Positions 1 through 45,456 of a stretch of DNA of 45,456 nt are shown in pieces. This DNA comes from an uncultured Bacteroidales bacterium. Lineage in GTDB: Bacteria > Bacteroidota > Bacteroidia > Bacteroidales > CHK158-818. A model generated the notes under the pieces. The model made no database searches and was not told the DNA's origin. It was given only the letters and a program-made list of their open reading frames with translations. Numbering within the stretch: the first letter of the stretch is position 1; each line of letters opens with the position of its first letter. The DNA is taken from NCBI GenBank assembly GCA_949300615.1, contig CASGEW010000013.1:1-45456 (forward strand), read 5' to 3'. A program made the position numbers and the translations under genes.

Positions 1-634
1 CCCGGTCGATATGAACCATGCGTCCGGCCATACGGTTCAAGATTTCGGTCTGGTGGGAGACATAAAGGATGGTCGTGCCTCTCTTGTTTTCATCCCGCAA
101 CATTTCGTGCATCCGTTCTTCAAACGATTGATCGACATACGAAGAGGGTTCGTCCAACACCAACACCTCGGGCAAGGCTACCAATGCCCGTCCCAACAGG
201 GCCCGCTGCATCTGGCCTCCGGAGAGTTTTCCGATGGTCTTGTCGAACAACCCGGATAATCCCACCCGGGCCAAAACCGATTCCACCTGTTCACGCCGCC
301 TCTTCTTAGGTACATCCGCTCCATATTTTCCCAAAAATCCGGATGCCACCACCTCGGCAACGGTTATCGGAAAACGATGGTCTATCTCACTCTTCTGAGG
401 TAGGTAGCCCACGTTCAAATCCACAACAGGTTGCCCGTCGCGATAGAAACGGATTGCTCCTTCATCGGGCTTTTTCAACCCGAGCAAGGTGCGGAGCAGG
501 GTTGTTTTCCCTCCTCCATTCGGCCCCGTAATGCCGATAAAATCACCTCTATGGATTGTGTAGGAGATATTCTCCAATGCAAGAACCGAATCGTAACGGA
601 CGGTCAATCCGGCTATTTCAATCTGCGTATTCAC
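1..634 (-). CDS. Metal ABC transporter ATP-binding protein (ZnuC/MntB-like), partial
   Basis: This is the cytoplasmic ATPase of a zinc/manganese-type ABC importer. Translation from a GTG at 634 gives Walker A GPNGGGKTT, Q-loop YLPQKSEID, ABC signature LSGGQMQR, Walker B VLVLDEPSS, the D-loop and the H-loop SHQ, all in the expected order. GTG is chosen because no in-frame ATG precedes the Walker A region and a TAA lies two codons upstream of the GTG. The start overlaps the end of the upstream binding-protein gene by 17 bases, so the two genes are probably translationally coupled. The 3' end runs off the window at position 1, after the H-loop. The permease gene would be expected beyond the edge. 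The metal cannot be told from the ATPase. Confidence 0.9.
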   Translation of the reverse strand, partial: MNTQIEIAGLTVRYDSVLALENISYTIHRGDFIGITGPNGGGKTTLLRTLLGLKKPDEGAIRFYRDGQPVVDLNVGYLPQKSEIDHRFPITVAEVVASGFLGKYGADVPKKRRREQVESVLARVGLSGLFDKTIGKLSGGQMQRALLGRALVALPEVLVLDEPSSYVDQSFEERMHEMLRDENKRGTTILYVSHQTEILNRMAGRMVHIDR

Positions 635-1505
635 GGCTTAAAATATTAATCATCGCCAACTGTTCATCAATCCAATTATAATTAAGCGGATTTATCTCTA
701 TGACTTTCCCATCGAACTCTTGGGCAAACACCTCGATGTTCTTACGGTCGAACTCTTTCTGGACAAAGAATACTTTGGCCTGCTTCTCGCGAGCCAAATC
801 CACCATCTCTTTAAAATGTTTGACAGACGGTTCTTTCCCGTCCGATTCGAGACTGATCTGTTCCAATCCATAATCCCGGGCCAAATAGCTCAACGACGGA
901 TGAAAAACTACGAAAGCCTTTCCTTTCAACGAAGCCAATCGATCCGTGAAAATCGAATCTACCTGACTGACCTCGGCTAACAGGTTCTTATAATTTTCCT
1001 CATACTCCGATTGATGTTCCGGATCAAGCTCAACAAAAGCATTGTACATATTTCTTATAATAATCACCGTCTGGCGGGGCGAGCACCAGATATGCGGATT
1101 CACTCCCGAATAATGAATATGCGATTTCTCCACCTCCGTACTATCCACCTGAACCGTATCGGAAAGCAATTCTACCCCTCTCGAATTATCAAACACCTGC
1201 AAGCCGGGAGTATTCTGAATCAGTTTATCCAACCACGCTATCTCAAACCCGATGTAGCCGATTTTAAAGTAGGCCTCACTTTTGGCCGCCTTTACCAACA
1301 ACGAGGGAGAGGGATCGTAGGTCTCCGGACTACTTCCTTCGGGGACAATGCAATTTATTTCAAACCTGCCTCCGGCAATCTTCTCTGCAAAATATTTTTG
1401 AGGTTGAATCGTTACGGTAATAGCTGCTTTTTTTGTTTCCATATTCACACACGAAAACAAAACAGTGCAGCAAAACAACATAAACAAGAGTTCGACTCGT
1501 TTCAT
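618..1505 (-). CDS. Metal ABC transporter substrate-binding lipoprotein (ZnuA/TroA family)
   Basis: This 295-residue protein is the cluster A-I metal-binding component of the importer whose ATPase follows. It has a lipoprotein signal with lipobox LFSC (Cys19). Family motifs are visible: GSSPETYDPSPS around residues 57-68, GVNPHIW (His138) and VVFHPSLSYLARDYG (His202), followed by a long helix region and a C-terminal INPL segment. The usual first ligand His (PHxYEP in the family) is Glu61 here. The His-rich loop of classical ZnuA is reduced to a short SHIHYSG segment near residues 129-134. It starts the operon; its promoter and a palindrome lie just upstream. Zinc is the likeliest substrate, but manganese or iron cannot be excluded. 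Confidence 0.88.
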   Translation of the reverse strand: MKRVELLFMLFCCTVLFSCVNMETKKAAITVTIQPQKYFAEKIAGGRFEINCIVPEGSSPETYDPSPSLLVKAAKSEAYFKIGYIGFEIAWLDKLIQNTPGLQVFDNSRGVELLSDTVQVDSTEVEKSHIHYSGVNPHIWCSPRQTVIIIRNMYNAFVELDPEHQSEYEENYKNLLAEVSQVDSIFTDRLASLKGKAFVVFHPSLSYLARDYGLEQISLESDGKEPSVKHFKEMVDLAREKQAKVFFVQKEFDRKNIEVFAQEFDGKVIEINPLNYNWIDEQLAMINILSREYAD

Positions 1506-1514
1506 TCTTTTTTA

Positions 1515-1536
1515 CCTTGAAATATACTTTCCAAGG
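1515..1536. promoter_or_regulatory. Palindromic candidate operator over the importer start site
   Basis: CCTTGAAA (1515-1522) and TTCCAAGG (1529-1536) form an 8-base inverted repeat with one mismatch and a 6-base spacer. It covers the predicted transcription start of the metal importer. That position suits a metal-sensing repressor; the regulator is not identified here. Confidence 0.45.
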
Positions 1537-1538
1537 TA

Positions 1539-1569
1539 CAAATATACAACATATATCTAAATAGGCAAA
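1539..1569 (-). promoter_or_regulatory. Bacteroidales-type promoter of the metal importer operon
   Basis: On the minus strand a -7 box TATATTTG (1546-1539) is preceded by TTTG (1569-1566) with a 19-base spacer, a full match to the Bacteroidota consensus. The predicted start near 1533 leaves a leader of about 28 bases before the binding-protein ATG. Confidence 0.8.
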
Positions 1570-1774
1570 TATATATATTTTTATCAATTTTGATTAACAT
1601 ATATAAAATAATTTATACTATATTGGAATTCAGCCATTTGAAATGGACAAAACAAGAGAATCCATCGTCGAAAAATTATTATTTATTAACAACAGTCCTA
1701 TTCTACCTCATCTTTACAGCGCCCCGACATATTATATATACACGGAAAGCTGCTCAATTGTCGGTTATCCTGTA

Positions 1775-1782
1775 TATCTTTG
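1775..1782 (+). promoter_or_regulatory. Candidate -7 box for the M20 amidohydrolase gene
   Basis: TATCTTTG matches TAnnTTTG on the plus strand. The predicted start near 1788 gives a leader of about 70 bases that contains an 8-base inverted repeat, CTGTTTCC (1801-1808) and GGAAACAG (1831-1838). No well-spaced -33 box is seen. The intergenic stretch 1570-1770 upstream is AT-rich and holds nothing else I recognise. Confidence 0.45.
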
Positions 1783-1860
1783 TCAAAAAAATCGGAGAAT
1801 CTGTTTCCATCCTGGTCGCCACACGGCAAGGGAAACAGGGTTCTGACAAAACAAAAAACA

Positions 1861-3048
1861 ATGAAAAAAGAGATCTCGGCCTTAGGCAATCAATTAAACG
1901 AACAACTCCTCTCCTTTTACAGGCACCTGCACCAATATCCTGAACTCTCTTTTGAAGAGAAAGAGACGGCTGCTTTTGTAACCCGTATCTTAACCCGCGA
2001 GGGTATCCCCTTTCAGGAGCACATAGGAGGATACGGTATCCTGGCTCGGATCGAGGGAAAGAACCCCACATCCAAAATTATCGGATTACGGGCCGATATG
2101 GACGCTCTGCCCATACAGGAGGAGACCGGACTCTCGTACCAATCCTGCCACGATGGCGTCATGCACGCTTGCGGACACGATGCCCATACGGCTTGTCTGT
2201 TGGGATGTGCCCTGTTGCTCAACCGGCTGCGACACAAGCTGACCGGAACGGTTCTGCTGATTTTTCAACCGGCGGAAGAACGGCACCCGGGAGGGGCCCG
2301 GCTGATGCTGCAAGACGGTGTATTCGATACATACCGCCCCGAACTGATCATCGGACAACACGTCAATGCCGAAGTTCCATGCGGATCGCTGGCCATGGGC
2401 GAAGGGTGCATCATGGCATCGGCCGACGAGTTTCACCTGGTTATCCGCGGGAAAGGCGGACACGGAGCCATGCCCTACAAACTGAACGACACGGTACTGG
2501 CCGCAGCACAAACCGTCGTCTCGTTGCAACAGCTGGTCAGCCGCCGGCACAATCCCTTTATCCCGGCCGTCATTACGGTGGGTAAATTCATGGCAGAGGG
2601 AGCCACCAACATCATCCCCGACCATGTAAACCTGTCGGGTACGCTTCGTTGCATGGATGAAAAAGAGCGGAAAAGATTACAACAACTTATCCGCGAAACG
2701 GTACAGCTAACGGCCCAATGTTACGGCTGCCAATGCGACATAGATATGAAAGACGGCTATCCGTCGGTTATCAACGACCCGGTTATTACACAAAAAGCCC
2801 GTGCTTTTGCCGGAGAACTTTGGGGAGATGAGGCCATATTGCCCATCGAAAAACGGATGACCGCAGAGGATTTCGGATTTTTCTCGGCAACGGTTCCCTC
2901 CACCTTCTACCGTTTGGGCATCCAAAGCGAAGCCACCCGCCAATTCGGAGATCAACACACCGCAACCTTCGGGATAGACGAACGCGCCCTGAAAATCGGC
3001 ATGGAGACATTATCCTACCTGGCAGTTCGTTTCCTGGAAGAGCCTTAA
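1861..3048 (+). CDS. M20D-family amidohydrolase (N-acyl amino acid / hippurate hydrolase type)
   Basis: This 395-residue cytoplasmic metallopeptidase-family enzyme most likely hydrolyses the amide bond of an N-acyl amino acid. Motifs in order: RHLHQYPELSFEE (21-33), GLRADMDALP (75-84), MHACGHDAHT (101-110) with ligand candidates Cys104 and His106, FQPAEE (135-140), GQHVNA (His167), GKGGHGAMP in the lid domain, MTAEDFGFF, and a C-terminal DQHTATFG. Cys104 marks it as subgroup D. ATG 1861 is preferred over upstream in-frame codons because it begins the conserved helix and lies downstream of the candidate -7 box. It is transcribed divergently from the metal importer, and its last four bases overlap the stop of the converging GNAT gene. 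The exact substrate is unknown. Confidence 0.9.
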   Translation: MKKEISALGNQLNEQLLSFYRHLHQYPELSFEEKETAAFVTRILTREGIPFQEHIGGYGILARIEGKNPTSKIIGLRADMDALPIQEETGLSYQSCHDGVMHACGHDAHTACLLGCALLLNRLRHKLTGTVLLIFQPAEERHPGGARLMLQDGVFDTYRPELIIGQHVNAEVPCGSLAMGEGCIMASADEFHLVIRGKGGHGAMPYKLNDTVLAAAQTVVSLQQLVSRRHNPFIPAVITVGKFMAEGATNIIPDHVNLSGTLRCMDEKERKRLQQLIRETVQLTAQCYGCQCDIDMKDGYPSVINDPVITQKARAFAGELWGDEAILPIEKRMTAEDFGFFSATVPSTFYRLGIQSEATRQFGDQHTATFGIDERALKIGMETLSYLAVRFLEEP

Positions 3049-3590
3049 ACATCCTTTTCTACGCCATACACCTGGGCATATAACCGGCTCTTTATCTCTT
3101 GATAACGGGTGGCAAAATCTGTCATACGGCAAGTCATCAGGTAGAGGTGCAACGGGTGTTTTGTGGCATCATAAGGTGGTTGTATGTAATCGTATTCAGG
3201 ATGCAACACAAAACCCAGCGACTCGTAAAACCGGATTCTCCGGATACAAATATCGTCATCGGGATGCTCTACTTCAAGCACAATCGGGGTATCGTCCTCC
3301 GCTATAAATGCCTGCAAGATTTCTCTCCCAATCCCTTTGCCTCGGCAAGTACCATCGACAGCAAAATGCTCTACATACCGCCAATCGGGCCATTGCCAAT
3401 ACGAAAGCAATCCCACGCCACGACCATCTTTTTCAATAACGGCCAGGTGGAACGTTTCGTTCTCTTTCAACAACCGCTTTACTTGGTCGAACTCCCGTCG
3501 TTCATCAACCGGGAAAGAGTCCTCATAAACGGAACGGATATAATCCAATGTTTTGACATCCGTTTCCGACACCGGAACAAATTTCACCAT
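3045..3590 (-). CDS. GNAT family N-acetyltransferase
   Basis: The 181-residue protein has a GNAT fold. The central strand WRYVEHFAVD is followed by the acetyl-CoA pyrophosphate loop CRGKGIGREIL (about residues 81-91), then a region rich in Glu and Asp (VLEVEHPDDD) and RIRFYESLGF, the alpha4 region found in many members. The end of the protein (YATRYQEIKS-like) is family-specific. It begins 35 bases after the stop of the upstream beta-helix gene, with no promoter in between, so it is probably co-transcribed with it. The acceptor substrate cannot be inferred. Confidence 0.85.
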   Translation of the reverse strand: MVKFVPVSETDVKTLDYIRSVYEDSFPVDERREFDQVKRLLKENETFHLAVIEKDGRGVGLLSYWQWPDWRYVEHFAVDGTCRGKGIGREILQAFIAEDDTPIVLEVEHPDDDICIRRIRFYESLGFVLHPEYDYIQPPYDATKHPLHLYLMTCRMTDFATRYQEIKSRLYAQVYGVEKDV

Positions 3591-3625
3591 ATCTAACTGC
3601 TTTAATCGTTTACTATCATATTTCT

Positions 3626-5671
3626 TTATTCCCTGTCATTGGTAACCGTTTCCATATATCTGTTTTCCCAGGGGCCAATGGATTCAAACGGTATGGGTAA
3701 GAGCCCGAAACGTTGCAAAAGAGCACTATCCAGGTAGTAGTCGAGCCCGACATCATCTGCTGTATTGGAGGTAACAACGCTATTGTTTTGCAACACATTG
3801 CTCCCGTTCTCCCGTAAGAACAATCCGTTACAATCTACCACCAGATTATCGGAAACAAAGTTCCGGTCGGCATGCGCTTTTATATCTTCGTTCAACTCCG
3901 GATAACGGGTTTTGTACAACTCGGAACTGATATCGACATCCTCATACAACTCCTTTTGTTTCTGGGGTGATTCCAACGAGCTTTTCCACCGATCGCCCCA
4001 CGGGGTAAAGCTAACTGCGGCAAAGCATTTATAAAACAGATTGTTCTCTACGTGATTGTCTTTTCCCCCGTGTATCTGGACAGCCCCGAAAATAACCGAG
4101 CCGCACTGTTCAAATACATTGCCATACACCTTGGCTCCGGAAATCATGTCGTCCAAACGGACGCCTGCCGCGCCATTGTGGGTTCCTCCTACGATATGGC
4201 GCCAATGGTTGTAACGAACCACAATACCCCGGTAGGTAGGATTCGACCACATATCCATGCCCCCCTGATCATCGCTCTCCTTTACCAAATCGAAAAATTG
4301 GTTGTACTCTATCAGCACATCATTCCCGTTAATACGTAAAGCCGAAGAGGTAGAGCCCTGGAACAGGTTGTGCCGGATGGAGAGACCCGCCCCGTCGAAA
4401 AGTACGGCCGGCTCATAGGTATGTTTAAAGAGCGAGAAATTCTCAACGATTGTATTCTCCACCACATATCCGGCCGGATCAAGGCTCTTGCGGTCTCCTC
4501 CGCGGGCTACAATTCCACTGCATCCCAACTCCTGCAACAAGCACCCATCAACGGTATGGTTCTTCCCATCGGTCAGGTGTAGCGCATCGCATCCGAACTG
4601 GGCGATACGGCAATCTTTCAACCGGACATTCTCCCCTCCTGCAACATCGATTGCCGAGCAACGGCCGCCCCGGAAAGAGAGGCCATTCAGGGTCAGGTTG
4701 TCAAAGTTCGATACCGACAACATATACGGAGCACTCAATACGGAAACCGTAACGAAATCCGATTTCCGATCGAACGCCTCGGGAGCGTACCAATACAAGA
4801 TACCCCTGTCTCTATCCACGTAATACTCTCCCGGAGCATCGAGCTCGCACAACAGGTTCAACCCATAGTAGCGGAATCCATCCCGGTATCCATAAGAATG
4901 GTCGGGCTTTTCAAGCGATATTTGATGCTTGACGGTATCTATTTCGGCTATTTTCTGGAAGGATTCGCTCCAATCCCAGTACCAATAACCGTTTAAACAC
5001 GCCTCCGGTTCCTCTATCCACCGGTTGATACGGGCATCCTTATATTCAAAAACGCCCTCTTTGGTCCCATGACAGTTAAGCCATGTCGGAGGTAGGGTTG
5101 TCGCTCCCAATGCTTTCCCGGCGATGGTAAACTCTCCGTTCGGCCAACGGGCCAGTTGTTGTCGTTGTCCCTGCCAATAGAGGTCCAGTCTGTCTTCGCG
5201 CTCTATCAGCGTTCCGAACGATTCGATACCGGCCTTTTTCAAATCGGCCTGCCAGATTTTTCCTCTCACCTCCGGGGACAGACGATCCAACACAGAGCGG
5301 TCGGTCACCCGCTTCCACCTTTTTAGCTGGACGTCTCCGGTCAAAACAGGCGTTTCACCCGGATAAGCCGCCAGCTCCAACGGGGCCTCCGACCCGTTTC
5401 CCGACAACGACAACGTCTCCTCTACCGGATACACGCCGTCTCTAAAATAGAGCTGTACCTTTATGCCGGGATTCTCCGCCCGAAATGCTTGTACCTTTTT
5501 TATTGCATGGGCTACGGTTTTCCAAGGACGTTGTTCGGTTCCCGGGGCCTTGTCGCTCCCTTGGGGCGACACAAAGAAATCGGCTGACTGTTGTGCAAAA
5601 GCCAACGTAGGGATCGTCCAATACAGAGATACCACGATCCCTACGACATACCATACGCGTGAAATTTTCAT
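3626..5671 (-). CDS. Secreted right-handed parallel beta-helix protein, likely carbohydrate-active
   Basis: This 681-residue exported protein has a signal peptide (hydrophobic to about residue 26, ending AFAQ). A DFFVSPQGSDKAPGTEQRPW segment follows at about 31-50, typical of the first turn of bacterial beta-helix proteins, and the middle is rich in N-x-(V/I/L)-x-(N/D) repeats such as VRLKDCRIAQFG, HTVDGCLLQELG and LSIRHNLFQG, as expected for pectin-lyase-like solenoids. An inserted domain at about 110-280 (LTGDVQLKRWKR, YWQGQRQQLARWPNG) resembles the layout of GH141-like beta-helix glycosidases. That family match is my inference; no catalytic residues could be assigned. It lies downstream of the secA terminator and upstream of the GNAT gene. 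I saw no promoter box before it. Confidence 0.8.
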   Translation of the reverse strand: MKISRVWYVVGIVVSLYWTIPTLAFAQQSADFFVSPQGSDKAPGTEQRPWKTVAHAIKKVQAFRAENPGIKVQLYFRDGVYPVEETLSLSGNGSEAPLELAAYPGETPVLTGDVQLKRWKRVTDRSVLDRLSPEVRGKIWQADLKKAGIESFGTLIEREDRLDLYWQGQRQQLARWPNGEFTIAGKALGATTLPPTWLNCHGTKEGVFEYKDARINRWIEEPEACLNGYWYWDWSESFQKIAEIDTVKHQISLEKPDHSYGYRDGFRYYGLNLLCELDAPGEYYVDRDRGILYWYAPEAFDRKSDFVTVSVLSAPYMLSVSNFDNLTLNGLSFRGGRCSAIDVAGGENVRLKDCRIAQFGCDALHLTDGKNHTVDGCLLQELGCSGIVARGGDRKSLDPAGYVVENTIVENFSLFKHTYEPAVLFDGAGLSIRHNLFQGSTSSALRINGNDVLIEYNQFFDLVKESDDQGGMDMWSNPTYRGIVVRYNHWRHIVGGTHNGAAGVRLDDMISGAKVYGNVFEQCGSVIFGAVQIHGGKDNHVENNLFYKCFAAVSFTPWGDRWKSSLESPQKQKELYEDVDISSELYKTRYPELNEDIKAHADRNFVSDNLVVDCNGLFLRENGSNVLQNNSVVTSNTADDVGLDYYLDSALLQRFGLLPIPFESIGPWENRYMETVTNDRE

Positions 5672-5706
5672 GATAAAAGGTGTTTTTAAAGCTGTTCATA
5701 AAAAGA

Positions 5707-5730
5707 TAGCCCGATAAAGATACCGGGCTA
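5707..5730 (-). terminator. Rho-independent terminator after secA
   Basis: TAGCCCG (5707-5713) and CGGGCTA (5724-5730) form a 7-base stem. On the minus strand it is followed by a T-rich stretch (TCTTTTTATG). It ends transcription from the secA unit before the beta-helix gene. Confidence 0.75.
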
Positions 5731-5911
5731 CTCGTAGAAATTTCTATTTTGGTCTCCGGGGCAAGAGGGTTATACCTCCCGTCCGTGACAGTTCTTGTAT
5801 TTCTTTCCGCTTCCGCAGGGGCACGGATCATTACGGCCTACACGAGGGGCTGCCTGTACGGGCATGGGTTTGGGCCGTTGCGGGGCAGCAGAGCCTCCCT
5901 GTCCGCCGATT

Positions 5912-9046
<3,135 letters not shown>

Positions 9047-9138
9047 ATTTGTTTTTGTCTATTTTTCGTTTGATGTACCGGTCTCATTTCCGGTGTTTTA
9101 TGTTATTCTTTTATCGAATATTTTTAAGGTTATCCATC

Positions 9139-10725
9139 CTATCGCCAAAACTCGGGTAGGATTTCCTCGGACGCCGCATTCGGAGAACGGATTCGCAGGA
9201 TACTCGATACGGTAGGCGCTATCGATGTCGCCTTGATCTGGCGGGTAATGCGTTCCGGTTTTATGTTACGGCCGAAGAAGATAACGGGTGCCGGAGTGGC
9301 ATTGTTGCGGATATATTCGCGTGTTCCGTTCATATCTTCGTGCACGATTTCCCATCCCGGGCGAATCTCCAACCACAAATCGCCTGAAAAATCCCGATGG
9401 AAACCGTTGCGCATGGCTTCTACCCGGTCGTTCCATTTGCCGTGCATCAACTGGTGCGAGGTAACCACGTCTTGTACACCGGCCATCTGAACAAGGAATT
9501 CTGCGGCTTTCGTTTGAAATTCTTCGATATCTATCAGTTTGTCGGATATGGCTTTGCGATTCAAAAACAGTTGTCCGTTGTGATAACCCTCTACCCAACG
9601 CTGCTCTCCATAGATCGCCATCAAATACATATTCAACAGCGAAACGGCCCGTTTGGGGAAGAACTCGCCCGCAGGAACGCCAAAACTGCTCACCTCTTTG
9701 CCCTCTCCGTCAAAATGACCGGTAGAAGAGACAAAAATCAAGACATTGTTCAATCCTACTTTTCGATCTATCAGATCGAGCAACCGGGCAATCTCCGCGT
9801 CTAAACGCAGGTAGGTATCCTGTACCTCGGTACTGTATTCTTGAAGGTCTTTATATTGATAATTGGAAGCTGAATAGCCTACGCTTAAAAAATCCGGAAC
9901 CTCTTTCAGCCCGAACTGTATATGGTCAAAGAGCAAAGCCACCATACGGGTTACCTCCCGGTTTATCAGCCCGCTCGATTTCAGGTCGATAAATTGTTTC
10001 TCCTTGCTTTTCGAGAGATCGTGTTTAAATGCCATCTCCTGGGAGGGTGCATACGGGATATGGTGATACTGCTGTATGGGCAACAACGGTTCCCACACCA
10101 TCGTATCGATTCGTTTGGACAACGGTGTCTGTTGGTTATCCTGCTCCACGTACCAGGGCATCTCCTTATAATGGGTGGTAGAGGCCCAGTTCCCGGTAGT
10201 ATTGTCTATCCACAACACCGTGTTGGCAGCGTGTCCGGCACTGATAATAGCCTGTTCGAGCGACGGTGCTACGGCATAGACATCGCTTTTACCTCCCGAG
10301 GCAACTTTGAGTTCATCGCAAATGGTCGAGGTCAACAGGGCTTTGGGGGAGACAAAATCGTCTGTAAAATTCCCCGGTTTTTCCAGGTCGTAAAAGATAG
10401 ATTCTTCCTTGCCTCTTTCTGTATTGAAAACGGTACCCGACACAATGCCGTGATAACAGGGGTTTGTCCCGGTAAAAATAGTAGCGACCGCCGAAGCGCA
10501 ATTCAGGTTGGGGTAATCGAACTTTGCATTTTCATACAGGATGCCCTCGTTCATCAACCGCCTGAACCCGCCACTGCCGAAAGCGTTCTGCATCATCAAC
10601 AGATAGTCGGTCCGCAACTGGTCTATCGTAATGCCCACCACCAGCTTGGGCACATTTACCAACTGTTGTGCCGCCAACGGGGTAGTTGCAAATACCAACA
10701 ATAATGAAGCGAATAGTTTATTCAT
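9139..10725 (-). CDS. Alkaline phosphatase superfamily protein (PafA-like), probable pseudoenzyme
   Basis: The 528-residue exported protein has a signal peptide (LLLVFATTPLAAQ) and the fold of PafA-like phosphatases: VVGITIDQLRTDYL near 29-42, a TIFTGTNPCYHGI segment near 82-94, and TYLRLDAEIARLLDLID near 304-320. Compared from memory with the family, most catalytic positions are changed. The nucleophile Thr/Ser position carries Cys76, the D-Y-x-G-H metal pair reads NYQYK (288-292), the A-D-H-G pair reads STGH (334-337), and the HGSxYxYD ligand region reads NGTREYIRN (466-474). Only Asp35 of the expected metal ligands is kept. It is therefore likely a binding or structural protein. Its start overlaps the DUF4105 stop as ATGA, and secA follows. 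Confidence 0.8.
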   Translation of the reverse strand: MNKLFASLLLVFATTPLAAQQLVNVPKLVVGITIDQLRTDYLLMMQNAFGSGGFRRLMNEGILYENAKFDYPNLNCASAVATIFTGTNPCYHGIVSGTVFNTERGKEESIFYDLEKPGNFTDDFVSPKALLTSTICDELKVASGGKSDVYAVAPSLEQAIISAGHAANTVLWIDNTTGNWASTTHYKEMPWYVEQDNQQTPLSKRIDTMVWEPLLPIQQYHHIPYAPSQEMAFKHDLSKSKEKQFIDLKSSGLINREVTRMVALLFDHIQFGLKEVPDFLSVGYSASNYQYKDLQEYSTEVQDTYLRLDAEIARLLDLIDRKVGLNNVLIFVSSTGHFDGEGKEVSSFGVPAGEFFPKRAVSLLNMYLMAIYGEQRWVEGYHNGQLFLNRKAISDKLIDIEEFQTKAAEFLVQMAGVQDVVTSHQLMHGKWNDRVEAMRNGFHRDFSGDLWLEIRPGWEIVHEDMNGTREYIRNNATPAPVIFFGRNIKPERITRQIKATSIAPTVSSILRIRSPNAASEEILPEFWR

Positions 10726-11948
10726 CTTTTTTCTTTTAAATGCCCGGCTTCTTTTTTTCGACGGGATTTTTGTTCAACCGCGATATGGCACGCCGACCGT
10801 ACCAGCAAAGCTACCATCCATCCGGCAAATGCCGCATTAAATTGCTGCGGAATTACGTTCCAAAGCAGTAGCAATGCCATTACCACGGCAAAGTTAATAA
10901 AATGATAGTAACAGACGATTTTTTTTGCCGATTTTAGCCAAATGGCTATGGCTACGATCCAATGGAAGGGATGCAGCCAGAAACCCGAATAATTGGGATA
11001 GGTGGCCGGATGTTCCGATACGAACATCAGGAAAAACAGTACACACCCCAACAAGCCATAAAACGAAAACAGCCACGTGTCGAACCATCGCAACCGCCAC
11101 CCCCGAAGATATTGAAATACCGAAAGGAGGATCACACATACGGCCCATATCCACGAGACCAACAAAGGCGAAGGTATGTAATAGGCGGGTGATTCCGGTT
11201 CTGTGGGTTCGCTGCTCACCAAAGTATCGGTCTTGCTTACCAACTTTCGGGTTACGGTATCTGATTCAATCCGCGCCGAAGCAAAGGCTTTCATCAGATT
11301 ATCGGGCAAGAAAAGGCTCTCTTGGAAAGTTATCGGCTTGTCTATACGGCTACCCAATGCCAAATCAATCCCGAAGGTAAGCCACGGATCGGGTTGGGTA
11401 CACTCGTGTATAAGCGAACGGAACGTTCCTTGTACAGAGGCGGTATCATACAACAGTTCTCCTCGAATATGGCGCTGAATCATCTCCGCAGCCCGGGTAG
11501 AACAGTTATCAAACAGAAAATTATAACGGTATTCCCGATTCTCCGGCAGGGAGTTCTCATTCAAGGCATGGAATAGGGCGTTTGCTTCGGCCTGCGTCAG
11601 GTTCAACGATTGCTGATACACCGAGGAGTTGCGCATTACATAGCTAAACAAAAAATCTCGAAAACGTTCTATGCCTAACCAGTAATCGGTTTCGCCCTTG
11701 GTAAAGCGATAAATGAAATGGGGGGTATCGAAACTGAATATGCCGTAGTTGTAAATCAGGTCTATTTTCTTGGCCGGACGTTCTATCCGGATGGCCGTAT
11801 GGCCGAAAAGTTCATAGGCCTCCGTCCCCGGCGAGCAAGTAATCAGGCTTACGGACAAGGTATCGCCCGGAGCATCGGCCGATACATCGACAGACGAAAA
11901 TACCAACCAGCATAAAAGGAAAATCTTACTATATACAATTTTGCGCAT
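10722..11948 (-). CDS. DUF4105 / Lnb N-terminal-like membrane protein
   Basis: This 408-residue protein has a signal peptide and a periplasmic DUF4105 domain (about 28-230), then about four to five membrane helices from residue 262 on (LLVSWIWAVCVILLSVF, LFSFYGLLGCVLFFLMF, FINFAVVMALLLLW). A conserved His (ELFGHTAIRI, His50) and Cys (FLFDNCSTR, Cys149) fit the papain-like or transglutaminase-like arrangement proposed for this domain family, seen also at the N terminus of Lnb lacto-N-biosidase-related proteins. The function is not established. It is the first gene of a unit with the phosphatase-like gene (4-base ATGA overlap) and secA, with a promoter 40 bases upstream. Confidence 0.8.
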   Translation of the reverse strand: MRKIVYSKIFLLCWLVFSSVDVSADAPGDTLSVSLITCSPGTEAYELFGHTAIRIERPAKKIDLIYNYGIFSFDTPHFIYRFTKGETDYWLGIERFRDFLFSYVMRNSSVYQQSLNLTQAEANALFHALNENSLPENREYRYNFLFDNCSTRAAEMIQRHIRGELLYDTASVQGTFRSLIHECTQPDPWLTFGIDLALGSRIDKPITFQESLFLPDNLMKAFASARIESDTVTRKLVSKTDTLVSSEPTEPESPAYYIPSPLLVSWIWAVCVILLSVFQYLRGWRLRWFDTWLFSFYGLLGCVLFFLMFVSEHPATYPNYSGFWLHPFHWIVAIAIWLKSAKKIVCYYHFINFAVVMALLLLWNVIPQQFNAAFAGWMVALLVRSACHIAVEQKSRRKKEAGHLKEKR

Positions 11949-11995
11949 AAATGTCCTAACGAAGCCTTTTCTAAAATCAATCGCAATACCGGATG

Positions 11996-12024
11996 CAAAT
12001 GTAATGCGATTTTGCCGAAATCAA
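11996..12024 (-). promoter_or_regulatory. Promoter of the DUF4105-phosphatase-secA unit
   Basis: On the minus strand the -7 box TACATTTG (12003-11996) has TTG at 12024-12022, spacer 18. The predicted start near 11990 gives a leader of about 42 bases. Confidence 0.7.
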
Positions 12025-12163
12025 GCATATTCGCCCGATTAATTGCACATACCGATCTTCCCTGAAAGGGAGATATTTTCCCTATGCAAATAGAACAAAA
12101 TTCCGGTAAAACTGTTATAAAGGTGTTATAAAGGGTATCCTCCCCCCTCCCCCTAAAAGGAAT

Positions 12164-12194
12164 AAGAGGCACCCTGCTGCAACGGGTGCCTCTT
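12164..12194 (-). terminator. Strong hairpin, possible terminator, part of a repeated element
   Basis: AAGAGGCACCC (12164-12174) and GGGTGCCTCTT (12184-12194) form a perfect 11-base stem with a 9-base loop. On the minus strand it is followed by TTATTCCTTTT and then a purine-rich tract of G runs (12160-12138). It lies between a candidate short transcript and the DUF4105 promoter. A closely similar arrangement occurs at 19957-20016. Confidence 0.6.
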
Positions 12195-12210
12195 TTGAGG
12201 GATAAAAACA

Positions 12211-12287
12211 AAAAAAACGATAGATGATTAATCTACGATAGATTTAAGGATTTGGCTGTTCTCATCACGAGAAGAATTTTGATGGAA
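12211..12287 (-). ncRNA. Candidate small RNA or leader transcript
   Basis: A -7 box TATATTTG (12295-12288), with TTTG at 12320-12317 (spacer 21), points left into a non-coding stretch that ends in a run of T at 12218-12211. The roughly 75-nt transcript would contain a small hairpin TTCTC-GTGAT-GAGAA and the palindrome AATCTATCGTAGATT just before the T run. It also holds a 10-codon ORF (12265-12233, MRTAKSLNLS). It could be an independent small RNA or the 5' leader of the downstream operon. I do not recognise a known family. Confidence 0.4.
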
Positions 12288-12320
12288 CAAATATAACCGA
12301 ATCGTTCTCTTTTTACCAAA
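12288..12320 (-). promoter_or_regulatory. Orphan Bacteroidales-type promoter
   Basis: TATATTTG at 12295-12288 and TTTG at 12320-12317 on the minus strand lie in the 500-base gap between the DUF4105 gene and the M15-like gene. The nearest annotated start is 340 bases downstream and has its own promoter, so this one must serve something else. Confidence 0.55.
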
Positions 12321-12385
12321 AAAAAATAGACAAAACCGCCGATAAAACACCTCAATCGGCCAATTTTGTCCACGAAATTCTTTTT

Positions 12386-12440
12386 AACTTACAGCCTCTG
12401 ACCCGGTAGGAAAATCTGCCAGCACCCCTTACTGTAAGTT
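12386..12440. repeat. Inverted repeat just after the M15-like gene
   Basis: AACTTACAG (12386-12394) and CTGTAAGTT (12432-12440) are perfect 9-base arms around 37 bases. Inside, GGTAG (12406-12410) and CTGCC (12416-12420) can pair with one G-U. It begins 8 bases after the stop of the minus-strand gene; in that direction no T run follows. In the plus direction TTCTTTTTTA follows, so it would work better as a plus-strand terminator, although no plus-strand gene precedes it. Confidence 0.4.
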
Positions 12441-12447
12441 TTCTTTT

Positions 12448-13089
12448 TTAACGGGCTGTTATATGAAAGCAACCCTGTTTTATTTCATATTTTACGTAAC
12501 ATTTGTTCTGTTTTTTCAGATCGAGCAACACCTCTGCCAACGTATGTTTCAGATGGGCTTCCGGTACCTCATATTTATTATTGGTATGTTCAAATCGGGT
12601 ATAAGCTATATCGAAAGTAGTGCCGTAGCAGTGAGCCGAATTACTGCTGGCATTGACATTGCTGCGGCGTAATTTTTTGACATCTTCTTCCGGTCGCAAC
12701 ACACTTGTTACGATGATTTTATATCCTGACGCTCCTTTGCTTTCGACCGAGTCAATGAAATTCTCACCTATTGTCTCCAACAGCTCTTCGGCCTCGGGCA
12801 CCAAAAACGGAATGGAGTGGGTCAGTTTATCTATCTTATAATATTTGCAGGTCTCTATTTCCCGTAATTTGCGGCCCAGTTTTTCGGCATCTTCTCTCGA
12901 TGCAACGGGATCGATTCCTATGGATTTGGCCGCCGACAGGTGTTTGTCGTTCAAATCGCCAAACCGGGAGGAATAACGTCCGAAAGGAATAATTTTAAAC
13001 TCTTTTTTTATCGGCTGGCTTTCGCCACAACCCATCATGGCAACCATACACAAAACGGCTGCCGCCCATATCCATTTTTTCACTACCAT
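12448..13089 (-). CDS. DUF5715-like lipoprotein with M15/LAS-type metallopeptidase site
   Basis: This 213-residue protein has a lipoprotein signal (lipobox AMMGC, Cys21). Its C-terminal half has the signature of D-Ala-D-Ala carboxypeptidase-like LAS enzymes: IIVTSVLRPEED (125-136), then SSNSAHCYGTTFDIAY with His153 and Asp160, and a C-terminal GCFHIT with His209. His-Asp-His would bind zinc. It probably acts on peptidoglycan peptides from the periplasmic side of a membrane. The N-terminal segment (30-110) has no recognisable domain. It appears monocistronic, with its own -7 box upstream. Confidence 0.75.
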   Translation of the reverse strand: MVVKKWIWAAAVLCMVAMMGCGESQPIKKEFKIIPFGRYSSRFGDLNDKHLSAAKSIGIDPVASREDAEKLGRKLREIETCKYYKIDKLTHSIPFLVPEAEELLETIGENFIDSVESKGASGYKIIVTSVLRPEEDVKKLRRSNVNASSNSAHCYGTTFDIAYTRFEHTNNKYEVPEAHLKHTLAEVLLDLKKQNKCYVKYEIKQGCFHITAR

Positions 13090-13116
13090 TCAATTTTATA
13101 TAATCTATTTGCGCGG

Positions 13117-13124
13117 CAAATATA
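13117..13124 (-). promoter_or_regulatory. -7 box of the M15-like lipoprotein gene
   Basis: TATATTTG on the minus strand predicts a start near 13111 and a 22-base leader. No clear -33 element is visible. Confidence 0.6.
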
Positions 13125-13249
13125 CACTATTTTGACTTTTTTTTTTCGTATCCAGACTGCTTTGGGAAGAAAAATTTCATCTAACAATCTCATTTATGAA
13201 CAGATAATTACAACCCAACAAGAAAAGCAGATAGGTTCTAAGCTAAAAA

Positions 13250-13277
13250 AGCGCGAAACCTGTATCGGTTTCGCGCT
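13250..13277 (-). terminator. Terminator of the leucine operon
   Basis: AGCGCGAAACC (13250-13260) and GGTTTCGCGCT (13267-13277) form an 11-base perfect stem with a 6-base loop. On the minus strand it is followed by TTTTTTA. It lies 19 bases after the leuB stop. Confidence 0.85.
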
Positions 13278-13295
13278 AGCATAAAACGGTAAAAA

Positions 13296-14360
13296 TTATC
13301 TATTGTTTTCTATCCAGTTGACAATCCATTGGCCTACCTCCCTGGTCCCATATTTGGCTCCGCCTTCGACCTGAATTTCTGGGGTACGTACATGGGCATC
13401 CAAACTGGCATCTACGGCCCGGCGAACCAACTCACCTTCTGCCTGCAATCCAAAGTATTCGAACAACATGGCTACGCTGAGTATCTGTGCCAACGGGTTG
13501 GCGATGTTCAGTCCTTTGGCCTGGGGCCATGAGCCATGTATGGGTTCAAATACGGGTGTGCTCTCGCCGGTAGAGGCCGAAGGCAACAACCCCATGGAAC
13601 CGGTAATGCACGAACCTTCGTCAGTCAAGATGTCTCCAAAGGTATTTTCGGTTACCATGACGTCAAAGAAAGTGGGTTCCTGAATCATACGCATGGCGGC
13701 ATTATCCACATACATATAATCGGTCGTTACGTCGGGATAGTTCGGAGCCATCTCCTGCGCCACCTTCCGCCACAGCCTACTGGATGCCAATACGTTGGCC
13801 TTATCTACCACGGTCAGATGACGCCGACGCCGGCGGGCATACTCATAGGCTACCTTCAAAATGCGTTCTACTTCAGGACGGGTGTATTTGTTGGTATCGT
13901 AAGCCATATCGTCGCCTTCGTGTTTTTCACCGAAATACATTCCTCCGGTCAACTCGCGGATACAGATAAAATCGGCTCCTTTGACCAGTTCGTCTTTCAA
14001 CGGCGATTTGTGTACCAAACAAGAGAAGGTCTGTACCGGACGGATGTTGGCAAAAAGCCCCAACTTCTTACGCATGGCCAACAGTCCCTGTTCGGGACGT
14101 ACCTTGGCTGCAGGGTCATTGTCGAACCGGGGATCGCCCACGGAAGAGAAAAGCACGGCGTCGGCTTCCCGACAAATGCGATAGGTCTCTTCGGGGAAAG
14201 GATCGCCCACTGCATCGATGGCAGCAGCCCCTACAAGCGCCTCCTTGCAGGTGACTTCATGTCCAAATTTTTTGCATACGGCCGTCAGGACGGCTACGCC
14301 CTGTACGGAAATTTCGGGCCCGATACCGTCGCCCGCAAGAACAGCAATGTTCAGTTTCAT
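13296..14360 (-). CDS. leuB: 3-isopropylmalate dehydrogenase
   Basis: LeuB oxidises and decarboxylates 3-isopropylmalate to 2-oxoisocaproate with NAD in leucine synthesis. At 354 residues it has the usual length. Visible motifs: GDGIGPEI near the N terminus, the substrate-binding [12 protein letters not shown] segment, VDKANVL (catalytic Lys), [23 protein letters not shown] with metal-binding Asp residues, and [11 protein letters not shown] in the NAD-binding region. It is the last gene of the operon, 22 bases after the citramalate synthase-like gene and before a strong terminator. The same enzyme can act on beta-methylmalate, so it may also serve isoleucine synthesis by the citramalate route. 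Confidence 0.97.
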
Positions 14361-14382
14361 GTTATTTCAACGTTTGTATGAG

Positions 14383-15906
14383 TTAATTTTCTATTTTATT
14401 CAGCATTTTCATGGTGGCTTTGATAGCCGCTTCTGTCTGGTCGGCATCCAAGCCTCTGGTTTTAAAGGTCTGTCCCTGATGTTCCCATGTAATGACGGTC
14501 TGCACAAAGGCATCGGTACGGCCTCCCGGAGGAATATCCACCGTATAATCGACCAACATGGGGAAGGGTCGTTGCAACTGCTCCTTATAGACCTTGCGCA
14601 ACGCCTTTACAAAGGCGTCGTACTGTCCATCTCCGAAAGAGGTTGATTCGTACTGCTCGCCATTGATTTCGATTTTCAGGATAGCTACCGGATGCAACCC
14701 TTGCGCCAGCGAAAGCGAATAGTTGAGCAAATGTATCTTGTGCTCCTGCTCGTCGTGTTTCAAGACATCGGAGATGATGTAAGGCAGATCGTCCTGTGTA
14801 ACCAGCTCTTTTTTGTCGCCCAGCTCGATGATACGCTCGGTTACCTTGCGCATCGAGGCTTCGTCGAGGTCGATACCCAACGCTTCGAGATTTTTACGGA
14901 TGTTGGCCTTTCCCGAGGTTTTCCCCAGGGCATATTGGCGGGTACGGCCAAAGCGTTCGGGCAACAGGTCGTTATAATAAAGGTTGTTCTTGCTGTCGCC
15001 ATCGGCATGCACCCCGGCACACTGGGTAAAGACGTTGTCGCCAATGACGGGCTTGTTGGCCGGGATACGTACCCCGGAGTAGGATTCGACCAACCGGCTC
15101 ACCCGGTTCACCTTGGACTCGACGACTGAGGTGCGGGCCTTCAACTGGTCGTGCAATACGGCCAGTACACTCGACAAGGGGGCGTTGCCGGCCCGCTCGC
15201 CCAACCCGTTGACGGTACAGTGGATACCCTGTACACCCGCCTTGGCCGCCGAATAGGCGTTGGCTACGGAGAGATCGTAATCGTTGTGGGCGTGAAAGTC
15301 GAAATGCAGTTGCGGATAGCGCGTTACCATCGTCCGGCAATAATCGTACGTATTGTAGGGGTTGAGCACGCCCAGCGTATCGGGCAACATGAACCGCTTG
15401 ACGGGCTCGTGCTGCAAGGCGTCTACCATCTGGAAAACGTACCCGGCATCGGCCATACCATTCGACCAATCTTCGAGATAGAGGTTGACCTCGATACCGG
15501 CCCGGGTAGCCCTCTCTATTTCGCGCCGGATGTCGTCGATGTGCTCCTGGGGCGTTTTGTGCAACTGCTCACGGCAGTGCCTCAACGACCCTTTGGCCAA
15601 TAAATTGACCACCGAGGCTCCGGCCTTGACGATCCAACTGATAGAGACACCTCCGTCGATAAAGCCCAGCACCTCGATACGCGACAACAGATCGCGTCGC
15701 CGGGCCCAGTCGCAGATCCGCTGTACGGCGTGGAACTCGCCGTCGGAAACCCGGGCCGAAGCTACCTCGATACGATCTACTTTAAGCTCGTCCAGAAGCA
15801 ACCGGGCGATGCTCAGTTTCTCCTGCACGGCAAACGATACGCCGGAGGTCTGCTCGCCGTCGCGCAACGTAGTGTCCATTATCTCTATCTGCATACCTGC
15901 TGCCAT
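14383..15906 (-). CDS. Citramalate synthase-like / second 2-isopropylmalate synthase homologue
   Basis: The 507-residue enzyme belongs to the DRE-TIM (HMGL-like) Claisen-condensing family. Motifs: [13 protein letters not shown] near the N terminus, EVASARVSDGE, FHAHNDYDLSVAN (metal-binding HxH) and NGLGERAGNAPL, then a C-terminal LeuA-type regulatory domain (about 370-500). It differs from the LeuA in this operon, which has HCHNDLGMA. By position and divergence it most likely makes (R)-citramalate from pyruvate and acetyl-CoA for isoleucine; 2-isopropylmalate synthesis is the alternative. ATG 15906 is chosen, 12 bases after the leuD stop; an in-frame ATG at 15894 is also possible. The longer open frame reaching 16002 lies inside leuD and is not used. 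Confidence 0.85.
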   Translation of the reverse strand: MAAGMQIEIMDTTLRDGEQTSGVSFAVQEKLSIARLLLDELKVDRIEVASARVSDGEFHAVQRICDWARRRDLLSRIEVLGFIDGGVSISWIVKAGASVVNLLAKGSLRHCREQLHKTPQEHIDDIRREIERATRAGIEVNLYLEDWSNGMADAGYVFQMVDALQHEPVKRFMLPDTLGVLNPYNTYDYCRTMVTRYPQLHFDFHAHNDYDLSVANAYSAAKAGVQGIHCTVNGLGERAGNAPLSSVLAVLHDQLKARTSVVESKVNRVSRLVESYSGVRIPANKPVIGDNVFTQCAGVHADGDSKNNLYYNDLLPERFGRTRQYALGKTSGKANIRKNLEALGIDLDEASMRKVTERIIELGDKKELVTQDDLPYIISDVLKHDEQEHKIHLLNYSLSLAQGLHPVAILKIEINGEQYESTSFGDGQYDAFVKALRKVYKEQLQRPFPMLVDYTVDIPPGGRTDAFVQTVITWEHQGQTFKTRGLDADQTEAAIKATMKMLNKIEN

Positions 15907-15917
15907 TCTACGACGTT

Positions 15918-16508
15918 TTATTGACGGGCTTTTTCCCACTCTTCTATTTTTGCCTTGTTGCTGAGCAGGAAGTCGATGTCGTCGTAACCGCTCAACAGGC
16001 AATTCTTCTTGTAGGGGTTGATGTCGAACCGTTCTTGTTGACCCGTCCGGTTGTTGGTAATGGTTTGGTTTTCCAAATCGACCGTTACCGTGGTGGCGGG
16101 ATCATCCTCTATGGCATCGAACAGCTCTTTTAAAAACCGCTCTGATACGACTACCGGCAAAACGCCGTTATTGAGGGCGTTGTTTTTGAAGATGTCGGCA
16201 AAAAAGCTCGACACGACCACCCGGAAACCGTATCCGCCTACTGCCCACGCGGCGTGTTCGCGGCTGGAACCGCTGCCGAAATTCTTACCGGCAACCAACA
16301 CCGAACCGCTGTAACGGGGGTTGTTCAACACAAAGGTCGATACTTGGTTGCCGGCCTTGTCGAAACGCCAGTCGTAAAAGAGGTTGTTGCCGAACCTTTC
16401 ACGCGTGGTGGCTTTCAGGAAACGGGCGGGGATTATCTGGTCGGTATCCACGTTCTCGATGGGCAACGGGACACAAGTAGAGGTTAAGGTCTTGAATTTT
16501 TCTATCAT
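15918..16508 (-). CDS. leuD: 3-isopropylmalate dehydratase small subunit
   Basis: LeuD pairs with LeuC to isomerise 2- to 3-isopropylmalate. The 196-residue length is normal. The swivelling domain is recognisable by [17 protein letters not shown] near residues 17-33, [20 protein letters not shown] (the mobile loop) and [21 protein letters not shown]. It lies between leuC and the citramalate synthase-like gene, in the same operon, with a 57-base gap to leuC and 11 bases to the next start. With LeuC it could also dehydrate citramalate. Confidence 0.96.
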
Positions 16509-16565
16509 ATCATGTTATATTGCGACGGTAATTTTACATACCGCCTGGATAAAACTTCGGATTCG

Positions 16566-17960
16566 TTACATCAAATCGCGCGGGTCGGTGATCTTTCCGG
16601 TTACGGCTGCGGCTGCGGCAACCAACGGACCGGCCAGGATGGTGCGCGCCCCGGGCCCTTGCCGCCCTTCGAAATTACGGTTCGAGGTAGATACGGCGTA
16701 TTTGCCGGCCGGCACCTTGTCGTCGTTCATGGCCAGGCAAGCGGAACAGCCGGGCTGACGCAGGACGAATCCGGCCTCTTCCAATATCTTGTCCAACCCC
16801 TCGGCCCGTATCTGTCTCTCTACCGCCCACGAACCGGGTACCAACCAGGCGGTAATGTGTTCGGCTTTTTTGCGTCCCTTGACAAATTGGGCAAATGCCC
16901 GGAAATCTTCTACCCGGCCGTTGGTGCAACTGCCCAGGAAGACGTAATCGACCGGTTTCCCCAACAACGTCTCGCCGGGGGCGAACCCCATGTAGTCCAA
17001 CGATTTCCGATACGAGATTTTTCCGGCTTCGTCCACCTCGTCGAGCGTCGGGATGGTACTGCGGATACCCATTCCCATACCGGGATTGGTTCCGTACGTT
17101 ACCATGGGCTCGATGTCGGCGGCATCGAAGGTTACCTCTTTGTCGAATACGGCATCGGGGTCGCTCTTCAACTCGCGACAACGGTCTACGGCCTTGTCCC
17201 ACGCTTCGCCTTGGGGAGCAACATCGGGTCCCTTGATGTAGGCAAAGGTGGTCTCGTCGGGGGCAATCATGCCTCCGCGTGCACCCATCTCGATGCTCAT
17301 GTTGCAAACGGTCATGCGTTCTTCCATCGAGAGGTCGCGGATGGCCTCTCCGGCAAACTCTACAAAATAACCGGTGGCTCCGCCGGTCGTCATGCGCGAG
17401 ATGACGTACAGGGCGATGTCTTTGGCCGTAACGCCTTTTTTCCGTTTCCCTTCGACGTTGATGCGCATCTTCTTGGGCTTGGGCTGCAAGATACATTGCG
17501 AGGCCAACACCATCTCTACCTCGCTGGTACCGATGCCGAAAGCTACGGCTCCGAATGCGCCGTGCGTGGAGGTGTGGGAGTCACCGCATACGATGGTCAT
17601 GCCCGGCTGCGTCAATCCGTTTTCAGGGCCGATAACGTGGATAATACCGTTACGGGGATTGCCCAACCCCCAAAGCGTGAGGCCGAACTCCTGCGCATTG
17701 CGGGTAAGGGTCTCTACCTGATTCCGCGAAACCGGATCGGCAATGGGCTTGTCCTGATTCAGCGTGGGAATGTTGTGGTCGGGCGAACAGGTGGTCTGCT
17801 GCGGACGGAACACCTGCAACCCCCGTTCCCGCAAACCGTTGAAGGCCTGCGGACTGGTTACCTCGTGGCAATAATGACGGTCGATGTACAGTTGCGTGGG
17901 ACCGCCCTCTACCTGCTGTATCACGTGCGCATCCCAGATTTTATCAAAAAGGGTTTTCAT
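16566..17960 (-). CDS. leuC: 3-isopropylmalate dehydratase large subunit
   Basis: LeuC is the 464-residue aconitase-family large subunit carrying a [4Fe-4S] cluster. Visible motifs: [13 protein letters not shown] at the N terminus, [42 protein letters not shown] and [10 protein letters not shown]; the last two supply the three cluster Cys residues. It forms the isomerase with LeuD, encoded next. The start ATG lies 32 bases after the leuA stop. A 504-residue open frame on the other strand over this gene is a codon-bias shadow. Confidence 0.97.
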
Positions 17961-17992
17961 ATCTTGATGGTTCGTTTGAAATGGTTGTCTGT

Positions 17993-19489
17993 CTATTTTA
18001 CGAATTTGTTGATACAGTCGATATAGGCTTCGACCGAGGCCGCGATAATATCGGTATTGGCACCGAATCCGTAATAGGTACGGTTGTCGTACTCTACCTG
18101 CATATGTACCTTACCGACGTCGTCGCTACCCTTGCTGATGGCCTGGATGGTAAACTCTTTCAATACCATGTGGCGGTCGATAATCTTTTTCAGGGCGGAT
18201 ATGGCGGCATCTACCGGGCCGTTGCCGCTGGCGGCAGCCTCGAACTTTTCGCCGGCAATGTTCAGGCCTATACTAGCTACCGGACGGACTCCTACTCCGC
18301 TGGTTACTTGCAGATAGTCGAGCTTGATGCGGTGGTTCTTGCTGCGGTCGGCTCCTGCCAGCAGCAGGATATCGTCGTCGTTGATATCTTTTTTCTTGTC
18401 GGCAAGTTTCAAGAACTCTTCATACACCTTATCCAGCTTCTCCTGATCGAGGCTTACGCCCAATACAGACAGGCGGTTTTTCAATGCGGCACGTCCGCTG
18501 CGGGCCGTGAGCACGATGGAGTTGTCGTCGATGCCGACATCGTGCGGGTCGATGATCTCATAGGTCTGCACATTTTTCAAAACTCCGTCCTGATGGATTC
18601 CCGACGAGTGGGCAAATGCATTCTTTCCCACAATCGCCTTGTTGGGTTGTACGGGCATATTCATCAGGCTCGATACCAAGCGGCTGGTCGGATAGATTTT
18701 TTGGGTATTGATGTTAGTCTCGATCTGAATGTCGTGGTGGCACTTGATGATCATGGCAATCTCTTCGAGCGAAGTATTCCCGGCTCGCTCGCCGATACCG
18801 TTGATGGTTACCTCTACCTGACGGGCTCCGTTGAGTATGCCGGACATGGTATTGGCCGTGGCCATCCCCAGGTCGTTGTGACAGTGGGTAGAGATTATCG
18901 CCTTGTCGATGTTATCGACGTGTTCCATCAAATATTTTATTTTGGCACCATATTCCGAGGGCAGGCAATACCCCGTGGTATCGGGGATGTTGACCACCGT
19001 AGCCCCGGCCTTGATAACCGCCTCGATGACACGGGCCAGGTATTCGTTGTCAGTACGGCCGGCATCTTCGGCGTAAAACTCTACATCGTCCACATACTTG
19101 CGGGCATACTTGACTGCGGCGACGGCCCGTTCGATAATCTCCTCGCGGTTGGAGTTGAATTTGTATTTAATGTGCGAGTCGGAGGTCCCGATACCGGTAT
19201 GGATACGTTTATGCTTGGCATATTGCAACGCCTCGGCGGCTACATCTATATCTTTTTGTACGGCACGCGTCAAGGCACAAATGGTGGGCCATGTTACGGC
19301 CTTTGATATTTCTATTACCGAATTGAAATCGCCCGGGCTGGATACCGGGAAACCGGCTTCTATTACATCCACGCCCAACATTTCGAGCGCTTTGGCCACT
19401 TGAATCTTTTCTACGGTATTCAACTGGCATCCCGGCACCTGTTCACCATCACGAAGGGTGGTATCGAAAATAAACAATCTGTCTGTCAT
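17993..19489 (-). CDS. leuA: 2-isopropylmalate synthase
   Basis: LeuA condenses 2-oxoisovalerate with acetyl-CoA, the committed step of leucine synthesis. The 498-residue protein starts [20 protein letters not shown] and has [25 protein letters not shown] (metal-binding HxH), [14 protein letters not shown], and the [11 protein letters not shown] loop. A C-terminal allosteric domain (about 370-498) contains [10 protein letters not shown], where leucine feedback is exerted in the family. It is the first gene of the operon and is preceded by a promoter, leader peptide and attenuator, so expression should respond to Leu/Ile supply. Confidence 0.97.
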
Positions 19490-19524
19490 TTTTCTATCTA
19501 TTTATCTATTGTATCTTACAAAGT

Positions 19525-19560
19525 AAAAAACCTTTCTCCTGCCAAAGTGAGAAAGGTTTT
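19525..19560 (-). terminator. Attenuator terminator upstream of leuA
   Basis: AAAACCTTTCTC (19527-19538) and GAGAAAGGTTTT (19549-19560) form a perfect 12-base stem with a 10-base loop. On the minus strand the stem ends in a T run reaching 19525. It lies between the leader peptide and leuA, ending 35 bases before the leuA start. The loop side (plus-strand AAGTGAG 19545-19551) is complementary to the end of the leader ORF, allowing an alternative antiterminator. Confidence 0.9.
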
Positions 19561-19576
19561 CATATCTTATCATCCC

Positions 19577-19658
19577 CAGGATATTGCGCACCGGCCTCAC
19601 TTCCTATCGAAAAAAATCGTTAGAATACCAATTATTAGACCTTGTAGCAAATATCCTG
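19577..19658. promoter_or_regulatory. Alternative RNA-pairing segments of the leu attenuator
   Basis: Plus-strand CAGGATATT (19577-19585) and AATATCCTG (19650-19658) are perfect 9-base complements. In the RNA the first leader codons can thus pair with sequence after the leader stop. CTCACTT (19596-19602) overlapping the leader stop is complementary to AAGTGAG (19545-19551) in the terminator. This gives mutually exclusive structures of the type expected for ribosome-mediated attenuation. Confidence 0.65.
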
Positions 19659-19668
19659 AATATTTCAT
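19597..19668 (-). CDS. Leu/Ile-rich leader peptide of the leu operon
   Basis: A 23-codon ORF lies between the leu promoter and the attenuator. An A/G-rich GGAAAGAAA precedes its ATG. The middle reads LLQGLIIGILTI, with four Leu (TTG and three CTA) and four Ile codons within 12 residues, then FFDRK and stop. The repeated CTA codons recall the rare Leu codons of enteric leu leaders. Ribosome stalling here would disrupt the 9-base pairing formed by codons 4-7 and favour readthrough into leuA. Confidence 0.8.
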   Translation of the reverse strand: MKYSGYLLQGLIIGILTIFFDRK

Positions 19669-19719
19669 TTTCTTTCCGTATCAACGAAGGGACTCATTTA
19701 CCCCCCTGGTTTTGCGTTG

Positions 19720-19749
19720 CAAAGATAGAGATAGTTTTTTATCCACAAA
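19720..19749 (-). promoter_or_regulatory. Promoter of the leucine operon
   Basis: On the minus strand TATCTTTG (19727-19720) has TTTG (19749-19746) with an 18-base spacer. The predicted start near 19714 places the leader-peptide ATG about 46 bases downstream and leuA about 225 bases downstream. The sequence above it (19750-19900) is AT-rich with nothing else recognised. Confidence 0.8.
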
Positions 19750-19911
19750 AGAAAATCATAACTTTTTCGTCAAAAAAAATTTCAAAATATCATTTTATCA
19801 TCGTTCGTTATTGATAAATGAAAGATTTACGCTTTACAAACAACGCTCAATCTAACCCTGAATAACCCCAAACGCACTTAAAGACAGAGCTAAACCCAAA
19901 AGTTTTTGGTT

Positions 19912-19931
19912 CCGCTTTTTACAAAAAGCGG
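19912..19931. repeat. Near-perfect short palindrome
   Basis: CCGCTTTTT and AAAAAGCGG are separated by two bases, and the flanking T and A extend the stem to 10 pairs. It is followed by the C-rich tract and hairpin at 19957-20016 and may belong to the same dispersed intergenic element. Confidence 0.5.
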
Positions 19932-19956
19932 AGAAAAGATACGACAATCACTGTAC

Positions 19957-20016
19957 ATCCCCCTCTCCCCCTATAAAGGAGAAGAGGTGCGGTAAGTAAA
20001 ACCGCACCTCTTCTCC
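19957..20016 (-). terminator. Terminator-like hairpin with purine tract (repeat copy 2)
   Basis: GGAGAAGAGGTGCGGT (19978-19993) and ACCGCACCTCTTCTCC (20001-20016) form a perfect 16-base stem with a 7-base loop. In the minus direction the stem is followed by TTTATA and a G-rich tract. It lies 30 bases after the stop of the glycosidase-like gene and probably ends its transcript. The order AGAGG-hairpin, CCTTTnTA, then G5AGnG5 is shared with the element at 12138-12194. Confidence 0.7.
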
Positions 20017-20046
20017 CAAAACACGAAAAAAGATTATTACTTACAC

Positions 20047-22092
20047 TCATTTCAGCGAGAAAGAGAGACGCTGCCCACTCTTCGCATTTTTTCGCTGAAT
20101 CACTTTCCCGTCCTGCCACAGCGTGATTTCCAGCTTCCCGTTCTGCTGACGGGTTACCTCGATATCGAATGTCTTGCCGAAACCGTTTATCCGGCGCAGC
20201 GCCATCGTGTTCCACTCCTGAGGCAAACGCGGTAACAGGTCGAACGAACCGAGTCCGGTAGGACGAATCCCGAACAACCCTTCGGTATATACCCGGCAAT
20301 AGAGCCCGCTCTCGGCCGAGAGATGCCGCTGGTTGCCTTCGGGCCACGCCTCGATGGGATACGGGACGTGCTCGCCCAACAGGCGGGTAGCAGAATAATA
20401 TTTCAAATATTCGAGGGCCTTTTCCGTCTCTCCGGCGGCAAATACCCCCCGCAGGGCATAGAGCGTGGAGCGATCCCAGAAGGTCTCGCTGCCGGCTTGT
20501 GTCAGCAAGCCGTCCCGGGTCCACAACCGGGGCGAGAAGAGGGCGTCGATGGTTCCTGGTGCACGGTCGTAAATGCCAACGGTGAGCGGGATACATATCC
20601 ACGACCGCAGCACGTCGTTGCCGTCATAATATTGGTAGGTATCGAATCCCTCTACCTTGGCTCCGAAATAGTTTTCGATAGCGGTTTTCAATTCTTTGGC
20701 CTGCTTGCGGTAACCGTTCAACTCGGACGAGGGTTTTCCCAAACTCTTGCCCAGGTATGCGGCAGAGAGCAAGGCGTCGTAATAGAGCGACGAGGTACAC
20801 AGGTTGGCCTCTCCGGCCGGGAAACGGCCTTCCAACTCATCGCAATTGGAGGTTACCACACCGGCATCGTTCAATTTCTGACGGCAATACTCCAAACACC
20901 AGGTTATCAAAGGCCACAACTGTTCGGCTTCGGTTTTGTCGCCGCGAACCAAGGCATAGCGGGCGGCACCGTAGGCAATCATGGCGGCATCACCGCGATC
21001 GCCGGCCCCGTTCCAAATATCAAGTCCTTCGGCAATAATCGAACTGGGGATGGGTTTGAAATCGTCGTTCATAAAACGGGCAAAATGGAGGTAGGCATTC
21101 AACGACGAGGCGTTGCCTTTTTCATACCCGAGATAGGGGAAGAACGGCCCGATGTATTCGGCCTGGTCGTTCGCCCAGATAGCGGCGTAATAGGATTCTC
21201 CCCCAGGCCCGTGCATATAACCGCCCCGGGTTTTATAGATACTTTCCGATCCCCGAATCTTGGCAAAGGCAAAGGCGGTATTCAATACCGGATCGGGGGT
21301 TTCTATAACCAGGTTGTTCCACACCTGGGAAACAAAATCGTTCCGTTTCCGTTTTTCGACCTGGATATCAGGCTTCACATCGCTTTCGTTGAGACGATGC
21401 GCCTGAACGGCTGCCGTTACCACGATGCTGTCGCCCGGCTTTACCAGAAAGGTTCCCGGGTTATACAACTGGTGTACCAACGTATAGGAACCGTCCACCC
21501 CTTTGGAGGCTTCGGTATGATATACCGAACGATACTCCGGAACAAGCAGTGAGACATCCTGGTTCCCTTTGTTTTTTATGATATACTCCTCACACAGCAT
21601 CGGCAACTCGGTAGAGGGGAAGAAGGTGCGAGTAACCTCTATCGGACGGGAAGGATTTGTCTCTTTTCGAGACGGATACTCGGTACTATATTGGCTGGTA
21701 ACGGTCAGTTTCCCGTCCAGCTCTACCTGTTTTACCTGTTCCTGTTGCAGGGTCCGTCCATTGACAATCAACAACGAGGGAATATCGGCCGAGAAACGGC
21801 GCATCAAACTGGCATGGGTATCGTTGGGGATTGTCCGCAACAAAGGCCATACCATGGAACGTTCCAACCGGAATGATCCGTCGGCATTTACTCCGTATCG
21901 CAAAACGGCGGATACCTGGTCGCCACTCATTTCGATATGATCGTAATGGGGAATGGTGGGGATATTTTTCCCCTGGGACTTTTTCACCTCCCAGACAATA
22001 CTGCCCCGAGGGGTAATCTGCCACCGGCTATTTTCGCCAAAACACCAAACAGATACCAGCAACAGATAAGCACAAAGACAAATTCGTTTCAT
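20047..22092 (-). CDS. Exported six-hairpin (alpha/alpha) glycosidase-like protein
   Basis: The 681-residue protein has a signal peptide (LLLVSVWCFG). An N-terminal beta-rich domain (about 25-260) carries RWQITPRGSIVWEVKK and SLLVPEYRSVYHTEA. The C-terminal part has repeated helical pairs typical of (alpha/alpha)6-barrel glycosidases: YYAAIWANDQAEYIGPFFPY, DAAMIAYGAARYALVRGD, CTSSLYYDALLSAAYLGKSL and ETFWDRSTLYALRGVFAAGE, and it ends in a short beta-sandwich tail. Candidate acidic catalytic residues lie in WANDQAEY and NCDELEGRFPAGE, but I cannot assign a GH family. It is monocistronic, with its own -7 box and terminator. A role in host or plant glycan breakdown in the periplasm is plausible but not shown. 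Confidence 0.7.
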   Translation of the reverse strand: MKRICLCAYLLLVSVWCFGENSRWQITPRGSIVWEVKKSQGKNIPTIPHYDHIEMSGDQVSAVLRYGVNADGSFRLERSMVWPLLRTIPNDTHASLMRRFSADIPSLLIVNGRTLQQEQVKQVELDGKLTVTSQYSTEYPSRKETNPSRPIEVTRTFFPSTELPMLCEEYIIKNKGNQDVSLLVPEYRSVYHTEASKGVDGSYTLVHQLYNPGTFLVKPGDSIVVTAAVQAHRLNESDVKPDIQVEKRKRNDFVSQVWNNLVIETPDPVLNTAFAFAKIRGSESIYKTRGGYMHGPGGESYYAAIWANDQAEYIGPFFPYLGYEKGNASSLNAYLHFARFMNDDFKPIPSSIIAEGLDIWNGAGDRGDAAMIAYGAARYALVRGDKTEAEQLWPLITWCLEYCRQKLNDAGVVTSNCDELEGRFPAGEANLCTSSLYYDALLSAAYLGKSLGKPSSELNGYRKQAKELKTAIENYFGAKVEGFDTYQYYDGNDVLRSWICIPLTVGIYDRAPGTIDALFSPRLWTRDGLLTQAGSETFWDRSTLYALRGVFAAGETEKALEYLKYYSATRLLGEHVPYPIEAWPEGNQRHLSAESGLYCRVYTEGLFGIRPTGLGSFDLLPRLPQEWNTMALRRINGFGKTFDIEVTRQQNGKLEITLWQDGKVIQRKNAKSGQRLSFSLK

Positions 22093-22121
22093 ATCATTTT
22101 TTCAAAGGTTAACAATACGAA

Positions 22122-22129
22122 CAAAGGTA
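22122..22129 (-). promoter_or_regulatory. -7 box of the six-hairpin glycosidase-like gene
   Basis: TACCTTTG on the minus strand predicts a start near 22116, giving a 24-base leader. The expected -33 position is AT-rich without TTTG. Confidence 0.6.
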
Positions 22130-22179
22130 AAAATTTTTCTACATATTGTTGCTTTAATTTTTTTAATTAAAGAGAGATA

Positions 22180-22218
22180 AAAAATATACCTGCCCCGGTG
22201 GGGGGCAGGTATATTTTT
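22180..22218. terminator. Strong bidirectional-looking terminator after the CotH gene
   Basis: AAAAATATACCTGCCCC (22180-22196) and GGGGCAGGTATATTTTT (22202-22218) form a perfect 17-base stem with a 5-base loop and A/T ends. It lies 19 bases after the CotH stop and upstream of the glycosidase promoter, so it separates the two transcripts. Confidence 0.9.
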
Positions 22219-22237
22219 CTCTTATTGTGCCATAAAT

Positions 22238-24205
22238 TTATAAGCTGTTGATATTCTGATCTAACCAGGCCAGACGTTTTACCACAAAATCTTTCAGGAA
22301 TTTTATTTCATTGTCGTAACTGCCCCGATCTACGTAATTGGGCCACATGATTTCATGTATATCCCAGCCGGCTCCACCTGCCTCTTTACTGGCAAAATTC
22401 CGTTTGCTGGCATATTTGAGCTGATTGGCATGATCTTGTATAAACTGAGGCAACAGGTCTAATTGCGGTTTGACTTCATTCCATTTCGCCTTCAACTCTT
22501 CAACGAACTGGGGATCTTCAAACAACCGGTCAAACCACGGAGAACAGGTTTTGATATACCAACCTTCGGGGCCGGTCGAGGAGGCTCCCTGTTCGGTCGT
22601 AATATGGTTGGCATTGCCGAATGCGATGTCGAAATCCCAAACCAACGGTTGATCGATCTTTCCGCTTTTGGTCAACGACATATAACAACTGCCTCGCATA
22701 TTGCCATCGCAATTTTTGGAGAGTTCCTGTACGATGTAATATTTGATGAATGACTCTACGTCTATGTAATTACGGTATCCGGTTTCGGAATCCAAGAAAT
22801 AGTCGGAATACAACACGGCTTCTGCGGTATTGTAATAATTCTTGACATAGTCGAATTGTTCGGGCGTGGGTTCATCGGGGTCTTTAAACATCATGGGCAG
22901 CTCTTTCAGATCGGTTTTAAACCGGGCTCCTTCGTCGAAATGGAAGTCCAACTCCATGAAATAGTCTCCTTTCAACGCTTCGCCGCTAATGTCGGTTTCG
23001 TCCACCAAATCTATATCCAAACGTTCTGACGACACTTTGACATGTTCGGTCAAACAATAGACTCCCTGATATTCCCCATTCAAGTAGAGTTCTACACTGA
23101 CCGATTTAGGTGTCCATTTCATATCGACAATGCGGGAGATTTCAAATGCGGTAACGTTCCGCAACAGGGTTTTGTCAGCATAGTTAGCCAGCAATGCCCA
23201 ATCTTTATCGGTACTCATTCCCAATAATTTCGCCTTTTCGTCCAATTTTATACGATACGGTTTTTTGGGCATACCCCACGTAGAATTTCCTCGTCCCCGA
23301 ATACCTGCCGTACCTTCAAAAGCGGTACCGTCGGTATAGAGTTTATCGGGGTCTTCTATTTTAATGGTAGATCTGACGTAATTTTCCTTATCTAAAATCG
23401 GGGCCTGGTTTTCCGTATCGATATAGATTTTGGGGATACGCATCGACTGTACCGTTACCGTATAATCTATTTGCGTACCGTCCTGTTTTACCAGGCTATA
23501 TACGAGCGGAGTAGTGAAATCGTTGACCGTAACGCCGCTTTCCTGAGGAACTCCGTTAATATTGACCGATGCTCCACGGTACCCGAATGTTACTATCAAC
23601 GATTGGGAAGAGGCTCCTTCGGGCAAAATGATATAGGCCGAGGTTCCTCTGATGACCGCCATAATATCTTCGTCCAACTCCTTGTTATTGACGGCTTCGA
23701 GCACAAATGAGAATATGCCTTCTTCTCCACTGCGGGTGATAAAGATTTTATTCCCGTCATTCAGATAAACCGTAACGATATTTTGATCGTAGGTTACGCA
23801 TACAATGGTAGGATTATCGGACTGCGTGGACGCTACCGGAATTTGTAAATCTTTTCCTCCTAATACCCAGGTATTTTTAGGTCCTTTCACCAACGAGAAT
23901 GTCGCCTTACTGTCCTCACTTTCCAAATTAACGACATTGTGTCTTTTTTGCAATTCGATTTGGCTGTTATCACTCAACGTAAGAACGGTAAACAAATCGG
24001 AGCTTACAACATTTTCAACCGTAAGAGACTTATCCGCCGCACTTTGTAGCTGCTGATAAACCGTAAGAGTGGAACCATCTTGCCCGCCATCATCCCCGGG
24101 ACCTTTATGATCATCATCCGAACAGGCTACCAATGGTATGAACAGGATAAAACACACACATAACAACCGCAACGGTAAAGCATAAATGGATTTCATCGTT
24201 TTCAT
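22238..24205 (-). CDS. CotH kinase-family surface lipoprotein
   Basis: The 655-residue protein has a lipoprotein signal (PLVAC) followed by SDDD, the acidic export signal that in Bacteroidota sends lipoproteins to the cell surface. The N-terminal part (about 40-255) looks like two beta domains, the second ending in YSLVKQDGTQIDYTVTVQ. The CotH domain follows: GIRGRGNSTWGMPKKPYRIK, DWALLANYADKTLLRN, YLNGEYQGVYCLTEHV, YFMELDF and DFDIAFGNAN, the last with the Asp residues that bind metal in spore-coat kinase CotH. CotH proteins are atypical protein kinases in spores; bacterial lipoprotein versions are uncharacterised and often accompany polysaccharide-use loci. Start ATG 24205 is used; ATG 24196 is also possible. 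Confidence 0.88.
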   Translation of the reverse strand: MKTMKSIYALPLRLLCVCFILFIPLVACSDDDHKGPGDDGGQDGSTLTVYQQLQSAADKSLTVENVVSSDLFTVLTLSDNSQIELQKRHNVVNLESEDSKATFSLVKGPKNTWVLGGKDLQIPVASTQSDNPTIVCVTYDQNIVTVYLNDGNKIFITRSGEEGIFSFVLEAVNNKELDEDIMAVIRGTSAYIILPEGASSQSLIVTFGYRGASVNINGVPQESGVTVNDFTTPLVYSLVKQDGTQIDYTVTVQSMRIPKIYIDTENQAPILDKENYVRSTIKIEDPDKLYTDGTAFEGTAGIRGRGNSTWGMPKKPYRIKLDEKAKLLGMSTDKDWALLANYADKTLLRNVTAFEISRIVDMKWTPKSVSVELYLNGEYQGVYCLTEHVKVSSERLDIDLVDETDISGEALKGDYFMELDFHFDEGARFKTDLKELPMMFKDPDEPTPEQFDYVKNYYNTAEAVLYSDYFLDSETGYRNYIDVESFIKYYIVQELSKNCDGNMRGSCYMSLTKSGKIDQPLVWDFDIAFGNANHITTEQGASSTGPEGWYIKTCSPWFDRLFEDPQFVEELKAKWNEVKPQLDLLPQFIQDHANQLKYASKRNFASKEAGGAGWDIHEIMWPNYVDRGSYDNEIKFLKDFVVKRLAWLDQNINSL

Positions 24206-24380
24206 AACTGGTATATTTAAAGTTAGTAATCGGTTGCGTAGATTCTATGGCCTGATTCGTTATTCAAACGAACGGAATTCAGATACGAAACAGACATCTT
24301 AATTCCAGGGAAAGAGAGAGCAGAGACAAATAGGAACAAGTGATCCAATCCGATTTTGCCGATCCTCCTCATATACCCTA

Positions 24381-24388
24381 CAAATATA
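24381..24388 (-). promoter_or_regulatory. -7 box of the CotH gene
   Basis: TATATTTG on the minus strand predicts a start near 24375 and a leader of about 170 bases. The rest of the gap to 24854 is AT-rich. It holds a short inverted repeat and an unconvincing 76-codon open frame, and I recognise no gene there. Confidence 0.5.
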
Positions 24389-24669
24389 GTAATATTTTAC
24401 AATAATTCATTAAAAAGAGAAATATTTTATCTATTGAATCTCTTTTTTTACGGATTTGTCGACAAAAAATATCGGAAATTTTTAGAACAACCTCGAAAAA
24501 TGGAATAAATGATACCAAACGTCTTAGCATCAGTGTCGTTACGGAGTCAAATGATACCAATCAAAAAAGCTGAAAAACAAAGAGACGCAGAATTAAGTAA
24601 GCGTACGGTTTGCAAATCATTACCCGACAAGCAGCAAGATTTCAATATATGTTGGTCGCTATTTCACCG

Positions 24670-24751
24670 TTTATCAGCGATTTGCGTATCAAGATTTTAC
24701 TTGTTATTCCTAACGTTGCAAACAATAAAACGAGGATGAGACGCTGATAAA
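24670..24751. repeat. 10-base inverted repeat in an AT-rich gap
   Basis: TTTATCAGCG (24670-24679) and CGCTGATAAA (24742-24751) are perfect complements 62 bases apart. They sit in the unannotated stretch between the CotH promoter and the aspartic protease gene. The spacing is long for a terminator; a remnant of a mobile element is possible but unsupported. Confidence 0.3.
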
Positions 24752-24854
24752 GGCGTTCGATAAGGATTTATAATGAATCTCTTTGGGAATATAATAAGTT
24801 GATATTTTGTGAGAATTGCTTACCTGCATATTATGGTTAAGGGTTGATTTCCCT

Positions 24855-26213
24855 CTAATATGGAATTGCCTCTAAGTACATTCCTTTCAAATTGAATATC
24901 ACCAATTTGAAACGTTCCAAAAGGTTTAACCCGAGTGTTCCATCTTCTTCTCCTTCTAAGAATTGTTCTTTTTTTAATTCCGCAGAATGTAAATCAACAC
25001 CAGTGTTTACTATTACTGAATCAAGAACTGTGGTAGCATTTCCTAAGCGAAATTCTTTATGTGGTAAAAGGTAACTACGTGTCATTTGTACTGCACCTAC
25101 ACCTGCTACACGCAAAGAATCGGGGATCCCTACTGTTTGAACCTCATCCTTATGTTGTTCATACCAATGTGGCAAGAATGTTGTATTATAACCTCCTGTA
25201 TCAAAATGGAAATAAAGGGGATGTCCGTCTTTATCCGTGGTGGCAAAACGCAAACCTTCGCTATCCGTTCGCAATAGATTGCTTTCATTGAATGGCCGAA
25301 GTGAGGGCGTAGCTGGAATGATAAACATTCGGTGTTCAAAATCCAATTGAACTTCTTTCATACGAAGCATAATGGGCAGACCAATAACAGGAGGGAGTAA
25401 TGCCCCAATACTGTCTGCTTTTGTATTACCAGTCTGAAAATCAGCAACAAGAAAAGGAACATTTGCCCAAGCCATACCTCCGATTTGCAAGGTATCGGCT
25501 ATTGCATATTGTCCGTGTTGTATCCCGATGCCAGCCAAAGGAATTGTGGTGTCTAACAGATGCAAGCCATAATCACGTGCTTGACTGGAAGACATCGTAT
25601 TAACACCTGCACCTGTATCGAATACCAAAGAGCTTTCTAATCCGTTAATACGCCCGTCCATTGTAATAAAATGCCCTTCATTTGTTTTGTCGTCAACGGT
25701 ATGCATCGTATTGTACGTTTTCATTGGGATACGATAAGTGTCGGCCTGATGCAGAGGTTGACAAATAGGGGCATTGTTGGCAAGGGCGTGGTATTGTTGT
25801 ACAAGAGTGAGGAGTATCTCAATTTGTGTACTGTCCGTGCCTAAGGCTTTCAGTTGATCGCAAAGGTTTTGTATCAAACCTGCTGCTTCGGCATAATGAT
25901 CAGTACGTGCAAGGTTCATACCCAATAATACGGCCATATTCAACGTGTTGGCTCCTAATTCCTCTTGATGATTATTCAGCAGGTCACCTAAAACGATACA
26001 TGCAGAGTCAGATTGGTTGAAGTAATGATAAGTCATTGCCAATGCCATTTTGTGTAGTAATGGATTGACAGAATCTGCTGGCGTAACATGCAGTTCTTGA
26101 GCCAAGTCAAACCAACGGCTTTTGCCCATCAATGCGCTAATACGCACATCAGCATTTTGTGCCTGTACGCTCAATACAATGAACAAGTTGAGTAGAGCAA
26201 AAATTTTTTTCAT
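24855..26213 (-). CDS. Exported retropepsin-like aspartic protease with two DTG lobes
   Basis: The 452-residue protein has a signal peptide (FALLNLFIVLSVQAQ), an all-helical, TPR-like N-terminal region (about 22-150), and two clan AA aspartic protease lobes. Lobe one has SLVFDTGAGVNTM with Asp199, and lobe two has YFHFDTGGYNTTF with Asp338; each is followed by the hydrophobic flap and strand pattern (LPPVIGLPIMLRM, LGLNLLERFKLVIF). One chain could thus form a pepsin-like active site by itself. ATG 26213 is chosen because the -7 box lies at 26242-26235; a longer frame to 26345 would start upstream of the transcript. Codon use is visibly more AT-rich than in neighbouring genes, suggesting acquisition or relaxed selection. 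Confidence 0.82.
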   Translation of the reverse strand: MKKIFALLNLFIVLSVQAQNADVRISALMGKSRWFDLAQELHVTPADSVNPLLHKMALAMTYHYFNQSDSACIVLGDLLNNHQEELGANTLNMAVLLGMNLARTDHYAEAAGLIQNLCDQLKALGTDSTQIEILLTLVQQYHALANNAPICQPLHQADTYRIPMKTYNTMHTVDDKTNEGHFITMDGRINGLESSLVFDTGAGVNTMSSSQARDYGLHLLDTTIPLAGIGIQHGQYAIADTLQIGGMAWANVPFLVADFQTGNTKADSIGALLPPVIGLPIMLRMKEVQLDFEHRMFIIPATPSLRPFNESNLLRTDSEGLRFATTDKDGHPLYFHFDTGGYNTTFLPHWYEQHKDEVQTVGIPDSLRVAGVGAVQMTRSYLLPHKEFRLGNATTVLDSVIVNTGVDLHSAELKKEQFLEGEEDGTLGLNLLERFKLVIFNLKGMYLEAIPY

Positions 26214-26234
26214 ACTATCCAAGAATCTATTTTG

Positions 26235-26242
26235 CAAAGGTA
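26235..26242 (-). promoter_or_regulatory. -7 box of the aspartic protease gene
   Basis: TACCTTTG on the minus strand predicts a start near 26229 and a leader of about 16 bases. On the opposite strand TACTTTTG (26274-26281) is also promoter-like, pointing to a 33-codon ORF at 26290-26391 that I do not call as a gene. Confidence 0.55.
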
Positions 26243-26471
26243 GCCAATTTACCTGGCATCGCATAAAAATGACTACTTTTGCAGCTGAAATGAGTTTCTT
26301 GAATGCGATTTCAAGGCAAAACTCTGCAAATGGCACGGTTGCCAAGTCATTACCCCAGAAACGGATACACTCTTTAAATTGCTCTGTATAAACTATTTAC
26401 AAGAAAAACTCAAAATTACTGTAAATAAATTGTTCCGATATTTTGTATCCTGAAATCTAACGATATTTTAT

Positions 26472-27506
26472 TTATAGTAACATGATGTGGTGTTTTGCAC
26501 ATTCGGCAATCTGTTCTTCGGGCCATATACTTGCCTGCACCTCACCGATATGGGCTTTCTGCAACAGGAACATACACAACCGGGATTGTCCTATCCCTCC
26601 GCCGATAGAGAGCGGAATACGGTCTTCCAACAGCGCCCGGTGGAATTCAAGCTGGGTACGTTCCATACAATTTTTCAATTCCAACTGGCGCAATAAGGCA
26701 GCTTTATCTACCCGAATCCCCATGGAGGAGATTTCAAAGGGACATTCCAATATGGGATTCCACAAGACAATATCACCATTCAACCCTAAATACCCCTCTT
26801 CGTTGGGTGTCGTCCAATCGTCGTAATCAGGAGCACGCCCATCGTGAGGCTCTCCGTTCGAGAGGTTCGATCCTATCCCCATAATAAATATGGCACCGTA
26901 TTTTTTAGAGGCTTCTGCTTCTCTTTCTTTGGGAGTAAGGTGCGGATACATCTGCAACAGCTCTTCGGCGTGCAGGAATGTTATCTGTTCGGGTAATATC
27001 GGAGTAATATGGGGAAATTTTGAATAAATATCCATCTCCATCTCCTTTACCACCGCATATATCCGGTTTACAACAGATTTCAGGTAGGCCAATGTCCTAT
27101 CTTCTTCCCGGATGGTCAACTCCCAATCCCACTGATCGACATACAACGAATGGAGATTATCCAACTCCTCGTCCGAACGGATTGCATTCATGTCGGTATA
27201 TAACCCGTAACCCGGTGCAATCCCGTAAGCTCCCAGTTTCATCCGTTTCCATTTTGCCAACGAATGGACCACTTCGGCCTTTCGGTCTCCCATACATTTG
27301 ATCGGGAACTTGACAGAACGCTCCGTACCATTCAAATCATCGTTTATACCGGTACCGGTCAAAACAAAAAGAGGGGCTGTAACCCGACGCAAGTTCAGTT
27401 CTTTCGCCAGTCTATGCTGAAAATCCTCTTTTAAGGTCATAATAGCCAATTCCGTGGTTTCCGGTAATAGTTTCAGTTTGTATCGCTTAGGTATAATCAA
27501 TGCCAT
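26472..27506 (-). CDS. asnA: Aspartate-ammonia ligase (AsnA-type asparagine synthetase)
   Basis: AsnA makes asparagine from aspartate, ammonia and ATP; its fold is like a class II aminoacyl-tRNA synthetase. The 344-residue length is right. Recognisable segments: LKEDFQHRLAKELNLRRVTAPLFV at the N terminus, GINDDLNGTERSVKFPIK, VDQWDWELTI, GIGSNLSNGEPHDGRAPDYDDW and the C-terminal PLSIGGGIGQSRLCMFLL with its class II motif 3-like Arg. ATG 27506 is chosen because the -7 box is at 27543-27536; the open frame to 27563 would begin upstream of the transcript. The gap to the protease gene (26214-26471) holds no other gene I can support. Confidence 0.96.
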   Translation of the reverse strand: MALIIPKRYKLKLLPETTELAIMTLKEDFQHRLAKELNLRRVTAPLFVLTGTGINDDLNGTERSVKFPIKCMGDRKAEVVHSLAKWKRMKLGAYGIAPGYGLYTDMNAIRSDEELDNLHSLYVDQWDWELTIREEDRTLAYLKSVVNRIYAVVKEMEMDIYSKFPHITPILPEQITFLHAEELLQMYPHLTPKEREAEASKKYGAIFIMGIGSNLSNGEPHDGRAPDYDDWTTPNEEGYLGLNGDIVLWNPILECPFEISSMGIRVDKAALLRQLELKNCMERTQLEFHRALLEDRIPLSIGGGIGQSRLCMFLLQKAHIGEVQASIWPEEQIAECAKHHIMLL

Positions 27507-27535
27507 CTCAGTTTTATTTAGTCTTAAATTTCCGA

Positions 27536-27552
27536 CAAATATAATACATTTG
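27536..27552. promoter_or_regulatory. Adjacent opposing -7 boxes upstream of asnA
   Basis: TATATTTG on the minus strand (27543-27536) fits asnA with a 24-base leader. One base away, TACATTTG (27545-27552) fits a plus-strand promoter towards the Dabb gene with a long leader. The 17-base segment is nearly symmetric (CAAAT...ATTTG), so the two polymerases could not occupy it together. Confidence 0.5.
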
Positions 27553-27702
27553 CTTGTTACCACGCCAAAAAAACAAACTTTTTGATATTGTTTTTTTTGT
27601 TTTCATTGCATTTTACATATATATGTTTTGCTTTTACAGACAAAATCGCTTCGCAATATTAAGTTTTGAATCTATATTATTTACCAAACGGAAAAATTTT
27701 TT

Positions 27703-27710
27703 TAAGTTTG
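27703..27710 (+). promoter_or_regulatory. -7 box of the Dabb-Gfo/Idh-SGNH-CDF unit
   Basis: TAAGTTTG on the plus strand predicts a start near 27716, 27 bases before the Dabb lipoprotein ATG. It is a better-placed promoter for this unit than the box at 27545. Confidence 0.5.
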
Positions 27711-27742
27711 TTCTGAAATTAAATCAAAAGAATTCTACCATT

Positions 27743-28129
27743 ATGAAAAACCTCAAATTACTGCCTTTATTCCTATTGATATGCGCGTTCTCGTTTACCT
27801 GTTGCGAAACAAGGAACCAACCTCAAAAAGTACTTCGCCACGTAGTCTTGTTCGGATTCGACTCTACCGTTACCGCCAACCAGGTAAAAGAAATTGAAGA
27901 GGCTTTTCAAGCGCTTCCCCAGCAAATAGAGGAGATAAAAGGATATGAATGGGGGACGGATTGTAGTCCCGAAGGATTGCAAAAAGGGTTGACCCATTGC
28001 TTCTTTGTAACGTTCCATTCTGAAAAAGACCGCGATGCCTATCTGGTACATCCCGCACATCAGGCGTTCGGGAAGCTGATAAATGGAAAACTGTCGGCCA
28101 TCACCGTGGTAGATTATTGGACAAAATAA
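27743..28129 (+). CDS. Dabb (stress-responsive alpha/beta barrel) family lipoprotein
   Basis: The mature part of this 128-residue protein is a single Dabb domain: VLRHVVLFGFDSTVTANQVK near 29-48, then AFQALPQQIEEIKGYEWG, THCFFVTFHSEKDRDAYLVHP and HQAFGKLINGKLSAITVVDY. The VLRHVVLF start, the central HxxF/VxF strand and the closing HPxH are typical of the family, whose dimers form a barrel. A lipoprotein signal ends near SFTC. ATG 27743 starts the signal peptide; the longer open frame from 27554 is not used. It is first in a four-gene set with 19-23-base gaps. Some Dabb proteins are enzymes and others only bind ligands; the substrate here is unknown. Confidence 0.8.
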   Translation: MKNLKLLPLFLLICAFSFTCCETRNQPQKVLRHVVLFGFDSTVTANQVKEIEEAFQALPQQIEEIKGYEWGTDCSPEGLQKGLTHCFFVTFHSEKDRDAYLVHPAHQAFGKLINGKLSAITVVDYWTK

Positions 28130-28152
28130 AATATTAAACGCTACAAATAAAT

Positions 28153-29475
28153 ATGGACAGAAGAAATTTTTTACAGAAATCGGCATTAACGGCAGCCGGG
28201 CTCTCCATAGCTCCGTTGTTCGGGAAATCATTTGCCTCCGTTTACGGAGCAAGTGCCCCCAGCAACAAGGTCAAGGTTGCCCTGATCGGTTGCCGAAGCA
28301 TGGGATGGAGCGACTTGAACACGTTCTTAGGATTTCCCGAAGTAGAGTGTGTAGCACTTTGCGATGTCGATGACAAATGGCTCAACACCCGGGCCAAAGA
28401 TGTTCAGAAAAAGAGTGGGAAAAGTGTACCCAATCTCTACAAAGATTGGCGACGGGTAATAGACAATCCCGATGTGGACGTTGTTATCGTGGGAACACCC
28501 GATCACTGGCATTGCCTGCCTACCATACACGCCTGCGAAGTGGGCAAAGATGTCTATGTGGAAAAACCGTTGGCCAACACCATCGAAGAGTGCGACCTCA
28601 TGGTACGGGCCGCTCGCAAATACAACCGAATCGTGCAAGTAGGACAATGGCAACGCAGCGACCCGCATTGGGACGAGGCGGCGAATTATCTCAAAGCCGG
28701 TAATATCGGACGCATCCGCACCGTCAAAGTGTGGGCATACCAGGACGGTAAACCTACCCTACCCGTAAAACCGGATACCAATCCGCCTGCCGGGGTAGAT
28801 TACGATATGTGGTTGGGCCCTGCCCCCAAACGGCCGTTCAACGAATACCGGTTCCACTACAATTTCCGATTCTTCTGGGATTATGCCGGAGGTTTGATGT
28901 CCGACTGGGGAGTACACCTGCTCGACTATGCCCTCGAAGGGATGAACGCCGGCCTGCCTACCCGGGTATTCGGTAGCGGAGGGAAATTTGCCTATCCCAC
29001 CGATGCCATGGAGACGCCCGACACCTTGATGGCAACGTATGCATACGACGGGTTCAACATCATCTGGGACCATGCCTGCGGCATCAACCACGGGTTGTAT
29101 AACCGACGCGAAGGACTGGCGTTTTTCGGCGAAAACGGTACCATGGTACTCGACCGCGCAGGCTGGGAAGTTATCCCCGTAGTAGCAGGAAAAGACCGCC
29201 GGATGGAAGCCGTACCGTTCAAGAAAGGTGAAGGGAAAGGACTTAAAAACCACGTGACCAATATGCTGGATTGCATCAAAACGCGGCAACTGCCCAACGC
29301 CGACATTGCCATCGGAGCCAGAGTCGCCAAGATGTCGCACCTGGCCAACATCTCGTGCCGCTTGCAACGCGAAGTGGTTTGGGACGATGCAAAAAGTCGG
29401 TTCGTAGGCGACAAGGAGGCGAACCAATTAGCCAAAGCCCATTACAGAAACCCCTGGAAATTACCGAAAGTTTAA
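28153..29475 (+). CDS. Gfo/Idh/MocA family oxidoreductase with twin-arginine leader
   Basis: The 440-residue protein starts MDRRNFLQKSALTAAGLSIA, a twin-arginine-like signal, so it is probably exported folded with its cofactor. The Rossmann domain (about 38-165) has VKVALIGCRSMGW, VALCDVDD, VDVVIVGTPDHWHCLPTIHA and VYVEKPLANT with the conserved EKP Lys. The C-terminal domain has RFFWDYAGGLMSDWGVHLLDYAL, containing the family's GG-DxGxH signature. Exported members in Bacteroidota often act on sugars or cyclitols bound for oxidation or redox-neutral glycoside cleavage. The position between a Dabb lipoprotein and an SGNH hydrolase supports periplasmic carbohydrate metabolism, but the substrate is not known. 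Confidence 0.92.
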   Translation: MDRRNFLQKSALTAAGLSIAPLFGKSFASVYGASAPSNKVKVALIGCRSMGWSDLNTFLGFPEVECVALCDVDDKWLNTRAKDVQKKSGKSVPNLYKDWRRVIDNPDVDVVIVGTPDHWHCLPTIHACEVGKDVYVEKPLANTIEECDLMVRAARKYNRIVQVGQWQRSDPHWDEAANYLKAGNIGRIRTVKVWAYQDGKPTLPVKPDTNPPAGVDYDMWLGPAPKRPFNEYRFHYNFRFFWDYAGGLMSDWGVHLLDYALEGMNAGLPTRVFGSGGKFAYPTDAMETPDTLMATYAYDGFNIIWDHACGINHGLYNRREGLAFFGENGTMVLDRAGWEVIPVVAGKDRRMEAVPFKKGEGKGLKNHVTNMLDCIKTRQLPNADIAIGARVAKMSHLANISCRLQREVVWDDAKSRFVGDKEANQLAKAHYRNPWKLPKV

Positions 29476-29494
29476 CCACAAAACACATAAAACA

Positions 29495-30178
29495 ATGAAA
29501 TATCTTTATTCTTTGGTCGTATTTTTATTGATCTCGACCATTAGTTTACAAGCCCAAGATTGGCCCAACCTGAACCGTTTTAGAAACGAAAATGCCAAAC
29601 TACCCGCTCCGGGAAAGAAAGAAAACCGGGTGGTATTCATGGGGAACTCCATTACCGAAGGGTGGATCAACCTGCGTCCCGAATTCTTTTCGCAAAACCC
29701 CTATGTCAACCGGGGTATCAGCGGACAGACAACCCCCCAAATGCTGCTTCGATTCCACCAGGATGTTATCGACCTGCAACCCAAAGCCGTGGTTATCTTA
29801 GCCGGAACGAACGATATTGCCGGAAACACAGGCCCCTCAACCCTGAAAATGATAGAAGACAACATCGCTGCCATGACCGAAATTGCACAGGCGCACAAAA
29901 TAAAGGTGATATTGATTTCCGTACTGCCCGTATATGAATACGGATGGGCCAAACAGGTCAAACCCGTGGAAAAGATCGCCGAATTGAACAAATGGATTGA
30001 ACAGTTTGCCAAAGAAAACAAAGCGGAATATGTAGATTGTTACACGCCGATGCTCGACAGCCGCAAAGGAATGAAAGCTGAATATTCCAACGACGGGGTT
30101 CACCCGACCGTCGAAGGATACAAGGTAATGGAACCGCTGGTTGTAAAGGCCATCAATAAAGCCTTAAAGAAAAGATAA
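29495..30178 (+). CDS. Exported SGNH/GDSL hydrolase
   Basis: The 227-residue protein has a signal peptide (VVFLLISTISLQAQ) and a complete SGNH active site: block I VVFMGNSITEGW (Ser52), block II RGISGQTT (Gly77), block III ILAGTNDIAG (Asn106), and block V SNDGVHPTVEGY (Asp200, His203). Close family members are carbohydrate or acyl esterases that remove acetyl or other acyl groups from glycans, or lysophospholipases. It lies 19 bases after the Gfo/Idh gene. A periplasmic sugar-deacylating role fits the context but is inference. Confidence 0.92.
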   Translation: MKYLYSLVVFLLISTISLQAQDWPNLNRFRNENAKLPAPGKKENRVVFMGNSITEGWINLRPEFFSQNPYVNRGISGQTTPQMLLRFHQDVIDLQPKAVVILAGTNDIAGNTGPSTLKMIEDNIAAMTEIAQAHKIKVILISVLPVYEYGWAKQVKPVEKIAELNKWIEQFAKENKAEYVDCYTPMLDSRKGMKAEYSNDGVHPTVEGYKVMEPLVVKAINKALKKR

Positions 30179-30198
30179 ACCTAAAAGAAGACAAAAAC

Positions 30199-31110
30199 AT
30201 GGCAACGAAACACCACCATCACGAGCACAGCCACCAGATAACCTCCCTCGACAGAGTATTTATCTTCGGAATTATCTTGAACCTGCTCTTTGTAGCTGCC
30301 GAAACCGGCGTAGGGATTCTATACAACTCCTTAGGGCTGTTGTCGGATGCCGGACACAATTTAAGCGACGTATTCAGCTTGTTGCTTGCTCTGTTGGCGT
30401 TCCGATTGACAAGGGTACGGGGAAACGCCCGCTACACATACGGATACAAAAAAAGCACCATCCTGGTTTCCCTTTTGAATGCCATCATTTTATTAATTGC
30501 TGTCGGAGCAATCGTCATAGAGAGTATCCACAAGTTACAACATCCGGCTCCGGTAAACGGTATGGCCGTTTCGTGGACTGCCGGCGTGGGTATAATAGTC
30601 AATGGACTTACGGCCTGGATGTTGATGAAAAAACAGAAAAACGACCTGAACGTCAGAGGGGCCTACCTGCACATGGCGGCCGATACGCTGGTATCGGTAG
30701 GGGTAGTCATCTCGGGCATCGCCATCAGCATTACCGGCTACTCGATTATAGACCCCATTATCAGCTTAGCTATTGCCGCAATTATCCTGATCTCAACATG
30801 GAGCCTGCTTTCGGGCAGTATCCGGCTATCGTTAGACGGAGTACCCGAAAACATAGACCTAAAAAAAATTCATCAGATTTTATCGGAGAACCAATATGTC
30901 GAAGGTTGCCATCACCTACACGTATGGGCCATCAGCACTACCGAAAATGCGTTGACAGCCCACCTCGTCCTATCGGATATTTTACAGTTGGAAACAGTCA
31001 AACAAGAGGTGAAGCAACAACTTAAAGAGGCGGGAATCGTACACGCTACGTTAGAATTTGAGTTGGAATCGGGACATTGTTGCGATACAGGTTGCAACGG
31101 CCAAACATAA
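30199..31110 (+). CDS. Cation diffusion facilitator (CzcD/ZitB-type zinc exporter)
   Basis: The 303-residue protein has six membrane helices and a cytoplasmic C-terminal domain. The N terminus is His-rich (HHHHEHSH, residues 5-12). The transport site is visible as SDAGHNLSD in helix 2 (His53, Asp57) and HMAAD in helix 5 (His158, Asp162), the HD-HD set that selects zinc or cadmium. The C-terminal domain has HHLHVWAIS and ends GHCCDTGC, extra candidate metal ligands. It exports divalent metal in exchange for protons. It is the fourth gene in the set, 20 bases after the SGNH gene. Its link to carbohydrate genes is unclear. Confidence 0.94.
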   Translation: MATKHHHHEHSHQITSLDRVFIFGIILNLLFVAAETGVGILYNSLGLLSDAGHNLSDVFSLLLALLAFRLTRVRGNARYTYGYKKSTILVSLLNAIILLIAVGAIVIESIHKLQHPAPVNGMAVSWTAGVGIIVNGLTAWMLMKKQKNDLNVRGAYLHMAADTLVSVGVVISGIAISITGYSIIDPIISLAIAAIILISTWSLLSGSIRLSLDGVPENIDLKKIHQILSENQYVEGCHHLHVWAISTTENALTAHLVLSDILQLETVKQEVKQQLKEAGIVHATLEFELESGHCCDTGCNGQT

Positions 31111-31328
31111 AATTTTCCAAACCTCTTTCTCAAACAACGGGAGGATTACCTGTCAGAACCTTCGTCTCCCGATATGCCCGTATTTTCTCAACGGCAAATC
31201 AATCGCCCCGTAAACTTTCCGACTCCTAACTGCTGTTGTATCCAAACAAAAAACAAAGACAACAAACGGGGACTTAGAAACGTTATACTTATAAACGCTC
31301 ATTATTTCCATTACAATAGCTCAAAAAA

Positions 31329-32336
31329 ATGAAAATTGTTTTTTTCGGCACGCAGCCCTACGACAAGGAGTCGTTTAACCGCATCAACCAAAAATTCGGG
31401 TTAGAAATCTTTTATCACCGCAGCCACCTGAACAGCCGGAACGTTTCGTTGGCAGAGGGAGCCGACATCGTCTGTATCTTTGTAAACGATACGGCCGATT
31501 CCCACACCATCGGCAAATTGTCCGAAATCGGGGTCAAACTGATCGCACTGCGATGTTCGGGGTTCAACAACGTCGATTTAAACGCTGCTGCCCGATACGG
31601 GATTCCCGTTGTCCGGGTACCGGCGTATTCGCCCCACGCCGTTGCCGAATATGCCGTCGCTCTGATATTGTCGCTCAACCGAAAGATACACCGGGCCTAT
31701 TGGCGTACCCGCGATGGGAATTTCTCTTTACAAGGGCTGTTGGGTTTTGACCTGTTCGGAAAATCGGCCGGGATTATCGGAACGGGGAAAATAGCCAAGG
31801 TACTGATACACATATTAAAGGGATTCGGCATGAAACTTCTTGCCTACGACCTGTATCCCGACCAAGCCTTTGCCCGGGAAGAGGGGATAGAATATGTACC
31901 GCTCGAAGAGCTCTACCGACACTCCGACATCATCTCGCTGCACTGCCCCCTGACCGACGAAACCCGTTACATCATCAACGCCGACAGCATCCGACAGATG
32001 AAACCGGGCGTGATGATCATCAACACGGGACGCGGGCAACTTATCCACACCGAATCGTTGATAGAGGGATTGAAAAACAAACAGATCGGATCGGCCGGAT
32101 TGGACGTTTACGAGGAAGAAGCTGACTATTTCTACGAAGATACCTCCGACAAAATTATGGACGACGACCTGCTTGCCCGACTGCTCTCGTTCAACAACGT
32201 AATCGTTACCTCGCACCAGGCGTTTTTCACCCGGGAAGCGTTAGATAACATCGCCCGTACCACGTTACAGAACATACGGAACTTTATCGACCAGAAAGCG
32301 CTGGTAAACGAAGTTAAGCTCGACAACGGCCAATAA
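31329..32336 (+). CDS. D-lactate dehydrogenase-like 2-hydroxyacid dehydrogenase
   Basis: The 335-residue cytoplasmic enzyme reduces a 2-oxoacid with NADH; pyruvate to D-lactate is the likeliest reaction. Motifs: LIALRCSGFNNVDL, VPAYSPHAVAEYAVALIL, the NAD site SAGIIGTGKIAKVLI (151-156, with Ala in place of the usual Gly), SLHCPLTDETRYIIN, the catalytic Arg in MIINTGRGQLI, Glu in SAGLDVYEEEADYF and His in VIVTSHQAFFT. YEEE followed by YFYED is typical of the D-LDH subgroup. The 218-base gap upstream holds no TAnnTTTG box I can see. It is closest to ldhA, but related hydroxyacid dehydrogenases cannot be excluded. Confidence 0.9.
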   Translation: MKIVFFGTQPYDKESFNRINQKFGLEIFYHRSHLNSRNVSLAEGADIVCIFVNDTADSHTIGKLSEIGVKLIALRCSGFNNVDLNAAARYGIPVVRVPAYSPHAVAEYAVALILSLNRKIHRAYWRTRDGNFSLQGLLGFDLFGKSAGIIGTGKIAKVLIHILKGFGMKLLAYDLYPDQAFAREEGIEYVPLEELYRHSDIISLHCPLTDETRYIINADSIRQMKPGVMIINTGRGQLIHTESLIEGLKNKQIGSAGLDVYEEEADYFYEDTSDKIMDDDLLARLLSFNNVIVTSHQAFFTREALDNIARTTLQNIRNFIDQKALVNEVKLDNGQ

Positions 32337-32415
32337 CGAAAAGGAGGAGGGAATCCGTGAAAAGGTTCTTTTACCGGCTTTATCCTTCATATCAGGTTTC
32401 TTACTCCGGCAACAA

Positions 32416-32460
32416 CAGGCAGGAGATTCTAGATCAGAAAGATGCAAAATCTCCTGCCTG
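32416..32460. terminator. Long-armed inverted repeat between converging genes
   Basis: CAGGCAGGAGAT (32416-32427) and ATCTCCTGCCTG (32449-32460) are perfect 12-base arms around a 21-base loop. It lies 80 bases after the D-lactate dehydrogenase stop and 148 bases from the end of the converging gene. No T run follows on either strand, so termination there is uncertain; the rest of the gap shows nothing recognisable. Confidence 0.5.
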
Positions 32461-32607
32461 AACGCCCCCAAAAATATTTACTTCTAATTCAAAGGAACGC
32501 ATACATTTTATTTTAAACACGGTTGTGGGAAAGACAATCAACGACACATTTGTGATATAGAAGCTAATACCGATTTATCCTTTTCACGACATCACCCGTA
32601 TCATCTA

Positions 32608-33273
32608 TCATTTCCAATACTTACGAAACAGGTCGAGCACAACAGATGGATTCTCAATCATTGCCTGGCTATTTTGGGTATCCCCCACAAAGTCGAGGTA
32701 AGCTTTGACAAATTCAGGTTGAGTATCTTTTATATGGTGTTCAATAAGACCGGTAAGCGTCGTCGCGCTTTTACCGCTCCCTTTTATAATGGGCAACACA
32801 ATATCTGCATCCCGTACGACAAGACCGTACATCACGACATCAACCGGCACGTTGTATCGATTGATTCCATCGGGCTGATTCCACCAACATATTGCTGCAT
32901 CCCCGCCATCGGTCTCGATACATACCAAATGCCTCCGCAAGGCTTTCTCATCGGAGAATGATTTATGATATACCTCATGGGATTCCCAGCGGTATTGTGG
33001 ATCACTTTTGGAAAACACTACGGAAACAACTTCATCTGCCGTGTACCATACTTGTTCTTTCTTACGGCTTTCCCGAGTAGGGACAATAGAGAATTTGTAA
33101 TTGGGTGTTTTTCTCATATAGTTCCTATTCCATCCGGAGTAAAGATAACCACTCACAGATTCGCCCGTTTTCAAGGTTATCTCAACAAAGTCTTCTTCTG
33201 ATACCTTCTTGGCTTCCACGGCAAACGTGCCTATCATAAGGCACAATAAAAGCAGGATTGTTGTCTTTTTCAT
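32608..33273 (-). CDS. Exported protein of unknown function
   Basis: The 221-residue protein has a signal peptide (ILLLLCLMIGTFAVEA) and a mature part that begins with a small beta-rich region: EDFVEITLKTGESVSGYLYSG resembles the first strands of SH3-like folds, and YTADEVVSVVF follows. The second half is helical (ATTLTGLIEHHIKD, PEFVKAYLDFVGD). I recognise no catalytic motif or family. ATG 33273 is chosen because the -7 box TAACTTTG is at 33301-33294, giving a 15-base leader; the open frame to 33306 starts upstream of the transcript. It converges with the D-lactate dehydrogenase gene. Confidence 0.7.
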   Translation of the reverse strand: MKKTTILLLLCLMIGTFAVEAKKVSEEDFVEITLKTGESVSGYLYSGWNRNYMRKTPNYKFSIVPTRESRKKEQVWYTADEVVSVVFSKSDPQYRWESHEVYHKSFSDEKALRRHLVCIETDGGDAAICWWNQPDGINRYNVPVDVVMYGLVVRDADIVLPIIKGSGKSATTLTGLIEHHIKDTQPEFVKAYLDFVGDTQNSQAMIENPSVVLDLFRKYWK

Positions 33274-33293
33274 AGTTCTCATAAATTTTAGAA

Positions 33294-33301
33294 CAAAGTT
33301 A
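33294..33301 (-). promoter_or_regulatory. -7 box of the unknown exported protein gene
   Basis: TAACTTTG on the minus strand predicts a start near 33288. It rules out the two longest possible starts of the gene. Confidence 0.55.
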
Positions 33302-33379
33302 TCCAAAATGTCGTCCTTTCCTTCTGTACCTCTTTTTTTGTATTATAAAAAAGGCATTTTTTCTGTTTCTCAAAAAAGC

Positions 33380-33409
33380 TACACCGAGGTGTTCTATATG
33401 CTCGGTGTA
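33380..33409 (-). terminator. Terminator of proC
   Basis: TACACCGAG (33380-33388) and CTCGGTGTA (33401-33409) form a 9-base perfect stem. On the minus strand it is followed by GCTTTTTTGAG. It lies 24 bases after the proC stop. Confidence 0.8.
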
Positions 33410-33433
33410 TGGGAAGAAGATAAGAGAGTCCTT

Positions 33434-34216
33434 TTATCGGCAGGCTTTCAAGCCCCGTATCACGGCAGAGGTAAAACCGGCCTGTTCCATCTCGTTCAAT
33501 CCCTTGATGGTGATTCCACCGGGAGTGGTAACCTTGTCTATCTCGGCCTCGGGATGGGTATTGCCCTGCAAGAGCAACTCGGCCGCACCTTTGACCGTCT
33601 GTGCCACAATCTCCTGTGCCTGATACGGATACAGTCCCATCTCAATCCCGGCCTCCATCGCTGCCCGGATATAACGCAAGGCAAACGCCGTGCCACAGGA
33701 ACCGAGTGCGGTACACGCAGTCATCAACCGTTCGGGCACCAACAGCGATTTTCCCATCTCGTCGAAAAGGGAAAGAACCAACGCTTCTTGCGCCGCATCG
33801 GCATTATACGAGGCTACCACCGTCATGCTTTCGCCCAATGCAATGGCGGTGTTGGGAATAACCCGGAACAACGTCGCACCGGCACCCAGCATCTCGGAAA
33901 GGCGCTCGAATGAAACTCCCGCCACAACCGAGACATAGATCTGCCCGGAGGGGTTCAACCGGGGTTTTACCTCCGCTACCACCTGATCCAATATCCATGG
34001 CTTTACGGCAAAGATAACCATATCAGCACCCGTTACAACTTCGAGGTTATCGGTCGATACTTTGATCCGGCTGTCGAAAGCGGTCAGTTTGGCCAATGTG
34101 GCTTCTGTTGCGGCTGAAACTGCTATATCTTCTGCCCGAACCAACGAGCCTTTCGTCAATCCGCGGGCGATGGCTCCGCCCATATTTCCGCCTCCTATTA
34201 TCGCTATTTTCATCAT
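33434..34216 (-). CDS. proC: Pyrroline-5-carboxylate reductase
   Basis: ProC reduces 1-pyrroline-5-carboxylate to proline with NAD(P)H. At 260 residues it is normal length. Motifs: KIAIIGGGNMGGAIARGL at the N terminus (dinucleotide binding), MVIFAVKPWILDQV, VVAGVSFERL, RVIPNTAIALGESMTVV, and a C-terminal VTTPGGITIKGLNEMEQAGFTSAV, the ProC signature. The start could be ATG 34216 or 34213. It reads in the same direction as the arginine genes but is cut off from them by a plus-strand Gfo/Idh gene and a strong terminator, and has its own promoter. Confidence 0.97.
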   Translation of the reverse strand: MMKIAIIGGGNMGGAIARGLTKGSLVRAEDIAVSAATEATLAKLTAFDSRIKVSTDNLEVVTGADMVIFAVKPWILDQVVAEVKPRLNPSGQIYVSVVAGVSFERLSEMLGAGATLFRVIPNTAIALGESMTVVASYNADAAQEALVLSLFDEMGKSLLVPERLMTACTALGSCGTAFALRYIRAAMEAGIEMGLYPYQAQEIVAQTVKGAAELLLQGNTHPEAEIDKVTTPGGITIKGLNEMEQAGFTSAVIRGLKACR

Positions 34217-34265
34217 CGTAATCTTTTTAAAGTGATACTACAAATAGATTCCAAAACGGCTCTTC

Positions 34266-34305
34266 GGAGTTGTCCGACAACGGTACGATACCGACCGGGA
34301 ACTCC
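34266..34305. promoter_or_regulatory. Structured 5' leader segment of proC
   Basis: Within the predicted proC leader, GGAGTT (34266-34271) and AACTCC (34300-34305) bracket two smaller palindromes: TTGTC-c-GACAA (34270-34280, overlapping the outer arm) and CGGTA-cga-TACCG (34281-34293). These can form alternative hairpins. No T run follows, so it is not an obvious attenuator. Confidence 0.4.
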
Positions 34306-34339
34306 CCCTGCATGACTCTGCACGAGACCAACCGTTGTA

Positions 34340-34347
34340 CAAATGTA
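34340..34347 (-). promoter_or_regulatory. -7 box of proC
   Basis: TACATTTG on the minus strand predicts a start near 34334, giving a leader of about 115 bases. No good -33 box is visible. Between here and the plus-strand promoter at 34568 I recognise nothing else. Confidence 0.5.
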
Positions 34348-34567
34348 AGATTTTCATTCCTTTTCCACACACAATCTGCTCAATAATATCTAAACTACCC
34401 CTCAAACCGCCTATTTCCGTCATTTTTGAATAAGGCCCAGCGTAAAGGAGCCGTCCAATAGGCTTCCATAATTATAGAACAAGTTATACAGCATCTCCTC
34501 TTTTTGGCTATATTTGGATAATATAGGATTCGGCTCGGCATAGCCAAATCAGAAAACAGGGTTTTCA

Positions 34568-34599
34568 TTTGTCTCTGCGCTCGTCTTTCACTATATTTG
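34568..34599 (+). promoter_or_regulatory. Promoter of the second Gfo/Idh/MocA gene
   Basis: TTTG (34568-34571) and TATATTTG (34592-34599) on the plus strand have a 20-base spacer. The predicted start near 34605 is 13 bases before ATG 34618. It shows that an in-frame TTG at 34597 lies in the promoter and is not the start codon. Confidence 0.75.
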
Positions 34600-34617
34600 T
34601 ATAAACACAAATTCAAT

Positions 34618-35724
34618 ATGAAAACACACCATGTACTACTAAACCTTCTTGTTGGGATGCTTTGCTGGATGGGCACGGCATCTTTTGCACAACAACCGAC
34701 CGCCCCCCTGCGTTTAGCCGTGGCAGGCGTGGCGCATGGCCACCTGAACGACGTTATCTCGCGCATGAATCGGGGAGACTTTACCGTGGTGGGCGTATAT
34801 GAAAAGAATGACCAACTGCGCGAAAAAAACGGGTTGAGCCGGCGGCTGGATGCCTCGCTGTTTTATGCCGATTTAGAGACCATGCTCGACCAGACCAAAC
34901 CGGAAGCAGTGGTTGCTTACGGTTCCATCTTCGACCATTTGGAGGTGGTAGAGGCATGTGCCCCCCGAGGCATAGACGTCATGGTGGAAAAACCGTTGGC
35001 CGTCAACCTGAAACATGCCAAACGGATGGCTCAGCTGGCCCGAAAATACAACATTTTGTTGTTGACGAATTACGAGACCAGCTGGTATTCATCCAATCAC
35101 GAGGCTTTCCGGCTTATCCACGAAGAGGGGGCTATCGGCAACATTACCCGGATGCTGGTTTACGACGGGCACCAAGGACCGTTTGAAATAGGGTGCGGCA
35201 AAGAGTTTACCGACTGGCTGACCGATCCGGTACAGAACGGCGGAGGCGCCATCATCGACTTCGGGTGCTACGGAGCCAACCTGGCCACCTGGATACTCAA
35301 CGGAGCGCGGCCCGTAAGTGTATATGCCGTAACCAACCACCAGAAACCCGGCAAATATCCCAAGGTGGACGACGATGCCACCATCGTGGTACAATATCCG
35401 AATGTAACCGTACAAATCATGCCGTCGTGGAACTGGCCGATGAACCGAAAAGATATGCACATCTACGGATCACAGGGATACATCTACCAAAGTACCTCCT
35501 CCCGCATGACGATTTTCCGGGACGGGAAAGAACAACCGGTAAAACCGGCAGCCCTAAAAGCTCCCTACAACGACTCTTTCTACTACCTGAAAGCAGCTGT
35601 CCGGGGAGAGATAACGGTAAAGCCGACCGATTTAGCCTCACTCGAAAACAACCTGATTGTGGTAGAAATATTGGATGCGGCCGTAAAAAGTGCAAAAAAA
35701 AGGAAACCGATTTTCTTAAAATAG
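34618..35724 (+). CDS. Gfo/Idh/MocA family oxidoreductase, exported
   Basis: The 368-residue protein has a conventional signal peptide (LLNLLVGMLCWMGTASFAQ), unlike the twin-arginine leader of the other family member in this window. The Rossmann domain has LRLAVAGVAHGHLND, VVGVYEKNDQ, VVAYGSIFDHLEVVEAC and VMVEKPLAVNL with the EKP Lys. The C-terminal domain has NGGGAIIDFGCYGANLATWIL; the family DxGxH motif reads DFGCYG, so the usual His is replaced. How an exported protein without a twin-arginine signal gets its cofactor is unclear. It stands alone between argD and proC, on the opposite strand to both, followed by a strong terminator. Confidence 0.88.
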   Translation: MKTHHVLLNLLVGMLCWMGTASFAQQPTAPLRLAVAGVAHGHLNDVISRMNRGDFTVVGVYEKNDQLREKNGLSRRLDASLFYADLETMLDQTKPEAVVAYGSIFDHLEVVEACAPRGIDVMVEKPLAVNLKHAKRMAQLARKYNILLLTNYETSWYSSNHEAFRLIHEEGAIGNITRMLVYDGHQGPFEIGCGKEFTDWLTDPVQNGGGAIIDFGCYGANLATWILNGARPVSVYAVTNHQKPGKYPKVDDDATIVVQYPNVTVQIMPSWNWPMNRKDMHIYGSQGYIYQSTSSRMTIFRDGKEQPVKPAALKAPYNDSFYYLKAAVRGEITVKPTDLASLENNLIVVEILDAAVKSAKKRKPIFLK

Positions 35725-35761
35725 AGACCCTTCTCCTAACAAGTTTCTTCAAACCTCAGTT

Positions 35762-35803
35762 ATAACACAAAGGCCGCCTTTTTTGAGGCGGCCTTTGTGT
35801 TAT
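35762..35803. terminator. Bidirectional terminator between the Gfo/Idh gene and argD
   Basis: ATAACACAAAGGCCGCC (35762-35778) and GGCGGCCTTTGTGTTAT (35787-35803) form a perfect 17-base stem with an 8-base T-rich loop. It lies 37 bases after the plus-strand gene and 15 bases after the argD stop on the other strand. Confidence 0.85.
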
Positions 35804-35818
35804 GTGAAAATAATGAAT

Positions 35819-36943
35819 CTATTTCAAGGCTTTTTCAAAACGTTCAAGGAACTTGTCTGCATCGGCTTTTGTCAGTACCAACGGAGGCAACAGACGGATA
35901 ACATTGGTACCGGCGGCACCTGTAAATACCTTATAATCGAACAGCAGCCGCTGACGAAGCTCTTTTACCGGTTCTTCAAACTCCATACCAATCATCAATC
36001 CCTTTCCACGCAAATCTTTGATTTGTTTGAAATTTTTCAACTCTTTCAACAGGTATGAGCCGACGGTTGCGGCATTTTCCACCAGGTTTTCTTTTTCCAT
36101 AATATCGAGTACGGCTGTTGCGGCGGTACATCCCAGGTGATTTCCGCCGAAGGTAGTACCCAACATCCCGTAAACGGGTTTGAACGCGGGGCTGATCAAG
36201 ACCCCACCAATCGGGAATCCGTTACCCATACCTTTGGCCATGGTAATCAAATCGGGACGGATACCGGCATATTGATGTGCAAAGAACTTTCCGCTACGGC
36301 CATAACCGGACTGTACTTCATCCAAAATCAGGATAACGCCGTTCTGCTTGCACAACGCGCTCAGCTGTTGCATAAACTCGGCCGTAGGCACCTGTATGCC
36401 ACCTACTCCCTGAATACCCTCTATGATCACCGCACAAACATCGCCTTTGGAGATTTCCGATTTCACGGCTTCGATATCGTTCAGAGCCAGGAACGCTACC
36501 TCGAACGTATCGTTGATAGGCGCTACGATTTTGGGGTTGTTCGTTACCTTTACAGCTGCGGAGGTACGGCCGTGAAACGATTTCTGGAAGGCAATCACCT
36601 TCTTTTTTCCGGTGGCGAACGATGCCAGCTTCAAGGCATTTTCATTGGCCTCTGCCCCGGAATTTATCAGGAACAGTGCATAATCGTCGTAACCGGACAT
36701 CTTTCCCAATTTTTCAGCCAGCTTCACTTGCAGGCTGTTCTTGACAGAGTTGGAATAGAATATCAGTTTTTGGGCCTGTTCTATCAGTTTCTGGGTATAA
36801 TAGGGGTGGGTATGTCCTACGGAGATAACGGCGTGTCCGCCATAGAGGTCGAGGTACTCCTGACCTTTGTCGTCGTAAGTGTAACATCCTTTCCCGCTGA
36901 CAATCTCAATATCGAACAGCGGATATACATCGAATAGTTTCAT
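35819..36943 (-). CDS. argD: Acetylornithine (or succinylornithine) aminotransferase
   Basis: This PLP-dependent class III aminotransferase of the arginine pathway makes N-acylornithine from the semialdehyde and glutamate. The 374-residue protein shows DLYGGHAVISVGHTHP, LINSGAEANENALKLA, SFHGRTSAAVKVT, VILILDEVQSGYGRSGKFFA and LITMAKGMGNGFPIGG (the PLP Lys), then GTTFGGNHLGCTAA. It follows argC by 13 bases and ends the operon at the terminator. In Bacteroidota the acyl group may be succinyl instead of acetyl, as known for the Bacteroides fragilis transcarbamylase step; the sequence alone does not decide. Confidence 0.94.
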   Translation of the reverse strand: MKLFDVYPLFDIEIVSGKGCYTYDDKGQEYLDLYGGHAVISVGHTHPYYTQKLIEQAQKLIFYSNSVKNSLQVKLAEKLGKMSGYDDYALFLINSGAEANENALKLASFATGKKKVIAFQKSFHGRTSAAVKVTNNPKIVAPINDTFEVAFLALNDIEAVKSEISKGDVCAVIIEGIQGVGGIQVPTAEFMQQLSALCKQNGVILILDEVQSGYGRSGKFFAHQYAGIRPDLITMAKGMGNGFPIGGVLISPAFKPVYGMLGTTFGGNHLGCTAATAVLDIMEKENLVENAATVGSYLLKELKNFKQIKDLRGKGLMIGMEFEEPVKELRQRLLFDYKVFTGAAGTNVIRLLPPLVLTKADADKFLERFEKALK

Positions 36944-36956
36944 GTTTGGTCTTTAT

Positions 36957-37925
36957 TTAAAATCCTACGGGTTTCAGGTGCAATCCGACCTTTTCTTCCA
37001 ACCCGAACAACAGGTTCATGTTGTGGACGGCCTGTCCCGAGGCGCCTTTCAACAGATTGTCGATAACGGAGGTAATCAACAGCTTATCCCCATGTTTTTC
37101 CAAATGCAACAGGCATTTATTGGTGCCGACAACCTGTTTGAGGTCTAAGTTTTTATCTACGATATGGGTAAACGAATGGTCATCGTAATACGCCTCGTAC
37201 AATTTGATAATCTCTGGTAATTCCACCGGGCAATCCAAATAGGCCGTAACAAATATTCCTCTGGCAAAATCGCCTCTCACCGGGATAAAATTGATTTTCG
37301 ACGAGAAACTGTTTTGCAACTGTTTCAAACTTTGTCCGATCTCTGCCAGATGTTGGTGTGTAAACGGTTTGTAAATGGAGATATTGTCGTTGCGCCAACT
37401 GAAATGAGATGTGGCAGAAGGCTTCTGCCCTGCCCCCGTAGATCCGGTAATGGCATGTACATGGACATCGCTGTTCAGCAACAGGTTCTTGGCTAACGGC
37501 AACAGGGCCAGCTGTATGGCTGTGGCGAAACAACCCGGGTTGGCTATATGTTTCGCCCGCACAATTCGTCGTCGGTTCAGCTCGGGCAAGCCATATACGA
37601 AGTCGTGTTCGGGCGACTCCATACGGTAGTCCATCGAAAGGTCTATCAACCGAAGCTCTTCGGGCAACGTATGGCTCTCCATGAACTTACGCGTATCGCC
37701 GTGTGCCGTACAGAAAAACAAGACATCAATCTGATCGAAGGGGGTCTGTTCGGTAAATGTGAGATCCGTTTCGCCGTACAGTCCAGAGTGTACATCGCAA
37801 ATCTTGTTGCCCGCATTGCTGGAACTGTTTACAAACACAATCTCTACATCGGGGTGATTGATCAATAACCTGATTAACTCTCCGGCAGTATAACCTGCTC
37901 CGCCTATTATGCCTACTCGTATCAT
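36957..37925 (-). CDS. argC: N-acetyl-gamma-glutamyl-phosphate reductase
   Basis: ArgC reduces the N-acylglutamyl phosphate to the semialdehyde with NADPH. The 322 residues are of usual length. Motifs: RVGIIGGAGYTAGELIRLL at the N terminus, the catalytic ANPGCFATAIQLALLPL with Cys132, ITGSTGAGQKPS and FIPVRGDFARGIFVTAY. It lies 59 bases after argG with a small hairpin between, and 13 bases before argD. Confidence 0.96.
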   Translation of the reverse strand: MIRVGIIGGAGYTAGELIRLLINHPDVEIVFVNSSSNAGNKICDVHSGLYGETDLTFTEQTPFDQIDVLFFCTAHGDTRKFMESHTLPEELRLIDLSMDYRMESPEHDFVYGLPELNRRRIVRAKHIANPGCFATAIQLALLPLAKNLLLNSDVHVHAITGSTGAGQKPSATSHFSWRNDNISIYKPFTHQHLAEIGQSLKQLQNSFSSKINFIPVRGDFARGIFVTAYLDCPVELPEIIKLYEAYYDDHSFTHIVDKNLDLKQVVGTNKCLLHLEKHGDKLLITSVIDNLLKGASGQAVHNMNLLFGLEEKVGLHLKPVGF

Positions 37926-37944
37926 TGTCTGTTTTTTATTTTAG

Positions 37945-37969
37945 GGGACGGCTCTTGACCAACCGTCCC
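37945..37969. repeat. Hairpin in the argG-argC gap
   Basis: GGGACGG (37945-37951) and CCGTCCC (37963-37969) form a 7-base GC-rich stem with an 11-base loop. On the transcribed strand it is followed by CTAAAATAAAAAAC, so it is more likely an RNA-stability or processing hairpin than a terminator. Confidence 0.45.
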
Positions 37970-37984
37970 GCTCTCTAAGCTGAT

Positions 37985-39184
37985 TTATTTTTTGTTTTTA
38001 TTTTGTACGGAATAATATATCTTCATCTGGTTGCCGAGTATCTTGGTAAATCCTTTTACGTCATCGGCCGTCCAGGCTTTGTTTACTTCGCCGTATTCGC
38101 CGAAATCGGATTTCATCAAGTCGTAATCGCTCTGAACGCCTACCAGCACATAGTGATACGGTTTGAGCTGAACGATAACCCGACCGGTTACATTGCGTTG
38201 CGAACTTTCCAGGAAGGCTTCGATGTCGCGCATCACCGGTTCAAGATATTGTGCTTCGTGCAGGAACATTCCATACCACGTTCCCACCTGATCTTTCCAA
38301 TATTGTTGCCATTTGGTCAATGTATGTTTTTCGAGCATCTTGTGGGCGTTGATAATCACCATAGGGGCGGCAGCTTCAAATCCTACCCGACCCTTGATAC
38401 CGATGATGGTATCGCCGATGTGCATATCGCGACCGATGGCATATTGGGAGGCGATGGCCTCTACGGCACGGATGGCATCGACTTTGTTGTCGTATGTTTT
38501 TCCGTTTACGGCAGCGATTTCGCCTTTTTCAAAATCGATGGTCAGCGTCTCTTCGCCGGTAGCCGTCATCTGAGAAGGATAGGCCTCTTCGGGCAACGTC
38601 TGGTCTGAATGGAGCGTCTCTTTCCCGCCGATACTGGTACCCCACAACCCTTTGTTGATGGAGTATTCCATCTTCGTAAAGTCTGCTACGAAACCGTGTT
38701 TTTTCAGGTAGTCGATCTCGTATTCGCGCGTCAGGGTCATGTCGCGTGTGGGGGTCAACACTTTGATATTTTGAGCCAGCACATTGAATGTCAAGTCGAA
38801 ACGAACCTGGTCGTTACCGGCACCGGTACTGCCGTGTGCTACATAGTCGGCACCGATCTCCTTGGCGTAATTGATGGTAGCAATGGCTTGGAATATACGT
38901 TCGGAGCTGACCGAGATGGGATAGGTCCCATTACGCAAAATATTGCCAAATACCATGTATTTGATGCTCTTGTTGTAATATTCCTGAGTAATGTCGAGCG
39001 TTACGTGTTTGGTGGCGCCCAACTTGTAGGCACGTTCTTCTATCGCCTTTAATTCTTCCTGGCTGAACCCGCCCGTATTGGCTATGGCTGTATATAACTC
39101 GTATCCTTTTTCTTCTGTCAAATACTTGGCGCAAAAGGATGTATCCAATCCTCCGCTAAATGCCAAAACTACTTTTTCTTTCAT
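37985..39184 (-). CDS. argG: Argininosuccinate synthase
   Basis: ArgG joins citrulline and aspartate using ATP. The 399-residue enzyme begins KEKVVLAFSGGLDTSFCAKYL with the PP-loop (residues 8-16), and has ANTGGFSQEELKAIEERA, DYVAHGSTGAGNDQVRFD and NKGLWGTSIGGKETLH. It lies 8 bases after the GNAT gene and is the largest gene of the argR operon. Confidence 0.97.
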   Translation of the reverse strand: MKEKVVLAFSGGLDTSFCAKYLTEEKGYELYTAIANTGGFSQEELKAIEERAYKLGATKHVTLDITQEYYNKSIKYMVFGNILRNGTYPISVSSERIFQAIATINYAKEIGADYVAHGSTGAGNDQVRFDLTFNVLAQNIKVLTPTRDMTLTREYEIDYLKKHGFVADFTKMEYSINKGLWGTSIGGKETLHSDQTLPEEAYPSQMTATGEETLTIDFEKGEIAAVNGKTYDNKVDAIRAVEAIASQYAIGRDMHIGDTIIGIKGRVGFEAAAPMVIINAHKMLEKHTLTKWQQYWKDQVGTWYGMFLHEAQYLEPVMRDIEAFLESSQRNVTGRVIVQLKPYHYVLVGVQSDYDLMKSDFGEYGEVNKAWTADDVKGFTKILGNQMKIYYSVQNKNKK

Positions 39185-39192
39185 TTTGTTGT

Positions 39193-39786
39193 CTATTTTG
39201 TAGGTTCATTATTTTTTTCTTCGGTTTTCTCTTCCTGATGTTCGTTGTGTGGGTCATGCGGATCGTAAAGCATCCCCGTACACAAGCACATACGCCGGTT
39301 GGTACGTTGCAGGATATCGTAATTGACACAGCTTTGACAGCCTCTCCAAAATGCGTCATCATCGGTCAGTTCCGAAAAAGTTACGGGACGGTATCCCATT
39401 TCGGAATTGATTTTCATCACAGCCAGCCCGGTTGTCAATCCGAATATCTTGGCATCGGGGAATTTTTCGCGGGAGAGTTCAAAGGCTTTCCGTTTGATCC
39501 GTTTGGCCAATCCGTGGCCACGGTACGACTCTACCACGATCAATCCGGAATTGGCCACATATTTCTTATTGCTCCAACTTTCTATATAACAGAAACCGGC
39601 AAACTTGTCGCCGTCGAGTGCAATAATAGCCTTCCCTTCCAGCATCTTTTGTTTTACATATTCGGGTGAACGTTTGGCTATACCCGTTCCCCTTACCTTG
39701 GCGGCTTTCTCGATCGTATCGAGAATCGTTTCTACATATGCCAAATGTTTTTCGTTGGCTACAATTACTTTAATTGTATCTTCCAT
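39193..39786 (-). CDS. GNAT acetyltransferase of the arginine operon (candidate acylglutamate synthase)
   Basis: The 197-residue protein has a GNAT domain (about 1-145): AGFCYIESWSNKKYVANSGL as the core sheet, VVESYRGHGLAKRIKRKAFE as the acyl-CoA pyrophosphate loop, and IFGLTTGLAVMKINSEMGYRPV. A Cys-rich segment follows, FWRGCQSCVNYD and RRMCLCTGMLYD, then a charged His/Glu tail. The four Cys residues might bind metal. It lies between argR and argG. As no classical argA or argJ is visible here, the obvious hypothesis is that it acylates glutamate at the first step, with acetyl- or succinyl-CoA. That is inference from position. Confidence 0.85.
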   Translation of the reverse strand: MEDTIKVIVANEKHLAYVETILDTIEKAAKVRGTGIAKRSPEYVKQKMLEGKAIIALDGDKFAGFCYIESWSNKKYVANSGLIVVESYRGHGLAKRIKRKAFELSREKFPDAKIFGLTTGLAVMKINSEMGYRPVTFSELTDDDAFWRGCQSCVNYDILQRTNRRMCLCTGMLYDPHDPHNEHQEEKTEEKNNEPTK

Positions 39787-39843
39787 CTCTGTATTGAATA
39801 ATTCGTTGCTCTCTGCCTAAGACTGAGCTTGGGCGGATGTTTT

Positions 39844-40320
39844 TTATTTTATATTCGGAATAAATGTTTTTAATGCTTCTGTAATCTCTTCGCGGCTGAC
39901 CCCTTCGCGCAATACCAACAAAATAGTATCGTCCCCGGCAATGGTTCCCAACGTCTCCTTGTGGAGGTGGTTGTCGATGTCATAGGCTAACCCACCCGCA
40001 TAACCGGGACGTGTCTTGATAACGGCCAACTGTCCGGAAAACTCGATCGAAATAAATCCAGTGGACATGCCGCCAAAAGCTCCGTGATGTTTCCGCTGTA
40101 TCGTTTGTACTCCGGCTCTTTCGGGCAACACATAGGTATATCCTCCCTCTGCGGTGGCGATCTTTACGATCTGCAACTGTTTCAAATCGCGCGAAAGCGT
40201 GGCCTGGGTCAATTCAAAACCTCTGTCTTGCAAAATTTTCAGCAACTCCTCCTGTCCGCCCACGCGTACCGTGGATATCACCTCTTTAATTGTTTGTAAT
40301 CTATTGCCTTTATTTTTCAT
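39844..40320 (-). CDS. argR: Arginine repressor
   Basis: ArgR senses arginine and represses arginine-synthesis genes as a hexamer. The 158-residue protein has the winged-helix N-terminal domain with ELTQATLSRDLKQLQIVKI (helix 3 contains the conserved SRD), and a C-terminal domain with GTIAGDDTILLVLREG, the trimerisation and arginine-binding GDDT motif. It is the first gene of the operon, 57 bases before the GNAT gene. An ARG-box-like operator overlaps its start site, so it should repress itself and the downstream genes. Confidence 0.96.
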   Translation of the reverse strand: MKNKGNRLQTIKEVISTVRVGGQEELLKILQDRGFELTQATLSRDLKQLQIVKIATAEGGYTYVLPERAGVQTIQRKHHGAFGGMSTGFISIEFSGQLAVIKTRPGYAGGLAYDIDNHLHKETLGTIAGDDTILLVLREGVSREEITEALKTFIPNIK

Positions 40321-40369
40321 TGCGATAGCTGTTTCCGAATCTTAACAACAGAATAACACGGGTTTCGTC

Positions 40370-40383
40370 TGCATAATTATTCT
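40370..40383. promoter_or_regulatory. ARG-box-like operator
   Basis: TGCATAATTATTCT matches the ARG box core TGAATwwwwATTCA at 12 of 14 positions. It lies just downstream of the predicted argR start site (near 40387), where bound ArgR would block transcription of the operon. Confidence 0.6.
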
Positions 40384-40392
40384 TTTGCGCTG

Positions 40393-40400
40393 CAAATATA
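40393..40400 (-). promoter_or_regulatory. -7 box of the argR operon
   Basis: TATATTTG on the minus strand predicts a start near 40387 and a leader of about 67 bases carrying the ARG-box-like site. A clear -33 box is not visible. Confidence 0.65.
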
Positions 40401-40520
40401 TCCATAAATTTGAACATTCTGCATATTTAAAGTATTTTTTTTCTTAAAATCATCTCTATTTGCAATTTTATTCATATAAAAAGAGTACTCTCAGAAAGAT
40501 GAATCATAAAAAATTTTATC

Positions 40521-40528
40521 TATCTTCG
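40521..40528 (+). promoter_or_regulatory. Weak -7 box of the M48 peptidase gene
   Basis: TATCTTCG matches TAnnTTTG with one mismatch on the plus strand. It would start the transcript near 40534, favouring ATG 40541 or 40550 over the longer frame from 40460. Confidence 0.35.
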
Positions 40529-40549
40529 TATGCAAATTATATGCTAACG

Positions 40550-41350
40550 ATGATTCATCTGAGAAATATTTACCTGATGGGCCTTATCGGGCTACTTACC
40601 GCTTGTGGAGTTGTTCCCATTACCGGGCGAAAACAATTGAATCTGGTTTCTGATCAAGAGGTTTTATCTCTGAGTAACCAATCGTTTATGGACTATATGG
40701 CAACGGCACAGGTATCTTCCAATACCAGCAAACGTGAACAGGTAGAACGAGTCGGCGCCCGAATAGCCCAAGCCGTTGAGAGTTATTTGCGCGACAACGG
40801 GATGGAATCGGCCGTCAATCAGATGCAATGGGAGTTTGTTTTGGTAACCGACCCTACCCCCAACGCATTTGCTCTCCCGGGCGGAAAAGTGGTAGTAAAC
40901 GAGGGGATTCTCCCTTATACCCAAACCGACGACGGGTTAGCCGTTGTGATCGGGCACGAAATAGCCCATGCGGTAGCCAAGCACAGCAACGAGCGGCTAA
41001 GCCAGCAGATGTTACTACAATACGGAGGTACGGCCCTCGACCTATTGATGCAAAACAAAACGGAAGCATCCCGGCAATTGGCCGCCAGCGTTTACGGATT
41101 AGGTGCCCAAGTAGGGGTTATGTTACCCTTCTCCCGGCAACAGGAATACGAGGCGGACCGTTTGGGCTTGATCTTTATGGCATTGGCCGGCTACGATGTA
41201 TATGTTGCACCCACGTTCTGGACCAATATGTCGGATCTTACATCCGGCAACGGGGAGACTCCTGAATTTTTGAGTACGCACCCCTCAGATGCCAACCGCA
41301 TAAAACAGATCAACGCAACGATTCCCGAAGCATTGAAATATAAAAAATAA
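40550..41350 (+). CDS. M48-family metallopeptidase lipoprotein (LoiP/YcaL-like)
   Basis: The 266-residue protein has a lipoprotein signal (IYLMGLIGLLTAC, Cys19) followed by GVVPITGRKQLNLVS, a stretch typical of this subgroup. The zinc site is VIGHEIAHAVAKHSNER (His136, Glu137, His140) with the third ligand in QEYEADRLG (Glu201). It ends in FLSTHPSDANRIKQI, also conserved. Such peptidases degrade or process damaged periplasmic and outer-membrane proteins. ATG 40550 gives the best lipoprotein signal; 40541 is possible. It is divergent from argR and ends in a terminator. Confidence 0.92.
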   Translation: MIHLRNIYLMGLIGLLTACGVVPITGRKQLNLVSDQEVLSLSNQSFMDYMATAQVSSNTSKREQVERVGARIAQAVESYLRDNGMESAVNQMQWEFVLVTDPTPNAFALPGGKVVVNEGILPYTQTDDGLAVVIGHEIAHAVAKHSNERLSQQMLLQYGGTALDLLMQNKTEASRQLAASVYGLGAQVGVMLPFSRQQEYEADRLGLIFMALAGYDVYVAPTFWTNMSDLTSGNGETPEFLSTHPSDANRIKQINATIPEALKYKK

Positions 41351-41385
41351 TATCCTTCTCTCTTCGAGGAGACAAGGATATTATT
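41346..41385. terminator. Bidirectional terminator between the M48 and HD genes
   Basis: AATAATATCCTT (41346-41357) and AAGGATATTATT (41374-41385) form a perfect 12-base stem, with CTC and GAG able to extend it into the loop. The left arm overlaps the M48 stop codon. It ends both the plus-strand gene and the converging HD gene. Confidence 0.75.
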
Positions 41386-41409
41386 GACTCGTATGACAAC
41401 GGACATTCG

Positions 41410-43464
41410 TCATACTTTCAATTCAGGATAGCTGATACGGGTATGGTAAATGGTTTTCAGTTTTTCGATAAATACCTGTTTGATCGTCTCTATATCCCGG
41501 AAACTGAGCGGTGTATCTTTCAACAAATTATCCATCATCTGTCCATTAATAATATTTTCCACCAACTGGGAAATGGAGGCTTCGGTATATTCCTTCAAAC
41601 TCCGGGAGGCGGCCTCTACCGAATCGGCCATCATCAAAATGGCGGTCTCTTTGGTTCGGGGATTGGGGCCGGGATATGTAAACAGCTCCTCTTTTATCTC
41701 CTTATCGGGATATTTGTTTTTGAACGAATTATAGAAATATTTCGTCTTGCTCTTTCCGTGGTGCGTAACGATAAAGTCTTTTACACGCGGGGGCAATTGG
41801 ATGCGGTCGGCTATCTTCACTCCGTCTTTTACGTGCGAAATGATGACTTGTGCACTCTGCTCGTAGGTCAATTTGTCGTGCGGATTGATCCCTCCGCTCT
41901 GATTCTCGGTAAAAAACGCCGGATTGGCCAATTTACCTATATCGTGGTACAGAGCCCCGGTGCGCACAAGCTGTGCATTGGCTCCAATCTTGTTAGCAGC
42001 CTCGGCTGCCAGGTTGGATACTTGCAACGAATGTTGGAAAGTTCCGGGACAGTTCTCGGAGAGCTGACGCAGTATCGGGGAATTGATGTCGGAGAGCTCT
42101 ACCAAGGTTACATTGGAAATAAATCCGAACATTTTTTCCAACAGATAGATCAACAGATAGGCAAACAGCAACAATACACTATTGATGGCGAAATAGAGGA
42201 ACATAAGCAAATTGATCTTCGACCAATCGCCCTCGACCACCAAGGTGTAACCGACATAGCAAATACAATAGGTACAGAACACGATGATAGAACAGCGTAC
42301 CAGTTGGGATCGTTTTACCAAATCGCGCAAACTGTATATGGCCGCCATCGCTACCATGACCTGCAAAAAGATGAATTCCAAGGCAAACGGTGCTGCAAAA
42401 GCAGACAACAAAATAGCAATCAATCCTGCATAAAGCGCTACCCGCGAATCGAGAAACGTACAGACAACGATGGGTAGTATGGCAAACGGGACCAGATAGA
42501 TACCCAATACCCGGAAATCAACGGCGACATACGAAACCATCGTTATGCCGACAATCATCAACAGGACAAACAGGACACTATTCAGATGGGTAAACATCCG
42601 CCACCGGAACAGTTTCATAAACAGGTATAAAAATGTAAACAACGCGCAAACGACAATGGTCTGCCCCAATAACGAAAGGCCGAACTTGTCGCGATTGACG
42701 TTTTTCTTCATCGACACGGTCTCGAACGAATGCAGTATTTGATAGGTTTGGGGAGAAACGATCTCGCCACGGTCGATGATTCGTTCGCCCGTCTGGACCA
42801 TCCCGCAAGAGACGGCAATTTTCTGCAACAGCTCTTGTTTTACTTTTTCGGTTACAATACTGTCGTATTGCAAATTCTCTACAATAAAATTGTTTAGGTT
42901 GCAATTCTGCAACAGATGTTTATCTGAATCGTTCCCGGCATTATTCATAATATATTCATACGCCGTTCGCACAGAAAAGAGACTACCCAATGCGGCGGGT
43001 TTAGCTACATCGTTTTCGAGCAACATGATTTCCTCTTTCCCCTCTTTTTTCAATTTGTCGTATTCTGAGACCGAAACGACACCTTTTTGATAGATCGTTT
43101 GCAACGACCGCTCTACCAACTGGAACAATGCCGGTGTAATAATCGTATGCAGATGATCGGCATAGCTGTTCTTCCAGGCCTCTACTTGCAAAATGGACTG
43201 GGTTGTTTCTACCTTGAAATAAGGGGAGAATGTTTGTAGAATACTATCCTGTTCGTGTTTGACTACTTCATCGCTCTTGTATATGGGGAAATCGAACGGG
43301 GCAGTCAACAACCCGTATTTCCACGGTTTACCTTCTTGGAAATGGTATCTGAATTTTTCTTCCCGAGGGAAAAAATAGATTGTTAAAACAACAGCCCCGA
43401 CAAAGAAAAGAAGTTTTATAAAGCCTTTCTTGTTGAATAAAGATTGTCTTTTTTTTGTTTCCAT
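41410..43464 (-). CDS. 7TM-HD membrane phosphohydrolase (PgpH-like)
   Basis: The 684-residue protein has an N-terminal membrane helix (LLFFVGAVVLTIYFF), an extracytoplasmic 7TMR-HDED domain (about 40-265), a bundle of six to seven helices (about 275-450), and a cytoplasmic HD domain. The HD site is visible in TFQHSLQVSNLAAEAA, GALYHDIGKLANPAFF, IISHVKDGVK, IVTHHGKSKTKYFY and ILMMADSVEAASRS. PgpH of Listeria with this layout hydrolyses c-di-AMP, so a c-di-AMP phosphodiesterase role is likely but untested here. It lies 44 bases after the RelA/SpoT gene and is probably co-transcribed, linking two nucleotide second messengers. Confidence 0.9.
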   Translation of the reverse strand: METKKRQSLFNKKGFIKLLFFVGAVVLTIYFFPREEKFRYHFQEGKPWKYGLLTAPFDFPIYKSDEVVKHEQDSILQTFSPYFKVETTQSILQVEAWKNSYADHLHTIITPALFQLVERSLQTIYQKGVVSVSEYDKLKKEGKEEIMLLENDVAKPAALGSLFSVRTAYEYIMNNAGNDSDKHLLQNCNLNNFIVENLQYDSIVTEKVKQELLQKIAVSCGMVQTGERIIDRGEIVSPQTYQILHSFETVSMKKNVNRDKFGLSLLGQTIVVCALFTFLYLFMKLFRWRMFTHLNSVLFVLLMIVGITMVSYVAVDFRVLGIYLVPFAILPIVVCTFLDSRVALYAGLIAILLSAFAAPFALEFIFLQVMVAMAAIYSLRDLVKRSQLVRCSIIVFCTYCICYVGYTLVVEGDWSKINLLMFLYFAINSVLLLFAYLLIYLLEKMFGFISNVTLVELSDINSPILRQLSENCPGTFQHSLQVSNLAAEAANKIGANAQLVRTGALYHDIGKLANPAFFTENQSGGINPHDKLTYEQSAQVIISHVKDGVKIADRIQLPPRVKDFIVTHHGKSKTKYFYNSFKNKYPDKEIKEELFTYPGPNPRTKETAILMMADSVEAASRSLKEYTEASISQLVENIINGQMMDNLLKDTPLSFRDIETIKQVFIEKLKTIYHTRISYPELKV

Positions 43465-43508
43465 AACCTTTGCCTTTTTAGAATCGGTTCGATTGTATAA
43501 ACAACCGG

Positions 43509-45456
43509 TTACATACTGATGCGATTGGCAGATTTCACGTTTTGTACTTTTTTAATGTTGGCACAAAGATTTTCCACATCTTTTACATCGTGTACCATAA
43601 TACCCAATATACCTTGAAACAAACCGTCCTGGGTATCTATCTTCAAGGTTTTGATATTGACCGACATATCGCCGGAGATGATTCGAGTAATTTCATTCAG
43701 AACGCCAACTCCATCGATGCCCTTAACCTCGATAACGGCCGGGAACGAATAGTCGCTGTGATCGTCCCACCGGGCTTCGACCAACCGTTGCCCGAAGCTG
43801 CTTTTCAACCGCATGGCAATGGGGCACTGCCGCTTATGCACTATCACCTCTTGGTTTTCATTCACATACCCCAAGACATCGTCTCCCGGAATGGGGTTAC
43901 AACAGGTGGCAATTGTGTAATTTTTTCGATTTCCGTCTTCTTTGAGTATATAGGTCTCTTTCAGGTTGATTTTTTCACCCGGTTGCAGAGTAACCGGTTT
44001 TTCAGGCGCCGACTGATTCTTGGCGCCGGCCATACTGAACGGATTGCGCAAATAACGACGAAAGACATTTTCTATCTTTTCTTTAAATAGCTTTTTTAAA
44101 GAATCGTCCAACAGGATTTCCCCCGTCCCGATCTTACACAACAGGTCTTCTTTCTTTTCCAAGGCATAATGTGCCTGTATCTTATTGATGTTTTCCGACG
44201 TATTGCTGAGCTTGTTCTTTTCAAAAAATTCTGCCAGTTTTTGTTCACCGGCCTGCATCTGGTTCTTTTTATCTTTCCGCAAAGCGGCCAACAATTTTGT
44301 ACGGGCTTTGGCCGTAGTAATAAAGTTCAGCCATTCGTCCTTGGGGGTTTGCGATTTGGAGGTTAAAATTTCAACCTGATCGCCACTTTGCAATTTCTGA
44401 CTCAACGGGACCAATTTGTGATTTACCTTGGCGGCAATGCAATGGTAACCCATTTCGGAGTGGAGTGTAAAGGCAAAATCCAATGCGGTTGCATCCATGG
44501 GCAACACTTTTAAATCGCCCTTGGGGGTAAATACAAATATTTCGGAGGCAAAGAGATTCAGCTTGATCGTATCGAGAAAATCCAATGCATTCGGTTCGGG
44601 ATTTTCAAGAATTTCCTTAATTGTTTTGAGCCACTTATCGAGTTCCGACTCTTCGTCATTACCGCCCACTTTATACTTCCAATGGGCAGCAAAACCGCGC
44701 TCGGCTATTTCATCCATCTTCCGGCTGCGTATCTGAACCTCTATCCAGTTTCCGTCCGGACCCATAACCGTCACATGGAGGGCCCTATACCCGTTGGATT
44801 TGGGGCGGCTAACCCAATCTCGGATACGTTCGGGATGCAGTTTATAGATATCCGTAATTACGGAATAGATATTCCAACACTCTTTTTTTTCATCTTCGTC
44901 TTTCGACGGGGTAAAGATGATCCTGACGGCATACAAATCATACACCTCCTCAAAAGGTATATTCTTGGTCTGCATCTTGTTCCAAATGGAATAGACCGAT
45001 TTCAAACGGGCTTTCATCTCGTATTTGAGGCCCATTTCATCCAGCTTTGCCTTGATAGGGGCAGCAAAGTTCTGATAAACCTGCTGGCGGTTTATTTCAG
45101 ACTCTTCTATTTTTTTGCTGATCTCTTGGTATGCATCCGGATGCTCGTATTTGAAACTGAGGTCTTCCAACTCCGTTTTCACGGCAAACAGCCCTAAGCG
45201 ATGGGCTAACGGCGCATATATATAGAGGGTTTCCCCGGCTATTTTATATTGTTTGTTCGGTGCCATGGAGCCGAGGGTACGCATATTGTGCAAACGGTCG
45301 GCCATCTTAATGAGGATAACCCGAATATCTTCGGACATGGTCAGCAGCAATTTCCGGAAATTTTCAGCCTGCACCGAGGCCTTGTCTCCGAAAATTCCTC
45401 CCGATATTTTGGTCAACCCCGCCACAATTTGGGCAATTTTCTTACCGAACAGGTTT
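43509..45456 (-). CDS. Bifunctional-type RelA/SpoT (p)ppGpp synthetase/hydrolase, 5' partial
   Basis: The open frame enters at the right edge inside the HD hydrolase domain (NLFGKKIAQIVAGLTK, then KMADRLHNMRTL), so roughly the first hundred or so residues are outside. Next come the synthetase domain with RIRDWVSRPKSNGYRALHVT and IEVQIRSRKMDEIAERGFAAHW, the TGS domain (EIFVFTPKGDLKVLPMDATALDFAFTLH), a helical and zinc-finger-like region (YTIATCCNPIPGDDVLGY), and a C-terminal ACT domain (IEVKGIDGVGVLNEITRII). The basic RxRD sequence resembles the RxKD loop of bifunctional enzymes, not the ExDD of synthetase-only RelA. It controls the stringent response. The downstream HD gene is probably in the same operon. 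Confidence 0.95.
   Translation of the reverse strand, partial: NLFGKKIAQIVAGLTKISGGIFGDKASVQAENFRKLLLTMSEDIRVILIKMADRLHNMRTLGSMAPNKQYKIAGETLYIYAPLAHRLGLFAVKTELEDLSFKYEHPDAYQEISKKIEESEINRQQVYQNFAAPIKAKLDEMGLKYEMKARLKSVYSIWNKMQTKNIPFEEVYDLYAVRIIFTPSKDEDEKKECWNIYSVITDIYKLHPERIRDWVSRPKSNGYRALHVTVMGPDGNWIEVQIRSRKMDEIAERGFAAHWKYKVGGNDEESELDKWLKTIKEILENPEPNALDFLDTIKLNLFASEIFVFTPKGDLKVLPMDATALDFAFTLHSEMGYHCIAAKVNHKLVPLSQKLQSGDQVEILTSKSQTPKDEWLNFITTAKARTKLLAALRKDKKNQMQAGEQKLAEFFEKNKLSNTSENINKIQAHYALEKKEDLLCKIGTGEILLDDSLKKLFKEKIENVFRRYLRNPFSMAGAKNQSAPEKPVTLQPGEKINLKETYILKEDGNRKNYTIATCCNPIPGDDVLGYVNENQEVIVHKRQCPIAMRLKSSFGQRLVEARWDDHSDYSFPAVIEVKGIDGVGVLNEITRIISGDMSVNIKTLKIDTQDGLFQGILGIMVHDVKDVENLCANIKKVQNVKSANRISM

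Follow-up and report, generated by a model that had tools for sequence, protein, structure and literature searches.

The attenuators of the enterobacterial leu, ilv, his, trp and phe operons share a leader ORF that is rich in codons for the cognate amino acid, an antiterminator/terminator pair and the use of ribosome position as the sensor. In Staphylococcus aureus, a leucine-rich attenuator peptide precedes ilvD and isoleucine acts via CodY (PMC5794164). In Actinobacteria, a LEU element and Leu-rich leader peptides are located upstream of leuA, and the LEU element is a pseudoknot or alternative hairpin in which the Shine-Dalgarno box of leuA takes part in the base stem (PMC1262725). Within the phylum Bacteroidetes, to which the DNA described here belongs, leader-peptide-like features are reported upstream of amino-acid operons in Flavobacterium psychrophilum (PMC9723704) and are mentioned generally for sORFs of B. 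thetaiotaomicron (PMC7366714); the relevant main-text passages of these two papers carry no leuA leader, pairings or codon logic. A description of a leuA leader or attenuator in Bacteroidetes was not found in the main texts of the open papers searched.

The window, the whole stretch of 45,456 nucleotides that was analysed, carries on its minus strand a set of attenuator elements that precedes leuA-leuC-leuD-cimA-leuB, and it is very probable that this operon is under the control of a classical ribosome-mediated transcription attenuator that senses both charged tRNA-Leu and charged tRNA-Ile. The elements, in the direction of transcription, are the following:

19720 to 19751, minus strand: promoter of the Bacteroidetes type, TTTTG (about -33) and TATCTTTG (-7 element, 19727-19720)
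19597 to 19668, minus strand: leader ORF MKYSGYLLQGLIIGILTIFFDRK, 23 codons, stop TGA
19650 to 19658, minus strand: region 1, 5' arm of the 1:2 helix, formed by early codons of the leader, CAGGATATT
19650-19615, minus strand: regulatory Leu/Ile run of the leader
19596 to 19603, minus strand: antiterminator strand A, GAAGTGAG, 8 nt, overlapping the leader stop codon and complementary to T5
19577 to 19585, minus strand: region 2, past the leader stop, 3' arm of the 1:2 helix, AATATCCTG
19525 to 19561, minus strand: intrinsic terminator, 12-bp stem (19560-19549 / 19538-19527) and T-run of six T's (19530-19525)
19544 to 19551, minus strand: T5, CTCACTTT, the antiterminator partner of A, with its first bases within the terminator 5' arm
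19489, minus strand: ATG start of leuA

As expected of an attenuator, a short leader ORF enriched in codons for the operon products lies between the promoter and leuA, an intrinsic terminator lies between this ORF and the first structural gene, and a mutually exclusive antiterminator (A:T5) shares bases with the terminator 5' arm. A scan for sigma-70 promoters found none, and the promoter fits instead the Bacteroidetes TTTG / TAnnTTTG type, with TTTTG about 20 nt upstream of the -7 element and a predicted transcription start at about 19709-19715. Regions 1 and 2 are exactly complementary over 9 bp, and the helix between them encloses both the Leu/Ile run and strand A. Within A, the sequence AAGTGAG (19602-19596), which has the leader stop TGA inside it, complements CTCACTT (19551-19545) in 7 bp with one further G-U pair. 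The T-run of the terminator ends 35 nt ahead of the leuA ATG; a simple terminator scan missed this hairpin because its loop limit of 8 nt is below the actual 10-nt loop. The folding z-score of the attenuator region in the window is -2.4. An earlier note on this DNA had claimed a promoter, a 23-codon leader with four Leu (three of them CTA) and four Ile codons in 12 residues, a 9-base pairing of early leader codons with sequence after the stop, a 7-base antiterminator pairing across the leader stop and a 12-base terminator 35 bases before leuA. The leader, the 9-base pairing and the terminator were recovered exactly where and as it had placed them, the antiterminator pairing was found and grows to 8 when the G-U is counted, and the promoter is present, as one of the Bacteroidetes and not the sigma-70 type.

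The 12-residue run of the leader (LLQGLIIGILTI) holds four Leu codons (TTG, CTA, CTA, CTA) and four Ile codons (ATA, ATT, ATT, ATT). CTA is the rarest Leu codon of the window genes (9/434, 2.1%), yet it accounts for three of the four Leu codons here; in the leaders of relatives, 37% of Leu codons are CTA and 81% of Ile codons are ATT. The window has 485 ORFs that start with ATG and are 12-45 codons long; at least 8 Leu/Ile per 12 residues occur in three of them, and a terminator hairpin follows just one of these three, the present leader. Conservation of frame and codons, together with the rare-codon bias, supports the view that the leader would be translated. Other small ORFs overlap these elements: a mini-ORF of 10 codons, MSPFVDTERK (19697-19665, minus strand), has a stop that overlaps the leader ATG (ATGA), is missing from the congener (G002) and is probably due to chance, while two ORFs that start at 19573 and 19563 and overlap the terminator were treated as by-products.

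Regions upstream of leuA were gathered from 80 named loci, from the other two genomes in the genus, from some 100 more Bacteroidales genomes and from a class-wide sample, and were passed through a strict filter of at least 7 Leu/Ile/Val in 12 residues, a terminator hairpin and distance. The filter was passed, with leader and terminator, by 106 Bacteroidales leuA loci, the leader being chosen partly by its Leu/Ile/Val density and, between candidate ORFs, also by the A:T5 score. These loci span B. fragilis (MNQSFIHILLCGIIILLAKVGGSECRA), P. vulgatus, Prevotella-like and more distant families, and include the congener G002 (L114), in which the leader is MIYSDYLLQGLIIDILTIFVDRK and the terminator is nearly identical; the assembly of the congener genome G001 contains no closely matching leuA. 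Of 105 homologous leaders, 98 have a TAnnTTTG element no more than 90 nt upstream of their ATG; among shuffled sequences the figure is 6.6%. Filter failures include leuA within an ilv operon, short upstream DNA and a visible leader with a hairpin missed by the finder. At L202, L204 and L211 leuA is inside an ilv operon, and three f93 genomes (L192, L194, L199) have Leu-rich ORFs with the terminator undetected and were left out. The class-wide search outside Bacteroidales, where detection is weak, gave no credible leuA leader among the loci retrieved. It is possible to read the leader in terms of nascent-peptide arrest, in which a specific peptide (HILLCGIIILL in many Bacteroides) would sense the free amino acid in place of a stall caused by uncharged tRNA, and the H, C and G of the run are indeed conserved in many Bacteroides and Phocaeicola leaders. 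However, this is very unlikely: the His codon falls within the 1:2 helix, H, C and G are missing from the window leader and from most other families, and codon identity varies by operon.

In B. fragilis (L001) and P. vulgatus (L025), an rRNA operon precedes the leu leader, with some 0.5-0.6 kb between its 5S gene and the leader. Other amino-acid operons of the genome under study also carry leaders. Before ilvD (L220, G000:C2), the leader MISAQLHLNSLSVMLALNVVVVGEGERYVAAL has four consecutive Val codons, and GGGAGAAAGG complements CCTTTCTCCC of the terminator. Before hisG (L249:1183-1360, plus strand), the leader MKRMIIAATLHHKHHHHLAR has six His in 10 residues and is followed by a terminator; before trpB (L217:1167, plus strand), MKTSLFNAYWWRCLQLQKS has Trp codons in tandem, with the terminator AAGGCCTGTCG...CGACAGGCCTTTTTTT. 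The prephenate dehydratase gene pheA (L250, minus strand, 1177 and 1328) has tandem Phe/Tyr-rich leaders (MKNFSFAYYFFFYFYFYGKK; MVDMKTNERFFFYYFFYFMP...), each with its own terminator. A leader of this kind was not seen at thrA of the same genome.

Pairing was assessed in a 36-sequence alignment of homologues. For A:T5, 92% of cells are paired and 5 of 10 pairs are changed on both sides, with slid versions at 36-64%; for the 1:2 helix, 75% are paired and 11 of 14 pairs are changed on both sides, with slid versions at 31-59%; and for the terminator stem, 91% of cells are paired. When each strand is matched with the partner from another species, complementarity drops from 8.06 to 6.36 +/- 0.17 for A:T5 (53 divergent loci) and from 7.78 to 6.20 +/- 0.11 for 1:2, both falls being well beyond permutation scatter and both contrasts partly reflecting sequence relatedness. 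In more distant families A and T5 both differ and their complementarity is kept, for example CTGAGAATGGT/GCCATTCTCAG and TTAGAGTGAG/CTCACTCTAA. The conserved AAGTGAG is read in frame 0 at 14 loci with the stop inside it (the window among them) and at one locus with the stop before it, in frame 2 at 32 loci and in frame 1 at one locus, and its retention across three reading frames indicates selection on RNA pairing and not on the peptide. That the RNA at the leader end is conserved and the peptide is not is the most telling single fact of this analysis.

A tRNA- or ligand-binding leader RNA, that is a T-box or riboswitch, would likewise make use of a terminator/antiterminator pair such as the one found here, with the ORF incidental to control of the terminator. 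This is extremely unlikely, for the region has no Rfam match in the window at the gathering threshold or at E up to 1, and codon content follows operon content, as set out below. Furthermore, at ten loci, either homologous or analogous, the attenuators gave no Rfam match at the gathering threshold, and the 36-sequence alignment contains no conserved core beyond the ORF, A, T5, the 1:2 helix and the stem.

Ribosome-mediated attenuation makes a specific prediction of how the RNA would fold in each state. With leucine and isoleucine plentiful, the ribosome would reach the stop codon of the 23-codon leader and sit on A, preventing A:T5, so that the terminator would form and transcription would stop 35 nt before leuA. 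With either amino acid scarce, a ribosome stalled in the Leu/Ile run would mask region 1 and break the 1:2 helix, leaving A free to pair with T5 before the 3' arm of the terminator exists; the terminator would be pre-empted and the operon would be transcribed in response. In the absence of translation, the 1:2 helix would enclose A and termination would be the default, a prediction that is clear in the window and variable in relatives. For the 106 loci, the nascent RNA as far as T5 was folded under constraint, with a ribosome footprint imposed, which gave a mean probability of A:T5 of 0.92 with the ribosome stalled mid-run, 0.08 with the ribosome at the stop codon, where the low value follows by construction from the assumed footprint, and 0.43 without a ribosome. 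The corresponding values for the window are 0.93, 0.00 and 0.00. Ribosome position is predicted by this modelling to select the structure. If the ribosome stalls at the final Ile codon of the window leader, the probability is 0.00 and termination is predicted to stay on, which implies that effective stalls would be those at early and middle codons. For the congener, the probability without a ribosome is 0.97, the 1:2 helix failing to suppress A:T5, and the no-translation default is thus not conserved. The full-length equilibrium fold of the window favours the terminator in every state; given that the terminator is the more stable once its 3' arm has been made, antitermination must be kinetic, as in classical attenuation.

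The genes downstream of the attenuator are the following:

17993 to 19489, minus strand: leuA, 2-isopropylmalate synthase, the first regulated gene (TIGR00973 and NF002086 above cut-off)
16566 to 17960, minus strand: leuC, isopropylmalate dehydratase large subunit (TIGR00170 above cut-off)
15918 to 16508, minus strand: leuD, isopropylmalate dehydratase small subunit (TIGR00171 above cut-off)
14383 to 15894, minus strand: cimA-like gene (top model Leptospira (R)-citramalate synthase, 650 bits)
13296 to 14360, minus strand: leuB, 3-isopropylmalate dehydrogenase (TIGR00169 above cut-off)

The cimA-like gene scores below the strict 950-bit cut-off of the citramalate model, and its top LeuA model reaches 349 bits. 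In the citramalate route, LeuCDB serve isoleucine synthesis as well, and the presence of this gene ties the operon to isoleucine. The leader run holds two or more Ile in 96 of the 97 operons that contain cimA (means of 4.3 Ile and 4.0 Leu). Leu-only runs are found in the genomes without a cimA match (G027, MNTTLLSLSLTSGLTLSK; G224, MQAMNNLNMYLFLLLDLCKGREVGI), and Leu-only or nearly Leu-only leaders where leuA is on its own and cimA lies at another place in the genome (G165, G257, G221; MQSNYLLPFLLWTLLLNNLREKHGCL; MKTFCLDILLLLLVSVR). In G257 (L248, reverse complement 4860-5237), two tandem leaders, MNNLFVIIIISILLVIKMN and MNCFSLHIIVVIILLLC, precede an ilvD...ilvC-leuC-leuD-cimA-leuB operon; both contain Ile, Val and Leu, and each has its own terminator and complementary strand. 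G006 (L207), in which leuACDB are together, cimA is elsewhere in the genome and the leader keeps Ile, is an apparent exception to a rule drawn solely from the presence of cimA within the operon, and is explained by the retention of leuCDB in the leu operon. The remaining exception is G243 (L193), an 87% complete genome in which no cimA was found. The Ile contrast of 96/97 against 0/5 (1/6 with G243) gives a nominal Fisher p below 1e-6 for lineages that are not independent and for a Leu-only group that is small, post hoc and includes two members below the automatic leader threshold. Across these operons, the leader codons appear mostly to track the operon products, with Ile where the operon serves isoleucine and otherwise essentially Leu only.

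The run is hydrophobic and its ORF widely conserved, and it might be argued that it encodes a functional small membrane peptide, the hairpin being the ordinary terminator of a small-protein gene. There is next to no likelihood of this: the residues switch with the pathway, from Leu and Ile to Leu only, Leu and Val (ilv), His (his), Phe/Tyr (pheA) or Trp (trp). The C-terminus is read in three frames over a conserved RNA, and covariation links the end of the leader to the terminator arm. The attenuator reading of the earlier note is strengthened by the recurrence of leader, A strand, terminator and promoter before Bacteroidales leuA with covarying pairings, and its suggestion that Leu and Ile codons fit a two-product operon gains from the CimA-like gene, the near-uniform Ile content of cimA-containing operons and the mostly Leu-only contrast. 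Loss of the ORF and pairing in relatives, which the note had named as counting against attenuation, was looked for and not seen, the 106 loci keeping leader and terminator.

This raises the tentative possibility that in Bacteroidales a single attenuator design, with A at the leader stop nested in the 1:2 helix and sometimes in tandem, is the main control of amino-acid operons, and that its codons are re-written to match the output: Leu and Ile with the citramalate route, Leu only where leuA is alone or cimA is absent, and Ile/Val/Leu for ilv. If so, transcription-translation coupling would work in a phylum that makes little use of Shine-Dalgarno sites. Since the mechanism needs a ribosome close behind RNA polymerase, a leader reporter would provide a direct test of coupling in Bacteroidetes. 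The codon/operon rule may furthermore allow the function of cimA-like genes to be read from the leader. On the evidence of sequence, a regulatory mechanism that no Rfam family matches can provisionally be assigned to the synthesis of branched-chain amino acids in a dominant group of gut bacteria.

The mechanism itself is long known, and it is the arrangement, with A at the leader stop and nested in the 1:2 helix, and the codon/operon rule that deserve testing. In comparison with the S. aureus ilvD attenuator (PMC5794164), the window belongs to another phylum and its leader itself holds Ile codons. A Leu-rich leader ORF before leuA is common to the Actinobacteria (PMC1262725) and the window; nevertheless, the window carries a terminator and its pairings are different ones, within the leader and to the terminator arm, and the predicted window fold contains no pairing of the LEU type, from the Leu codon run to the leuA ribosome-binding site. 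With the enterobacterial attenuators, the window shares a rare Leu codon and several branched-chain codons in one leader. It differs from them in that its sequence is unrelated, its promoter is of the Bacteroidetes type, cimA is in the leu operon and the leader codons are for Ile as well as Leu, and in that the antiterminator strand is located at the leader's own end or stop codon, with a separate 1:2 helix around it.
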